DNA of 51,670 nt. Source: Acidimicrobiia bacterium. Lineage in GTDB: Bacteria; Actinomycetota; Acidimicrobiia; Spongiisociales; UBA5794. The stretch's first letter is position 1; each line of letters opens with the position of its first letter. The translations under genes and the position numbers were made by a program. The notes beneath the pieces were generated by a model. It had not been told where the DNA came from, made no database searches, and saw nothing but the letters and a program-made list of their open reading frames with translations. The stretch lies in the NCBI GenBank assembly GCA_003235475.1, contig QJWC01000066.1, positions 1 to 51,670 of the forward strand, given 5' to 3'. Below, piece by piece: positions 1 to 51,670 of the stretch.

Positions 1-842
1 GTCGCGACCGAGGCGACGCGCGCCGCCTTGTTGACCGTGGTTCCGAGGAGGTCGTTGTCGGTTCTGACGACCTCCCCGGCGTGGATGCCGATCCGGATCT
101 CGAACGCCAGGTCGGCCGCTGCGGACTCGAGGTCCAACGACGCCCTGATGGCCGCTCGCGCTGACTCGAAGGCGAGCATCGAGCCGTCACCGATCATCTT
201 GACCACCGCGCCGCCGTGGCGGGAGGTGATCCGGCGAATGTCGGACTCGTGCTCCTTCATCAGCTCAACCCACGCCCGATCGCCCATCTTCTCGGCGATG
301 GGCGTCGAGTCGACAACATCCGTGAACACCAGGGTCATGGTTCCTTCGGCTCTCGCCAGGGTGTCCTGTGCCTCCGCGTCCTCCGCCACTGCTTCGAGCA
401 GGTCGTCGATCGTGGTCGTCAGCTCGATGCCGAAGGTGTGCACGTTGGGAGTCGGTACTGACGCGTGCCACTGCACGACCTTCCAGGCGCCGAACTCGAG
501 TGCCAACACCGCCGTCAGTCGAAGGGCCACCTCACCCATCGGCGTACTCAACCGGTAGATCAGGGACGCCCATCCGACGCCTCCGTCTTCGAAGGCATCC
601 AGGACCTCGAGGGTCCCTCCGGCGGTGCCTTGAACGCCGGCTTCCATCTCCTGCGTTTGCATCTGGTGGATGCGCACGAATCTCTGGGCGTCATCCCAGA
701 ACTCACTCTCGTCCGTTCCAAATCCCCGGAAGTGTGGACTCCCGGTTACGAACGTTCTGAAGGTGTCGAAATCGCGTGAGCCTCGGGCGTCGACAATCCG
801 CCTCATCACGGCGGCGATCTCAGGGGATTCGCGGACCGGCAC
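1..842 (-). CDS. Class III adenylate/guanylate cyclase, partial (C-terminus beyond window edge)
   Basis: The minus-strand frame begins with GTG at 842 and runs off the left edge. The N-terminal ~150 residues look like a SnoaL/NTF2-type domain (VPVRESPEI..., later GAWKVVQWHASV), followed by a class III cyclase catalytic domain with FTDVVDST and KMIGDG (the two metal-binding Asp) and the start of the NKAAR motif near position 30. It should make a cyclic nucleotide from ATP or GTP; substrate choice cannot be read here. It is a close tandem paralogue of the next gene, with the same domain order and GTG start. A TAGGGT hexamer lies exactly 6 nt before the GTG, suggesting a leaderless transcript. 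Only the C-terminal end is missing. Confidence 0.85.
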   Translation of the reverse strand, partial: MPVRESPEIAAVMRRIVDARGSRDFDTFRTFVTGSPHFRGFGTDESEFWDDAQRFVRIHQMQTQEMEAGVQGTAGGTLEVLDAFEDGGVGWASLIYRLSTPMGEVALRLTAVLALEFGAWKVVQWHASVPTPNVHTFGIELTTTIDDLLEAVAEDAEAQDTLARAEGTMTLVFTDVVDSTPIAEKMGDRAWVELMKEHESDIRRITSRHGGAVVKMIGDGSMLAFESARAAIRASLDLESAAADLAFEIRIGIHAGEVVRTDNDLLGTTVNKAARVASVA

Positions 843-848
843 GCTGGG

Positions 849-854
849 ACCCTA
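849..854 (-). promoter_or_regulatory. -10 element, leaderless start of first cyclase
   Basis: On the minus strand TAGGGT is followed by 6 nt (CCCAGC) and the GTG start, the spacing expected if transcription starts at the start codon. No clear -35 is seen. Confidence 0.45.
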
Positions 855-884
855 CCCGAATCCGCGCACCGCAGAACGGCTGGT

Positions 885-1883
885 CTACTCCGTTTGCCCC
901 ATCCGGGCCCGTCGAATCGGGAGGACGACGTGCGTGCCCGAGAGGCCCTTGAGGGCCACGGTTTCATGAGCTCCCATCATCACGCCGTCAACGGCTCCGG
1001 CGAGTTCTGCCACGATCGATGAGACCAGAATCTGGCCGCCGGTCGCCACCGACGCCACCCGTGCCGCTTTGTTGACCGTCGTACCGAGCAGGTCGCCTTC
1101 CGTTCGCACGACCTCGCCTGAATGGACGCCGATTCGAACATTGAACGCAGCGGCGTCCGCCGCCTGCTCGATATCGAGAGCCGCCCTGATCGCTGCCCGC
1201 GCCGATTCGAATGCAAGCATCGAGCCATCCCCGATCATCTTCACCAAGGTTCCACCGTATCGCGCCGTGATCCTGCGGATGTCCGCTTCGTGGTCCTTCA
1301 TCAAAGCGACCCACGTTTGGTCACCAAGGCGCTCGGCGAGCGCCGTTGAATCCACGACATCGGTGAACACGAGCGTCATCGTCGCCTCTGCCCTTGCCAG
1401 CACCTTCTGGGCGTCCTCGTCACGGGAAACGGCATTGAGGAGGTCATCGAGCGTCGTGGTCAGCTCCACCCCGAAGGATTGGACGTTCGGGACGCCGACC
1501 GACGAGTGCCAGTGCACGATCTTCCATGCACCGGCCTCGAGGACGAGGATCACCGAGCTTCGAAAGGTCACCTCTTCATCGAGGTTTCTGATCGAGTAGT
1601 CGAGCGTCGCCCATCCGACGGGACCTTCTTCAACGGCATACATCCGCTTCACCGCGCCGTCGGCGAGTTCCCAACCCGTGCCTTCGAGTTCTGACAGCTG
1701 GGTGCGATTCACTCGGTGGTACTCGTCGACACTCTCCCAATACTCGTCCGCATCGGTGCCGATTCCGCGGAAGTGGGGGGTCCGGGAGAAGAAGGTCTCG
1801 AAGGTGTCGAGGTCGTGACGGCCCCACGCTTCGATGGCTCGCCGCAGCAACGCGGCGATCTCGGGAGATTCACGGATCGGCAC
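885..1883 (-). CDS. Class III adenylate/guanylate cyclase with N-terminal SnoaL-like domain
   Basis: 332 residues starting at GTG 1883. Residues ~1-150 resemble a SnoaL/NTF2-like fold (a possible ligand sensor). Residues ~168-325 are a class III nucleotidyl cyclase domain: metal Asp175 in FTDVVDST, Asp219 in MIGDG, and Asn271/Arg275 in NKAAR match the transition-state pair, so it is probably active. No membrane segment is seen, so it is likely cytosolic and works as a dimer. It is the intact member of a tandem duplicate, with 42 bp to the downstream copy. TAGTGT lies 6 nt before the GTG, indicating a leaderless transcript of its own. The product (cAMP or cGMP) is not decided by sequence. Confidence 0.9.
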   Translation of the reverse strand: MPIRESPEIAALLRRAIEAWGRHDLDTFETFFSRTPHFRGIGTDADEYWESVDEYHRVNRTQLSELEGTGWELADGAVKRMYAVEEGPVGWATLDYSIRNLDEEVTFRSSVILVLEAGAWKIVHWHSSVGVPNVQSFGVELTTTLDDLLNAVSRDEDAQKVLARAEATMTLVFTDVVDSTALAERLGDQTWVALMKDHEADIRRITARYGGTLVKMIGDGSMLAFESARAAIRAALDIEQAADAAAFNVRIGVHSGEVVRTEGDLLGTTVNKAARVASVATGGQILVSSIVAELAGAVDGVMMGAHETVALKGLSGTHVVLPIRRARMGQTE

Positions 1884-1889
1884 GCCGCG

Positions 1890-1895
1890 ACACTA
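1890..1895 (-). promoter_or_regulatory. -10 element, leaderless start of second cyclase
   Basis: Minus strand TAGTGT, then CGCGGC, then the GTG start: the TANNNT-N6-start pattern also seen at the paralogue. Confidence 0.45.
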
Positions 1896-1958
1896 CCGGA
1901 AGGCCGTTGCCGCGTGGGCATCGCCGGGCCACACATGACGACCGGACCAGCGCGGCGT

Positions 1959-1964
1959 TAACGT
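1959..1964 (+). promoter_or_regulatory. -10 element, leaderless start of membrane protein gene
   Basis: TAACGT is followed by CGCCGC and ATG at 1971, which fits transcription starting at the A of the ATG. Confidence 0.45.
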
Positions 1965-1970
1965 CGCCGC

Positions 1971-2540
1971 ATGCACGATGTCCCCTCCACGACAACGAGG
2001 TTCGACCCCACGTCGGTGCTGCGCGAGGAGCGGTACGACTCGATCGCTCTGCTCGTGCTCTGGTGCGCCCGGAAGGCGTTCTTCCCGCTTGTCTGGATCG
2101 GTCTCTCGATCGCTGTGCTGGCTTCTGGAAGTACTTCTGACCTGAACGATCGGTTGGGTACCGATCTCGGCGGGATCTCGTCCCCGTCTCAAGTGATCAA
2201 CGAGCTCCTGTCACCACTCGCCGGGGTGATCATCGCGATCGGCCTTCGATTCCTCGTCGGCTTTGTCGCGCTCGGGTTCGCCTTCGCCGTCACCCGGGCG
2301 ACGTCCGTCAGTGACTACGAGGTGAAGGGCAGGTGGCGGGCGCACTTGCGCATGTGGAAGGACCGCATCCACATGACGCGCGCCCTTCGCGCGATGCGGT
2401 GGCTGTGGGTCGTCCGCCATGAAGCCGCCCGCCGACTCGGCCGCACCGGAGATCGTCTCGTGATGACCACCCGCGTCGTGTCGTGGGCCAATCCAGTCCT
2501 GTTCGTGGTGTTGATCGCGGTAATCGACACGAGTGGATGA
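1971..2540 (+). CDS. Hypothetical membrane protein
   Basis: 189 residues; family not recognised. Three hydrophobic stretches can be seen: ~30-50 (KAFFPLVWIGLSIAVLA), ~80-108 (PLAGVIIAIG...FAFAVTRA) and the C-terminus (~168-185, ANPVLFVVLIAVI). A basic, Arg/Trp-rich loop (~115-160) separates the last two. The ATG has no Shine-Dalgarno but sits 6 nt after TAACGT. It is divergent from the cyclase pair with 87 bp between starts, so the two could share control; that is inference. The two genes that follow converge on it. Confidence 0.7.
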   Translation: MHDVPSTTTRFDPTSVLREERYDSIALLVLWCARKAFFPLVWIGLSIAVLASGSTSDLNDRLGTDLGGISSPSQVINELLSPLAGVIIAIGLRFLVGFVALGFAFAVTRATSVSDYEVKGRWRAHLRMWKDRIHMTRALRAMRWLWVVRHEAARRLGRTGDRLVMTTRVVSWANPVLFVVLIAVIDTSG

Positions 2541-2586
2541 TCGCTGCATTCCCACGAACGCCGACGGTCAGCCTGTTGTCGAACAC

Positions 2587-3708
2587 TCAGAACTCGGGCG
2601 CTTCGTGGGGAAGGAACGGCGTGAGGGTGACGTAGATCGACCTCGCCCCCCAGACGCTTCCTTCGTACGCAGTCCTCACGTCGTTGTCAGAACGTTCCAG
2701 GAACGGAGAGTCATCGAATTCGCCCACGATGAACCGAGCCTGGTCGGTCGTGACGTCATAGCAATGGTGGTACTTCGACTCGCGTGTGTCATCGTTCTCG
2801 TACGGTGGCCATCGAAGGTGCGAAGGCGTGGCCGACACGAGGATCTCTCTCACGGAGAATGGCAGGGGTTGCGTGTTCTCTGTGTCGGTCTCGCTGTCCG
2901 GCTCGAGCGTCGGACGAGGCTCGTTTGTCACACACAGCTCGTAGTGGGTCGGCACGTACTCCCTCGGCACCGGATCCGCCCACGCTCGAGCAGGAAGCCA
3001 CGAATGAATCGAGATCAGGCGATCATGGATGGGATCGTCGACGAAGTCGCGGTTCCACCTCACCTCGAACCCATCACCAACCTTCGCGACGAGCCAACCA
3101 AGCGCTGGCAGGCCTCGATGACTCTCAACCGCGTCGGGGCCGAACAGCCCGCTGTCGAGCACCTCCTGTCGGAGAAGCGCCACTCCTTCCTTCGTGAGAC
3201 GCTGCTCGACAAGCCCGGTGTGGCCTGTCGCGTCGCCCGGGTAGAGGCTCTGCCAGATGAGTCGTCCATCGTCGTACAAGTAGATCGAACCCCACCCGAA
3301 CCACGCGTTGTCCTCCGCCTGTACAACGTGCGTCCAGAGACCGAAGACGAGTTCTCCCACGACTGGCTCGCTCGGCACAGCGCCCTCGGATGGAAGGTCT
3401 CGCATACCCACGGTGTTCAAGGTCGGCGCTGCGGACGGCAATGGCAGATCAAGCGGATTGACCTCATCGCCAGGCGGCGAACTCGGGGAATCACTTCCGG
3501 CGACAACGAGATATCCGAGACCGCCGATGAGAACAGCTACGACGGATGCAGCGGCAACCGCGTAGAGCCAGCCCGGCTTGTGGGATCCTGCTTCGGCTGG
3601 TTCGAGGGGCTCCAAGGACGATGCATCGAAGGCAAGTATCTGGCTGGCGTCGACCCTCTCGACCACATCGTCCAAGTACGCGACAAGCTGATCTTTCAAT
3701 TCAGGCAT
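2587..3708 (-). CDS. Putative membrane anti-sigma factor or sigma-factor partner
   Basis: 373 residues from ATG 3708. That start overlaps the last 8 bases of the sigma-factor gene and begins the plausible protein MPELKDQLVAYLDDVVERV. A short N-terminal cytoplasmic part (~50 residues) is followed by one membrane helix (~residues 50-73, PGWLYAVAAASVVAVLIGGLGYLVV) and a ~290-residue extracytoplasmic domain of unknown fold. The classic zinc anti-sigma motif (HxxxCxxC) is absent. Translational coupling to an ECF sigma factor and the one-helix topology suggest it restrains that sigma factor and senses something outside the cell; this is inference from position and topology. Confidence 0.65.
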   Translation of the reverse strand: MPELKDQLVAYLDDVVERVDASQILAFDASSLEPLEPAEAGSHKPGWLYAVAAASVVAVLIGGLGYLVVAGSDSPSSPPGDEVNPLDLPLPSAAPTLNTVGMRDLPSEGAVPSEPVVGELVFGLWTHVVQAEDNAWFGWGSIYLYDDGRLIWQSLYPGDATGHTGLVEQRLTKEGVALLRQEVLDSGLFGPDAVESHRGLPALGWLVAKVGDGFEVRWNRDFVDDPIHDRLISIHSWLPARAWADPVPREYVPTHYELCVTNEPRPTLEPDSETDTENTQPLPFSVREILVSATPSHLRWPPYENDDTRESKYHHCYDVTTDQARFIVGEFDDSPFLERSDNDVRTAYEGSVWGARSIYVTLTPFLPHEAPEF

Positions 3709-4171
3709 GCTTGACCACCTCCAAGGCAGCACGTAGCTTCGCCAGGCCCCGATCTCGGTGACGGCGAACCGTTGAACGATCGACACCAAGCAAGTCCGCC
3801 GCCTCCCGTTCAGTCCACTCGAGGACGTACAGAAGGACCACTGCAGTCCGTTGCGCGTCCGTCAACGAGCCGAGGGCAGCCGGCAGGCGGGGCTCGATGT
3901 CGGGAAGCCGATCGTTGGAAACCTCCGGGAACAGCGGACCCGACCGGCGGTACCGACGGGCACTCGACTGTCCGACACGAAACAGGTATCCCCCTGGATT
4001 GCTCATGGAGCGCACCGTGTCCCAGTGTTCCCATGCGTACGCAAGCGCATCCGCGGTCGATTCCCGCCCGATGTCAACACCGTACGCAGCCGCCAACGCG
4101 TAGGAGAGCCGAGGCTCGACCTCGATGACGAACCTCCGGAAGTCTTCCTTGACTGCTTTCGTGGAGTTCAT
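3701..4171 (-). CDS. ECF-type RNA polymerase sigma factor
   Basis: 156 residues. Region 2 is seen at ~25-75 (ADALAYAWEHWDTVRSMSNPGGYLFRV) and region 4 at ~103-150, including the helix-turn-helix WTEREAADLLGVDRSTVRRH. Length and layout match small ECF sigma factors (SigE/SigM-like); the exact ECF group cannot be named. It overlaps the start of the downstream membrane protein by 8 bp, the usual arrangement of sigma factor and regulator. A direct repeat of ATGTCAC lies 55-80 bp upstream and may belong to its promoter. Confidence 0.85.
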   Translation of the reverse strand: MNSTKAVKEDFRRFVIEVEPRLSYALAAAYGVDIGRESTADALAYAWEHWDTVRSMSNPGGYLFRVGQSSARRYRRSGPLFPEVSNDRLPDIEPRLPAALGSLTDAQRTAVVLLYVLEWTEREAADLLGVDRSTVRRHRDRGLAKLRAALEVVKHA

Positions 4172-4225
4172 GGGCAGATCCGTCCTCAGCCTCTAACCAT
4201 GTAGACCACGACAACGGCAGAGTGG

Positions 4226-4250
4226 GTGACATCCGACCTCAACGTGACAT
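4226..4250 (-). promoter_or_regulatory. Direct repeat ATGTCAC upstream of sigma-factor gene
   Basis: Two copies of ATGTCAC (minus strand; 4226-4232 and 4244-4250) lie 18 bp apart in the 137-bp leader of the ECF sigma gene. CGTTGA directly follows the outer copy. This could be a binding site or an ECF-type -35; no test is possible from sequence alone. Confidence 0.3.
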
Positions 4251-4308
4251 GAACTGCGATACTCAGTTCGAGAGGACCACAAGGGCGACGACAGCGGCGA
4301 GACCGGTG

Positions 4309-5007
4309 TCAACCGAGGAGCTCGAAGAACCAGAACATGAACACGATCAACGCGAACTCCAGAACTGCCACCCCGACGATGTCTCCCAGTGACGCCTCTC
4401 GGCGCCGGTAGGAGATGACCGAGTCAACCACGAGGTACCCGACAATCGAAGTGACGAAGATCCGGACGACATCCGAGGAGCCCGCGACCAGTCGGATGAG
4501 CACCCATGCAAGGAACGCGAGTCCCACAAGGGCGGCCGCGAATGCGAAGAACCCCCACGGGATGCCTGACTCGTCGACCACCCGAACCCCGAGCTGTTCT
4601 GCCTCGTCCCACTTGGCAACGAATGCGTCTTCTGTGATCGGAACCACGCTGAACTCTGGCTGTTCCTCCCAGTCGGAAAGGCCGGGCCCGATCTGCTCCC
4701 ACCAACCGAAGAGCCCGATGGATCGACGCGCGGGCTCGAGTTGGTCGGTCAGGCCGATCTCGCGTGCAGCCCGCCAGTCACCGAGTTCGTGATCGAATTC
4801 AAGTTCGAGGTAGCTTCCGCCGCCGATCAGAAGCTCCGAATCCACGTGGACGTACCGAGTTTCGCCGGACACGCTTCCCTCCACCCCCGACGCTACATGA
4901 CGAGTGGACAGGCCGCTCACGGGTCGCGGGTCAGCCGAGGACTCCGGCGGAGGTGTGGCGCGTTCACCGGTCACACCGCTCCAACCGTAGGGAAATCGAT
5001 GAGGCAT
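4309..5007 (-). CDS. Hypothetical membrane protein
   Basis: 232 residues from ATG 5007; family not recognised. The N-terminal ~145 residues are polar (YVHVDSELLIGGGSYLELEFDHE, then a Trp/Glu-rich part) and probably extracytoplasmic or a soluble beta-rich domain. The C-terminus has three predicted membrane helices (~152-175, ~182-200, ~212-231). No signal peptide is evident, and the true start may lie further downstream because the first ~45 residues look unstructured. It is divergent from the next gene, with 67 bp between starts and overlapping TATA-like elements. Confidence 0.6.
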   Translation of the reverse strand: MPHRFPYGWSGVTGERATPPPESSADPRPVSGLSTRHVASGVEGSVSGETRYVHVDSELLIGGGSYLELEFDHELGDWRAAREIGLTDQLEPARRSIGLFGWWEQIGPGLSDWEEQPEFSVVPITEDAFVAKWDEAEQLGVRVVDESGIPWGFFAFAAALVGLAFLAWVLIRLVAGSSDVVRIFVTSIVGYLVVDSVISYRRREASLGDIVGVAVLEFALIVFMFWFFELLG

Positions 5008-5033
5008 TGGTTCGCTTCAGCCGTTACGAGCCC

Positions 5034-5041
5034 GGTATAGC
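5034..5041. promoter_or_regulatory. Overlapping divergent -10 elements
   Basis: GGTATAGC reads as TATAGC on the plus strand (5036-5041) and TATACC on the minus strand (5034-5039), midway between the two divergent membrane-protein genes. One site may serve both directions. Confidence 0.35.
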
Positions 5042-5074
5042 ATCACCTCTTCGTCGGAATCAGGGAGGTTTTGA

Positions 5075-5512
5075 ATGCGAAAGGCGTCATCGATTGTCGC
5101 AATCGTGCTCGGTATTGCAATGATCCTTGGTGGATTGACCACTTGGATCGTGGTCAGCTCCACACTCGCGGATCAGAAGATCGTCGTGTCGGAGGATGCA
5201 GATTGCCTCGCAGGTGACGAGGTCAACGGACCGTTCTCGGCCTATTGCCAAGCGAAGGTGATCGACAAGCACACGCTCAATGCCACTGGTGGCAAGCGCT
5301 ACGCGGAGCTCGATCGAGATGACCCGCTGCGGACGCTCGCCCAGACCTCGGCATTCCTGCAGGCGTCGCTGTTCACATCGGTCGTCGCCTTCGGCGTCGC
5401 CGCAATGGCGATGTTCATCGGCGCGCTGTTCGTGCTTCTCGGATTCGGGATACGCGACGTCGATTCCCGAATCGCGGCGCTCGAAGCTCCGGCTGAAACC
5501 ACCGAGATGTAG
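5075..5512 (+). CDS. Two-helix membrane protein, LigA-annotated type
   Basis: 145 residues; GGAGG 8 nt before the ATG fixes the start. There is an N-terminal membrane helix (~7-28, IVAIVLGIAMILGGLTTWIVV), an extracytoplasmic loop with two Cys (CLAGDEVNGPFSAYC), and a second helix (~100-127), then a cytoplasmic tail IRDVDSRIAALEA. Actinobacterial proteins of this form are often labelled 'aromatic ring-opening dioxygenase LigA', but no dioxygenase motif is present, so that name should not be used. Function unknown. Confidence 0.75.
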   Translation: MRKASSIVAIVLGIAMILGGLTTWIVVSSTLADQKIVVSEDADCLAGDEVNGPFSAYCQAKVIDKHTLNATGGKRYAELDRDDPLRTLAQTSAFLQASLFTSVVAFGVAAMAMFIGALFVLLGFGIRDVDSRIAALEAPAETTEM

Positions 5513-5820
5513 CCACGTCCGAGAAGGGCGCGTGCTCTTCTCCGGTCTCGCGCTCCGTGCCCGCTGCGTGCGTCGCGAGCAGACCGCGGGAACTTGCACC
5601 CGGGGTGCGCCCCGTTTCGACGTGTTTGGGCGCGCTTCTCGCGCGCTGATCCCCACGTCCGGAGCGGTCGGGTCAGCGGGGTGTCCAGCGCCCACCAGAA
5701 CTCCGACAGGCGCAGGATCACCAGCGCAACAGCAACGGGCAGTGGGGCGAGCACCCACGCGATTCAATGTGCAGTCCGGGGTGCAAGGTAGAATGGCAGT
5801 AGGACTGAGGAGGTTCGATC
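5513..5820. other. 308-bp intergenic region with hairpins and a promoter-like element
   Basis: No gene is convincing here. Two GC-rich hairpins are visible: GCACC-CGG-GGTGC at about 5596-5608 and GCGCGC-TTCTC-GCGCGC at 5630-5646. Neither has a T-tract; they may end transcription of the upstream gene. TAGAAT at 5789-5794 is a plausible -10 for the gene starting at 5821, with GAGGAGG just before that start. Confidence 0.4.
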
Positions 5821-6216
5821 GTGAACTACGAACGAAGCGTGATCCTCGATGTGACACCCCATGACGGCCGATTCGATGTGTCGTTCTTCGAATCTGCCGG
5901 CCACTCGGTACTCATTTGTCACGGACCCGATCATGGCGTGCTCTGCCCAATTCTCAAGGACCGTTGCCCGAAGGTCGAGGACGCACACGGTGTTGTCTTC
6001 CAACTCGATCTCGACCGGCCCCAGCACCGGGCAATTCTGAAGCGGTACCGGGAGGTGCTCGCGGACGATGTTCCGCTGTGGGTCTCAGTACGTCCTGGCC
6101 AAGAGGTGCAGTACGCAGACCACCTAGCAGACGTCCAGGTTGTGGTTGGTGAGCCGGGCGCGGCCGAGTTGGACGCCTTTTCCGCCCTCGTGGAAGCTTC
6201 CGAGGAGTCGCGGTAA
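5821..6216 (+). CDS. Hypothetical protein
   Basis: 131 residues from GTG 5821, with GAGGAGG 7 nt upstream. A soluble acidic protein with no membrane segment; two Cys (ICHGPDHGVLCPILKDRCP) are near the middle. No family recognised. It has its own promoter-like TAGAAT upstream and is followed by a 260-bp gap holding a tRNA-like remnant. Codon use and the strong ribosome site support a real gene. Confidence 0.65.
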   Translation: MNYERSVILDVTPHDGRFDVSFFESAGHSVLICHGPDHGVLCPILKDRCPKVEDAHGVVFQLDLDRPQHRAILKRYREVLADDVPLWVSVRPGQEVQYADHLADVQVVVGEPGAAELDAFSALVEASEESR

Positions 6217-6242
6217 CAGGGGACGTTGACGCGCGACACCAG

Positions 6243-6300
6243 TGGGGCACTACGGGGCTCGAACCAGCGACCCCAAGGCTTGTGAGGGCTGAGTCCAAGA
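6243..6300 (-). pseudogene. Decayed tRNA-Val-like sequence (3' half)
   Basis: The minus strand resembles the 3' half of the intact tRNA-Val at 7848-7921: about 26 of 31 bases match over the acceptor/T-arm part, including GGTTCGAG, and a CTCACAA stretch would be an anticodon loop with CAC. No matching 5' acceptor strand (GGGGCAC) is found and the anticodon stem does not pair, so this cannot be a working tRNA. It may be a leftover of a duplicated tRNA or of an attachment site. Confidence 0.4.
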
Positions 6301-6476
6301 CACTGTAAACGGCTCAACCACAGGGTTTCCAGTTACGAAGCGACCCCAGGATTCCACCGAACTCTTGGTGATCCCGCCGGGGACCAGGATCGCGCCGAGT
6401 GGCAGGGCACTTCTTGGGTGCCATCGCATCGCATCACCAGACCGTCGCGCGTCGGTGTCGGGTGAGTCCTAGGTCG

Positions 6477-7037
6477 TCACGACCCTGAGTGGACCGATCT
6501 GCTCGCGATGCCGCCTGCACCCACGAAACCGACCCACAGGCCAACTGCCAGCACCGACGGCCCGAGACCCATGCCACCCCTTGCGAACGGCTCGAGCGGC
6601 GAATTGACCATGTCGATGGCCTCGAGTGTCTCCGTCAGATCCAGGTACCAGATCATCGTTGTCGTCGCAGCGATGCAAAGCGCCGCGATACCTCCCAGCC
6701 GCGTCGGCCCATGGGTTGCAGCTGCCACGCCGATCAGGGTGAGGATGGCGCCAATCGCCACGAACAGGGCCGCATCGTCGTCGAGTCGTTCAAGGTTCAC
6801 AGTTCCGAAGAGTCCGCCCTTCACGCTGATCCAGGGCAACAGCGACCCGAGCGCGACCGCGGTTCCGCTTGCCGTGAGCGCGACACTGAAGGCACGGCTC
6901 GTTCCGACGATCGCAGTGCGAGTTGACACGTCTGGATCCGGTGTCCTGGCTTCTTTCAACGGAAAGCCGCAGTCGGGACAGGACGAGGTTCGGCTCGGTA
7001 CGTCATGGTTGCAAAGAAGACATCGAACCAAGGCCAT
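6477..7037 (-). CDS. Zinc-ribbon membrane protein
   Basis: 186 residues from ATG 7037 (MALVRCLLCNHDVPSRTSS). The N-terminus carries a zinc ribbon (CLLC...CPDC), followed by four hydrophobic segments (around SVALTASGTAVALGSLLPW, LFVAIGAILTLIGVAA, IAALCIAATTTMIWYL and SVLAVGLWVGFVGAGG). The layout matches the many actinobacterial 'zinc-ribbon plus TM' proteins of unknown role. It lies between the tRNA-Val-like remnant and tRNA-Val, on the same strand as both. Confidence 0.7.
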   Translation of the reverse strand: MALVRCLLCNHDVPSRTSSCPDCGFPLKEARTPDPDVSTRTAIVGTSRAFSVALTASGTAVALGSLLPWISVKGGLFGTVNLERLDDDAALFVAIGAILTLIGVAAATHGPTRLGGIAALCIAATTTMIWYLDLTETLEAIDMVNSPLEPFARGGMGLGPSVLAVGLWVGFVGAGGIASRSVHSGS

Positions 7038-7288
7038 CGTATACCCACACCGCGAAAGGCGTTGCCAACGCACGCGAGGACGCGCCGCTGAGTCAACCCT
7101 AATCAGCGCGATCGGCGCGCATGACGTTCAGGGTGGCCGCCCATACCACCGGCCCCGAAGAGTCCACCAGCACCCCCGTTGTTCGAAGAGGGGCCAACTT
7201 CTCACCAGCGCCTCCCAACGCGGATGTCGCCGGAAACCGTCCCAGCTGGCCAAGGTCCCCGGCAGATGTATGTGCGGGGTCAGCCCGA

Positions 7289-7489
7289 CTATCGGTCGTT
7301 CGACCTCAACCGTGCGCGCATCTGCATCACGAATCCGATCACCGTCAGGACCGCACCGGTCGAGGAGAGGATCACATTCCACGTCGAACTCAACTCGACG
7401 TCGGAGACCGCCGGGATGATCCACCGTAGAGCGATCAGCAACACACCGACAAGGAGCACAAGTGTGCCGGCCATTCGAGGGTCACGCAT
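7289..7489 (-). CDS. Small two-helix membrane protein
   Basis: 66 residues. The start ATG at 7489 is fixed by AGGAGG 8 nt upstream; the frame stays open further upstream into the tRNA but that part is not credible. Two membrane helices fill most of the protein (~6-22 LVLLVGVLLIALRWIIP and ~36-55 WNVILSSTGAVLTVIGFVM), ending in a basic tail (RARLRSNDR). Function unknown. The 250 bp between this gene and the zinc-ribbon gene hold no supported feature. Confidence 0.65.
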   Translation of the reverse strand: MRDPRMAGTLVLLVGVLLIALRWIIPAVSDVELSSTWNVILSSTGAVLTVIGFVMQMRARLRSNDR

Positions 7490-7844
7490 TCTGTCCAACC
7501 TCCTCGGGAGACATCTTCCTCCCGTTAACTCAAGAGCACTACGGACTGACGGCGACCCGCGGATGACTCCCGGCCTGGGAGGGGGAGGGATGTCCTCCCG
7601 GGAATCGGCATGTGCCATCCAAGACGGTCCAGCCACGCGGAGCAGTCCTGGCTTGCTTGGTGTCCCGGCACACTCATCGGTTAGCTTCGAACTGATGGTG
7701 TCCACAAAGTGTCCACATTGGTCACAGTTCAAGCCGTATTTCGACACATTCCGGCATGATTCAGGACAAGGAACGGGTGGGGCCGTGCAAAGGTCGAAAC
7801 CGTTGCCACGTCTACGTTTCGCAGGCATGGCAACGGCTTCCGGG
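7490..7844. other. 355-bp intergenic region with GTGTCCAC direct repeat
   Basis: No gene is supported. GTGTCCAC occurs twice (7698-7705 and 7709-7716) separated by AAA, about 130 bp beyond the 3' end of tRNA-Val, a place where integrase sites often lie. A short hairpin-like CGTTGCCA...TGGCAACG (about 7800-7834) may be the tRNA terminator. Confidence 0.3.
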
Positions 7845-7921
7845 TGGTGGGCGCTACTGGACTCGAACCAGTGACCCCCGCCTTGTAAGGGCGGTGCTCT
7901 AGCCAACTGAGCTAAGCGCCC
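7845..7921 (-). tRNA. tRNA-Val (TAC)
   Basis: A full cloverleaf on the minus strand: acceptor GGGCGCT/AGCGCCC, D-stem GCTC/GAGC, anticodon stem CCGCC/GGCGG around CTTACAA (anticodon TAC), T-stem ACTGG/CCAGT with TTCGAGT. The body is 7848-7921 and CCA is encoded at 7845-7847, unlike the other two tRNAs here. Confidence 0.95.
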
Positions 7922-8010
7922 GGGTCGGGCAATGGTAGAGGGTGCCGCCGTGAAGCACTGGGCACTGCTGAGAGCCCCTCGACCGACACGCTGTCGGCGA
8001 TCACGCCACG

Positions 8011-8016
8011 TACGCT
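8011..8016 (+). promoter_or_regulatory. -10 element, leaderless start of DUF454-like gene
   Basis: TACGCT, then TTGCGA, then ATG at 8023. The spacing favours ATG 8023 over the in-frame TTG at 8017. Confidence 0.45.
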
Positions 8017-8022
8017 TTGCGA

Positions 8023-8445
8023 ATGGCCGTCGTCAAGAATCGCGTCCTGCGCCTCGTGCTGTTCGTGTTGGGATGGCTGTTCCTCGGCATCGCCTTCGTC
8101 GGCGTCGTGCTCCCGGGCATCCCGACCACAGGTCCGGTGCTGCTGGCTGGCTTCCTCTTCTCGAAGTCGTCCGAGCGTTTCGACGAGTGGCTCGTGAACA
8201 ACCGCTACTTCGGCCCGATCGTCCAGGACTGGCGCGCCAGGCGCGGATTCACCCGTCGCGCGAAGACCATCGCCATCGTCGCAATCGCTATCTCGTTCGG
8301 CGTCACGACGACGTTCTTCATCCACGCCATGTGGGCGAGAGCTTCTCTGTGGTTGCTCGCAGCAGTGATCGCGTCCTACATTCTCACGCGGCCCACGAAG
8401 AGTCTCGAGGCTCGACTCGCCCAGCCGGACGTCGCCAACGCCTGA
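8023..8445 (+). CDS. DUF454 (YbaN-like) inner-membrane protein
   Basis: 140 residues. The N-terminal pattern (LGWLFLGIAFVGVVLPGIPTTGPVLLAGFLFSKSS) with a conserved PGIPTT and the following WLVNNRYFGPIVQDWRARRG segment is typical of the DUF454/YbaN family of small membrane proteins. There is a helix pair at the N-terminus and two helices at ~85-125. The role of the family is unknown. The gene ends 3 bp from the convergent zinc-ribbon gene. Confidence 0.85.
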   Translation: MAVVKNRVLRLVLFVLGWLFLGIAFVGVVLPGIPTTGPVLLAGFLFSKSSERFDEWLVNNRYFGPIVQDWRARRGFTRRAKTIAIVAIAISFGVTTTFFIHAMWARASLWLLAAVIASYILTRPTKSLEARLAQPDVANA

Positions 8446-8448
8446 GCG

Positions 8449-8793
8449 CTAGCCGTTCATCTGCTCTTCGCCGACGGTCGGGAGCTCCTCTGGCATCAAC
8501 GGGTTCGGCCGGTGGGCGTGGTACGTCCTCAGGCGATCGTCGTCGCACTCCGAACACAGCGTAACCGGCCGTGTTCCGACCACGGAGAGCTGCGTTCCCC
8601 GACTCCGCTCCACCATCGCTAGCGGGACTGTCTGCAGATCGGACGACCCGCACCGCGTGCACTCATCGCGCCCGCCACGCAGCCACTGCGATCCGCACGC
8701 GCCGCATGTCAGGGCGATTCGCCCGTCAGCCTCTCCCCTACCTGTGAGATCGGCGGACTCACCGCACGAAAGGCACGCAATGTCGAGTGCCAT
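8449..8793 (-). CDS. Zinc-ribbon hypothetical protein
   Basis: 114 residues from ATG 8793, which overlaps the upstream stop codon by one base (TGATG), so translation is probably coupled. Four CxxC-type pairs are visible (CLSC, CGAC, CTRC, CSEC), enough for two zinc ribbons. No catalytic motif and no membrane segment. The C-terminus (TYHAHRPNPLMPEELP) is probably flexible. Function unknown; a nucleic-acid or protein-binding role is a guess. Confidence 0.7.
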   Translation of the reverse strand: MALDIACLSCGESADLTGRGEADGRIALTCGACGSQWLRGGRDECTRCGSSDLQTVPLAMVERSRGTQLSVVGTRPVTLCSECDDDRLRTYHAHRPNPLMPEELPTVGEEQMNG

Positions 8794-9404
8794 CAACCCG
8801 AACCGAGCGCCTGCGCGGTCGCAGCGGCAATGGCCCACGCTCGACCCACATCGACGTGCGACGCGCCCGCTTTGCGGTCGACGCCCGATACAAGGCTCAC
8901 GACCACGATCTCGGTGCCGTCCGTCGTGACGTCGTGCACGGCGACCTCGGCGAGCCGGCCAGATCCGAGCAACTGGGCGACAACGGTCACCACAGCCCGG
9001 TCGAAAGGCATCGCGTCACCGATGCGAACCGATCGACGTTCACCAAGAGCATCTTGTGCCTCAACCGATACGCCATCAGCCGTCTCCACCACCGCGACGC
9101 TTCGAAGCCCTGACACCACAGAACTCGGCGAGCCCTGGACGTGAAGAGGACTCGGTTCGTCGCCGTTGGCATCGATGATCTCGGCGAGATTCCGCCCAAG
9201 CCCACCTCGGCGCCGTACAGGTCCCTGCGCGGCGGCCCCTGACGATCCGAGGACGGCGTCCACCTCGCGCTGCACCTCCGCGGCGTCGCGGGTTCCATCG
9301 AGGTAGACGCGCGCGATCGGAACGGAGTTCGTACCGAGCTCGACGTCGACCGACGCCACGCCCGCAATGGACTCGAGTTGTTCGGAAAGGTTGTTCGCCA
9401 GCAC
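8793..9404 (-). CDS. Hypothetical protein
   Basis: 203 residues from GTG 9404, chosen because GAGGGAG lies 7 nt upstream; an earlier GTG (9431) has no ribosome site. The N-terminus (LSEQLESIAGVASVDVELGTNSVPIARVYL) resembles a small alpha/beta domain, then a linker with RRRGG, then a second beta-rich part (SVAVVETADGVSVEAQDALGERRSVRIGD). It ends with a hydrophobic Ala-rich helix. No named family recognised. Co-transcribed with the zinc-ribbon gene. Confidence 0.65.
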   Translation of the reverse strand: MLANNLSEQLESIAGVASVDVELGTNSVPIARVYLDGTRDAAEVQREVDAVLGSSGAAAQGPVRRRGGLGRNLAEIIDANGDEPSPLHVQGSPSSVVSGLRSVAVVETADGVSVEAQDALGERRSVRIGDAMPFDRAVVTVVAQLLGSGRLAEVAVHDVTTDGTEIVVVSLVSGVDRKAGASHVDVGRAWAIAAATAQALGSG

Positions 9405-9450
9405 GCAGGTTCTCCCTCGCGTGCCGAACACTAACGGTGGTCGGTGCGCC

Positions 9451-9849
9451 CTATCGGATGCCGCGTGTCTGAACCATGATGCACGCGTCGATGAGCGCGT
9501 CGAGGCCGAGCTCTTCCACCTTGGCGCGAACGGCTTCGTCTGCGGCGCCAGGCTGGATCCACACGGCGGCTCCCGGTATCTCGGCGACCGCCTCCAGCAC
9601 CCGCATCGTCCGCTTCGGTGGCACGACGACGTTCACGATGTCCGGCTTCTCGGGGAGGTCAGCGAGGGACGGATACGCCTTGTCCCCGTCAATGGTTTCA
9701 CGAGTCGGATTGACACCGACGACGCGAAAGCCCTTCCGCTTCAGGTCCTTGTAGATGATGTTGCCGTACTTGTGCGGTGCATCGGTCGCCCCGACGATCG
9801 CAATCAGCGGGTCGGGCAGCATGAGTTTTTCGGAAACAGGATCGTTCAT
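9451..9849 (-). CDS. CoA-binding (YccU-type) protein
   Basis: 132 residues forming one Rossmann-like CoA-binding domain: AIVGATDAPHKYGNIIYKDLKRKGFRVVGVNP near the start and PDIVNVVVPP...VWIQPGAADEAV later, typical of the CoA_binding_2/YccU family. These stand-alone domains bind CoA or a nucleotide in the cytosol; no reaction is known. GGAGGG lies 12 nt before the ATG. Downstream is the 203-residue hypothetical protein on the same strand. Confidence 0.85.
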   Translation of the reverse strand: MNDPVSEKLMLPDPLIAIVGATDAPHKYGNIIYKDLKRKGFRVVGVNPTRETIDGDKAYPSLADLPEKPDIVNVVVPPKRTMRVLEAVAEIPGAAVWIQPGAADEAVRAKVEELGLDALIDACIMVQTRGIR

Positions 9850-9877
9850 GTCGCGACCAACCCTCCTGCCACGGACC

Positions 9878-11848
9878 CTATTCCCCCGACGACTCGCCAG
9901 GAGTCGTGAACACGGTCGTCACCGTCGCCGCAAGGATGGAGAGGTCGAGGCGAGTCGACTGTTCGGCCACGTACCGCTCGTCCCACGCCGTCCTCTCCGC
10001 GAGTGCGATCTCGTCCCTTCCGTGTACCTGCGCCATTCCCGTGACGCCAGGCTTGACCGTGAACCTTGGGTTGTCGAGCCCTATGAGTTCAGCTTCTGCC
10101 CGGACGAGTGGCCTCGGGCCAACGAGCGACATCGATCCCTTCAAGACGTTCCAGAGGTTCGGCAGCTCGTCGATCGACCAGCGCCGCAATCGGCTTCCGA
10201 CACGCGTGATGCGCGGGTCCTCCTCGATCTTGATCGTGTACTCGTCGTCGTAGCTGCCAGCCTCGCGGAGCCGCGCAAGGTGATCATGGAACACTTCTTC
10301 GTCGTGGTCGATCACCATCGTTCGGAGCTTGATCATCCAGAAGTCACGGCCACCTCGCCCGACGCGTTGCTGCCGGAAAACGGCGGGGCCTTTCGAATCG
10401 AGTCGCACCGCGATCGCCGCGACGACGAGCACGGGGAACAGCAGGACGAGCAGCACCATGGATCCGGCAATGTCGATCGACCGTTTCACCACGGCGTACC
10501 CGTGTGACGACGTGAGTTCATCTGCGTCCTTCACGAGCGCGGCCACCATGAGCGCGAGTAATGCGGCTGCCTCACCGACGAGGAAGGCAACCACGACGTG
10601 GAGTACGGGGTCGTCCATCCTGAAGAGCACCATCGCAATCGACGAGATGACCGCGACCGCCCATGCCATCGCGAGCCTGAGCGACTTGCCACCCGCGACC
10701 AAAATCTGCCCGATGAACAAGGCACCAGCAGCAAGCACGACTCCCGCACCGGCAAGCGCAGCGACGACCGTCTCTGGACGGAACCCGGCTCCGAAGGCGA
10801 CGCCCACGAGGGTCGGTCCCAGAAGAGCGCCAGCGAGTGCTCCGACAACAGCGAGGACGATCGATGCGATCGCAATGCCGCGTGCCCACGCTCGCAACTC
10901 CCTTCGCTCGCCCCGCGCCGCCATCTGTGTGAACGGCGGGAGAATGCGCGCGATCAGGTTGTAACCGAGTGTCAGCGGCGCCCGCGCGATCAAAAGCGTC
11001 GCGTACGTGATCGAGAACTGCGCTGCGGTTGCGCCGAGCCTCGACGCAACCAGTGGGCCTGCGAGCAACAGGGCCTGGGAGGCAGCTGCGGCCATCACCA
11101 AGCCCGTCAGGAGTCCGCGTTCCGACTCGACGTCGCGCTCCACAGCGCCCGCATGAGCCGGTTCGTTGGACCCCTTCCATGGGCGCCAGAAGAAGATGAC
11201 CAGAGGTCCTGCGATGTGCGCCCACGCAAACCCTGTGACGCTTGGTGCGGCAACAGCGACGACGAGCGCGACACCCACACGGAGCAGGGATGCGGCCGCC
11301 GACGAGTACCCGTAGGCGCGGAACCTTCGGAACCCTGCGAGATACCCTCGGCCGACCGCGAAGAAGAAGTGCACGAGCACGGTCAGCAGCATGAAGATCA
11401 CGAACTCGCGTCGCGACGTGAAATAGTCGTCGCCGGCAGCCGACACAACGAACACTGCGCCGGCGGTGGCGGAGAGCACGAGCGCGATCCCCCTCGCTGG
11501 GACCACCCAGCCTCGCATTCCGAATGTGAGCCGTCGGATCACGAACTGCTCGATGGGAAGCAGAACGATCACGAAGGCGAGGAAGTGCGCCGTGAGCAGC
11601 ACGCCGATCGGGGCGAACCCGTCCTCCCCGAGCGCCTGCCCACCGATGAACTGGTACACGTACGCGCCGACGCCCGCCACGAGGCTCCCGAGGACGATGT
11701 CGAGCGTGCCGTCGCTGCGCATATATGCGTAGCGGCCGCCGACCCCGCGTGACGGCGCGTCGCTCTCTTCGGGTATGTCGGATCGGTCCACAGCACTCCG
11801 GGCTCGGCGCAGAGAGAATACCGACGTGCCATACGGACTCCGTGCCAT
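9878..11848 (-). CDS. Fusion: polysaccharide flippase-like domain + initiating sugar phosphotransferase
   Basis: 656 residues from ATG 11848 (an alternative start, ATG 11722, is just before the first helix). Residues ~48-440 contain about 12 membrane helices and a Wzx/MurJ-like segment (YNLIARILPPFTQMAARGE). Residues ~454-650 are a bacterial sugar transferase: KRSIDIAG, one re-entrant helix, KLRTM (507-511), catalytic Asp560-Glu561 in SIDELPNLWNVLKGSMSLVGPRP, and PGVTGMAQVHGR (600-611). Usual family members have a short CoA_binding_3/four-helix N-terminus instead. Known function of the C-domain is to load a sugar-1-phosphate on undecaprenyl phosphate. Pairing start and export in one protein is inferred. 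Divergent from an LCP ligase. Confidence 0.85.
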   Translation of the reverse strand: MARSPYGTSVFSLRRARSAVDRSDIPEESDAPSRGVGGRYAYMRSDGTLDIVLGSLVAGVGAYVYQFIGGQALGEDGFAPIGVLLTAHFLAFVIVLLPIEQFVIRRLTFGMRGWVVPARGIALVLSATAGAVFVVSAAGDDYFTSRREFVIFMLLTVLVHFFFAVGRGYLAGFRRFRAYGYSSAAASLLRVGVALVVAVAAPSVTGFAWAHIAGPLVIFFWRPWKGSNEPAHAGAVERDVESERGLLTGLVMAAAASQALLLAGPLVASRLGATAAQFSITYATLLIARAPLTLGYNLIARILPPFTQMAARGERRELRAWARGIAIASIVLAVVGALAGALLGPTLVGVAFGAGFRPETVVAALAGAGVVLAAGALFIGQILVAGGKSLRLAMAWAVAVISSIAMVLFRMDDPVLHVVVAFLVGEAAALLALMVAALVKDADELTSSHGYAVVKRSIDIAGSMVLLVLLFPVLVVAAIAVRLDSKGPAVFRQQRVGRGGRDFWMIKLRTMVIDHDEEVFHDHLARLREAGSYDDEYTIKIEEDPRITRVGSRLRRWSIDELPNLWNVLKGSMSLVGPRPLVRAEAELIGLDNPRFTVKPGVTGMAQVHGRDEIALAERTAWDERYVAEQSTRLDLSILAATVTTVFTTPGESSGE

Positions 11849-11912
11849 CCGACGCGTGTTCGCGGCCCAGGAAGGACCTACTACATGGACCCTGTCTCTA
11901 CCATGGCGCTCA

Positions 11913-13364
11913 ATGTCTCACCCGGACACTGCTCCCTCTTCGTCCAAGCCCTGGCTCGCGGCCATCGCGTCCGCGATCGTGCCCGGGGTCGGCCAGTTCG
12001 TGGCTGGCGACTCCCGTCGTGGACGACTTCTGCTCCTGGTCGACGTCGCGATCCTCGTCGTCGTGTTCCTGTGGTTCAGGGACAAGACGCAGTTCCTGAT
12101 CCACTGGATCAAGCCAACATCGCTTGCGATCATGATGGTGGCGAACATCGTGCTGCTCGGGTACCGGCTGTGGGCAGCTGACGACGCTTACCGGATCGCC
12201 AAGCGTCGGACGGGTGAGTCCGGCGCGACGCCAGCAGGCGCCATGCTCGTCGCGGGCCTAGGGCTTGGGCTCTTGATTCTCCTCCCCCACGCGTGGTTCG
12301 GGTACATCGACATGAAGCAGTACGACCTCCTCACCTCCGTGTTTGTTGCATCCCCGACGACGACAACCACCACGGTCCCAAATACCCCGCCGCCGACGGA
12401 TTCGACCGGATCGACCGTTACGAGCTCGACGACATCGACAACACCTGCGCAGTCGCCATGGGATGGATTCGAGCGCCTCAACATCCTGCTCATCGGCGGC
12501 GACTTCGGTGAGGGGCGAACGGGCATTCGTACCGACACCATGATCACCGTATCGATCGACCCGGCGACGGGCGAGTCGGCGATGTTCTCGGTCCCCCGCA
12601 ACTGGACCCAGTCACCTCTTCCCGACGGAATGGGCATCTGGGACTGCAATTGCTATCCCGAGTTGATCAACGAGCTCTGGGTCGCGGGTGAGCGATGGCC
12701 GGACGCCTTCCCGGGGCCCGGCACGCCATCCGAGAACGCCGTGAAGGGGATCATCTCGGAGTTCCTCGGCATTCCTATCCACTACTACGCGATGGTCAAC
12801 CTCGACGGGTTCGTCGACGTCATCGACGCACTCGGGGGCGTCGAGATCTACGTTCCCTCACAGGTCATCGACGAGGAGTACCCGAGCGAGGACGGCAAGG
12901 GCACTGAACGGATCGTGATCGAGCCCGGTCTCCAGAAGATGGACGGCCACCTCGCCCTCGCGTATGCGCGCACGAGGCATCAGGACAGCGACTACTTCCG
13001 GATGAACCGCCAGCGGTGTGTGATCGAGGCCGTGATGCAGCAGGCAGATCCGGCGTCGCTTCTGCTCAACTTCGGCAAGTTCGTGGATGTCATCAAGCGG
13101 TCCATGACAACCGACATCCCGCTCGACACCCTCCCGAGCCTCGTGGAGCTGATGCCGAAGGTCGATCTCGAAAACGTCGTGTCCGTGCGATTCATCCCGC
13201 CGGAGTACCACCTGAAGTTCCGGGACGACGGTAAGGCCGGACGGGTGCCGAACATAGAACTCGTCCACGAGCACGTCGCCCTCGTCATCGCAGACCCGGA
13301 GCGCGCCGTGACAGAACTCGGCCTCAGCCAGCTCGACGACGTGTGTGGGGACCCGAACGCCTGA
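11913..13364 (+). CDS. LytR-CpsA-Psr (LCP) family cell-wall glycopolymer ligase
   Basis: 483 residues from ATG 11913 (TACCAT lies 8 nt upstream; the frame is open further 5' but overlaps the divergent gene). The N-terminus has a PGVGQF motif with about four membrane helices to ~residue 130, then a Thr/Pro-rich linker (~145-175), then an LCP domain: NILLIGGDFGEGRTGIRTDTMITVSIDP, SVPRN, HYYAMVNLDGFVDVIDALGGVEIYVP, and LAYARTRHQDSDYFRMNRQR with the conserved Arg residues. LCP enzymes move undecaprenyl-linked polymers onto peptidoglycan outside the membrane. Divergent neighbour to the flippase-phosphotransferase fusion. Confidence 0.9.
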   Translation: MSHPDTAPSSSKPWLAAIASAIVPGVGQFVAGDSRRGRLLLLVDVAILVVVFLWFRDKTQFLIHWIKPTSLAIMMVANIVLLGYRLWAADDAYRIAKRRTGESGATPAGAMLVAGLGLGLLILLPHAWFGYIDMKQYDLLTSVFVASPTTTTTTVPNTPPPTDSTGSTVTSSTTSTTPAQSPWDGFERLNILLIGGDFGEGRTGIRTDTMITVSIDPATGESAMFSVPRNWTQSPLPDGMGIWDCNCYPELINELWVAGERWPDAFPGPGTPSENAVKGIISEFLGIPIHYYAMVNLDGFVDVIDALGGVEIYVPSQVIDEEYPSEDGKGTERIVIEPGLQKMDGHLALAYARTRHQDSDYFRMNRQRCVIEAVMQQADPASLLLNFGKFVDVIKRSMTTDIPLDTLPSLVELMPKVDLENVVSVRFIPPEYHLKFRDDGKAGRVPNIELVHEHVALVIADPERAVTELGLSQLDDVCGDPNA

Positions 13365-13373
13365 GCGGCGTTC
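13355..13373. terminator. Hairpin between convergent genes
   Basis: GAACGCC-TGAGC-GGCGTTC: a perfect 7-bp stem with a 5-base loop, overlapping the stop codon of the LCP gene and just before the convergent gene's stop. No T-tract on the plus strand, so termination strength is uncertain. Confidence 0.5.
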
Positions 13374-13748
13374 CTATACCGTCTCGACTATCGAGTCGAC
13401 CCAGATGGCCGTGTCGGTCCGTCGGTAGATGCGACCGTGGATGGAACGCACGACCTTCCACTCCTTGACCCGTTCCACGTATGGCTCCACGGTCGGCTCC
13501 GCTTCAGTCGGCTGCGGAGCGACCGCGACCGGAGGTTCGTCGACCTTCGGGACGGCCGTGAGGACAGGTTCAGGCCGCTCGACGATCGTGATGTCGTCGA
13601 CCTCGACTTCGACCTCCGGCCGTTCGGGCGAGTATGGAAGATTCGACGGCATGTGTTCGCCGTACTTGGACCACACCTTCTGACGCGACGGCGTCACAGG
13701 TGCATCGAGCGAGCGACCAGGATGGATCGGCTTCGACGACCTCGGCAT
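13374..13748 (-). CDS. Pro/Glu/Val-rich hypothetical protein
   Basis: 124 residues. Start ATG 13748 is chosen because GGAGGTAGGA lies directly upstream. The middle (~50-95) is an acidic Pro/Val/Glu-rich low-complexity stretch (PERPEVEVEVDD..., TEAEPTVEPYVERV). The C-terminus (EWKVVRSIHGRIYRRTDTAIWVDSIVETV) looks folded. No membrane segment or signal. Unknown family, lying between two envelope-related genes. Confidence 0.6.
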   Translation of the reverse strand: MPRSSKPIHPGRSLDAPVTPSRQKVWSKYGEHMPSNLPYSPERPEVEVEVDDITIVERPEPVLTAVPKVDEPPVAVAPQPTEAEPTVEPYVERVKEWKVVRSIHGRIYRRTDTAIWVDSIVETV

Positions 13749-13847
13749 TCCTACCTCCGACTCCAACGATACCGCTCGTGCCGCCCCGAGGAAAGTGGCG
13801 ATTTGCGGGGGGCTACTGTCCGCCCCGCAGGGCACAAGGAGAACATC

Positions 13848-15617
13848 ATCAGCTGGAAGAGACGAGCCTTCGTCGCTGGCGGAATCGCCGGAGCGCGCTT
13901 CGCGGTGAAGGCGTTCGAACCGAGCCTGATGAAGCGTTCCGCTCTCGATCAGGGCCTCATCTCCGGCGGAAGCTTCCTGACCGGCTTCGTATCAGGTGCC
14001 GCGACGAGCGTGGTCGTGTCGGTCGTCCCGTTCCTCAGGGGTGGATTGATCGTCCGCGCCGTGGGTACGGCGGCAACAGCTGCAGCTTCGATTCGAGCCG
14101 CGAGCGATGACGGAGGCGACGCGTCAGAGGGAGCGGCGTGGACGGAAATCGGCGCGGAGGTCATCTCAGCTGCGGCGCTTCCTGCCGTCGGAAGCCGCCC
14201 GGACAAAGGAAACGGGTCTCTGTCCCGCTTTGTCACGGTGGTCGCCGTCGGCAGCTCGGCTGCATTCGAGACCGCGGAACTCCTCGACGCCAGACAGGAC
14301 CGGGCGGACGCGAAGTACCTCGCGACGGCCGTAGGCGTGGGCGTCGGAGCCAACGCTGCCGTGTTCGCCATCGCTGGCACGGTTGTGGGCATCGGAAAAG
14401 CTGCCTACCGATTCGTGCCGGGCCCGAGACCGGCACGAGCCCTTGCGGGGGCAATCGGCATGGCCGCCGCCGCAATCGGTGTCAAGGTGGGTGCGAAGGC
14501 CGCGCTCCGCAGAGTGATCGGAAGGCTCGCGGCTGGCAACCGTGCCACCGAAATCGCATATGCCACACCGCCTCAACTCGCCTCCGTCTCGGGAAGCCGA
14601 TTCAGCCTCGTCCCCTATGAGAGCCTCGGTCTGCAGGGTCGACGCCTCGTTTCTGAGGTCACGACAGCCGCTGACATAGAGGACGTGATGGGCGAGGCAC
14701 CGCGGGCCGAACCCGTTCGTGCGTACGTAGGCGTCGGATCTGCGGCGGATGAGAACGACCGCGTCGAGCTCGCGATCCAGGAACTCCGTCGAGCGGGTGG
14801 CTTCGACCGGTCCGTGATCATCGCTGCATGCCCCGCTGGAACCGGATACGTGAACTACATCGCCGCCGAAGCTGCGGAGCTCATGGCGCGGGGCGACGTG
14901 GCGATCGTCGCGGTGCAGTTCGGGGAGGTTCCATCGATCTTCTCGATCAACAGACTCGGCGACGCCGCCCGTCTCTACGAGAAGCTCATCTCGCGGCTTC
15001 GCGAGGAGGTCGACGCGCTCGGTCGCGACATCCGGCTCGCAGCGTACGGCGAGAGCCTCGGCTCGATAGCGAGCCAGCTCGGGGTCGCGAAGGCATCGGA
15101 GGGTCACGATGGGCTGATCGTTGATGACGCGTTGTGGGTCGGCACGCCGGTCGGATCCCCGCTGTTCGTCGAACTGACCGCCAACGGGGTCCCTGTCTTC
15201 GACCACCCTGACGACTACCGGAAGTACCTGGCGGATGGCAACGCGGTGCCGGACGTGTTCTTCCTGAACCACGACAACGATCCGGTCACGAAGTTCACGG
15301 GCGAGGTCGCCTATCGACAACCAGCGTGGCTGGCCACCTCGGATCGCGGAAGGGGCATCGACCCCGCCCAACGGTGGCTCCCTGGCATCTCCTTCTGGCA
15401 GGTCCTCTTCGACACGAAGAACGCCGCAACGGTGATCCCCGGCGACTTCCTCTCCACAGGTCACGACTATCGCGCAGATCTGGCGACCTTTGTTCGTGCC
15501 GCGTACGGGTTCGACGACGTCTCGGACGATCAGATGGCCGCCATCGAGCAACGCCTCAGGGACTCGGAAGTGGCCAGGGCAAAGGCAATCGCCGAGGGAA
15601 AGGTTCAGACGGCCTGA
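13848..15617 (+). CDS. Abhydrolase_9-type alpha/beta hydrolase membrane protein
   Basis: About 589 residues. The N-terminal ~280 residues are small-residue-rich with several membrane helices. The C-terminal ~300 residues are an alpha/beta hydrolase of the actinobacterial PF10081 type, with nucleophile elbow GESLGS (Ser codon 15054-15056), NHDNDPVTKF and GHDYRADLATF holding candidate Asp and His. Start is uncertain: AAGGAG at 13836-13841 is placed 6 nt before ATC 13848, with TACTGT upstream at 13814; the nearest ordinary start is GTG 13905. Substrate unknown; an envelope lipid or ester is a guess from neighbours. Confidence 0.75.
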   Translation: MSWKRRAFVAGGIAGARFAVKAFEPSLMKRSALDQGLISGGSFLTGFVSGAATSVVVSVVPFLRGGLIVRAVGTAATAAASIRAASDDGGDASEGAAWTEIGAEVISAAALPAVGSRPDKGNGSLSRFVTVVAVGSSAAFETAELLDARQDRADAKYLATAVGVGVGANAAVFAIAGTVVGIGKAAYRFVPGPRPARALAGAIGMAAAAIGVKVGAKAALRRVIGRLAAGNRATEIAYATPPQLASVSGSRFSLVPYESLGLQGRRLVSEVTTAADIEDVMGEAPRAEPVRAYVGVGSAADENDRVELAIQELRRAGGFDRSVIIAACPAGTGYVNYIAAEAAELMARGDVAIVAVQFGEVPSIFSINRLGDAARLYEKLISRLREEVDALGRDIRLAAYGESLGSIASQLGVAKASEGHDGLIVDDALWVGTPVGSPLFVELTANGVPVFDHPDDYRKYLADGNAVPDVFFLNHDNDPVTKFTGEVAYRQPAWLATSDRGRGIDPAQRWLPGISFWQVLFDTKNAATVIPGDFLSTGHDYRADLATFVRAAYGFDDVSDDQMAAIEQRLRDSEVARAKAIAEGKVQTA

Positions 15618-16915
15618 GCAACAGCCTCGACCACCGCCCGGCGTTCGTCCCACATCGCCTCGTACACGTCCTTGATGCTCCGGGACTTCCTGAGACCTCG
15701 AACGGCCCTCAACAGGAGCACCACGCGCTCGTACCACGCGATCACCGCGAAGAGGTACACGGGCAGCAGTACCACGGTCGCAGCCACGTACGTGGTCCCG
15801 CCCCATCGCCACGCTGACCAGAGCCACCCGCCCCACACGATCGCGAAGGCAATCATGGCTCCAATCGGCTTGATCGTCGCCTGCACCGCATCATCGACCC
15901 TCAGGCGTCCGATCAGCCACACGATCGCCATCGGTACGGCATTGACGACGGCTCCAACAAGCGCGAACGGCAGCAGCACCAGCCCGATGATCAGCGTTCG
16001 GACTACGTACCAAGCGAACTTCGTGAGCCGGTTCAGGCCGCCGACGAACATCTCGTCGTCGAGACCGACGCCGTCGAGGCTTTGCTGATACCGGTCCATC
16101 GCCTCCACGACCGAGTCGGTCTCTTTCGAGAGCTCGAGCAACCTCGCGAGCCGTTCCCGATCTCCACGCCCGATCGCCGGGTCGTTTCCGTCCGGCGGAC
16201 GGAGCGCAACCTGGGCTGCGTTCGACAGTGTGCGCGCCTGCATCCAGTCCTCGAAGTCAGGAGCCGCGAGCCTCAGATTGTGCTCCATCCGCTCCGTCAA
16301 CGCCTTCACGGCCGACCGGTTCGAACCGTCTGCAGGCTCACCGTCGATCACGAACTCGCCGATCTCGGCATCCAGGTCGATCTCCCAGCCGATATCGACG
16401 AAAACATCGGATCGAAGCGCCGCCTTGTTCTCGTAGTGGATTCCTGCGCTGATGAGCGAGAGGCCCTCGACACCGTCGGCCCTGGCGCCGAGGGCTATGC
16501 GGGCCGAGCCCGTCTTGATCGCCGCGATGTGCGGCGTGTCGACCGTGATGCCCTCCGGGAAGATCGTGATCAGCTCACCTTGATGGAGGGCCTTGTACGT
16601 GCTCGCGAACATCTGGTCGTTCGTTGTCCGCGCCCCCTTGTCTTCGGGCTTGTGCACCGGAATGGCTCCGACCCCGTTCATGAGCCATCTCGTCGGTGGG
16701 ATCTTCCAGATGACGTCCCTCGCGACGAACCTCGGGATCCGGTCCATCGCGTATGCAAGGAGCAGAGGGTCGGCGAAACCACCGAAGTGGCTCGAGTTCG
16801 CGAGCTGCGGGCCATACGACGTGAGCCCCTCTCGCTGGCGTACCTCCACCTTGCGGTAGATGGCTCGAACCAGCCATTGGGCGAGCTTTGCGATGACGCG
16901 GTCCTTTCGGGACAT
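15605..16915 (-). CDS. PlsC-like acyltransferase with C-terminal membrane domain
   Basis: 436 residues from ATG 16915 with GGAGG 6 nt upstream. Residues ~1-200 are a glycerolipid acyltransferase (LPLAT) domain: SSHFGGFADP gives His43 and Asp49 (an HX5D spacing rather than the more usual HX4D), and FPEG lies at 119-122. A ~100-residue helical linker follows, then four membrane helices in the last ~130 residues. It probably moves an acyl chain onto a phospholipid precursor or an envelope glycolipid. Convergent with the hydrolase gene, overlapping by 13 bp. Confidence 0.85.
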   Translation of the reverse strand: MSRKDRVIAKLAQWLVRAIYRKVEVRQREGLTSYGPQLANSSHFGGFADPLLLAYAMDRIPRFVARDVIWKIPPTRWLMNGVGAIPVHKPEDKGARTTNDQMFASTYKALHQGELITIFPEGITVDTPHIAAIKTGSARIALGARADGVEGLSLISAGIHYENKAALRSDVFVDIGWEIDLDAEIGEFVIDGEPADGSNRSAVKALTERMEHNLRLAAPDFEDWMQARTLSNAAQVALRPPDGNDPAIGRGDRERLARLLELSKETDSVVEAMDRYQQSLDGVGLDDEMFVGGLNRLTKFAWYVVRTLIIGLVLLPFALVGAVVNAVPMAIVWLIGRLRVDDAVQATIKPIGAMIAFAIVWGGWLWSAWRWGGTTYVAATVVLLPVYLFAVIAWYERVVLLLRAVRGLRKSRSIKDVYEAMWDERRAVVEAVAQAV

Positions 16916-16945
16916 CGATCCTCCGTGCGCCTGACTCTATTGCGC

Positions 16946-19315
16946 TCAGACGGGCGAGATGGAGTATCGCCGTGCCACGAACGACCGTGACCGTGCGATC
17001 AAGAATTTGAGGGCGATGCCAACCAGGCCGGACACAACGAGGATGACGACCCACGCCTCCCATCGGATGGGAACAAGGTCGAAGAACGTTCGAGTTCCCG
17101 GCACCACGAGGACTCCCAGGTACGCCGCCGCGAGGCTCATGACCATGGCGATGTGGTGTCTCTCGGGCGGCTCGATCAACTCGTACAGCACAACGAGCCC
17201 CAGGGCGACCATGACCGTCGTCGCGGCCGTGCGCGACTCGACGAGCGACGCGTTGACCGCGTCGATGCGGGTGATGCCGTAGATCAGGAAGGTGGCAAGT
17301 CCCGTGGCGATGCCTGACGGAAGTGCGAAGGCGAGCACGCGGGCGAGGAAGCCAGGCCGAATCGGCGTATCGCGGGGCTCGAACGACAGGAGGAAGGCTG
17401 GGATCCCGATCGTGAGGGACCCGATGAGCGTCATGTGGCGAGGGAGGAACGGGAACGCAAGCCCAACGAAGCCGATCAGCAGCGCGAGCACCGTCGCGTA
17501 CACCGTCTTGGTCAGGAAGAGCGAGGACACTCGCTCCATGTTGGCCACGACCCGACGACCCTCAGCCACCACGTATGGCAGCGATGCAAACCGGTCGTCG
17601 AGGAGGACGAGCTGACCGACGGCCCTCGTCGCGCTCGCGCCAGAGCCCATGGCGATGCCGAGGTCCGCGTCCTTGATCGCCAGGACGTCGTTCACTCCGT
17701 CGCCCGTCATGCCGACGACGTGGCCGGCTCCCTGGAACGCCGCCACGAGCCTTCGCTTCTGATGCGGTGTCACTCGGCCGAACACACCGATGTCAGCGAT
17801 CTCGTCCGCGAGCCCTTCGGAATCCTCGTCGAGTTCGCGCGTATCTCTCGCCACCGTGTTCGGCATGCCGACATCGGACGCGACCGCGGCGACCGTCTTC
17901 GGCGAGTCACCCGAGATGACCCGCAGATCGACGTTCTGGCGACGGAAGTACTCGACCGTCTCCGCAGCGTCGTCCCGGATCGATTCGGCGAACACGACCA
18001 CGAGTGCAGGGGTGCCTGACGTCGCATCACCGATGGCCACGAGATCGGGGGCGGTTCTGGCCACGAGTACGGTGCGGCGACCCCGCTCCTCATAGGAGGA
18101 AACGAGGTCGCGGGTCTCTTGCGGCGTGTCGTGGGAGAGGAGGATCTCGGGAGCCCCGAGGACCCACGCTGAACCGTCGTCGAACGCCACAGCGGAGGTC
18201 TTGCGATCCGATGAGAAGGGAACACGAGCCGACACCGCAGGCCGCGCCTGGGTCGGGTATGCATGCGCGATTGCGAGCATGGTCGGGTTCGGATCGGGAT
18301 CGGCGGCTGCGATCGTCGCGAGGACGGCTGCGACGTCCACCTCGTCTGCACCGGGGATCGTCACCACATCGTCGAGGGTGATCGTGCCGTCCGTGAGGGT
18401 GCCCGTCTTGTCGACACAGAGAAGATCGACGCGGGCGAGTGTCTCGACGGCGGGAAGCTCCTGGACGAGGACGTTCTTGCGTCCCAAGCGAATCACCGCA
18501 ACCGCCATGGCCATCGACACGAGGAGCACGAGGCCCTGGGGAACCATCGCGACGACACCCGCCACGGTGGAGACGATCGCATCGCGCAGGCCATGGCCAG
18601 CGTCGAGCTGCGACCACAGGAGGAGGGCTGAGGTGGGGATGAGCAGCCAGGTGACGATGCGGAGGATCGTGTCGATCGAGCGGGCGAGGTCGGACTTGCC
18701 GAGCGCGAACTTCCGCGCCTCCCTTGCCAACTCGTGTGCGTACGCGTCGTCCCCGACCGCGGTCACGACGCACGTTCCGTTTCCCGCAACGACGAAGCTG
18801 CCGCTCAGCACCGAATCGCCGGGGCCCTTCGGGATCGCATCCTGCTCGCCCGTCAGCAGCGCCTCGGACACCTCCAAGCCGGATGACTCGAGGACGATGC
18901 CGTCAACAGGCACCTGCTGTCCGCGGCCGAGGAGGAGGATGTCGTCCTCGACGATCGCTTCTGCGGAGATGTCGACGTCTCCTGAAGAGCGCCTCACCGT
19001 CGCCCTGGGGACCACGAGAACCGTGAGCCGGTCGAGGGTTCGCTTCGCCCTCAGCTCCTGGATGATGCCGATCGACGCATTGAGAACCATCACCAGCCCG
19101 AACAGTGCGTCGATCGGATGGCCGAACACGAGGATCACCGCGACCATCGCGGTGATGATCGCGTTGAACCTGGTGAAGATGTTCCCGGCGAGAATGCTCG
19201 CGACGGAGCGGGACTCCCGGAGCGAATCGACGTTCACCCGACCGTCCGCGACACGCGCGGCAACTTCGTCGGGGGTGAGGGGGGTCGTATGCGTCGGGAG
19301 CAGGGGCGTGGTCAC
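16946..19315 (-). CDS. P-type ATPase, CtpE-like cation transporter
   Basis: 789 residues from GTG 19315. Motifs in order: TGE in the actuator domain (155-157), VPQGLVLL in helix M4 (258-265, the cation-site region), phosphorylated Asp302 in DKTGTLTDG, and GDGVNDVLAIKDADLGIAMGSG in the P-domain. About six helices follow at the C-terminus. The PQGL in M4 and overall size resemble actinobacterial CtpE (calcium uptake) more than heavy-metal pumps, and no N-terminal metal-binding CxxC is present. The ion remains inferred. TAGACA lies 7 nt before the GTG. Confidence 0.9.
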   Translation of the reverse strand: MTTPLLPTHTTPLTPDEVAARVADGRVNVDSLRESRSVASILAGNIFTRFNAIITAMVAVILVFGHPIDALFGLVMVLNASIGIIQELRAKRTLDRLTVLVVPRATVRRSSGDVDISAEAIVEDDILLLGRGQQVPVDGIVLESSGLEVSEALLTGEQDAIPKGPGDSVLSGSFVVAGNGTCVVTAVGDDAYAHELAREARKFALGKSDLARSIDTILRIVTWLLIPTSALLLWSQLDAGHGLRDAIVSTVAGVVAMVPQGLVLLVSMAMAVAVIRLGRKNVLVQELPAVETLARVDLLCVDKTGTLTDGTITLDDVVTIPGADEVDVAAVLATIAAADPDPNPTMLAIAHAYPTQARPAVSARVPFSSDRKTSAVAFDDGSAWVLGAPEILLSHDTPQETRDLVSSYEERGRRTVLVARTAPDLVAIGDATSGTPALVVVFAESIRDDAAETVEYFRRQNVDLRVISGDSPKTVAAVASDVGMPNTVARDTRELDEDSEGLADEIADIGVFGRVTPHQKRRLVAAFQGAGHVVGMTGDGVNDVLAIKDADLGIAMGSGASATRAVGQLVLLDDRFASLPYVVAEGRRVVANMERVSSLFLTKTVYATVLALLIGFVGLAFPFLPRHMTLIGSLTIGIPAFLLSFEPRDTPIRPGFLARVLAFALPSGIATGLATFLIYGITRIDAVNASLVESRTAATTVMVALGLVVLYELIEPPERHHIAMVMSLAAAYLGVLVVPGTRTFFDLVPIRWEAWVVILVVSGLVGIALKFLIARSRSFVARRYSISPV

Positions 19316-19349
19316 CGGATACTGTCTACCACAACGCCGAACCGAGGGC

Positions 19350-20147
19350 TCACACCTCCGGTGACAGATGAACCGACGTCACCTGGTGCACCGTGCGCGC
19401 GAGGTTCGTGAAAACCGCTGGCTCGATCGAGCCTCCTGCAGGGATGTCGAGCTTTGCCCCGTACCAGCCATCGACATTCCACGTCGCACCGTATGGGAGC
19501 GGCAGGTCTGCCCATTCGTCCCGGAACGGCCATGGGTTCACATAGACGTACGACGTCTCGGATGGGTACCACCCGGCGGCGATCTGGGCGTTTGCCCCAG
19601 ATCCGTTGTTGTCGACCGTCTTGTCCGAGTACCACTCTGATGCGATGTCGAACCCGTGCGGCCACAGGTGCGGCCCCGTGATCTCTCCTTCAATGCCAGC
19701 GTTGAGCACGTTGAGCGCCTCGACGGCAGCGACTGCGGCATCGCGGAACGCGGATGCGTGGTCGGGGTTGTAGGTCTGGGGGGTGTCGTCCGCATACCTA
19801 TCGGGATCGGGCACGACGTGGCCGCCTGCCTGCGCCGCGAGGTCGACGAGCGCGATGCCGATTGAATGGGGAGACGGGCCTCCCCTGAGATCGAATTCAA
19901 CGGAGCGGTCGCCTGCGGAAGCGAGGATCCGATGGTCGACCAGGTCGAGCTCCGCAGTGAGCGCTATGCCGTCGCCGAGTGCCGTCGGCGACGATGCGAA
20001 ACCGCGCGCGGTCGGGTCCATCGAGACATGCCGCCAGCGAGCGTCGTGGGTGCCGGCCGCTCGAGGGATCGCCGTGAGAGCCTGCGCGTACGCGTGCATC
20101 GTCGAACGGGTGGCCATCCAGCCATCAGGCAGGTCGGCGATGTGCAT
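19350..20147 (-). CDS. DUF5996-like protein
   Basis: 265 residues; CAGGAGG 4 nt before ATG 20147. The order of segments (YAQALTAIPRA, MDPTARGFASSPTALGDGIALTAELDLVDHRI, the closing PAVFTNLARTVHQVTSVHL) resembles DUF5996 proteins, whose function is unknown. No membrane segment. It lies 57 bp after the cytochrome oxidase operon on the same strand; a small hairpin AGGGT-N5-ACCCT at 20169-20183 lies between, so it may be transcribed on its own or by read-through. Confidence 0.6.
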   Translation of the reverse strand: MHIADLPDGWMATRSTMHAYAQALTAIPRAAGTHDARWRHVSMDPTARGFASSPTALGDGIALTAELDLVDHRILASAGDRSVEFDLRGGPSPHSIGIALVDLAAQAGGHVVPDPDRYADDTPQTYNPDHASAFRDAAVAAVEALNVLNAGIEGEITGPHLWPHGFDIASEWYSDKTVDNNGSGANAQIAAGWYPSETSYVYVNPWPFRDEWADLPLPYGATWNVDGWYGAKLDIPAGGSIEPAVFTNLARTVHQVTSVHLSPEV

Positions 20148-20203
20148 TCAGCCTCCTGAGACGTACGAAGGGTTCAACACCCTCTGACGCTGAGGATTCC
20201 CGA

Positions 20204-20779
20204 CTAGACACCGTCGCTGCGGTCTCGTTCGACGACCTGGCGCCACTCTTCATGGTCATCCTTGCCGAGAGCCCGTGTGACGTTGAGGCCGATCACGATG
20301 ATCACACCAACGGCAATACCGAACCCGAATGTCGGCAACGCGATGATCGCGAAGTCATAGTCGCGCGGTTGGATGCTCAGCGTGATGCCGCCTGACGGGT
20401 GGAGGGTGCATACGAAGAAGCCGCCGTAGGCAGGCTGCAGTTCGAACGACTGGACGGAATGGGGTTGCACCACCCAGTTCCCCAGCACGTGTGCGACATC
20501 GTCCTGATTGTCGAGCACGAGCGTGTCGTCTGCGTAGAACGTCCAGGTCGGGGGGATCTTGAGCGGGTTCTCTCCCGCAGCGATGAGCTCGGCAGAACCC
20601 TGTGGTATCTCGAGGTTGTGCACCACGGGATCGCGGGTGTCCGCCGTGTAGATCAGCAGCGCGACCGACGAGAGAACCCCAATCACCAGGGTGGAGACCG
20701 CAATGATGACCGCCGCTTCGATTCGGCGCCGCCGCTTCGAGATGGTCTTCGGTGTGGCCCGCTCAGCGGTGCTCGTCAT
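20204..20779 (-). CDS. Membrane-anchored cupredoxin-like protein of the oxidase operon
   Basis: 191 residues. Membrane helices at ~20-45 and ~142-166 flank an extracytoplasmic domain (~50-138). In that domain His97 (DDVAHVLG) and Cys124-X2-His127 (FVCTLHPSGGI) match the plastocyanin-type copper ligand order, with Ile132 where plastocyanin has the axial Met. The gene starts directly after the stop of subunit III (TAGATG), so it belongs to the operon. A role in electron entry to, or copper delivery for, the oxidase is inferred. It is not one of the standard subunits I know. Confidence 0.7.
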   Translation of the reverse strand: MTSTAERATPKTISKRRRRIEAAVIIAVSTLVIGVLSSVALLIYTADTRDPVVHNLEIPQGSAELIAAGENPLKIPPTWTFYADDTLVLDNQDDVAHVLGNWVVQPHSVQSFELQPAYGGFFVCTLHPSGGITLSIQPRDYDFAIIALPTFGFGIAVGVIIVIGLNVTRALGKDDHEEWRQVVERDRSDGV

Positions 20780-21352
20780 CTAGAAAAGATACAAGGTGGG
20801 ATAGATGAGGACCCACGCGAGGTCGACGAAGTGCCAGTACTTCACCACGCCTTCGACGCCCCAGTAGTTGTCCGAACCGAAGCGGCCCCTCATGCCGAGG
20901 AACAACACGATGAACAGGCCGACCATGCCTGTGATCACGTGGAAGGCGTGGAGCCCGATGAGCATGAAGTATGCCGACCCGTAGGGCGTGCCGGGCGGGT
21001 AATGCAGCGTCGCCTCGTACAACTCGATGGCGACCCCGATGAGGAAGATCCCGGCCATCCCGATGGTGACCGTCGTCCACAGGGCAAATCGCTTCCGTTC
21101 GTTGTGGGCCATCGATGCCTCGGCGAGATACGCACTGATCGACGAAGCGAGCAGCACGATCGTGATCGCGAGCGCCAGTTTCTGGTTGAGCTCCTCCGGG
21201 CGGAAGGTTCCCGTGGTGAAGTAACGAGCCGACAGGAACGCCCCGAACAGGAAGCACTCCGACATGATGAAGAACCAAAGGCCGAGCCGGTTGGCCCGCG
21301 GCTGGAAAGCCGTGTCTTGGTGGTACTCGCTGTGCATCGTGTCAGCCGTCAT
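20780..21352 (-). CDS. ctaE: Cytochrome c oxidase subunit III
   Basis: 190 residues with five membrane helices, a typical short bacterial COX3: RLGLWFFIMSECFLFGAFLSARYF at the start, then PYGSAYFMLIGLHAFHVITGMVGL and VVKYWHFVDLAWVLIYPTLYLF at the end, including the conserved HAFHV and WHFVD. It stabilises the catalytic core of the oxidase. Its ATG overlaps the stop of the subunit IV gene by one base (TGATG). Confidence 0.95.
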   Translation of the reverse strand: MTADTMHSEYHQDTAFQPRANRLGLWFFIMSECFLFGAFLSARYFTTGTFRPEELNQKLALAITIVLLASSISAYLAEASMAHNERKRFALWTTVTIGMAGIFLIGVAIELYEATLHYPPGTPYGSAYFMLIGLHAFHVITGMVGLFIVLFLGMRGRFGSDNYWGVEGVVKYWHFVDLAWVLIYPTLYLF

Positions 21353-21585
21353 CAGTGATCCTCACTCCACAGGGCACGGAGATGCATGAACGTGTCGAGG
21401 ATGATCCAGCCTTTTGCGAAGACGAACGGGAGGAGGGCAATTGTTCGCCAGGAGGCATCGTGTCCGACTGTGTAGACGATGAACTCGGCAACGGTCAGGA
21501 CTGCGAGCCAGAACGCTCCCACGAGCCCCTTCTTCGTGGACTTCTTGAGCCCCGCCTTGTCGACCGCGACCTGGTCCGTGGTCAT
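21352..21585 (-). CDS. Cytochrome c oxidase subunit IV
   Basis: 77 residues. A basic N-terminus (KKSTKKG) precedes two to three hydrophobic helices: GAFWLAVLTVAEFIVYTVG, then WRTIALLPFVFAKGWIILDTFMHLRALW. This matches the small prokaryotic subunit IV that sits between COX1 and COX3 genes. The start overlaps the subunit I stop by 4 bp (ATGA), so translation is coupled. Confidence 0.85.
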   Translation of the reverse strand: MTTDQVAVDKAGLKKSTKKGLVGAFWLAVLTVAEFIVYTVGHDASWRTIALLPFVFAKGWIILDTFMHLRALWSEDH

Positions 21586-23411
21586 ACCGTGACCTCCTCA
21601 CGCTGTTCCTCGGCATGGGGTTCCTCGTCCGGGAAGTGGGCGTGGATCGAGCCCTCGACGCCGTAGTCGTACGGATGTCCGACGATCCGCGGTTGGCTGT
21701 GGAAGTTGTGTTGGCTCGGCGGCGACTCGACGAGCCATTCGAGTGTGCGCGCGTTCCACGGATTGGGACCCGCCTTGGGGCCGCGGATCGCTGAGTACAA
21801 CAAGTTGCCGACGAACAGCAGGAAGCTCGCTCCGAGAATCAGGGCAGACACCGAGGCGAACTTGTTCGCGCCCTCGAACGCCGCTGGGTAGTCCCCCACC
21901 CTTCGGTTCATACCGTTCATTCCGGCCCAGAAGAGCGGGATGAAGGTCGCGTTGAATGCCAGCGTCACCCAGATGCCGAAGATGCGGCCAGCCGTCTCGT
22001 TGTACATGCGCCCGGTGATCTTCGGAAACCAATAGAACGTCGCTGCGAGCAGCGCGAAGATCGCGCCGCCCACGATCGTGTAGTGGAAGTGTGCAACCAC
22101 GAAGTACGTGTCGTGGAGGTGGATGTCGGTCGCGACGTCGGCGAGGAAGATGCCGGTGATACCGCCGATGAGGAAGTTGAAGAGCCACCCGAACGCGACG
22201 ATCAGCGGCGTGCGGAACCACAATCTCCCCTGCCAGAGGGTGCCGATGATCGACAGGAAGATGATGCCCGTCGGGATCGAGATCGCCTCGGTGAGGATCA
22301 TGAACGGGCCGTGCAGGAAGTCCGCCATCCCGGATGTGAACATGTGGTGCGCCCACACGACCACGGACAACCCCACGATCGACAGCAGCGCCGCGACCAC
22401 GGCTTTGTAGGCGAAGAGCGGCTTTCGGGCGAACGTGGTGACGAGCTCGAGGATCACCCCGAAGCCGGGAAGCACCATGATGTAGACGGCCGGATGCGAG
22501 TAGAACCAGAAGATGTGTTCATAGAGCAGTCCGGTACCCACATCCGGACTGAAGAATGCAGTCCCGGCAACCCGGTCCATCGTCACGAGCACGAGCGCCG
22601 CAGCAAAGAACTGCGTGACCGTGAACGCCAGCAGTGAGGTCGCGAAGCCTGCCCACGTGAAGATCGGGAGACGTCCCCAGGTCATTCCTGGCGCACGCAT
22701 CGTGATCACCGTCACGAGGATGTTGAGCGCGCCGAGGATGGACACGAGGCCGAAGGTGATGATGGCGAGGTTGAACAGGATCTGCCCGGAGTCGTTCGTC
22801 ACCGAGAGGGGTGCGTAGGACGTCCATCCTGCGTTGAACGCTCCAAGGAACGGGGCGCCGAGCAACCCCACTGCGACGGGTGGGAGGAGCCAATACGCCA
22901 AGGCGTTGAGGCGGGGGAACGCCATGTCGGCTGCGCCGATCTGGATCGGAATCACATAGTTGCCGAACGCACCGATCACGCCAGCGACGGCCACCGCGAC
23001 CATCAGGATGCCGTGCATCGAGACGATCTTGTTGAAGTCGTCGAGGTCGACGACGCCCATACCGGGCGAGGCAAGCTCGATGCGCATGATCATCGCTGAC
23101 AATCCGCCAATGAGAAGCACTGAGATCAGGGTCACGCCGTACTGGATGCCAATGACCTTGTGGTCGATGCTGAACTCGAAGTAGCGCTTCCACCCCTGGC
23201 TCTCGGACACCTTCGGCGTCTTGCCGATCCACTGGCGACCGAAGGCCTCGATACCCCCGACGCCGGCGAGCCATCCGATGAGCGCAAGCACATATCCGGC
23301 AATCACGGCGAGCTCGTCCGTCGCGCCGTTGCCGTTGATGATGACCGTCAGCGCTACGCCGCTCAAATAGCCCGTAACCGCGAGGACCAACCCTCGTGCG
23401 ACGTACTTCAT
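21582..23411 (-). CDS. ctaD: Cytochrome c oxidase subunit I, A2-type
   Basis: 609 residues. Heme/copper ligands can be placed: His133 (MHG), His306 and Tyr310 (YSHPAVY, the cross-linked His-Tyr pair), His355-His356 (WAHHMF), His441 and His443 (HFHY). Residues 304-305 are Tyr-Ser where A1-type enzymes have Gly and the D-channel Glu follows in HPE; YSHP marks the A2 group. About 70 extra N-terminal residues add two helices before the core (EFSIDHKVIGIQY). It reduces oxygen to water and pumps protons. Second gene of the operon, 25 bp after subunit II. Confidence 0.95.
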   Translation of the reverse strand: MKYVARGLVLAVTGYLSGVALTVIINGNGATDELAVIAGYVLALIGWLAGVGGIEAFGRQWIGKTPKVSESQGWKRYFEFSIDHKVIGIQYGVTLISVLLIGGLSAMIMRIELASPGMGVVDLDDFNKIVSMHGILMVAVAVAGVIGAFGNYVIPIQIGAADMAFPRLNALAYWLLPPVAVGLLGAPFLGAFNAGWTSYAPLSVTNDSGQILFNLAIITFGLVSILGALNILVTVITMRAPGMTWGRLPIFTWAGFATSLLAFTVTQFFAAALVLVTMDRVAGTAFFSPDVGTGLLYEHIFWFYSHPAVYIMVLPGFGVILELVTTFARKPLFAYKAVVAALLSIVGLSVVVWAHHMFTSGMADFLHGPFMILTEAISIPTGIIFLSIIGTLWQGRLWFRTPLIVAFGWLFNFLIGGITGIFLADVATDIHLHDTYFVVAHFHYTIVGGAIFALLAATFYWFPKITGRMYNETAGRIFGIWVTLAFNATFIPLFWAGMNGMNRRVGDYPAAFEGANKFASVSALILGASFLLFVGNLLYSAIRGPKAGPNPWNARTLEWLVESPPSQHNFHSQPRIVGHPYDYGVEGSIHAHFPDEEPHAEEQREEVTV

Positions 23412-23436
23412 TCGTGGCTTCCGTTCACTCGGGGTC

Positions 23437-24165
23437 TCATCCGCCTGCCTTCAGGTTGTCGATGTACGTGAGGAATTCCTGCTCGGAGACGACCCTCACT
23501 GGCAAGGCCATCCTTGCGTGCCCCGGGCCGCAGAGTTCAGCACATTGGATGCGCAGGTTCACGTCATCGTTCATGGAACCTTCACGTGTCGCGGTGGCGT
23601 AGGCCTGGGTCGTGAGACCGGGAACGGCGTCGATCTTGATGCGGAAGGCTGGGATCCAGAACGAGTGCAGAACGTCGGCGCTCATGACGTCGTACCTCAC
23701 CCGCGCGTCTGCTGGGACGACGAGCTCGTCGAGTGCGGTCGCGCCGTTCTCGTACTCGACGCTCCATGCGAACTGTTGGCCATGGAGCGTGATCACATGG
23801 TCTGAGGACGGCTCCCCGCGAATCTCGGCGAGGCCCACGAAGCCCGGGTTGATCACGACGTAGATGGCGAGGAGGGAAGTGATGATGAGCCACCCGGTGA
23901 CAATGCCCCGGTGGCCGTGGATGTTCTCGCCGTCCTGTCGGGTCGCTCCCTTGTCGCGCCATCCGATGACTGACCAGGTCATCACGGCGAGGACGAGCGC
24001 CATGACGGGCGCACCGAGGTACTGCAGCAGAAGCATGGCACTGTCCACCACGTGCGCTTCCTCCGACCATTCGGCCGGGAGCCATGAGAAGTTCGCCACG
24101 GCGAACATCATGAGCACCGAGTAACTCAGCCAGAGAATCCCGACTGGTATCCACGATTTGCGCAC
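23437..24165 (-). CDS. ctaC: Cytochrome c oxidase subunit II
   Basis: 243 residues from GTG 24165 (GGAGG 4 nt upstream; an earlier in-frame GTG at 24234 lies before the promoter). Three hydrophobic segments (~8-26, ~50-75, ~95-118) precede a periplasmic cupredoxin domain with the CuA ligands: VLHSFWIP, and CAELCGPGHARM giving Cys-X3-Cys-X3-His-X2-Met. It takes electrons from a cytochrome c or another donor. First gene of the minus-strand oxidase operon, divergent from an ArsR-type regulator. Confidence 0.95.
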   Translation of the reverse strand: MRKSWIPVGILWLSYSVLMMFAVANFSWLPAEWSEEAHVVDSAMLLLQYLGAPVMALVLAVMTWSVIGWRDKGATRQDGENIHGHRGIVTGWLIITSLLAIYVVINPGFVGLAEIRGEPSSDHVITLHGQQFAWSVEYENGATALDELVVPADARVRYDVMSADVLHSFWIPAFRIKIDAVPGLTTQAYATATREGSMNDDVNLRIQCAELCGPGHARMALPVRVVSEQEFLTYIDNLKAGG

Positions 24166-24201
24166 GAAGCCTCCAGGCGCACGGTTGGTCCGACCGGCGG
24201 G

Positions 24202-24207
24202 ATCATA
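24202..24207 (-). promoter_or_regulatory. -10 element of the oxidase operon
   Basis: TATGAT on the minus strand, 37 bp before the GTG of subunit II; the ribosome site GGAGG lies between. No convincing -35. Confidence 0.45.
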
Positions 24208-24270
24208 ACCGCTCCGCGATCTCCAGTCCTTCACCCTGTCCAGATTGACGGTGAAGACGCCAACCCATAC

Positions 24271-24290
24271 ACTTAACTGCTAGGTTAAGT
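24271..24290. promoter_or_regulatory. Palindromic operator of the ArsR-type repressor
   Basis: ACTTAAC-TGCTAG-GTTAAGT: perfect 7-bp arms, 6-bp centre, AT-rich in a GC-rich region, ending 2 bp before the ATG at 24293. It covers a TAGGTT hexamer (24281-24286) that lies 6 nt before the ATG, so a bound repressor would block a leaderless promoter. ArsR-type proteins usually bind such symmetric AT-rich sites. Confidence 0.75.
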
Positions 24291-24292
24291 AT

Positions 24293-24649
24293 ATGGACCA
24301 AGTCAAGGACGAACTGAGCTCGGTGTTCGAAGCTCTCGGCAACGATCATCGCCGCGACATGATCGTGTTGCTGTCAATACGGCCGAGGTCGATCAGCGAG
24401 TTGGCTACGGCCAGGGGCCTCTCCCTACCGGCGATTCACAAGCACGTGCGGGTGCTCGAGGCAGCCGCGATGGTCCACCGCCGCAAGATCGGTCGAACGA
24501 ACTTTCTGGCCATACGCCGTGAACCGCTCAGGCTGCTCCAGCAGTGGACGAACCAGTTCAGCCCATGGTGGGGCACCGACGCGGAGTCGCTCGACAACTA
24601 CGCAGAAAACCTCGCCGCCCAGACGACAGACAAGGAGAAGAAGCGATGA
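24293..24649 (+). CDS. ArsR-family transcriptional repressor
   Basis: 118 residues with a winged helix-turn-helix at ~5-85: VFEALGNDHRRDMIVLLSIRPRSISELATARGLSLPAIHKHVRVLEAAAMVHRRKIGRTNFLAI. No metal-binding Cys cluster is visible, so it is probably of the non-metal ArsR type often paired with SRPBCC or YCII proteins. It overlaps the YCII gene by 4 bp (ATGA). The perfect palindrome just upstream indicates autorepression. Divergent from the oxidase operon, which starts 127 bp away; control of the oxidase is possible but not shown. Confidence 0.9.
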   Translation: MDQVKDELSSVFEALGNDHRRDMIVLLSIRPRSISELATARGLSLPAIHKHVRVLEAAAMVHRRKIGRTNFLAIRREPLRLLQQWTNQFSPWWGTDAESLDNYAENLAAQTTDKEKKR

Positions 24650-24933
24650 AGAAGTTCCTGCTCCTCGCCCATGGCGAGATGCAACGTACCCCCGAGTTCT
24701 TCGAAGCCCACCAGAAGTGGTGGTCCGCGATCCAAGACCGCGTGGTCGACTCTGGCAACCCGCTGGTCGCCGGCCGAAGAGTGACGTCGAACGGAGACGT
24801 GTCTGACATTTCCCCTGACATGACCCCGGCACTCGGCTATTCGATCATCGAGGCGGAATCGATGGACGACGCAGTGGCGTTGATGGCCGACAGCCCCATG
24901 GACATGTGGGTCTACGAAGCCATGCCGATGTAG
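24646..24933 (+). CDS. YCII-domain protein
   Basis: 95 residues (MKKFLLLAHGEM..., with PEFFEAHQKWWSAIQ and later YSIIEAESMDDAVALMADSPM). This is the ferredoxin-like YCII/DGPF fold common in Actinomycetota. Many members have no known reaction. Translationally coupled to the ArsR-type repressor, so the pair forms one regulated unit. Confidence 0.85.
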   Translation: MKKFLLLAHGEMQRTPEFFEAHQKWWSAIQDRVVDSGNPLVAGRRVTSNGDVSDISPDMTPALGYSIIEAESMDDAVALMADSPMDMWVYEAMPM

Positions 24934-24940
24934 GCAAGGG

Positions 24941-25873
24941 CTATCCGCGCGCAAGGGCCTCGCGGTAGGCGCCCACGACCCCGGGCCACGCTTCGCGGGC
25001 ACTCGCATGCGCAGGCGTCCACGCAGAGGCGTCCTTGAGACGACGGTTCGAGACCCGCTGCGACCGAGCCGAAAGCGCCGCGATCGATCCAACCGCGACT
25101 CGGGCAACCGCCTTTGGCACATGACGAGGCAACGGTACGTCGAGAAGGTCCGCCAACAGCGCGAGCTCTTCGGACACGGTCATCGGCTCGTCCTCCGACA
25201 CGTTGTAGATCCCGGCGGGAACCAACAGCGCTGCGACGAGAGCAGCTGCGGCGTCGGACGAGTGGATGCGGCTCCGATAGTTCGATCCGCGCCCGATGAT
25301 CGGCAGCTTCCGTGCCGCGATGGCACCCAGGTGATCCTGTGAACCCGCCCCAGGCCCGTACAGCCACGAGAGTCGAAGCACGACGCCCACTCCGCCTTCT
25401 TCGGTCAACCGAGCCACGTGTCGCTCCGCAGCGAGTGCCGACTCGGTCATCGGTGCGGGCGCGTCGATCTCGCTGTCCTCACCGAGCCAGGAATCTCCAC
25501 CGTCGGCGTAGTTGAACGTGATCGACTGCTGGATGAATCGCTCAACTCCTTCGCCGAGCGCTGCTGCGACGAGCGCCCGAGTGGCCTGATCGCGGAGCTT
25601 GTCATTCATCGCCCATTGGTCCGCCTTCAGAGCGGAGTTTCCTCGCGGAATAGCGGTTGCCCAGTGCACCACGGCATCGTGCCCCGCGACGGCGTTTCGA
25701 AGCGCGGACACATCGAAGAGGTCCACGGCGATCGGTTGCGCCCCATGATCTGAGAGCCACGCGGCACCCGCCGACGTCCGGGAAACCGCGGAAACGGCGT
25801 GTCCTGCAGAAGTGAGCCGTGGCACCGCCTCGCGACCGAGCACTCCGGTAGCACCCGTGATGAAGATCCGCAT
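24941..25873 (-). CDS. NAD(P)-dependent epimerase/dehydratase-like SDR protein
   Basis: 310 residues; TGAGGAGG 8 nt before ATG 25873. The nucleotide-binding motif ITGATGVLGREAVPRL is at the start; VVHWATAIP and FIQQSITFNYADGG follow, as in extended SDRs. The usual catalytic YxxxK is missing: the expected place reads TESALAAERHVARL, with no Tyr or Lys. It may be an atypical family member or a non-catalytic NAD(P)-binding protein. The C-terminal half (~165-310) is the substrate-binding part. Confidence 0.85.
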   Translation of the reverse strand: MRIFITGATGVLGREAVPRLTSAGHAVSAVSRTSAGAAWLSDHGAQPIAVDLFDVSALRNAVAGHDAVVHWATAIPRGNSALKADQWAMNDKLRDQATRALVAAALGEGVERFIQQSITFNYADGGDSWLGEDSEIDAPAPMTESALAAERHVARLTEEGGVGVVLRLSWLYGPGAGSQDHLGAIAARKLPIIGRGSNYRSRIHSSDAAAALVAALLVPAGIYNVSEDEPMTVSEELALLADLLDVPLPRHVPKAVARVAVGSIAALSARSQRVSNRRLKDASAWTPAHASAREAWPGVVGAYREALARG

Positions 25874-25886
25874 CCAACTTCCTCCT

Positions 25887-26004
25887 CAGCGGCGCACACA
25901 CGGCGCCGACATCGACGTCGGGCCACCGTACCCTCACACGCACCGGGAACCGGGTGATTCTTCATTGTCCGACGTCGAGAAGTGGGTCCGCCAGGACTTG
26001 AACC
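25887..26004. repeat. Direct repeat copy 1 (tRNA 3'-end fragment plus 96 bp)
   Basis: A 118-bp sequence about 94% identical to 26038-26155, period 151 bp. On the minus strand it starts inside a tRNA T-loop (GGTTCAAGTCCTGGCGGA...) and continues 96 bp past the tRNA end. Contains the hairpin CGGCGC-ACACACG-GCGCCG. The 33-bp spacer to copy 2 (26005-26037) is unique. Confidence 0.85.
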
Positions 26005-26037
26005 AAAAAAGCATGATCCAGATAACGCCGAACCCAC

Positions 26038-26155
26038 CAGCGGCGCACACACGGCGCCGACATCGACGTTGGACCGCCGCACCCTCACACGCACCGGGAA
26101 CCGGGTGATTCTTGACTGTCCGACGTCGAGAAGTGGGCCCGCCAGGACTTGAACC
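26038..26155. repeat. Direct repeat copy 2 (includes 3' end of tRNA-Ile2)
   Basis: The copy joined to the intact tRNA: bases 26134-26155 are the T-arm/acceptor part of tRNA-Ile2. About seven substitutions separate it from copy 1. The hairpin CGGCGC-ACACACG-GCGCCG (26041-26059) may end tRNA transcription. Confidence 0.85.
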
Positions 26156-26207
26156 TGGGACCAAGCGATTATGAGTCGCCTGCTCTGACCAACTGAGCTA
26201 CGGGCCC
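26134..26207 (-). tRNA. tRNA-Ile2 (CAT, expected lysidine-modified)
   Basis: A complete cloverleaf on the minus strand: acceptor GGGCCCG/CGGGCCC, D-stem GCTC/GAGC, anticodon stem GGCGA/TCGCT around CTCATAA (anticodon CAT), T-stem CCAGG/CCTGG. The segment AGGCGACTCATAATCGCTT is the same as in E. coli tRNA-Ile2 rather than elongator or initiator Met, so Ile2 is preferred; TilS would convert C34 to lysidine. CCA is not encoded. It begins 13 bp after the GNAT gene's stop. Confidence 0.85.
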
Positions 26208-26220
26208 GTCGGGCACGAGG

Positions 26221-26934
26221 CTACTGCAGGTAGAAGTAGCGGTACTGCTCCGTGAACTCCATCGACCGGTAGAGCTCCAGTGCGGGCTCGTTCGTTCCCA
26301 CCACCTGCAACGCCATGACGTCGGCACCCCGGTTCTTTGCCCATGCCATGCCCGCCTCCGTGATCGCCCTTCCCAGGCCCCTTCGGCGGTGTGACTCGGC
26401 GACGGCAAGGGAGTACAAGAAGCCAGTCGACTCGCAGATCGCCACGAACCCGACTCCCACATCGTCCACCACGACACCGGCAGCTGCTGGCAACGCCCGT
26501 TCGATGATCCGCCGCCGCGTGTCCGCTGAACCTTCGGGGCGACCGTTCAACGCGACGATGAGATCGATGAACCGTTCCCCCGTCGGATCGACGACCTCGA
26601 CGCCGTCCGCGACCTTCGGAGATCCGATCGGGGCTGTCATCACGGGTGTCTCATCCATCGGACGCAGGCCCCAGGAAGACTCGACGCCTGCGACAACGTC
26701 GGTGGGTGCCAACGGGGTGACGCGCACGCCGAAAGAGGCGCCGCGGGCGGTGAGCCATGCCTCGATTACCCGGCCGGTTTCGCGTGACGTTGACGCCGGA
26801 CCGGTGCAGGTCGCGGTGTTCGCCCGCCGCGTGAAACCGCCGTTGGCCCGGACGGTCCATCCGTCGATCTCTGTGACCTCGTCGGCGGACCACGTCGCGT
26901 ATCCGCCTGCCTCGAGGTCGGCGACGCTAGGCAT
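26221..26934 (-). CDS. GNAT-family N-acetyltransferase
   Basis: 237 residues from ATG 26934, overlapping the thioesterase stop by 8 bp. The C-terminal ~85 residues hold the GNAT acetyl-CoA site (FLYSLAVAESHRRRGLGRAITEAGMAWAKNRGA, with RxxGxG-type RRRGLGRA) and the closing VGTNEPALELYRSMEF. The N-terminal ~140 residues (WSADEVTEIDGWTVRANGGFTRRANT) match the N-half of the Rv0428c/Cg3035-type two-domain GNATs. Substrate unknown. Last gene of a four-gene overlapping set. Confidence 0.85.
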   Translation of the reverse strand: MPSVADLEAGGYATWSADEVTEIDGWTVRANGGFTRRANTATCTGPASTSRETGRVIEAWLTARGASFGVRVTPLAPTDVVAGVESSWGLRPMDETPVMTAPIGSPKVADGVEVVDPTGERFIDLIVALNGRPEGSADTRRRIIERALPAAAGVVVDDVGVGFVAICESTGFLYSLAVAESHRRRGLGRAITEAGMAWAKNRGADVMALQVVGTNEPALELYRSMEFTEQYRYFYLQ

Positions 26935-27340
26935 CCCCCGCCTGGTCGTAATAGGGCTCGATGCCTGCCAGGAGATCGGCGGGGAAGCGCTTTGGGCGTC
27001 CGCTCCCGGACGTGCATGCGCCAACGACGGTCTGTTCGACGAGCACCTCGTCGCCACGGACAATCCGCTGCTTGAAGGTGAACGACGCCCGCCGAACCTC
27101 ATGGACCCAGGTCTCGACCACCAACTCGTCACCATCGACAGCGGACCCGAGGAACTTCGAGGCCAACTCGGTCACGACGATGCGAGTGTCCATCTCATCC
27201 ATCGCGGTGAGGGACCACCCGAAGGCGGCGAAGAGGTCGATGCGCCCAACCTCGAAGTACTGGATGTAGACCGAGTGGTTGAGGTGCTTGTACGGGTCGA
27301 GCTCATAGAACCTGACCTTGATCGGCGTCCGGTGGATCAT
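26927..27340 (-). CDS. Acyl-CoA thioesterase (4HBT hotdog fold)
   Basis: 137 residues. The N-terminus (VRFYELDPYKHLNHSVYIQYFEVGRIDLF) is the 4-hydroxybenzoyl-CoA thioesterase-type motif with the catalytic Asp in ELDPYKHLNH. A beta-rich hotdog core follows. It should hydrolyse an acyl-CoA; chain type is unknown. ATG 27340 overlaps the trmL stop (ATGA), but TAGCGT 6 nt before the ATG also suggests its own leaderless promoter. Confidence 0.9.
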   Translation of the reverse strand: MIHRTPIKVRFYELDPYKHLNHSVYIQYFEVGRIDLFAAFGWSLTAMDEMDTRIVVTELASKFLGSAVDGDELVVETWVHEVRRASFTFKQRIVRGDEVLVEQTVVGACTSGSGRPKRFPADLLAGIEPYYDQAGDA

Positions 27341-27825
27341 GGCGCCACGCTACCGCGCGCGACATCTGCAAACCCGTGCTGTCGCCACGCCTCGTAGACG
27401 CCGATCGCAGCCGCATTCGCCAGATTCAGGGAGCGGCCTCCCGGCGCAATGGGTATCCGCACCTGCTCTGTGATCGATGGATGCATCAGTACCGAAGACG
27501 GCAGACCGTCCGATTCCCTTCCGAATAACAGCACGTCCGAAACCTCGTACGCGACGTCCGTGTAGAGCGTCGTGGCGTGCTGGGAGAAGGCAAACGCGCG
27601 ACGTGGTTGGACCGACTCCACGAAGTCCTCGAACGAGTCGTGAAGCGTGACATCGGCGAACTCCTTGTAGTCGAGCCCGGCCCGCCGCATGCGAGCGTCG
27701 TCGAGCTCGAAGCCGAGCGGGCGGATCAGGTGCAAGGCGCATCCAGTGTTCACCGTGAGACGCATGAGGTTCCCCGTGTTCGGTGGAATCTCAGGTCGCC
27801 AGAGGGCCACGTGGAAACGGGTCAT
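27337..27825 (-). CDS. trmL: tRNA (cytidine(34)-2'-O)-methyltransferase TrmL
   Basis: 162 residues with the SPOUT fold of TrmL: start FHVALWRPEIPPNTGNLMRL, middle LDYKEFADVTLHDSFEDF, and the knot VLLFGRESDGLPSSVL...RIPIAPGGRSLNLANAAAIGVYEAWRQ. It methylates the wobble ribose of tRNA-Leu isoacceptors. Length is normal (about 155-165). Coupled to the upstream nuclease-like gene by a 4-bp overlap. Confidence 0.93.
   Translation of the reverse strand: MTRFHVALWRPEIPPNTGNLMRLTVNTGCALHLIRPLGFELDDARMRRAGLDYKEFADVTLHDSFEDFVESVQPRRAFAFSQHATTLYTDVAYEVSDVLLFGRESDGLPSSVLMHPSITEQVRIPIAPGGRSLNLANAAAIGVYEAWRQHGFADVARGSVAP
27347..27352 (-). promoter_or_regulatory. -10 element, leaderless start of thioesterase gene
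   Basis: Minus strand TAGCGT-GGCGCC-ATG, inside the end of trmL. Confidence 0.4.
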
Positions 27826-28427
27826 GCTTCCCCGCGTGCGGCCTTCTCGAAGAGGACCATGAAGCTCAGGATGGGGTCATTCGACTGGACCGATTTGACG
27901 ACATTCCAATGCTTTCGGACCTGATCCGTCATCCATGACGCGATCTCGCCGAGACTGATCCACTCGAAGATCGGGTTCGAGTGGTTCGGCGGCTTCGAGG
28001 CGAAGACCACGAGGCGGACTCGAATGCCACCGGGTCGAACCGCCCGCCCCTCGTGGATCAGTTCGTCGACCACAGGACCGCTCACCTCGTCGTCGAGGTG
28101 GCCAAAACGGCGAAGGACCGCGGTGAGCACCTCGGGCTCTGTTGCCGCATGGTTCAGCATCGCGTGACCCTCTTTCACCTCTCCAATGATGACGTCGATC
28201 ATGTCGTCCGTCGGGTCGAGCGCGGGGTCGGGGTCGATCTGGAATCCACCAGTTTCGGTAGGCGTCGTGTACCCACCCGCTCCGGGAAAGCGAATCGCAA
28301 GGATGTCGACATCGGTGACGGTGCGCGGGTTCGCCTCGTTCATGCCCTCGAGGATCGGATACTCGGTGACGGTGAAGTACCCGTTCGCCTGCAGGTACGT
28401 CTTGACGAGCGCGACGGCCGTGTCCAT
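27822..28427 (-). CDS. Putative PD-(D/E)xK-fold protein
   Basis: 201 residues; no family recognised by name. Residues 37-46 (VTDVDILAIR) and 79-87 (VIIGEVKEG) give Asp41...Glu83-X-Lys85, the spacing and hydrophobic framing of a PD-(D/E)xK nuclease core. A Glu at ~22 could be the fourth residue. The C-terminal half (VRLVVFASKPP...FEWISLGEIASWMTDQVRKHW) is helical. Nuclease activity is inference from this pattern. First gene of the set with trmL; TAGGCT lies 6 nt before the ATG. Confidence 0.6.
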   Translation of the reverse strand: MDTAVALVKTYLQANGYFTVTEYPILEGMNEANPRTVTDVDILAIRFPGAGGYTTPTETGGFQIDPDPALDPTDDMIDVIIGEVKEGHAMLNHAATEPEVLTAVLRRFGHLDDEVSGPVVDELIHEGRAVRPGGIRVRLVVFASKPPNHSNPIFEWISLGEIASWMTDQVRKHWNVVKSVQSNDPILSFMVLFEKAARGEA

Positions 28428-28433
28428 GCCGTG

Positions 28434-28439
28434 AGCCTA
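28434..28439 (-). promoter_or_regulatory. -10 element, leaderless start of the nuclease-like/trmL operon
   Basis: Minus strand TAGGCT-CACGGC-ATG. Confidence 0.45.
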
Positions 28440-28470
28440 TCCATCAATCAGAATCGGGCAGACCCCGCCC

Positions 28471-29343
28471 CTAGGGCCGCCAGTCGAGTTGTGCTTGTGG
28501 TCCCGCCGCGATGAGTTCCTCGTCGAGTTGCCATGTGCCCCGCATTGCCCCCGCGTACAACCAGGTCGCACCGACCCCTTCGCACGTCGGCAGCCAATCG
28601 TCGGAAATCTCCTTCGGCGTCATCGGGAGGAACACATCGCCCTTGTCCCCCGCGAGCTCCCTGTAGAAGCCGACCATGTCCCGTGCGTGCTGTTCGGGTG
28701 GCGTCCCATCGGCTGGAAGAACACCATCGCCGGGGAAGTGGGTCATGATGCCGTCCCACCTCGCTCCGCGCCTCACCGCTGGCTTCCTCGGCCACAGGCC
28801 CCCGACGAGGATCGGAACTCGCGGCTTCTGGATCGGCGTCGGCAGCATGACGACATCGTCCATGTCGAAGTGTTCTCCGTGGGCCGTGACCGGTTCACCC
28901 GTCCAAAGCTGCTGGATGATGTCGAGCGCCTCGTCCGTTCGCTGCGCGACCCACTTGAACGACCAGGGGTACCCGAACAACTCGTAGTCGGGGCGTCGCC
29001 CGAGGCCGATGCCGAGGACCACCCTCCCTCCCGACAGGCGGTCGAGCGTGGCAATGTCCCGAGCCATCTGCCACGGTTGTCGGCGCGCTACTGGAGTGAT
29101 CCAAGTGCCCAGGCGGATCGTCCTCGTGAGAACGGCCATCGCAGACAACGCGATCCACGGATCGGGCATGTCCTGGCTCCTCCCGTCGTGCGGGGCACCG
29201 ATCTCCCGCGGTGGCGGAAAAATCAGATGGTCCGCCAGAAATACGCCATCCCAACCTGATTCCTCTGCCAGCACCCCAGCTTCGACGAGCCTCTGCACGT
29301 CTGCACCGGCCTCCCAGTTCGGGAGCACGAGACCATACTTCAT
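28471..29343 (-). CDS. LLM-class (F420-type) oxidoreductase
   Basis: 290 residues of the luciferase-like monooxygenase fold: MKYGLVLPNWEAGADVQRL, SGWDGVFLADHLIFPPP, AVLTRTIRLGTWITPVARRQPWQMARDIATLDRLSGGRVVLGIGLGRRPDYE, and PRVPILVGG. In Actinomycetota such proteins mostly use coenzyme F420; sequence alone does not exclude FMN. The C-terminal part (TYEGVGATWLY-like, ~255-280) is normal. Substrate unknown. Confidence 0.9.
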   Translation of the reverse strand: MKYGLVLPNWEAGADVQRLVEAGVLAEESGWDGVFLADHLIFPPPREIGAPHDGRSQDMPDPWIALSAMAVLTRTIRLGTWITPVARRQPWQMARDIATLDRLSGGRVVLGIGLGRRPDYELFGYPWSFKWVAQRTDEALDIIQQLWTGEPVTAHGEHFDMDDVVMLPTPIQKPRVPILVGGLWPRKPAVRRGARWDGIMTHFPGDGVLPADGTPPEQHARDMVGFYRELAGDKGDVFLPMTPKEISDDWLPTCEGVGATWLYAGAMRGTWQLDEELIAAGPQAQLDWRP

Positions 29344-29439
29344 CGTTCGGCCGCCTTTTGCCCATGGGTTCGAACACTGCGTCGCACCGTACCAGCCGAA
29401 CCGATCGGGACAAGCGACAGCCGACGATGCAGTTTCGGG

Positions 29440-29814
29440 TCAGACGTCCCCTGCAACCGTCCGCTTCGCCGCGCGCAAGACAAGCGCTGCGATGAGTCGC
29501 CAGGCCACGAACCCGACGACGATGAACACGAAGGTGATCACAACGAAGGGAAACGCCGTGCCGTCTCCCCACACGAACTTCCTGAGCACCATGCCGATGA
29601 CGACAGTGCCGACTCCGACGAGCGCCCCGACTCGTGCACTGAGCGGGCGCTCCCATGACCGCATCGCGGCCGAGGTGAGCACAAGGGCTGCGACGAAAGG
29701 AGCTGAGACCCGCGCGTAGTCGGTGATGCCGCTCACATACCCGTGGTCCTCCCGGCCGATCACCACGAATGCGAATACGACGACCATGTCAACGGCGATG
29801 GCCCAACGGTGCAT
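29440..29814 (-). CDS. DUF3054-like membrane protein
   Basis: 124 residues with four membrane helices (~5-20, ~35-50, ~60-80, ~88-113). The features VDMVVVFAFVVIGREDHG at the start and VGTVVIGMVLRKFVWGDGTAFPFVVITFVFIVVGFVAWRL later match DUF3054, an actinobacterial/haloarchaeal family of unknown function. TACGCT lies 6 nt before the ATG, so it is probably leaderless; divergent from the dehydrogenase gene with 36 bp between starts. Confidence 0.8.
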   Translation of the reverse strand: MHRWAIAVDMVVVFAFVVIGREDHGYVSGITDYARVSAPFVAALVLTSAAMRSWERPLSARVGALVGVGTVVIGMVLRKFVWGDGTAFPFVVITFVFIVVGFVAWRLIAALVLRAAKRTVAGDV

Positions 29815-29820
29815 GTGGCG

Positions 29821-29826
29821 AGCGTA
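29821..29826 (-). promoter_or_regulatory. -10 element, leaderless start of DUF3054-like gene
   Basis: Minus strand TACGCT-CGCCAC-ATG. Confidence 0.45.
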
Positions 29827-29850
29827 CCTAAACTTTCGCCGGGAGGATCA

Positions 29851-30993
29851 ATGGACTTCAACCTGACCGACGAACATCGCGCCCTACGCGAAATGGTGCG
29901 CGAGTTCGCTGAGAAGCGCATTGCCCCAGACGCAGAGGTGTGGGACCGAGATCACCACTTTCCGGTCGATGTGGTCAAGGAAATGGGAGAGCTCGGGCTC
30001 TTCGGCATCACCGCAGACCCCCAGTGGGGCGGTGCGGGCGCCGACTTCCTCAGCCTGTGCATCGCCATCGAGGAGCTTGCGAGGGTCGATCAATCGATGG
30101 CCATCACGCTCGAAGCTGGTGTCGGGTTGGGCATCAACCCCATTCACGAATTCGGGAGCGACGAGCAGAAGAAGCGGTGGCTCCCCGACCTCATCGCCGG
30201 GCGAACACTCGCCGGCTTCGGACTGACAGAGCCTGACGCAGGATCCGACGCTGGCGCGACCGCCACGAGGGCCGAACTCGATGGCGATGAGTAGGTCATC
30301 AACGGCACAAAGGCATTCATCACGAACTCGGGATCCGAGATGACGAGCGTCGTGACGATCACGGCGCGAACGGGGCCAGACGAGATCTCGTCGATCATCG
30401 TGCCATCCGGAACCGAGGGTTTTATCGTCGAGCCGCCGTATCGCAAGATGGGGTGGCGGGCATCCGACACGCACGGCCTGACGTTCATCGACTGCCGAGT
30501 TCCAGCCGACAACCTCCTCGGCGAACGGGGACGTGGTTTCCACCAGTTCCTCGCAACACTCGATGACGGTCGCATCGCGATCGCCGCCATGGCGGTCGGT
30601 GTCCTGCAGGCGTGCCTGGAGGAGTCACTCGCGTATGCGAACGAGCGCAAGAGCTTCGGGAAGCCAATCGGGTCGTATCAGGCGATCGCATTCAAGATTG
30701 CGGACATGCAGGTGATGGCCGAAGCGGCCCGCCTGCTCACGTACCGAGCAGCGTGGCTGAAGGACACGGGCAAGCCCTTCAAACAGGAAGCCGCAATGGC
30801 GAAGCTGTACGCGACCGAGGCCGCGGTGACAGCGACCCGCGAGGCGACGCAGGTCTTCGGTGGCTACGGCTTCATCGACGAAACGCCCGTCGCCCGCCAG
30901 TACCGCGACGCAAAGATCCTCGAGATCGGCGAAGGCACTTCAGAAATCCAGCGCCTCGTGCTCAGCCGCGGCCTCGGCCTTCCGATCAGCTGA
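29851..30993 (+). pseudogene. Acyl-CoA dehydrogenase interrupted by an in-frame TAG
   Basis: The frame opens at ATG 29851 (GGGAGGA upstream) and gives an acyl-CoA dehydrogenase over its full usual length (~380 codons), but codon 148 is TAG (30292-30294). The context DGDE-TAG-VINGTKAFITN shows that the family's conserved Trp (TGG) has become a stop by one base change. Both halves are otherwise well kept: FGLTEPDAGSDAG before; FGGYGFIDETPVARQYRDAKILEIGEGTSEIQR with the catalytic Glu after. This is a recent pseudogene, a read-through gene or a sequencing/assembly error. It overlaps the convergent MenC-like gene by 8 bp. Confidence 0.85.
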
Positions 30994-31960
30994 TCTGGAT
31001 CGTCGCTCTCGCGACGGTGAACTCCTCCAGTCGTTCAGGCAGCGGCGTCACGCCGAGTCCCGCGCCGGTTGGTACCACGATCTCTCCTGCGCCCGCGCGC
31101 GTCGGTGCGACATCCTCGACGAGGTAGGCGTCTGCCGGTGCGACGTCCGAGAGGAATCCGCCCGGAAGGCTGGCGAGGCGATCGGCATAGGCGCGGCCGA
31201 TGCCCGTTTCCAGCAAGCCCGACGCCCGCCAGTACTTGCCCGCGGCCATTGCCGCCTCCCTCGCCTGGAGCGCCTTCGTCCACCCGAGGCGACCCGGTTT
31301 GATCGTGATCCCTGCGATCGCATCGGACGCAAGCAGCACCTCGAGGTCGTCGAGCGACCGAAGCGACTCGTCCGAAAACAGGGGAATACCAGTCGTCTCC
31401 GCGAGAACGGCAGCCGAGCGACCCCAATCCTCGAACGGCTCTTCGGCATATGCCACGTCAGCGTCCGACAGCGCGAGGAGTTCATCGGGGGTGGTGAAGG
31501 AGCGGTTGGCGTCCACACCGATGACGACCTCCGGGAACGCCTCGCGCACCGACATCACGTGGCGGACTGCCCCCGGAGCAATCTTGAGTTTGAGACGCGA
31601 GACTCCCCCAGCGACGGCCATTGCCACTCGCCCGACGGGATCGTCGAGGCCAACGGCGAACGAGATGGGAATGTGCGCGACCTCAGAGGATGTGAGCGGG
31701 AGATCCGCGATTCGTGCATCGCGGTCGGCGCGTGCCTGGTCGATCGCGGCGGCAAATGTGGGTGGCATGGAGCCGCGCCGCAGTTCTTCGAGGTCCAGGT
31801 CGGGATCGAGCCCGGGAAACGGTGGCGCTTCCCCCCATCCGACAACATCGTCACCGAGCCGGACGAGTGCAACTCGACGCGCTGTGACCGTGCCCATGGC
31901 CGTCGTCCATGGCACCCGGAGTGGAATCTCGAGGACGAAGACGTCGACGCGTTCAGACAT
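30986..31960 (-). CDS. menC: o-Succinylbenzoate synthase-like enolase-superfamily enzyme
   Basis: 324 residues. Catalytic elements of the OSBS/muconate-lactonising group: Lys124-X-Lys126 (RLKLKI), metal ligands Asp150 (VDANRS), Glu173 (AEEPFED), Asp197 (SDES), and Lys221 (ITIKPGRLG). ASGLLETGIGR and PGGFLSDVAP near the end are typical of the menaquinone-pathway enzyme and its N-acylamino-acid racemase relatives; the two activities cannot be separated by sequence. No other men genes are in the window. TAACGT lies 6 nt before the ATG. Confidence 0.85.
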   Translation of the reverse strand: MSERVDVFVLEIPLRVPWTTAMGTVTARRVALVRLGDDVVGWGEAPPFPGLDPDLDLEELRRGSMPPTFAAAIDQARADRDARIADLPLTSSEVAHIPISFAVGLDDPVGRVAMAVAGGVSRLKLKIAPGAVRHVMSVREAFPEVVIGVDANRSFTTPDELLALSDADVAYAEEPFEDWGRSAAVLAETTGIPLFSDESLRSLDDLEVLLASDAIAGITIKPGRLGWTKALQAREAAMAAGKYWRASGLLETGIGRAYADRLASLPGGFLSDVAPADAYLVEDVAPTRAGAGEIVVPTGAGLGVTPLPERLEEFTVARATIQIS

Positions 31961-31966
31961 ACGCCG

Positions 31967-31972
31967 ACGTTA
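31967..31972 (-). promoter_or_regulatory. -10 element, leaderless start of menC-like gene
   Basis: Minus strand TAACGT-CGGCGT-ATG. Confidence 0.45.
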
Positions 31973-31976
31973 GTTG

Positions 31977-32630
31977 TCACCCGTCGCGGGACCGATCGCC
32001 GACCGTCGTTGTTGTTGTGGACGTGGAGTCGGTTTGCCGATCCGTCGCGGTCGTCGTGGTCGTTTCGGTATCGGTATCCGTGGTGGTGGTCCGCGGTTCG
32101 GTCGTCGTCGTGGTGGCCTTGTCGGTGGAGTCGTTCGTGGCGGACTGCTGGTCCTGGAGGCTCTCCCTTTCGCGAATCCGGTCGAGGATTCGATCGAGAC
32201 GATCCCGGATCGGGTCCGAAGCAGGGAGGTCCCGAACCGCATCGGTTGCCCTGTCGACCGCGTCCTCCACCATGTGGGGTTGCGGGCGGTCGAGCTGCAC
32301 GATCCGATCCAACTCCTCGACTCGATGCTCGGCCCTGACGTCGTTGCCGAGCACCGCCACAATTGGTTCAACCGCCATCTTCACGGGGTACAGGACGTCA
32401 CCAGGCACGGCGTTGTCCGACGCCACTGCCGCGCCGACCGGCAGCGCGACGAGTGCAGCAGCCGCGAGGACGATCGCCCGCCTCGAGCGGCGGCGCCTGA
32501 CCCTGGCAGCGGGCGCCTGCAAGAGAGCGGCTTCAATCGCGGCCAGGTGCTGATCGCGAACATCGTCCGTGATGTCGACCGCGATCGGGCCGGCAACTCG
32601 GGAGATCGTATGTTGTGTGAGCTTGCTCAT
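31977..32630 (-). CDS. DUF5667-like membrane protein, sigma-factor partner
   Basis: 217 residues from ATG 32630, overlapping the sigma-factor stop by 4 bp (ATGA). An N-terminal cytoplasmic part (~1-45), one membrane helix (~48-66, RAIVLAAAALVALPVGAAVA), then NAVPGDVLYPVKMAVEPIV, the signature of DUF5667 proteins that follow ECF sigma genes in Actinomycetota. Beyond it is a charged helical part (RDRLDRILDRIRERES) and a long Thr/Asp-rich tail (~155-217), probably disordered outside the cell. Likely an anti-sigma-type regulator, by position. Confidence 0.75.
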   Translation of the reverse strand: MSKLTQHTISRVAGPIAVDITDDVRDQHLAAIEAALLQAPAARVRRRRSRRAIVLAAAALVALPVGAAVASDNAVPGDVLYPVKMAVEPIVAVLGNDVRAEHRVEELDRIVQLDRPQPHMVEDAVDRATDAVRDLPASDPIRDRLDRILDRIRERESLQDQQSATNDSTDKATTTTTEPRTTTTDTDTETTTTTATDRQTDSTSTTTTTVGDRSRDG

Positions 32631-33211
32631 TCGGCGTCTTCTCCGGCAGGTAGTGGTTGGAACGACGCGGGTCCCCACGATTCGACGGCGCCAAGTGCCC
32701 GCTTCAGCGAGCGCTCGGCCCGTTCGGTCGCGGCGTATGCGGCGGCGCGTGAGGTGTCCATCACATCCGCAAGTTCTTTGCCGGACAACCCGACGACATG
32801 TTTCAGGACGATCAGGTTGCGCTGCCGTTCCGTCAACGAACACAACGCCTCGGCCATGTCCGGATCCCAACCGACCTCGATGTCGGCGTTGACGGCTCGC
32901 TCCGGCAGCATGTCGGTCGGCACCTCGGGACGGCGCTTTCGCCGTCGGATCTCGTCGAGGCATCCGAACCGCACCGCCCGGAACAGCCAGGCTCGCAGCG
33001 TGCGGCCATCACCGTCGATCGTGTGCGCTGCCCCTGCGAGCTCGAGGAACGCCTGCTGCACGATGTCCTCGGCCGTGTGGCGGTCGTGCACCATCGAGTT
33101 CGCAAAGGTCGCGAGCGGTCCGGCGACGAGACGGTGCAGATCGGCGAAGGCCGAGTTGTCTCGTTGCCGGATGCCGCCCACGAGGCGGTCGAGCTGCGGG
33201 TATTCACTCAC
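32627..33211 (-). CDS. ECF-type RNA polymerase sigma factor
   Basis: 194 residues from GTG 33211. Region 2 at ~25-95 (RHTAEDIVQQAFLELAG, LRAWLFRAVRFGCLDEIRRRKRR) and region 4 at ~118-175 (LTERQRNLIVLKHVVGLSGKELADVMDTSRAAAYAATERAERSLKRAL). Middle gene between a secreted His-rich protein (71 bp upstream) and the DUF5667-like protein (overlapping), all on one strand. Confidence 0.88.
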   Translation of the reverse strand: MSEYPQLDRLVGGIRQRDNSAFADLHRLVAGPLATFANSMVHDRHTAEDIVQQAFLELAGAAHTIDGDGRTLRAWLFRAVRFGCLDEIRRRKRRPEVPTDMLPERAVNADIEVGWDPDMAEALCSLTERQRNLIVLKHVVGLSGKELADVMDTSRAAAYAATERAERSLKRALGAVESWGPASFQPLPAGEDAE

Positions 33212-33282
33212 CGGGGCTTTCCGCTCCCATTGTGTGGTTCCTGTATCGACCGGTCAACGTTGCCGGTCAAGCCGCCGGTTCC

Positions 33283-33606
33283 TCAGAGTGGGAAGTCCAC
33301 GTACTGCTGCCAACTGTGGTGGAGGAGACATCGCCGTCCGAAATGATGGAGCTGCCGATGGGTCAGACGCTCCGGGTCGATGCCGTGATGGAAGAGGCAC
33401 CGTGCCGCGAGCTGGTGGAATCGGCGATGCCGCTCGGACCAGCGGTCTGTGACGCGGTCGGTGATCTTGTCTGTGATCCGGTCCACCACCCGGTCTCGCA
33501 CCGACTCGATCGACGGTTCATCGGGCCTCGGCGCGTCGTGGGCCTGTGCCGCTGTCGGCAGAACGAGCAGCGAGACCGCGAGCGCAGCGATCAGGAGCTT
33601 CTTCAT
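33283..33606 (-). CDS. Secreted His/Cys-rich small protein
   Basis: 107 residues; GAGGAGG before ATG 33606. A clear signal peptide (MKKLLIAALAVSLLVLPTAAQA, cleavage after AQA). The mature part has an amphipathic charged repeat (VRDRVVDRITDKITDRVTDRW) and a His-rich end with two copies of a CLxHH element (RCLFHHG and RCLLHHS). Metal binding is plausible. No family recognised. First gene of a set with an ECF sigma factor and a DUF5667-like protein, so it may be the sensor or target of that system; inferred. Confidence 0.7.
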   Translation of the reverse strand: MKKLLIAALAVSLLVLPTAAQAHDAPRPDEPSIESVRDRVVDRITDKITDRVTDRWSERHRRFHQLAARCLFHHGIDPERLTHRQLHHFGRRCLLHHSWQQYVDFPL

Positions 33607-33670
33607 GGGGATCCTCCTCGGTTACTTGTTGGGAGGAACGCCGCATGCCCCGACAATTCGACGGAGCACT

Positions 33671-33700
33671 GTGACGAGTGACTCGCGCCGTCGGTAGGAT
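33671..33700 (+). promoter_or_regulatory. Promoter of tRNA-Asn
   Basis: GTGACG (33671-33676), 18-bp spacer, TAGGAT (33695-33700), about 36 bp before the tRNA. Confidence 0.4.
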
Positions 33701-33736
33701 TCCCCCTCGGTCGATCGGTCTCGGTCGCACCACCAT

Positions 33737-33809
33737 TCCGGGGTAGCTCAGTTGGCAGAGCAGCGGACTGTTAATCCGTTTGTCGTGGGTTCAAGTCCCA
33801 CCCCCGGAG
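33737..33809 (+). tRNA. tRNA-Asn (GTT)
   Basis: Cloverleaf: acceptor TCCGGGG/CCCCGGA, D-stem GCTC/GAGC, anticodon stem GCGGA/TCCGT around CTGTTAA (anticodon GTT), T-stem GTGGG/CCCAC with TTCAAGT. Discriminator G at 33809; CCA is not encoded. Confidence 0.95.
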
Positions 33810-33836
33810 CCCCTCACCCCGTACCTCCCACGCTCG

Positions 33837-33842
33837 TAGGAT
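33837..33842 (+). promoter_or_regulatory. -10 element, leaderless start of VOC gene
   Basis: TAGGAT-GCTGGG-ATG at 33849. Confidence 0.5.
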
Positions 33843-33848
33843 GCTGGG

Positions 33849-34307
33849 ATGGAATTCCGCCATGTGGCGTTGTTCGTCGACGACCTGCAGGCTGCAGAAA
33901 GTCACTACGCCGAGCTTTTCGGCCTCACCGTCTCATTCCGAGAGGCGCTGATGACCGGCGGTGACCTCGCCGGACGGTGGGCCACCTTTCCACCGGATGC
34001 GACCTGGGAGGACATCGATGCGGCAGAGACGTCGTTGGTGATCTCCGCACTGGGGCGGGAATCGGTTGTGCTCGCGCTGTTCTCGGCGCCGCCCACCGGC
34101 GCGCAGACGTACGCAATAGGCCTTCTCGTCGACGACGCCGAGATCTCGGACATCGCCCATCGCCTTCCGCCGGACGCAACGGTCGAAACGAACACGCGCG
34201 GACATCTCGACTTCGTCGATCGCTTCGGCGTTCGGTGGCAACTCTCGTCCGATCGCGCCTTCACGTCGTCCGGCGAACGGGACGGCACTTGGGTAACTCC
34301 CGATTAG
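33849..34307 (+). CDS. VOC (glyoxalase/bleomycin-resistance) family protein
   Basis: 152 residues forming the paired beta-alpha-beta-beta-beta VOC fold: MEFRHVALFVDDLQAAESHYAELFGLTV at the start and HLDFVDRFGVRWQL near the end. The usual metal-site His is His5; the last ligand is not certain. Substrate unknown. No ribosome site; TAGGAT 6 nt upstream. Follows tRNA-Asn by 39 bp. Confidence 0.85.
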   Translation: MEFRHVALFVDDLQAAESHYAELFGLTVSFREALMTGGDLAGRWATFPPDATWEDIDAAETSLVISALGRESVVLALFSAPPTGAQTYAIGLLVDDAEISDIAHRLPPDATVETNTRGHLDFVDRFGVRWQLSSDRAFTSSGERDGTWVTPD

Positions 34308-34332
34308 AGCTCGAGCCCAGCCGGACGACGCC

Positions 34333-35190
34333 TCACATTGTTGCGAGGACCGCCATTCGTTCGTCGATCGTTGCGGGAACCGCGCTGATGACGGCGCTCC
34401 CATCGATCGGCGCAACTACGGCACGTACGTCGTCCACGGATCGTGACAGGATCCGCACCGCACGGCCGTCGAGGGTGACGATTTCGCCGGGTGCCGACAG
34501 CGCCGCAAAGGCCTCGCGCCACCGAGGGGTCGACACCTCCACCGCGTGCATTCCGTCCACGATGTCGGCCTCGCTCCCGTCGCCCACGACGATCCCTTCG
34601 GACATGAGGATCAGCCGGTCACACTGCCTCGCCTCCAGCATCGAGTGCGTCGAGACCAACACCCCGCTTCCCGACTCCGCGACGACGCGGATCTGGTCCC
34701 ACAATCTCGCGGCGGCGAGCGGCCCCATCCCCGATGTCGGTTCATCGAGTACGAGCACGTCGGGGCCATGCTGCACGGCGCACAGAAATGCCAGCTGGCG
34801 TTGAAGGCCAAGGGAGATCGTGGCAACCCGGCGGTCCTCGACCGCACGGAGCGTGTCGGGGAGCGGAGCGGCTTCGATGCCATACGCGGCCGCCCGGAAG
34901 TCGAGGTTCTCTGCAACCGTGAGCTGGCCATAGAGGCCGAGGCCCTGCGGCACATATCCGAGACGAGATCGTGCAACACGATCGGGAGCGCGGCCGAGCA
35001 GGCTCGCGGCGCCCCTGGTCGGGGTGAGAAGTCCGACCAGCATGCGAATCGTCGTCGTCTTCCCTGCCCCATTGGCACCGAGCAACCCGACGACCTCCCT
35101 CGGATACACGTCGAATGACACCGAGTCGACCGCAGTGAAGTGCCCGAACGACTTGACCAGAGCCTTCGCGTTGACGCTTGCTGCACTCAC
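34333..35190 (-). CDS. ABC transporter ATP-binding protein with degenerate signature
   Basis: 285 residues from GTG 35190, overlapping the upstream ATPase gene by 4 bp (GTGA). Walker A GANGAGKTT (38-46), Q-loop YVPQG, Walker B VLVLDEP with Glu150, and H-loop His182 (VSTHSMLEA) are intact. The signature that should read LSGGxxQ is ISLGLQRQ (125-132), with Gly replaced by Leu127. It pairs with an ATPase that has the opposite defect, so together they would form one good and one degenerate ATP site. Part of an ABC-2 exporter operon. Confidence 0.88.
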   Translation of the reverse strand: MSAASVNAKALVKSFGHFTAVDSVSFDVYPREVVGLLGANGAGKTTTIRMLVGLLTPTRGAASLLGRAPDRVARSRLGYVPQGLGLYGQLTVAENLDFRAAAYGIEAAPLPDTLRAVEDRRVATISLGLQRQLAFLCAVQHGPDVLVLDEPTSGMGPLAAARLWDQIRVVAESGSGVLVSTHSMLEARQCDRLILMSEGIVVGDGSEADIVDGMHAVEVSTPRWREAFAALSAPGEIVTLDGRAVRILSRSVDDVRAVVAPIDGSAVISAVPATIDERMAVLATM

Positions 35191-36020
35191 GCGACTCGCT
35201 CCGTGCCCTCGAGGCCGAGCGTCGGCGCGAGTTCGGAGACGACGGTCACGTCTTCGAGCGTGGGCTCGACCACAGAGCCGACGGGTTGTACGGAGGACGG
35301 CCACCACTCCCGGTACGACGCTCCAGAGCGCCATGCATATTCCGGCCGCACGGGTCGACCACCCGTCGTGATCGACCCGTTCAATGATGCCGTCACGGCA
35401 TCCGGGTCTCCGTCGAGCACGACCTTTCCTTCATGGAGCATCACCGTTGACGCTGCACGCTCCGCTTCGTTCGTGTAGGTGGTCGACAGAACCACGGCCG
35501 CTCCCCCAGCCGCGGCGTCCGAGATCATCCGCCACAACTCGACCCTGCTCACCGGATCGACACCTGTCGTGGGTTCGTCGAGGACCACGAGCTTCGGCTG
35601 GTGGAGCATGGCGAGGATGAAGCCGAGCTTCGTTCGCATCCCGCCCGAGAGCTGCCCGGCGAGGCGGTCGACGGCCGAGTCGAGATTCGCCATGGCCAAC
35701 ATGGGACCGACCCGCTCATCGAGCGCTTCTCCGCGCAGTCCGTGCGAACCTCCCACGAAGCCGACGTTCTCGGCGACCGTCAGATCCTTCCAGCTTCCGC
35801 CGAGCGCTGGCAGGTAGCCGACCTCACTCGTCGGAGGTACTGACACAGTGCCCGAGTCTGGTGTCACCAGCCCGACGAGTGTTCGCATCAGGGTGGTCTT
35901 CCCGGCACCGTCCCCGCCGATCACCGCAACGATGCCGCCCGGCCTCGCCTCGAACGTCACACGATCGAGCGCGACGGTGTCGCCAAACGAGACCGTGACC
36001 TCGCGCGTGCCGAACGTCAC
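35187..36020 (-). CDS. ABC transporter ATP-binding protein with His-less switch
   Basis: 277 residues from GTG 36020, overlapping the permease stop by 4 bp. Walker A GGDGAGKTT (35-43), signature LSGGM (124-128) and Walker B VVLDEP with Glu149 are canonical. The switch (H-loop) His is replaced by Thr181 (LSTTYTNEAE), which normally lowers or abolishes hydrolysis at that site. The partner ATPase keeps the His but has a poor signature. The C-terminal ~65 residues are extra and end in a Pro/Ser-rich part. Confidence 0.9.
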   Translation of the reverse strand: MTFGTREVTVSFGDTVALDRVTFEARPGGIVAVIGGDGAGKTTLMRTLVGLVTPDSGTVSVPPTSEVGYLPALGGSWKDLTVAENVGFVGGSHGLRGEALDERVGPMLAMANLDSAVDRLAGQLSGGMRTKLGFILAMLHQPKLVVLDEPTTGVDPVSRVELWRMISDAAAGGAAVVLSTTYTNEAERAASTVMLHEGKVVLDGDPDAVTASLNGSITTGGRPVRPEYAWRSGASYREWWPSSVQPVGSVVEPTLEDVTVVSELAPTLGLEGTERVA

Positions 36021-37063
36021 GTGCCGACCTCAGCTGCGCCTTCATCGCCCGACCGCGTCGATGGCACGAGGTCACGTCGGAACCGCAGGGTGGCACCAGA
36101 GAACACAGCCGCCGCCATCACCGCGAGGATCAGGTACGCGAACCACAACGAAGCGAGGCCCGCTCCCTTCAACATCACACCGACGGAGATCAACGTGTAG
36201 TAGGTCAGGGGCAGCAGGTACGAGATCCACCGGACGCTCCACGGAATCGCCTCGAGCGGGAAGATCATGCCGGACAGGAGGATCTGGGGAAGCAGGAAGA
36301 AGAAGGCGAGCTGGATCGCCTGCCCGGCGTTCTGTGACACCGTCGACAGGAACACGCCGATCCCGAGGACCACGAAGAGGAACAAAGCTGCGCCGAGCGC
36401 GAACAGGAAGATGTTCCCGTTGAACGGCACACCGAACAGCGCAATGCCGAGCACCGTGACGATGCCCATGTCGAGCGACGCGAGCACGAAATACGGGACG
36501 ATCTTTCCCAGGATCACGCTGCTCGGGCTGAGCGGCATCACCGCAAGCTGCTCGAGCGTTCCGTTCTCCCGTTCACGCACGAGCCCGATGGCGGTGATCA
36601 CAGTTCCGATGAACATCAGGATCAAGCCGGTGATCGCCGGGACGAGCACCCACGACGTGATGAGATCCGGGTTGTAGAGCACCTCGACCCTGACCGCCCC
36701 ACCCGCTCGCGCAAGGGCGCCGACCGCAGCTTTCGCCGCGAAGAGGCTTGATCCGTCGACGTACGCCACCGGGGGCTGCGAGTCGGTGGTGATTGCGACA
36801 TCAACGACGCTGTCGCGCAGCAGGTCACGCGCCGTTGCCACCGTCCCTGCCGTATCGACCTCGGTGACGTCGAAAGGTGCCGGAAGCACTTGCGCCGCCT
36901 GATCAGCAGAGGGTCCGAGAACTGCCGTCGGAATCGTGGTGACATCGAACGAAGCCGCATATCCGAACACGACGAGCAGGAGGATCGGAAGGACGATCAG
37001 CATCGCCATCGTCCGGCGATCCCTGCGGAGTTCCCTGAACTCCTTGGTGATCATCGCTCGCAT
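36017..37063 (-). CDS. ABC-2 type permease
   Basis: 348 residues with the ABC-2 plan: helix 1 (~17-36, RRTMAMLIVLPILLLVVFGYAA), a large extracytoplasmic domain (~40-135), then five helices (~140-330). The segment GLVRERENGTLEQLAVMPLSPSSVILGKIVPYF is the family hallmark, as in YhhJ/YbhR-type exporters. The single permease gene implies a homodimer with two different ATPases. Substrate unknown (lipid, drug or polymer). TAGCGT lies 6 nt before the ATG, so this is the first gene of the operon. Confidence 0.9.
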   Translation of the reverse strand: MRAMITKEFRELRRDRRTMAMLIVLPILLLVVFGYAASFDVTTIPTAVLGPSADQAAQVLPAPFDVTEVDTAGTVATARDLLRDSVVDVAITTDSQPPVAYVDGSSLFAAKAAVGALARAGGAVRVEVLYNPDLITSWVLVPAITGLILMFIGTVITAIGLVRERENGTLEQLAVMPLSPSSVILGKIVPYFVLASLDMGIVTVLGIALFGVPFNGNIFLFALGAALFLFVVLGIGVFLSTVSQNAGQAIQLAFFFLLPQILLSGMIFPLEAIPWSVRWISYLLPLTYYTLISVGVMLKGAGLASLWFAYLILAVMAAAVFSGATLRFRRDLVPSTRSGDEGAAEVGT

Positions 37064-37069
37064 GACGCC

Positions 37070-37075
37070 ACGCTA
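37070..37075 (-). promoter_or_regulatory. -10 element, leaderless start of ABC exporter operon
   Basis: Minus strand TAGCGT-GGCGTC-ATG. Confidence 0.45.
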
Positions 37076-37123
37076 GGACAACGCACCGGATTTGGCAGCG
37101 CGAGCCCGTGGCAGAATCAGATG

Positions 37124-37353
37124 ATGCGCTTCAAATTCGGGCTTCTCATCGGGTTCCTCGTCGGATTCGCCCTCGGCGCTCGTGCGGGCAAGGAGCGGTA
37201 CGACCGGATCGTTCAGCGCATTCAAGCAATGCTGCGAAGCGATGGCGTGCGAAAGGTCATCGATGTGACCGAAAGGTCCACGCGAAAGACACGTGCAGCC
37301 GCGGGATCCGGCCTCGTGACCGTCGCGCGCACGGTGCGCGACCGAGCAACGGC

Positions 37354-37372
<19 letters not shown>
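37124..37372 (+). CDS. YtxH-like small membrane protein
   Basis: 82 residues from ATG 37124 (ATG 37121 is directly adjacent and equally possible). One N-terminal membrane helix with Gly motif ([25 protein letters not shown]), then a basic amphipathic helix ([20 protein letters not shown]). YtxH-type proteins are small and of unknown role. CAGAAT lies 6 nt before ATG 37124. It overlaps the 3' end of rpoD (convergent) by 19 bp. Confidence 0.7.
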
Positions 37373-38480
<1,108 letters not shown>

Positions 38481-38484
<4 letters not shown>

Positions 38485-40238
38485 GCGTCGCTCCTGAGGT
38501 GCCGCTTTTCCTGCTCCAACGCTATCAACTGCTGAAGAAGTTCCGAATACCCCTGTTCATCGGTGGATTGATCGACCTTCTGGAGGTCTCTGCGCACGTC
38601 CTCGATGCGTCGATCGACCTTGGCCCGTTCGAGGATCGTCACGAGGTCCTGTGGATCGGGAATTGGCGCCGTGTCGAGGGCGAGCTTTCGCAAGAGCCTG
38701 CCCTCCGGTGAGTCCTCTGCGCCGATCGCCTTGCCGAGGTTCGGCGCGCTTCCGGGCGTGAGCCCTTGCACGATCGAAGACGCGACCGCGTACGCCGAGG
38801 CAGTCGACTCGTTCGAGAACAGATCGGGAGTGATCGTCACGTTCGCAAGCCGCTCATCGTTCGCAAGCACCACTCGGAGCAACTCGGACTCTGTGCGATA
38901 CGTCGCGGTCGTCGCCTCAGAGGGTGCCACGTCTGCCGGACGGCCCTGCTCGCTGCGGCGGGCGGGCCGCATCGAATCGCGGACCACTGCGGCATCGACC
39001 CCTGTGAGCCGTGACACGAGCCCCGCATACTCGTTCCGCACGACGGGGTCAGGATGGAGGGCGATCACACCGACGGCAGCACGCACGGCCTTGCCCCGTC
39101 CCTCGGGTTCATCGAGATTGAACTTCGACACCTCGGATTCGATCCGAACCTTCAGCAGCGGTTGTGACTCCTCGACGGCCAGGCGGAGTCGCTCGATTTC
39201 GCCGTCCGCCACGACATCCGCGGGATCCTTTCCGTCGGGCAGCGCCGCGACCCGGAGGTCGAGGTCTCCTGGTACGGAACGGTCGAACCCCCGCAACGCG
39301 GCACCGACTCCCGCCTCGTCGGCGTCGAAGGCGAACACGACCCTCTCGGAGAACCGACGAAGGAGGTCGAGGTGCTCCTCCCCGAGAGCGGTCCCACACG
39401 TTGCAACGGCAACAGGCATCCCTGCCTGGTGCATCGCGATCACGTCGGTGTACCCCTCGACGACCACGGCCGTGTCCTTTCGGACGATCTCGGACTTCGC
39501 CCAGTTGAGTCCGTAGAGGAGCCGAGACTTGTGATAGATCGGGGACTCTGCCGAGTTGAGGTACTTCGGCCCTTCACCGTCGAGGACCCGGGCCCCGAAT
39601 CCGACAGCGTCGCCTCGCACGTCGAAGATTGGGAACATGACCCGTCCGCGGAACCTGTCGATCAGGCCGCCCTTACGGGACCGCGACGCAAGACCTGAAC
39701 GCAGCATCGCCTTGTCTGCGATCCCCTTGCCGCGCATGTGTTTGACGAGCTCGTCCCACGCATCGGGCGAGTAACCGAGCGAGAAGGTCTCGACCACGTC
39801 TGCGTCGTACCCGCGGCCCCTGAGATAGCTCCGAGCGGGGCCCGCGTCAGCGGCTGTCTTCAGGCGAGCCGTGTAGAACCCGACGGCGACCTCGGTCGCC
39901 TCCACGAGCGACTCTCGCTCCCCCCTTCGCTTGGCCGCCAGGGGATCGACTTTGAGGGTCACGCCAGCGCGCCGCGCAAGGAACTCGACCGCTTCCGTGA
40001 AGTCGAGCCCCTGCGTCTCCCTGACCCACGAGTACACGTCACCGCTCTTGCCACACCCGAAACAGTGGTACAACCCCCGCGCACCGTCGATGGAAAGGGA
40101 CGGTGTCTTCTCCGAGTGGAACGGGCAGACCGCCATCGTGGAACGGCCGGATCGCTTCACTTTCGTGATTTCACCCGCGAGTTCAACGAGGTCCGTTTTG
40201 TCCCTCACCTCATCGATGTCTTCGCGGGAATAGGCCAT
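38481..40238 (-). CDS. dnaG: DNA primase
   Basis: 585 residues from ATG 40238 ([19 protein letters not shown]). CHC2 zinc-binding domain: [15 protein letters not shown]...[12 protein letters not shown], about residues 35-65. The TOPRIM domain at ~255-340 has [16 protein letters not shown] and [10 protein letters not shown]. The C-terminal part (~430-585) is the DnaB-interaction region. It makes RNA primers at the replication fork. TATCGT lies 7 nt before the ATG, so the transcript is probably leaderless. Somewhat shorter than the ~600-640 typical. Confidence 0.96.
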
Positions 40239-40245
40239 TACAGCG

Positions 40246-40251
40246 ACGATA
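40246..40251 (-). promoter_or_regulatory. -10 element, leaderless start of dnaG
   Basis: Minus strand TATCGT, 7 nt, ATG 40238. It is downstream of the intrinsic terminator at 40283-40308. Confidence 0.5.
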
Positions 40252-40282
40252 CCGGCACCCGTTGGATCACGCGCCAACGACG

Positions 40283-40308
40283 AAGGGCACCCCGTGAGGG
40301 GTGCCCTT
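40283..40308 (-). terminator. Intrinsic terminator of the 27-codon transcript
   Basis: AAGGGCACCCC-GTGA-GGGGTGCCCTT: an 11-bp near-perfect stem with a 4-base loop. The minus-strand reading ends in TTCG and the plus-strand in TTTG. It lies 25 bp after the small ORF and 32 bp before the dnaG -10, so it would keep that transcript out of dnaG. Confidence 0.75.
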
Positions 40309-40333
40309 TGCGCCGATTTGGGAGGGATCTCTG

Positions 40334-40417
40334 TCAGTTTGCGGATGGAACGATGCGCACGGCCTCAGCGGCACGGACGCGGGATCGCACCATCTGGAGT
40401 GCGGTATCGGGATGCAT
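40334..40417 (-). CDS. 27-codon small ORF between Lrp gene and dnaG
   Basis: Minus-strand ORF encoding MHPDTALQMVRSRVRAAEAV and seven more residues (RIVPSAN), then TGA. AAGGA lies 9 nt before the ATG. It is followed by a strong terminator and starts 93 bp from the divergent Lrp gene. Ala/Val/Arg-rich but without a run of one amino acid, so classic attenuation is not obvious. It might be a leader peptide, a small protein or the coding part of a regulatory RNA. Confidence 0.4.
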   Translation of the reverse strand: MHPDTALQMVRSRVRAAEAVRIVPSAN

Positions 40418-40464
40418 GACGCACCATCCTTATGATGATTCTTCGCGTTCAGTACTGTAACGCT

Positions 40465-40502
40465 GAATATTCTACTGATGTTCCAAGATATTGTGATATT
40501 CT
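40465..40502 (+). promoter_or_regulatory. AT-rich Lrp promoter/operator region
   Basis: AT-rich in a GC-rich genome. GAATATTC at about 40465-40472 is a palindrome; GATATT occurs twice with a 2-bp gap (about 40487-40500). TATTCT (40497-40502) is 7 nt before ATG 40510, a leaderless -10. Lrp/AsnC proteins often bind AT-rich sites at their own gene. Confidence 0.5.
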
Positions 40503-40509
40503 TCCGTAC

Positions 40510-40959
40510 ATGGACTCCCTGGACCGCACAATCATTGACGCGCTGAGCCGCGATGCCCGAATGCCGTACAGCCGGATCGCCGAACAAGCAGGCGTTGCGA
40601 CCACAACGGTCCACCAGAGGGCGAAGCGCTTGGTCGAACGGGGAATCATCCGGGGAACCAGGGTCTCCGTCGACTGGAACGCCATCGACCTTCCGATTGC
40701 GGCACTCGTATCGCTCACCGCACCGCCTGATCGTCCTCTCAAGGTTGTGGCGGAAGCACTCGGGACGAACCCCCATGTGATCAGCAGCTACGCAACCACG
40801 GGCGAGTTCGACATCCTCCTGCACGTGCGGGCTCGGTCATCGGACCAGCTCGGCGAGATCCTCGACGAGCTCCGGCACCACGCTCCCGGACCCACCCGGA
40901 CGATCGTCTTGCTGGCCACGTACTTCGAACATCGCCTCCCGGCCCTCCACGAGTCCTAG
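40510..40959 (+). CDS. Lrp/AsnC-family transcriptional regulator
   Basis: 149 residues from ATG 40510. N-terminal helix-turn-helix: LDRTIIDALSRDARMPYSRIAEQAGVATTTVHQRAKRLVERGIIRGTRVSVDWNAI. The C-terminal RAM domain (~65-145) includes VISSYATTGEFDILLHVRARSSDQLGEIL, where amino-acid effectors bind. It probably controls itself and the divergent small ORF through the AT-rich region between them. Confidence 0.9.
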   Translation: MDSLDRTIIDALSRDARMPYSRIAEQAGVATTTVHQRAKRLVERGIIRGTRVSVDWNAIDLPIAALVSLTAPPDRPLKVVAEALGTNPHVISSYATTGEFDILLHVRARSSDQLGEILDELRHHAPGPTRTIVLLATYFEHRLPALHES

Positions 40960-41009
40960 ACCGACTCGCGCTCTCCCCCGGCGGAAGGCGGGCGTGGAAA
41001 CACCAGGCC

Positions 41010-42326
41010 TCAGAAGCCCAGCCGGTCGCCGAGGTAGGACACGAGGTTGTCGATCGGGATGCGGTCCTGCGCCATCGTGTCACGGTCGCGGACCGTGACC
41101 TGCGCATCGTCGAGCGAGTCGAAGTCGACTGTGACGCAGAAGGGCGTTCCGATCTCGTCCTGGCGGCGATACCGACGGCCTATCGATTGCGTGACATCGA
41201 CCTCGATCGCCCATCGTGGGCGCAACGCATCGGCAACCTGCTGAGTGACCTCGACGAGCTCGGGCTTCTTCGAGAGAGGGAGGATGGCAACCTTGATCGG
41301 CGAGAGCCGCGGATCGAGCTTCAGTACCGTTCGCTGCTCACCGTTGACCTCTTCCTCGAAGTAGGCATCGAGCAGGAAGGCGAACGTGGTGCGTGTCGCA
41401 CCCGCGGCCGGTTCGATCACGTACGGAATGAATCGTTCATTCGTTTCCGGGTCGAAATACGAGAGGTCCTCCCCCGAGTGCGCGATGTGCGCCTTGAGGT
41501 CGTAGTCGGTGCGGTTCGCGACGCCTTCGAGTTCGTCCCAGCCCCACGGGAAGCGGTATTCCACGTCGAACGTGCCGCCACCTGCCGTTGCGTAGTGCGC
41601 GAGCTCGTCGTCCTCGTGCTCGCGGAAGCGCAGGTTCTCCATCGACATCCCGAGGTCGATGTACCAGTTCTTGCGGATCTCGGTCCACTCCTTGAACTTC
41701 TCTGCCGCATCGTCCGGATGGCAGAAGTACTCCATCTCCATCTGCTCGAACTCGCGGGTGCGAAAGACGAACTGGCCTGGCGTGATCTCGTTCCTGAACG
41801 ACTTGCCGATCTGCGCGATACCGAACGGCAGTTTCATGCGGGCGGTACGCCGCACGTTCTCGAAGTTGGTGAAGATGCCCTGCGCGGTCTCCGGTCGGAG
41901 GTAGACCACGTTGTCCTCGGATTCGATCGGCCCCATGTGCGTCTTGAACATGAGGTTGAATTCCCTCGGCTCCGTGAACGTCCCCGAGTTGCCGCAGGTT
42001 GGGCACGTGTTCGGATCGTCGAGCTTGTCGAGGCGGTGTCGGCTGTTGCATTCGCGGCACTCGACGAGCGGGTCGGTGAACGATGCGAGGTGCCCCGAGG
42101 CAACCCAGACCTCTGGCGATTGGAGGATCGCCGAGTCGATGCCGACGACGTCGTCGCGCATGCGGACGGTCGAATGCCACCACTGCTCCTTGACATTGCG
42201 GAGGAGCTCGACACCGAGGGGCCCATAGTCGTAGGCGGACCGCAGACCGCCGTAGATCTCGGACGCCTGGAACACGAAGCCTCGGCGCTTTGCGAGGTTG
42301 ACGATCGTGTCGAAATCGCCTGCCAT
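41010..42326 (-). CDS. glyS: Glycyl-tRNA synthetase (single-chain class II)
   Basis: 438 residues. N-terminal [29 protein letters not shown], a zinc-type insertion ([10 protein letters not shown]...CPTCGNSG), motif 2 ([25 protein letters not shown]), motif 3 ([18 protein letters not shown]), and the anticodon-binding domain (PIKVAILPL...). This is the dimeric type found in actinobacteria, not alpha2beta2. A TAGGCT at 42357-42362 could be its -10. Downstream of uppS by 34 bp. Confidence 0.96.
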
Positions 42327-42360
42327 GTGGGGATCCCCGGTCGTTGGAAGTGCCCGGAGC

Positions 42361-43113
42361 CTACCGGCTGGAGTCCTTCAAGGACTCATCGACCGCTGCC
42401 CCGAAGCGCCGATCGCGGTGCTGGAACTCAGCGACGCACCGTGCCAGCTCCTCGCGGTCGAAGTCGGGCCAGAGCACGTCAGTGAACACGTACTCGGCGT
42501 ACGCCGCCTCCCACAGCAGGAAGTTCGAAGTGCGCTGCTCCCCAGATGTGCGGATGATGAGTTCGGGATCCGGCATCGCGGGGATGTAGAGGTGCGCTGC
42601 CACGGTATCCGCGGAGATGTCGTCCGCAGCGAGGGTCCCGTCGAGGGCCGCAGCAGCGATGCGCTTGGCTGCGGATGCGATCTCGGCCCTTCCCCCGTAG
42701 TTGAAGGCGAACACCATCGTCATCTCGGTGTTGTCCTTCGTGAGATCCTCGGCCGAACGGATCCGATCGAGGAGGACCGGCGGAATGCGGGGATCGGCCA
42801 TGTCTCCCATGAAACGGACACACACCCCGAGCTCGTGGAGCTCGTCACGCCGGCGCTCGAGCAGGTCGACGTTGAACTCCATCAGGAAGTTCACCTCGTA
42901 CTCGTCGCGGTTCCAGTTCTCGGTCGAGAACGTGTACACCGTCAACCATTGGATGCCGAGGTCGAGGGCTCCGTGGACCACATCGAAGAGCGCTGGCTCC
43001 CCCTGTGCGTGGCCCTGGGTGCGATGCAGGCCACGGGCATTGGCCCAGCGCCCATTCCCGTCCATGATGATCCCCACGTGCACCGGGACAGAAGCGCGGT
43101 CGACCTCACTCAT
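42361..43113 (-). CDS. uppS: Isoprenyl transferase (undecaprenyl/decaprenyl diphosphate synthase type)
   Basis: 250 residues. [24 protein letters not shown] contains the diphosphate-binding Asp and the conserved Asn-Gly-Arg-Trp. [22 protein letters not shown] and the C-terminal [37 protein letters not shown] are typical. It makes the polyprenyl carrier used in the wall, directly relevant to the glycosylphosphotransferase and LCP genes in this window. The start overlaps recO by 8 bp. Confidence 0.96.
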
Positions 43114-43825
43114 TGAGCATCACGAGGCTCTCGATCTCGCGCTCGAGGTGGTACTCGACGAATCGCTTGGTGACTCCGAGCGCCTCCCGGGAGAACGCTG
43201 GGTTCGCCGCCGGCAGCCCCGCAAGGTCAGCTGCTGCCACGGCGGCGAGGTAGGGGACGACCCCCTCTCGAAGCGCATACGCGCCCGGAAGGCGGCAGGT
43301 GTCGCACACCGAGCCGCCGTCGGCGAAGCTGAACCGGTGAAGGCCGTCCGCACGGCCGCATCCGGCGCACGTGTCGAACGACGGTGCGACTCCGATGATG
43401 TCTGCGGCCTTCAGCAGGAACGCCGTGACGAGATCGGGATGCGGCGGCGCCGCGTCGAGCACCGCCAGCCCCTTGTGGAGCAGCAAGAAGAGCCGGTTGC
43501 TCGGTTCGTCCTCCTGCGCAACGGCATCGACGACCTCGATCATCGTCGAAGCTGCAAGCACCCGATCGAGGTCGTTGCGCAGCTGAGGGAACGCGCTGAT
43601 GATCGACACCTGGGTGATCGTGTCGAGGTTCTTCCCCTCGTACAGCACGAGGTCGACGTGGGTGAACGGCTCGAGACGACCACCGAAGCGGCTCTTGGTC
43701 TTCCGGACGCCTTTGGCAACGGTGCGAAGTTTCCCGTGCGTCGGGCTCAGCAATACGACGACGCGGTGCGACTCGCCGAATGGATAGCCCCGCAGGACAA
43801 TCCCCTGATCGTTTCGGATCGCCAT
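43106..43825 (-). CDS. recO: DNA repair protein RecO
   Basis: 239 residues from ATG 43825 with GAGGAGG 4 nt upstream. N-terminal OB-fold (DQGIVLRGYPFGESHRVVVLLSPTHGKLRTVAKGVRKTKSRFGGRLEPFTHVDLVLYEGKNLDTITQ), then helices and a four-Cys zinc site (CAGCGR...CDTC, ~155-180). It loads RecA at gaps in the RecF pathway. Confidence 0.95.
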   Translation of the reverse strand: MAIRNDQGIVLRGYPFGESHRVVVLLSPTHGKLRTVAKGVRKTKSRFGGRLEPFTHVDLVLYEGKNLDTITQVSIISAFPQLRNDLDRVLAASTMIEVVDAVAQEDEPSNRLFLLLHKGLAVLDAAPPHPDLVTAFLLKAADIIGVAPSFDTCAGCGRADGLHRFSFADGGSVCDTCRLPGAYALREGVVPYLAAVAAADLAGLPAANPAFSREALGVTKRFVEYHLEREIESLVMLNE

Positions 43826-43893
43826 GGGCCTCCTCAAGCGAGTCGAATCGTACCGACAGGAACCCGAGAGTCGCGCGAGCCCTCGCCTCGGGA

Positions 43894-43899
43894 TAGGGT
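43894..43899 (+). promoter_or_regulatory. -10 element, leaderless start of pterin dehydratase gene
   Basis: TAGGGT-GATGGC-ATG at 43906. Confidence 0.5.
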
Positions 43900-43905
43900 G
43901 ATGGC

Positions 43906-44190
43906 ATGACTTCCGCCGCAACACAAGCCGACGTCGATGCCTTCCTCGCGGACCACGCCGAATGGGCACTCGATGACATCACCATCACCCGAACGTTCCG
44001 GTTTTCCGACTTCAACGAGGCCATGGGCTTCGTGACACGGATCGCGCTCGCGTCCGAGAAGGCAGACCATCACCCTGACATCGACATTCGCTGGAACAAA
44101 GTGACGGTGGCGCTGACCACGCACTCGGCCGGGGCCCTCACGTCGAAGGACCTCGATCTCGCGTCGGGATTCGACGCGATGGTCGCCTGA
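43906..44190 (+). CDS. 4a-hydroxytetrahydrobiopterin dehydratase (DCoH/PCD)
   Basis: 94 residues. The active-site motif EKADHHPDIDIRWNKVTVALTTHSAGALT with the paired His and Asp is diagnostic for the family. It dehydrates 4a-carbinolamine pterins; in bacteria without phenylalanine hydroxylase the role may lie in molybdopterin or repair. No hydroxylase gene is in the window. Plus-strand gene set between era and recO, which are both on the minus strand. Confidence 0.92.
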   Translation: MTSAATQADVDAFLADHAEWALDDITITRTFRFSDFNEAMGFVTRIALASEKADHHPDIDIRWNKVTVALTTHSAGALTSKDLDLASGFDAMVA

Positions 44191-44192
44191 AC

Positions 44193-45086
44193 TCAGAACC
44201 CCATCCGGTCGAGCATCTCGTCCCGCCGTTGCCAGTCGCGCTCGACCCGTGCTCGCAGGTCGAGGAACACTTTCTTGCCGAAGAGGCGTTCGAGGTCACG
44301 CCGCGCCTCCGTACCCACGTCCCTGATCATGACGCCACCCTTGCCGATCACCATCCCCTTCTGCGACTCACGCTCCACCAGCACGGTGGCGGTGACACGC
44401 ACGAGATCGCCGTCGGTGACCTCGATCTCGTCGACCAGCACGGCCAGCGAGTGCGGGAGTTCTTCGCGGAGACGCCTGAGGTACTTCTCCCTGATGAGTT
44501 CACCCGTGAGGAGTTCCTCGGACTGGTCGGATGTCGCATCAGGCCCGAAGAAGAACGGGCCTTCCGGAGTGATGCTCACGAGCTCGTCGACGATGCGGTC
44601 GAGGCCGTCCCTCTTCGTCGCCGAGATCGGAACGTACGCGGCGAAGTCCCACTCTCCTGCCTCGCCGAGCTGTGCAAGGATCGCCTCGCGGCCTGCAACG
44701 TCGACCTTGTTGACCGCGACGATCACCGGCAGCCCCACATCCTTGAGCCGCTCGGCGATGAGCCGATCACCAGGGCCGATCTTGTTCGGTGCCTCGATGA
44801 CGAACAACGCGGCGTCCGCCTCTGCGAGTGATGCGTAGACCTGTGCGTTGAGACGCTCGCCGAGCGCATTGCGCGGTTTGTGGACACCCGGCGTGTCGAT
44901 GAGGACGAGCTGCGTGTGTGCGTCTTCGATCGTGACGACGCCCCGCACCGTGTTTCTCGTCGTTTGAGGGCGCGACGATGTGATGACGACCTTCTCGCCG
45001 ACGAGGGCGTTGACGATGGTGGACTTGCCGACATTCGGGCGGCCGACAACCGTGATGAACCCTGACCGGGTCGATGGGTCTGTCAT
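44193..45086 (-). CDS. era: GTPase Era
   Basis: 297 residues from ATG 45086. G1 GRPNVGKST, G2 around TTRNTVRG, G3 DTPG, G4 NKVD, and G5 SATK. A C-terminal KH domain has ERESQKGMVIGKGGVMIRDVGTEARRDLERLFGKKVFLDLRARVERDW. It matures the 16S rRNA and 30S subunit. The start overlaps the CNNM/CBS gene by 4 bp; end of the phoH-era operon. Confidence 0.97.
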   Translation of the reverse strand: MTDPSTRSGFITVVGRPNVGKSTIVNALVGEKVVITSSRPQTTRNTVRGVVTIEDAHTQLVLIDTPGVHKPRNALGERLNAQVYASLAEADAALFVIEAPNKIGPGDRLIAERLKDVGLPVIVAVNKVDVAGREAILAQLGEAGEWDFAAYVPISATKRDGLDRIVDELVSITPEGPFFFGPDATSDQSEELLTGELIREKYLRRLREELPHSLAVLVDEIEVTDGDLVRVTATVLVERESQKGMVIGKGGVMIRDVGTEARRDLERLFGKKVFLDLRARVERDWQRRDEMLDRMGF

Positions 45087-46246
45087 TGCCGGGCGACTCG
45101 GACCTTCGAGACCCTCCGCCCCTGGACCGACACCGCAGTGAAAACCAGGCCATCGTGATCGAAGTGTTCGCCCTCGCGCGGGACCCTGCCCGCGAGTTCC
45201 AGCACCAGGCCGCCCACCGTGTCCCACTCGTCAGAGGGCAGATCGGCACCGACGATCTCGCCCAGCTCGTCGACATCGAGCCTCGCGTCCACGATCCACC
45301 CCCCGTCGGTCTCGACCACGAGTGGCTCCTCGTCGTCGTACTCGTCCACGATCTCACCGACGATCTCCTCGACGAGGTCCTCGATGGTCACGAGCCCCGC
45401 CGTGCCACCGAACTCGTCAACGACGATCGCGAGATGCTGTTGCTTGGCCTGCATCTCGCGGAGCAACTCGGCGACCGGCTTCGTCTCCGGAACGAAGTAC
45501 GCCTCTCTGCAGAGCTCGCTGGCGTTCAGCGGAGGGGCCCCCCTGTCGAACAGGTCGAGGAGGTCTCGCGAGTAGATGAGCCCGATCACGTGGTCGATCG
45601 TGTCACCGATCACAGGGATCCTCGAGCGCCCCGAGGACAGCACGAGGTCGACCGCGTCGTCCGTGGAGGCATCGGCCGGCAGGGACACCATGTCGGTGCG
45701 GGGCACCATCACCTCGCGGACGATCGTGTCGGTGAACTCGAGGACCGACATGATGAGCTCCCGCTCCTTCGCGTCTGATTCGGCGCCGTTCTCCAGCACG
45801 TCGTCATCGTCGAAATCGGCGATGAGGTCGCTCGCCGCGTCGCCAAATGCGTGGGCCACCCGAAGGAGGGGCATGAGCCGGTACGCGAGCGTCGCACGTC
45901 GATTCCTCCCAATCCATCTCGGGAAGACGTCGACCACGACGATGAGTGCGAGGGCCATGCCGACGAGAGCGAAGAGCAGGCTCATCCCGCTGAGGGTGTC
46001 GGTGAGCGCCCACGTGAGGGGGATCACGGCGAGCACCGTGAGGAACGTGACGGCAGTTCCCAACGAAGGCTGGAGTTTCGAACGTTCGTCGAGGAGCCGG
46101 GCTGCGTGTCCGGCGGCGCTGATGCCCTCGGCCGCGTCGTGGAGGGCATCTGCCCGCGCGGTCCGCACGAGGCTTGCGGTGCCCGCCCTCACGAGTGCGG
46201 CCACAAGGATCGCGATGCCAGCAAACACCCATCCGAAGACGATCAT
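45083..46246 (-). CDS. CNNM/CBS-domain (CorC/HlyC-type) membrane protein
   Basis: 387 residues from ATG 46246. N-terminal DUF21-like membrane region with about three helices (to ~residue 115). A CBS pair (~150-275: VMVPRTDMVSLPADASTDDAVDLVLSSGRSRIPVIG..., LAIVVDEFGGTAGLVTIEDLVEEIVGEIVDEYDD), and a C-terminal CorC_HlyC domain (~285-380: DARLDVDELGEIVGADLP). Linked to Mg/Co export or homeostasis. Coupled by ATGA overlaps on both sides to ybeY and era. Confidence 0.92.
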   Translation of the reverse strand: MIVFGWVFAGIAILVAALVRAGTASLVRTARADALHDAAEGISAAGHAARLLDERSKLQPSLGTAVTFLTVLAVIPLTWALTDTLSGMSLLFALVGMALALIVVVDVFPRWIGRNRRATLAYRLMPLLRVAHAFGDAASDLIADFDDDDVLENGAESDAKERELIMSVLEFTDTIVREVMVPRTDMVSLPADASTDDAVDLVLSSGRSRIPVIGDTIDHVIGLIYSRDLLDLFDRGAPPLNASELCREAYFVPETKPVAELLREMQAKQQHLAIVVDEFGGTAGLVTIEDLVEEIVGEIVDEYDDEEPLVVETDGGWIVDARLDVDELGEIVGADLPSDEWDTVGGLVLELAGRVPREGEHFDHDGLVFTAVSVQGRRVSKVRVARQ

Positions 46247-46707
46247 CGTCTTCGCCGTCCGACCGTCGCGAGGTGTTCGGTCTCGCGAGCCTCCATCAAG
46301 GCAGCCTCCTCGTCGGTGATGTGATCCCACCCGAGGATGTGCAGCACGCCGTGGCACACCATCAGATACAGCTCATCGAGATAGTCCACTCCGTATTCAT
46401 CGGCTCTCTGCGCCACGACTTCCTCGGATATCACGATATCGCCAAGATCGAGCGGAGGTCCACCCGCAGCTCGTCTCGGGGGTGCATCAGGCGCAGCATC
46501 CTCGATCGGGAAGGAAAGCACATCTGTGGGACCCGTCTCACCGAGATGCGCTTCGTTCAGGGACGCGATCTCTGCTGCGTCGGCGAAGGTGATCGTCAGC
46601 GTCGACGTCGGGTCGACACCCTCTCGCAGCAGGACACTGCGCGCAAAAGCCACAACCTGCTCGGTATCGGTGTCCCCGCGCAGAGGCATCGAGATGTCGA
46701 CGGTCAT
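46243..46707 (-). CDS. ybeY: Endoribonuclease YbeY
   Basis: 154 residues. The metal site reads CHGVLHILGWDHITDEE (H-X3-H-X5-H), and LGETGPTDVLSFPIED precedes it. It takes part in 16S rRNA 3' maturation and ribosome quality control. A Pro/Ala-rich insertion (~72-85, DAAPDAPPRRAAGGP) is slightly unusual. Coupled by 4-bp overlap to both neighbours. Confidence 0.96.
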   Translation of the reverse strand: MTVDISMPLRGDTDTEQVVAFARSVLLREGVDPTSTLTITFADAAEIASLNEAHLGETGPTDVLSFPIEDAAPDAPPRRAAGGPPLDLGDIVISEEVVAQRADEYGVDYLDELYLMVCHGVLHILGWDHITDEEAALMEARETEHLATVGRRRR

Positions 46708-49169
46708 GACACCTCAGTGGGCGTGGCAGGCGCAGGTGTCTCCGGCGTCTCAGTCGTGGGGAAGTCCGGGTACTCGACGCGTGCGTGGTAGTAGGCCGAG
46801 AGGCCAGCCACGACTTCACGCTTGATTTGCGTCAGCTCGCCGAAGGTGAGCGAGGCCTCGTCGAACTGACCATCATCGAGCTTCTCGGCGACGATGTCGT
46901 CGACGAGCTTCTCGAGCCCGACCTCCGTCGGCTGTTCAGATTGGGCGTACGCCCGCGCCGCTGCCTCCGCCGCATCCGAGATCATGACGATGGCCATTTC
47001 CTTACGGGTCGGCTTCACGCCGTGGTGGCGGAACAGCGACGGGTCGAACTCGGGGTCGAGGGAGAGCGCCTTGTGATAGAAGTACCGCATCAGGCTCGTT
47101 CCGTGATGCATCCGAATTCCGTTCGCGACGTCGTCAGGGATCCGGTATTGCTTCGCGAGGGCGAGGCCGTCGGTCACGTGGCTCCGGATGATCTCCGCAC
47201 TCTTCACCGGCGAGAGTTCGTCATGGGGGTTGTAGCCAAGCTGGTTCTCGACGAAGTACTGGGGGTTCTCAGTCTTGCCGAGGTCGTGGTACCACGCAGA
47301 AGCCTGGGCGAGAAGCGGGTCCGCCTCGATCGCACGAGCAGCACGGCCTGCGATCGAGCCGACGAGCATCGAGTGGTTGAACGTGCCAGGGGCCTTTTCC
47401 TCGAGAAGCTGCAGGGCAGGATGGTTGCGATCGAGCAAGTCGAGCAGCGACATGGTCGTGGTAACCCCGAACGCTGTCTCGAGGAACGACACGAGACCCT
47501 GGGCGAGGAACCCCCCGATCACCGCACCGACAAACGCCCACAAGGCGGCCGACCACGGAGAGCTTGCGTCGACGCCGTACCGGAAGAGCAGCTCCAACCC
47601 CGCGGCAACGGGGGCGACAACCGCAGCCGCGCCGAGAACCGACAGGCGCATCTGGGACCGCGTCGAGATGCTCGACACGAACGCGACCGGAACAACCGTC
47701 GCGATGGCGGCGAACACGGTGAACGTGATGTCCGTGGTTGCGACTGCGGTGAAGCCTGCCATCGGTATCGCCACAAGCAGCGACGTTCGGGGCGGGAAGA
47801 GAATCGCTGCGATCGAGCCGATCGCGACCGCGGGGAGGATGTACCCGATGGCATGGTTCGTCGAGCTCGTCACGATGTCGGGAACCCTCGACGCGAGCAC
47901 CGCCAAGCCGAGGATGATCGCGACGAGGATGACGTCCCTGGTGCGATTGAGCACCTTCGGCGCGATGCGGAACATGAGCAACGCGAAGATCAGGATGCTG
48001 ATGGCGCCGAAGAGCGCCAGCGCCCAACTCGGCGCCACGATGATGACCTCTGGTTGGTACAGGTCGAGCTGCTGGATCGCAGCAACCTGCACCGAGTTCA
48101 ACACCTCGCCCTCGTCGGCAATCCGATCACCGAAAGAGAAACTCGTCGTCTGGTCCGGCACCGAAGCGCGGGCAGCTTGCTTGTCGAGCTCCCACTCCGC
48201 CTCGTTGATGCTCTCGTTCGCACGGAGGCGGACGGCGACCAGTGTGGCGAGCGCGTCGTGCGTGGTGTCGATGTCCCCTTCCGGAATCCCGACGATGCCC
48301 ATCGGCGGACGGGTCGCCGGATTCAGGTACTTCTGTTGGACATCGTTGAGCTGAAGCTCACGGATACCGTCGTTGAGCTCGGTTTGCGCCCACCCGATCG
48401 CCGTTCGCTGCATCTCGCCGAACACGGACGGTTCGCCGTTCTCGACACGATCGAGGTCCTTCTCGTGGAGCAGGACGAAGTCGGTCAGGACCTGCTGCCC
48501 GAGAATCGCGTGCTTCTCCTCGAGAAGGGCAATCTGCTCGGTGACGTCGCGCCTTTCGCGTTCCTCCGCCTCGGGCAGGGTCGTTGTCGTCTGTGGCGGG
48601 ACTGTGGTTGTCGACTCGTCGAGCACGGTGAAGAGGAAGACGTTCACGGTTGAGCCCTCGTCGACCTCCGTCCCGGCGGTCGGGTTCTGGGTCGCGACGG
48701 TCCCGTCTGCCTCCTGGTCCGTTGTTGTAACTGTGCCGCCGAGCGCGATGAATATGCCGACCTCGCCTGCCGCGGCTTCGGCCCCGGCGAAGGTCATCGA
48801 TGTGAGGTCAGGGACGATCACCCTGACAGGATCGGGGGCGGGAAGGAAGGCTCCGTCTTCGAGGTCGGAGAAGAACGCGTTGATCGAGTTGATCACGCTC
48901 TGCGAAGTCGTGTTGTTGATCTCGTAGGGCGCCGGAACGTTGTTCTCGGCGAGCGTCCGCGCTTCCTCGGTCTTCGCCGGGTCGGGGATTTCGTCGGTGG
49001 AACCATTCGCGATGAAGTCCTGCGGCGACCGGCTGCCAACCGACACCTCTGGCGGCACATCGGTCGAACCCTGGTACCCGACCATCAGCACGGTCGCGGC
49101 GAACAGCACCAAGAGCCCGAGGATGCCGAGGTGGAAGGCGTTGCGGTTCTGCCGCACCCACTCGGTCAT
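46704..49169 (-). CDS. pgpH: 7TM-HD family phosphodiesterase (PgpH-like) with inserted PASTA domain
   Basis: 821 residues. TM1 at ~12-32, an extracellular domain (~33-375), then seven helices (~385-570) and a cytosolic HD domain (FNHSMLVGSIAGRAARAIEADP...SAWYHDLGK, later SHVTDGLALAKQYRIPDD). In PgpH this HD domain hydrolyses c-di-AMP. Residues ~118-181 inside the extracellular part read as a PASTA domain (VIVPDLTSMTFAGAEAAAGEVG...TVATQNPTAGTEVDEGSTVNVFLF), followed by a Thr-rich linker (187-199). PASTA domains bind peptidoglycan or beta-lactams. Length exceeds the usual ~700-720. Confidence 0.9.
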   Translation of the reverse strand: MTEWVRQNRNAFHLGILGLLVLFAATVLMVGYQGSTDVPPEVSVGSRSPQDFIANGSTDEIPDPAKTEEARTLAENNVPAPYEINNTTSQSVINSINAFFSDLEDGAFLPAPDPVRVIVPDLTSMTFAGAEAAAGEVGIFIALGGTVTTTDQEADGTVATQNPTAGTEVDEGSTVNVFLFTVLDESTTTVPPQTTTTLPEAEERERRDVTEQIALLEEKHAILGQQVLTDFVLLHEKDLDRVENGEPSVFGEMQRTAIGWAQTELNDGIRELQLNDVQQKYLNPATRPPMGIVGIPEGDIDTTHDALATLVAVRLRANESINEAEWELDKQAARASVPDQTTSFSFGDRIADEGEVLNSVQVAAIQQLDLYQPEVIIVAPSWALALFGAISILIFALLMFRIAPKVLNRTRDVILVAIILGLAVLASRVPDIVTSSTNHAIGYILPAVAIGSIAAILFPPRTSLLVAIPMAGFTAVATTDITFTVFAAIATVVPVAFVSSISTRSQMRLSVLGAAAVVAPVAAGLELLFRYGVDASSPWSAALWAFVGAVIGGFLAQGLVSFLETAFGVTTTMSLLDLLDRNHPALQLLEEKAPGTFNHSMLVGSIAGRAARAIEADPLLAQASAWYHDLGKTENPQYFVENQLGYNPHDELSPVKSAEIIRSHVTDGLALAKQYRIPDDVANGIRMHHGTSLMRYFYHKALSLDPEFDPSLFRHHGVKPTRKEMAIVMISDAAEAAARAYAQSEQPTEVGLEKLVDDIVAEKLDDGQFDEASLTFGELTQIKREVVAGLSAYYHARVEYPDFPTTETPETPAPATPTEVS

Positions 49170-50155
49170 CGCTTTTCCTTCCGTGACTTCTGCTGCGCTT
49201 CGAAGTGCGCATACGCGTCGACGATCGCAGCGACGATGCGATGTCTGACGACGTCCTCGCTCCCGAGTTCCACGAAGTCCACGCCGTCGACGTGGCGAAG
49301 CACTCGCCGTACGACCGTGAGGCCCGATGGCGCACCGTTGCCGAGGTCCATCTGGGTGACGTCGCCGGTGATGATCATCTTCGAGTTGAAGCCGAGGCGG
49401 GTGAGGAACATCTTCATCTGCTCGGGGGTCGTGTTCTGCGCCTCGTCGAGGACCACGAATGCGTCGTTGAGCGTGCGTCCGCGCATGTAGGCGAGGGGCG
49501 CGATCTCGATGGTTCGCTGATCCATGAGGCGATTCGTCTCCTCGGGGCCGAGCATCTCGTAGAGGGCGTCGTAGAGCGGCCTGAGGTACGGATCAACCTT
49601 CGCAGCGAGGTCACCCGGCAGGAATCCGAGGCGCTCACCGGCCTCGACGGCTGGCCTCGAAAGGATGATGCGCCGCACGGTGCCGCTCATGAGGGCTTCC
49701 ACGGCACATGCCATCGCGAGGTAGGTCTTGCCGGTACCAGCCGGTCCGATGCCGAACACCAGCGTGTTCTCGCGAATCGCGTCGACGTATCGCTTCTGAC
49801 CGAGCGTTTTGGCACGCACGACCTTGCCCCGGCCGACAGCGATGGAGTCCGTGAAGACGCCGGACGGTTTGGGGACGTCCTCTTTCACCATCTGCACGAC
49901 ACGGTCGACCCGGTCGCTGTCGAGGGATTGACCCTCCTGCACGAGTACCAACAGCTCTTCGAGGACTGTTTGTGCGAGGGTCACCGCTTGATCGTCACCA
50001 GTGATGTCGATCTCGTTGCCACGCGCCACGAGGCGCGCCGAAGGGAACGCGTCCTCGACGCGTCTGAGGTGCACGTCCCTATTGCCCAATAGTTCAACCA
50101 TCAGGTGATTGGAGGGAACGCGCACCCGAGCATCGGTATCAGGCGGGTAGGTCAC
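49166..50155 (-). CDS. phoH: PhoH-family ATPase
   Basis: 329 residues from GTG 50155; AGGAGG 8-10 nt upstream. Walker A GPAGTGKT, conserved ILSRPAVEAGERLGFLPGDLAAKVDPYLRPLYDAL, Walker B FVVLDEAQN, and the arginine-rich ending. PhoH proteins are RNA-linked ATPases often co-transcribed with ybeY. The -10 TATACT is 56 bp upstream. First gene of the operon phoH-pgpH-ybeY-CNNM-era, each joined by 4-bp ATGA overlaps. Confidence 0.95.
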   Translation of the reverse strand: MTYPPDTDARVRVPSNHLMVELLGNRDVHLRRVEDAFPSARLVARGNEIDITGDDQAVTLAQTVLEELLVLVQEGQSLDSDRVDRVVQMVKEDVPKPSGVFTDSIAVGRGKVVRAKTLGQKRYVDAIRENTLVFGIGPAGTGKTYLAMACAVEALMSGTVRRIILSRPAVEAGERLGFLPGDLAAKVDPYLRPLYDALYEMLGPEETNRLMDQRTIEIAPLAYMRGRTLNDAFVVLDEAQNTTPEQMKMFLTRLGFNSKMIITGDVTQMDLGNGAPSGLTVVRRVLRHVDGVDFVELGSEDVVRHRIVAAIVDAYAHFEAQQKSRKEKR

Positions 50156-50210
50156 GGCCTACTCCTCCTCGTCCTGGCATCCGGGATCGGTGGCGAGTCA
50201 AGCCATCGGG

Positions 50211-50216
50211 AGTATA
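50211..50216 (-). promoter_or_regulatory. -10 element of the phoH-era operon
   Basis: Minus strand TATACT (within CTATATACTCC), between the BldD-like gene and phoH. The -35 is weak. Confidence 0.5.
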
Positions 50217-50278
50217 TAGGCGGGGTCCCGAAACGAAAGGGCCAGTGCTTGGCGCTCCCCGGCGGCCCGGTGGATCGC

Positions 50279-50740
50279 CTATTCAGCGGTCGCGACGCGC
50301 TGGAGGTTGGCGACCAGATCGGCGCTCGCCACATCGAGCAGCGTCGCGAGAAGGGCGACATCGCTCGCGCGGATCGTGAGCACCTTGCCGTTGAAATCCT
50401 GGCGCTGCACCTGGATCTTCCTGAGGAATCGGTCGATCACCTCGCCGACGGACTCATCGAGGTCGTCGACCCTGGTGAGGTCGACCGTGACGCCACCGGC
50501 GGGGGCCGAAGACGCCTGGAACGTGTCTTCTTCAGGGAGGAGCTGGTTCATGGGAACGTCGTAGCACGCAGCGAGGCGGCGAAGGCGTGGGAGGGAGAGA
50601 CTTCGCTCCCCACGTTCATATGCGCCGAGAACCGCAGCCTTGAATTCACCGTTGGTGGCGCGGTGGACATCCTGAAGCGACATCCCGCGTTGCTGGCGGA
50701 TCGAGCGAAGACGCTCGCCCACTCGCTCGTTGTATCCCAT
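50279..50740 (-). CDS. bldD: BldD-like XRE-family regulator with c-di-GMP-type signature
   Basis: 153 residues from ATG 50740 (GGGAG 6 nt upstream; ATG 50746 is also possible). N-terminal helix-turn-helix ~5-68 (VGERLRSIRQQRGMSLQDVHRATNGEFKAAVLGAYERGERSLSLPRLRRLAACYDVPMNQLLP). The C-terminal domain has VQRQDFNGKVLTIRASDV: Arg113-Gln-Asp115, eight residues, Arg124-Ala-Ser-Asp127, matching RXD-X8-RXXD, the cyclic di-GMP binding signature of Streptomyces BldD (RGD-X8-RQDD). The same layout suggests ligand-driven dimerisation; not shown here. Confidence 0.85.
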   Translation of the reverse strand: MGYNERVGERLRSIRQQRGMSLQDVHRATNGEFKAAVLGAYERGERSLSLPRLRRLAACYDVPMNQLLPEEDTFQASSAPAGGVTVDLTRVDDLDESVGEVIDRFLRKIQVQRQDFNGKVLTIRASDVALLATLLDVASADLVANLQRVATAE

Positions 50741-50875
50741 CTTCATCTCCCGATACCACCGAGCGCGCTAAGCCGAACACGCTCGGTAACGCCTGCAGGG
50801 TAGTCGAAATTGATTCCCGATGCGAGTGTTTCACGAGGGCACCGACTCGGCGGAAGCCCTTGCCCCGTTTGGGTC

Positions 50876-51526
50876 CTAGCCGACAACCCTTGCCGCGGCG
50901 ACGATGGCTGCCGTTTCGGTGCGCAGCACCGTCGGCCCGAGCGAGGCGACCCGACCGAATTGAGCGAGTTCGGCCTCGGAAAACCCGCCTTCGGGACCGA
51001 CTGCGACGACGACACGATCGGGATTCCGACAGTCTTCGATCGACAATTCCCCGCCTGGTGCGCACGCGACGGCGCCGATGCCTGCGACCTCGCTCAGATC
51101 CGCTGATGACAGCGCGATGAGGTACGCGCCGCGGCTCTGCTCCAGCGCACCGATGGCCCAGGCTTCGGCGCGGTCAGGCCGCGGCGCCCTCCCCTCGCCG
51201 TGTTGCGTTCGCATCCATTGCAGCTCGGCAACCCCGAGTTCCTGGAGCTTTTCGACGATGAACCTCTGCCGATCCTTCGAGGTGGGCGGCGCCACCGCGA
51301 TAGTCACAGCGGGCTTGGACGCCGGCACGAGCGTCTCGGCACCGCGCTCGATCGCCGCCCCGGTCCAGACACCCTCACCGGTTCGCCCATCGCCGTCGGT
51401 GTACGAGACCGATGCGCCTGCCTGCAGCCTGAGGGACCGACGCAGGTGCAGCTCCGTCGCTGGGGCGACTGTGATGAGGTGATCCGTCCAGTCCTCGGGA
51501 ACGAAGACGTGGGGGCGGTGCCTCAT
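50876..51526 (-). CDS. rsmE: 16S rRNA (uracil(1498)-N3)-methyltransferase RsmE
   Basis: 216 residues. PUA-like start (RPHVFVPEDWTDHLITVAPATELHLRRSLRLQAGASVSYTDGDG), then the SPOUT domain: KDRQRFIVEKLQELGVAELQWMRTQHGE and the knot VVVAVGPEGGFSEAEL...VASLGPTVLRTETAAI. Shorter than the ~240 common in the family. Its ATG overlaps the dnaJ stop (ATGA), the usual dnaJ-rsmE pairing. Confidence 0.95.
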   Translation of the reverse strand: MRHRPHVFVPEDWTDHLITVAPATELHLRRSLRLQAGASVSYTDGDGRTGEGVWTGAAIERGAETLVPASKPAVTIAVAPPTSKDRQRFIVEKLQELGVAELQWMRTQHGEGRAPRPDRAEAWAIGALEQSRGAYLIALSSADLSEVAGIGAVACAPGGELSIEDCRNPDRVVVAVGPEGGFSEAELAQFGRVASLGPTVLRTETAAIVAAARVVG

Positions 51527-51670
51527 CTCCTGAAGAGCCCGCGACGCTTCGACGATGGTTTCTCTCCGCGAAGCTCCGCGTACGTGCGGAGCGCTTCCTC
51601 TTCGTCCTCGTCGAGATCCGTCGGCACGGCGACCTCGATGTGGACGAGCAGGTCTCCCCGCCCGCGACGC
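51523..51670 (-). CDS. dnaJ: DnaJ chaperone, C-terminal end only (partial)
   Basis: The last ~48 codons enter from the right edge: RRGRGDLLVHIEVAVPTDLDEDEEEAL, then RTYAELRGEKPSSKRRGLFRR and TGA. GRGDLLV(H)IEV(A)VP is the C-terminal substrate-binding domain signature of DnaJ; position next to rsmE agrees. The J-domain is outside the window. Confidence 0.9.
   Translation of the reverse strand, partial: RRGRGDLLVHIEVAVPTDLDEDEEEALRTYAELRGEKPSSKRRGLFRR

Follow-up and report, generated by a model that had tools for sequence, protein, structure and literature searches.

The window analysed here is the complete contig C96 (51,670 bases), one of 117 in a 2.14 Mb draft genome of an Acidimicrobiia bacterium. 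It carries a gene whose 656-residue product joins what is confidently modelled as a 12-helix transporter of the MOP superfamily to a monotopic phosphoglycosyl transferase (monoPGT), adjacent to a divergent gene for a LytR-CpsA-Psr (LCP) ligase. We consider it likely that this protein is a bifunctional enzyme-transporter which initiates and exports an undecaprenyl-PP-linked wall glycopolymer, with the LCP neighbour attaching the product. The three activities, the substrate and the order of steps are deduced from family membership, the anatomy and the linkage from direct observation. An earlier note, made from the letters of this DNA without database searches, had proposed the same combination of initiation, export and transfer by the neighbour; the fold, the conserved fusion and a near-universal LCP linkage now uphold its framework, and the activities continue to be read from families.

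The fusion gene occupies positions 9878 to 11848 of the reverse strand, where it is the longest open reading frame and is uninterrupted, and the LCP gene runs divergently from 11775 to 13364 on the forward strand. When the longest starts are taken, the 5' ends of the two frames share 74 nt. Among 28 nearly full-length copies of the fusion, including that of the window, conservation begins at RYAYMRSDGT (residue 40), and in the LCP gene it begins at ATG 11913; since conserved sequence begins further in for both genes, one or both true starts probably lie downstream. The likely LCP translation start is ATG 11913, and that of the fusion probably falls within the first ∼40 codons.

The C-terminal half (residues ∼449–652; 9893 to 10504, reverse strand) was identified by PF02397, by fold and by invariant residues. 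The Pfam match spans residues 455–647 (2e-58) and covers positions 1–178 of the 179 in the profile; a TIGR03025 match overlaps the same domain and falls under that model's own cut-off. The earlier description of a complete sugar transferase domain was accurate to the level of its motifs, as KLRTM, D560-E561 and PGVTGMAQVHGR are invariant or nearly so across the 28 copies. The DX12P re-entrant helix (D459–P472), K507, R555, D560-E561 and R579 are invariant in all 28; they correspond to the active-site residues named for PglC and large monoPGTs (PMC12802240), with equivalences assigned by motif. Because the catalytic residues do not vary, the enzyme half is expected to be active. In Foldseek searches with a full-length model, this half matched PglC (8e37, 2.1e-9) and WbaP (8t53, 2.5e-6), and residues ∼450–650 are accordingly modelled as a complete monoPGT of the PglC/WbaP fold. 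Large monoPGTs are defined by a four-helix bundle and a cytoplasmic DUF (PMC10942596; PMC12802240); the fusion has neither and is therefore not a large monoPGT of the WbaP type.

The N-terminal ∼400 residues (MOP/Wzx-like domain, residues ∼41–438; 10535 to 11728, reverse strand) were assigned from AlphaFold2, Foldseek and the Pfam matches of relatives. A model built on a 29-sequence alignment is confident (pLDDT 87.3, pTM 0.87) and contains 12 long helices, bearing out the ∼12 hydrophobic helices, with a Wzx/MurJ-like segment, seen earlier. The structural comparison with MurJ and Wzx folds that had been suggested as a check returned, without exception, MOP transporters as the significant PDB neighbours: WzxE (9g9p, 1.1e-5, TM 0.60), then MurJ (6nc6, 2.3e-5), then MATE proteins; the N-terminal half of the full-length model likewise matched MATE, WzxE and MurJ. 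TM-scores of ∼0.60 fit the MOP superfamily, within which lipid flippases and MATE exporters are not told apart by fold matching. The window protein itself matched no flippase model in Pfam or NCBIfam, its PF02397 domain being the sole match. Among 34 aligned relatives, PF01943 (Polysacc_synt) matched five (best 1.6e-5), PF13440 matched one (1.3e-4) and MatE matched none. We favour a lipid flippase over a MATE exporter because of the gene neighbourhood and these Polysacc_synt matches. The even topology of 12 helices would place the C-terminal end of this domain on the side of the membrane where a monotopic PGT must enter.

A different view of the N-terminal half would be that it transports nothing and serves the PGT as a membrane scaffold or regulator, in the way that the four-helix bundle serves large monoPGTs such as WbaP. 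Helices also precede the catalytic domain in large monoPGTs (PMC10942596; PMC12802240), and flipping of a substrate by the fusion is itself predicted. However, the domain folds as an entire MOP bundle of 12 helices, and invariant columns are nearly as frequent in it (21%) as in the enzyme half (26%), with invariant arginines (R105, R167, R190 and R289) buried in helices 2, 4, 5 and 8, which argues against a degenerate anchor. The same domain moreover occurs without an attached monoPGT in LCP-linked operons, and a scaffold thus appears doubtful.

The LCP neighbour, recognised as such in the earlier note, matches PF03816 (3e-29; positions 1–148 of the 150 in the profile), with several hydrophobic segments upstream of the catalytic domain. 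The question had been raised whether the fused form always lies beside an LCP gene. It does so at 32 of 34 informative loci, a count in which five fusion copies end inside the gene at a contig end and a few assemblies supply two contigs; the adjacent LCP gene is absent at L074 and L082, so that the association holds nearly always rather than always. Orientation relative to the fusion was divergent at 28 loci, tandem at one (L059) and convergent at three (L038, L083 and L105), and a linkage kept despite changed gene order is stronger evidence than fixed synteny. On the other side of the fusion, a co-directional gene for a CoA_binding_2 protein (PF13380; 9451 to 9849, reverse strand) follows, as it does within ∼75 nt or with overlap at ∼22 loci of the window's own lineage, family f1. 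A third gene of conserved position and without a Pfam match (8793 to 9431, reverse strand) comes next, and the three probably form one operon in this lineage. A regulatory link between the CoA_binding_2 protein and the fusion is conceivable by analogy, since large monoPGTs have a cytoplasmic DUF that the fusion lacks. Near the LCP gene are also an Abhydrolase_9 membrane hydrolase (PF10081/PF15420; 13437 to 15617, forward strand) and an acyltransferase-domain protein (PF01553; 15605 to 16915, reverse strand), and similar-looking genes lie near the fusion at locus L054.

Under the preferred reading, the PGT half would transfer a sugar 1-phosphate to undecaprenyl phosphate at the cytoplasmic leaflet, glycosyltransferases encoded elsewhere in the genome would extend the chain, and the N-terminal MOP half would flip the undecaprenyl-PP-linked glycan. 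A Wzy_C protein encoded on contig C7 may polymerise it, and the neighbouring LCP enzyme would join either the glycan itself or a polymer of it to peptidoglycan. A tentative extension is that priming and flipping are coupled, such that commitment of the scarce carrier lipid is tied to an available exporter; the flippase half might even receive the PGT product, and elongation would then either proceed on a fusion-bound intermediate or be skipped before LCP attachment.

As stated in the earlier note, no glycosyltransferase or polymerase is nearby: PF00535, PF00534, PF04932 and PF00953 had no match anywhere on the window contig. From this it had been suggested that the product might be short or a single sugar, i.e. 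that undecaprenyl phosphate receives one sugar, which the same chain flips and the LCP enzyme passes directly to the wall without elongation, and a fusion could indeed pass a monosaccharide lipid straight to its flippase. The rest of the genome speaks against that suggestion, as five GT2 and six GT1 domain matches lie on other contigs together with the single Wzy_C protein. Unfused orthologues, in addition, adjoin a gene for an NDP-sugar short-chain dehydrogenase/reductase (SDR), accompanied in family f69 by a glycosyltransferase-like ORF (by eye). Proposed from the missing neighbours, a product without elongation is, in our estimation, quite unlikely. The same genome encodes, on contig C36 (locus L110, 4742 to 8738), a second PF02397 initiator of 432 residues beside a GT2 protein and an Amidase_2 protein that carries SLH domains. 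This block gives the genome a second glycan-initiation locus and hints at an SLH-anchored surface layer. At L041, in the same genus, an unfused MOP paralogue lies beside korAB-like genes in the same neighbourhood that holds the PGT-GT2-amidase block at L110; the window's genome yielded no MOP paralogue of this unfused kind.

The MOP half might instead be a lipid II flippase, in the role of MurJ, or a drug exporter joined to the PGT by chance, and MurJ and MATE structures do score about equal to WzxE in the fold search. Against this, a separate MurJ gene is present on contig C36 (7e-66), the MOP-family profile gave no alignment with that protein, and the window protein gave no PF03023 match; judged by these comparisons, the MOP half is not the cell's MurJ. 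With relatives that match Polysacc_synt models and not MatE, and a neighbourhood that is glycan-related, such a chance joining is very improbable.

The spread of the fusion was determined in 395 genomes of the class and by a profile search of genome contigs using the alignment of the fused subset. The same architecture was found in families f1, f3 and f5, all of one order of Acidimicrobiia. A further 27 copies keep the junction in frame, with 49–72% identity across it among the 28 nearly full-length sequences and a linker of 14–24 residues between the last MOP helix and the PGT helix. The union of flippase and transferase in one protein, as first noticed in the window, is therefore not an assembly error, which had been named as the finding's possible undoing; the named relatives examined are metagenome-assembled and the frame is broken in L071 and L078, but 28 aligned copies with an in-frame junction and a conserved linker region, some on contigs as long as 289 kb and 162 kb, leave a negligible probability for two genes joined by an assembly or annotation artefact. 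The interruptions (L071, L078 and L038) lie between or within the domains and are probably draft-assembly errors. Five loci (L053, L057, L071, L084 and L087) come from assemblies titled Acidobacteria or Armatimonadetes; their fused or partial genes nest among those of Acidimicrobiia, and the assemblies are likely mislabelled MAGs. In further orders of the class, sequences that looked like fusions (L100 and L101 among them) turned out to be large monoPGTs of the usual kind, whose alignments were weak across their own helices. In a sample of 297 genomes of the phylum, other families had MOP-domain relatives as well, all of them unfused.

The genes of unfused relatives have those of separate initiators as neighbours, and this supports the reading of flippase, initiator and ligase. 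In the sister family f2 (L037 and L048), the operon continues after the unfused orthologue with an NDP-sugar dehydratase/epimerase gene (PF16363/PF01370) and then one for a polytopic WecA-type PGT (PF00953), and an LCP gene faces it. A MOP-SDR-PF00953 cluster is also found in f69, another family of the phylum (L146), where the extra glycosyltransferase-like ORF lies between the SDR and PF00953 genes. At nine loci in members of the same order, an unfused MOP paralogue adjoins or lies near the gene for a separate 430-residue PF02397 enzyme (a tenth locus so labelled, L078, is a frame-broken fusion and not an unfused paralogue). Derivation of the fused PGT from these neighbouring 430-residue paralogues was considered and is unsupported by the PGT tree.

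The fused monotopic enzyme seems to have replaced the non-homologous WecA-type initiator of the same LCP-linked pathway, which is still paired with the unfused flippase in relatives. This is suggested by the pairing of the unfused orthologue with PF00953 and by the single PF00953 gene in f1 fusion genomes (the window's own and the 16 further ones counted). The copy in the window's genome lies next to a MurF-like gene and is interpreted as MraY; two PF00953 genes are present in those f2 genomes that have the LCP cluster in its unfused form. Three f3 fusion genomes (G042, G086 and G074) retain a second PF00953, so the replacement is not universal and the pattern is clean in f1 only. We infer the direction of the replacement from these distributions. 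LCP-linked MOP domains cluster together in trees, which are compatible with either history: the fusion may have had a single origin followed by loss in f2, or it may have arisen repeatedly.

Fusions of monoPGTs to other pathway domains are already known as the Bi-PGT class (PMC10942596, citing O'Toole et al. 2021). The window protein resembles them in that a second functional domain, recognised by its fold and by the Pfam matches of relatives, shares one chain with the monoPGT catalytic domain; it differs in its partner, an entire MOP flippase of 12 helices. The partners catalogued in 2021 are said to be sugar-modifying, glycosyltransferase, regulatory and polytopic-PGT domains. The literature searched, in which few subscription journals were represented, described no flippase partner, and on that coverage the MOP flippase adds a new partner to those known for monoPGTs. 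Large monoPGTs (WbaP, WcaJ and EpsZ) share with the fusion their N-terminal helices, a C-terminal PF02397 domain and the conserved catalytic residues; in the fusion, however, a 12-helix MOP domain replaces the four-helix bundle, no Rossmann/DUF domain is fused, and a separate gene for a small CoA-binding protein lies downstream. The O-unit flippases Wzx/WzxE (PF01943/PF13440) have the same MOP fold, twelve helices and conserved buried arginines, and, like them, the unfused relatives of the fusion's MOP domain adjoin initiating enzymes. The window protein, in contrast, is itself too distant in sequence for a match to these Pfam models, bears a catalytic domain and is linked to an LCP gene rather than to an O-antigen cluster. 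TagO/WecA-initiated secondary wall polymers attached by LCP enzymes likewise rely on an initiator, a flippase or exporter and an LCP ligase, but their initiator is a separate polytopic protein, whereas here a monotopic enzyme is covalently joined to the flippase.

In lipid-linked glycan assembly, the first membrane-committed step and export normally reside on separate proteins, whose coordination is needed to keep undecaprenyl phosphate from being caught in dead-end intermediates (for a review of sequestration, see PMC12826051). The natural fusion described here provides a fixed 1:1 system in which a physical coupling of initiation to flipping can be put to the test. Furthermore, the apparent exchange of a polytopic for a fused monotopic initiator beside the same LCP ligase would place two unrelated enzyme superfamilies in one pathway of Actinobacteria. 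Lastly, the fusion locus, which belongs to a group of uncultured actinobacteria, indicates a predicted wall polymer in Acidimicrobiia.
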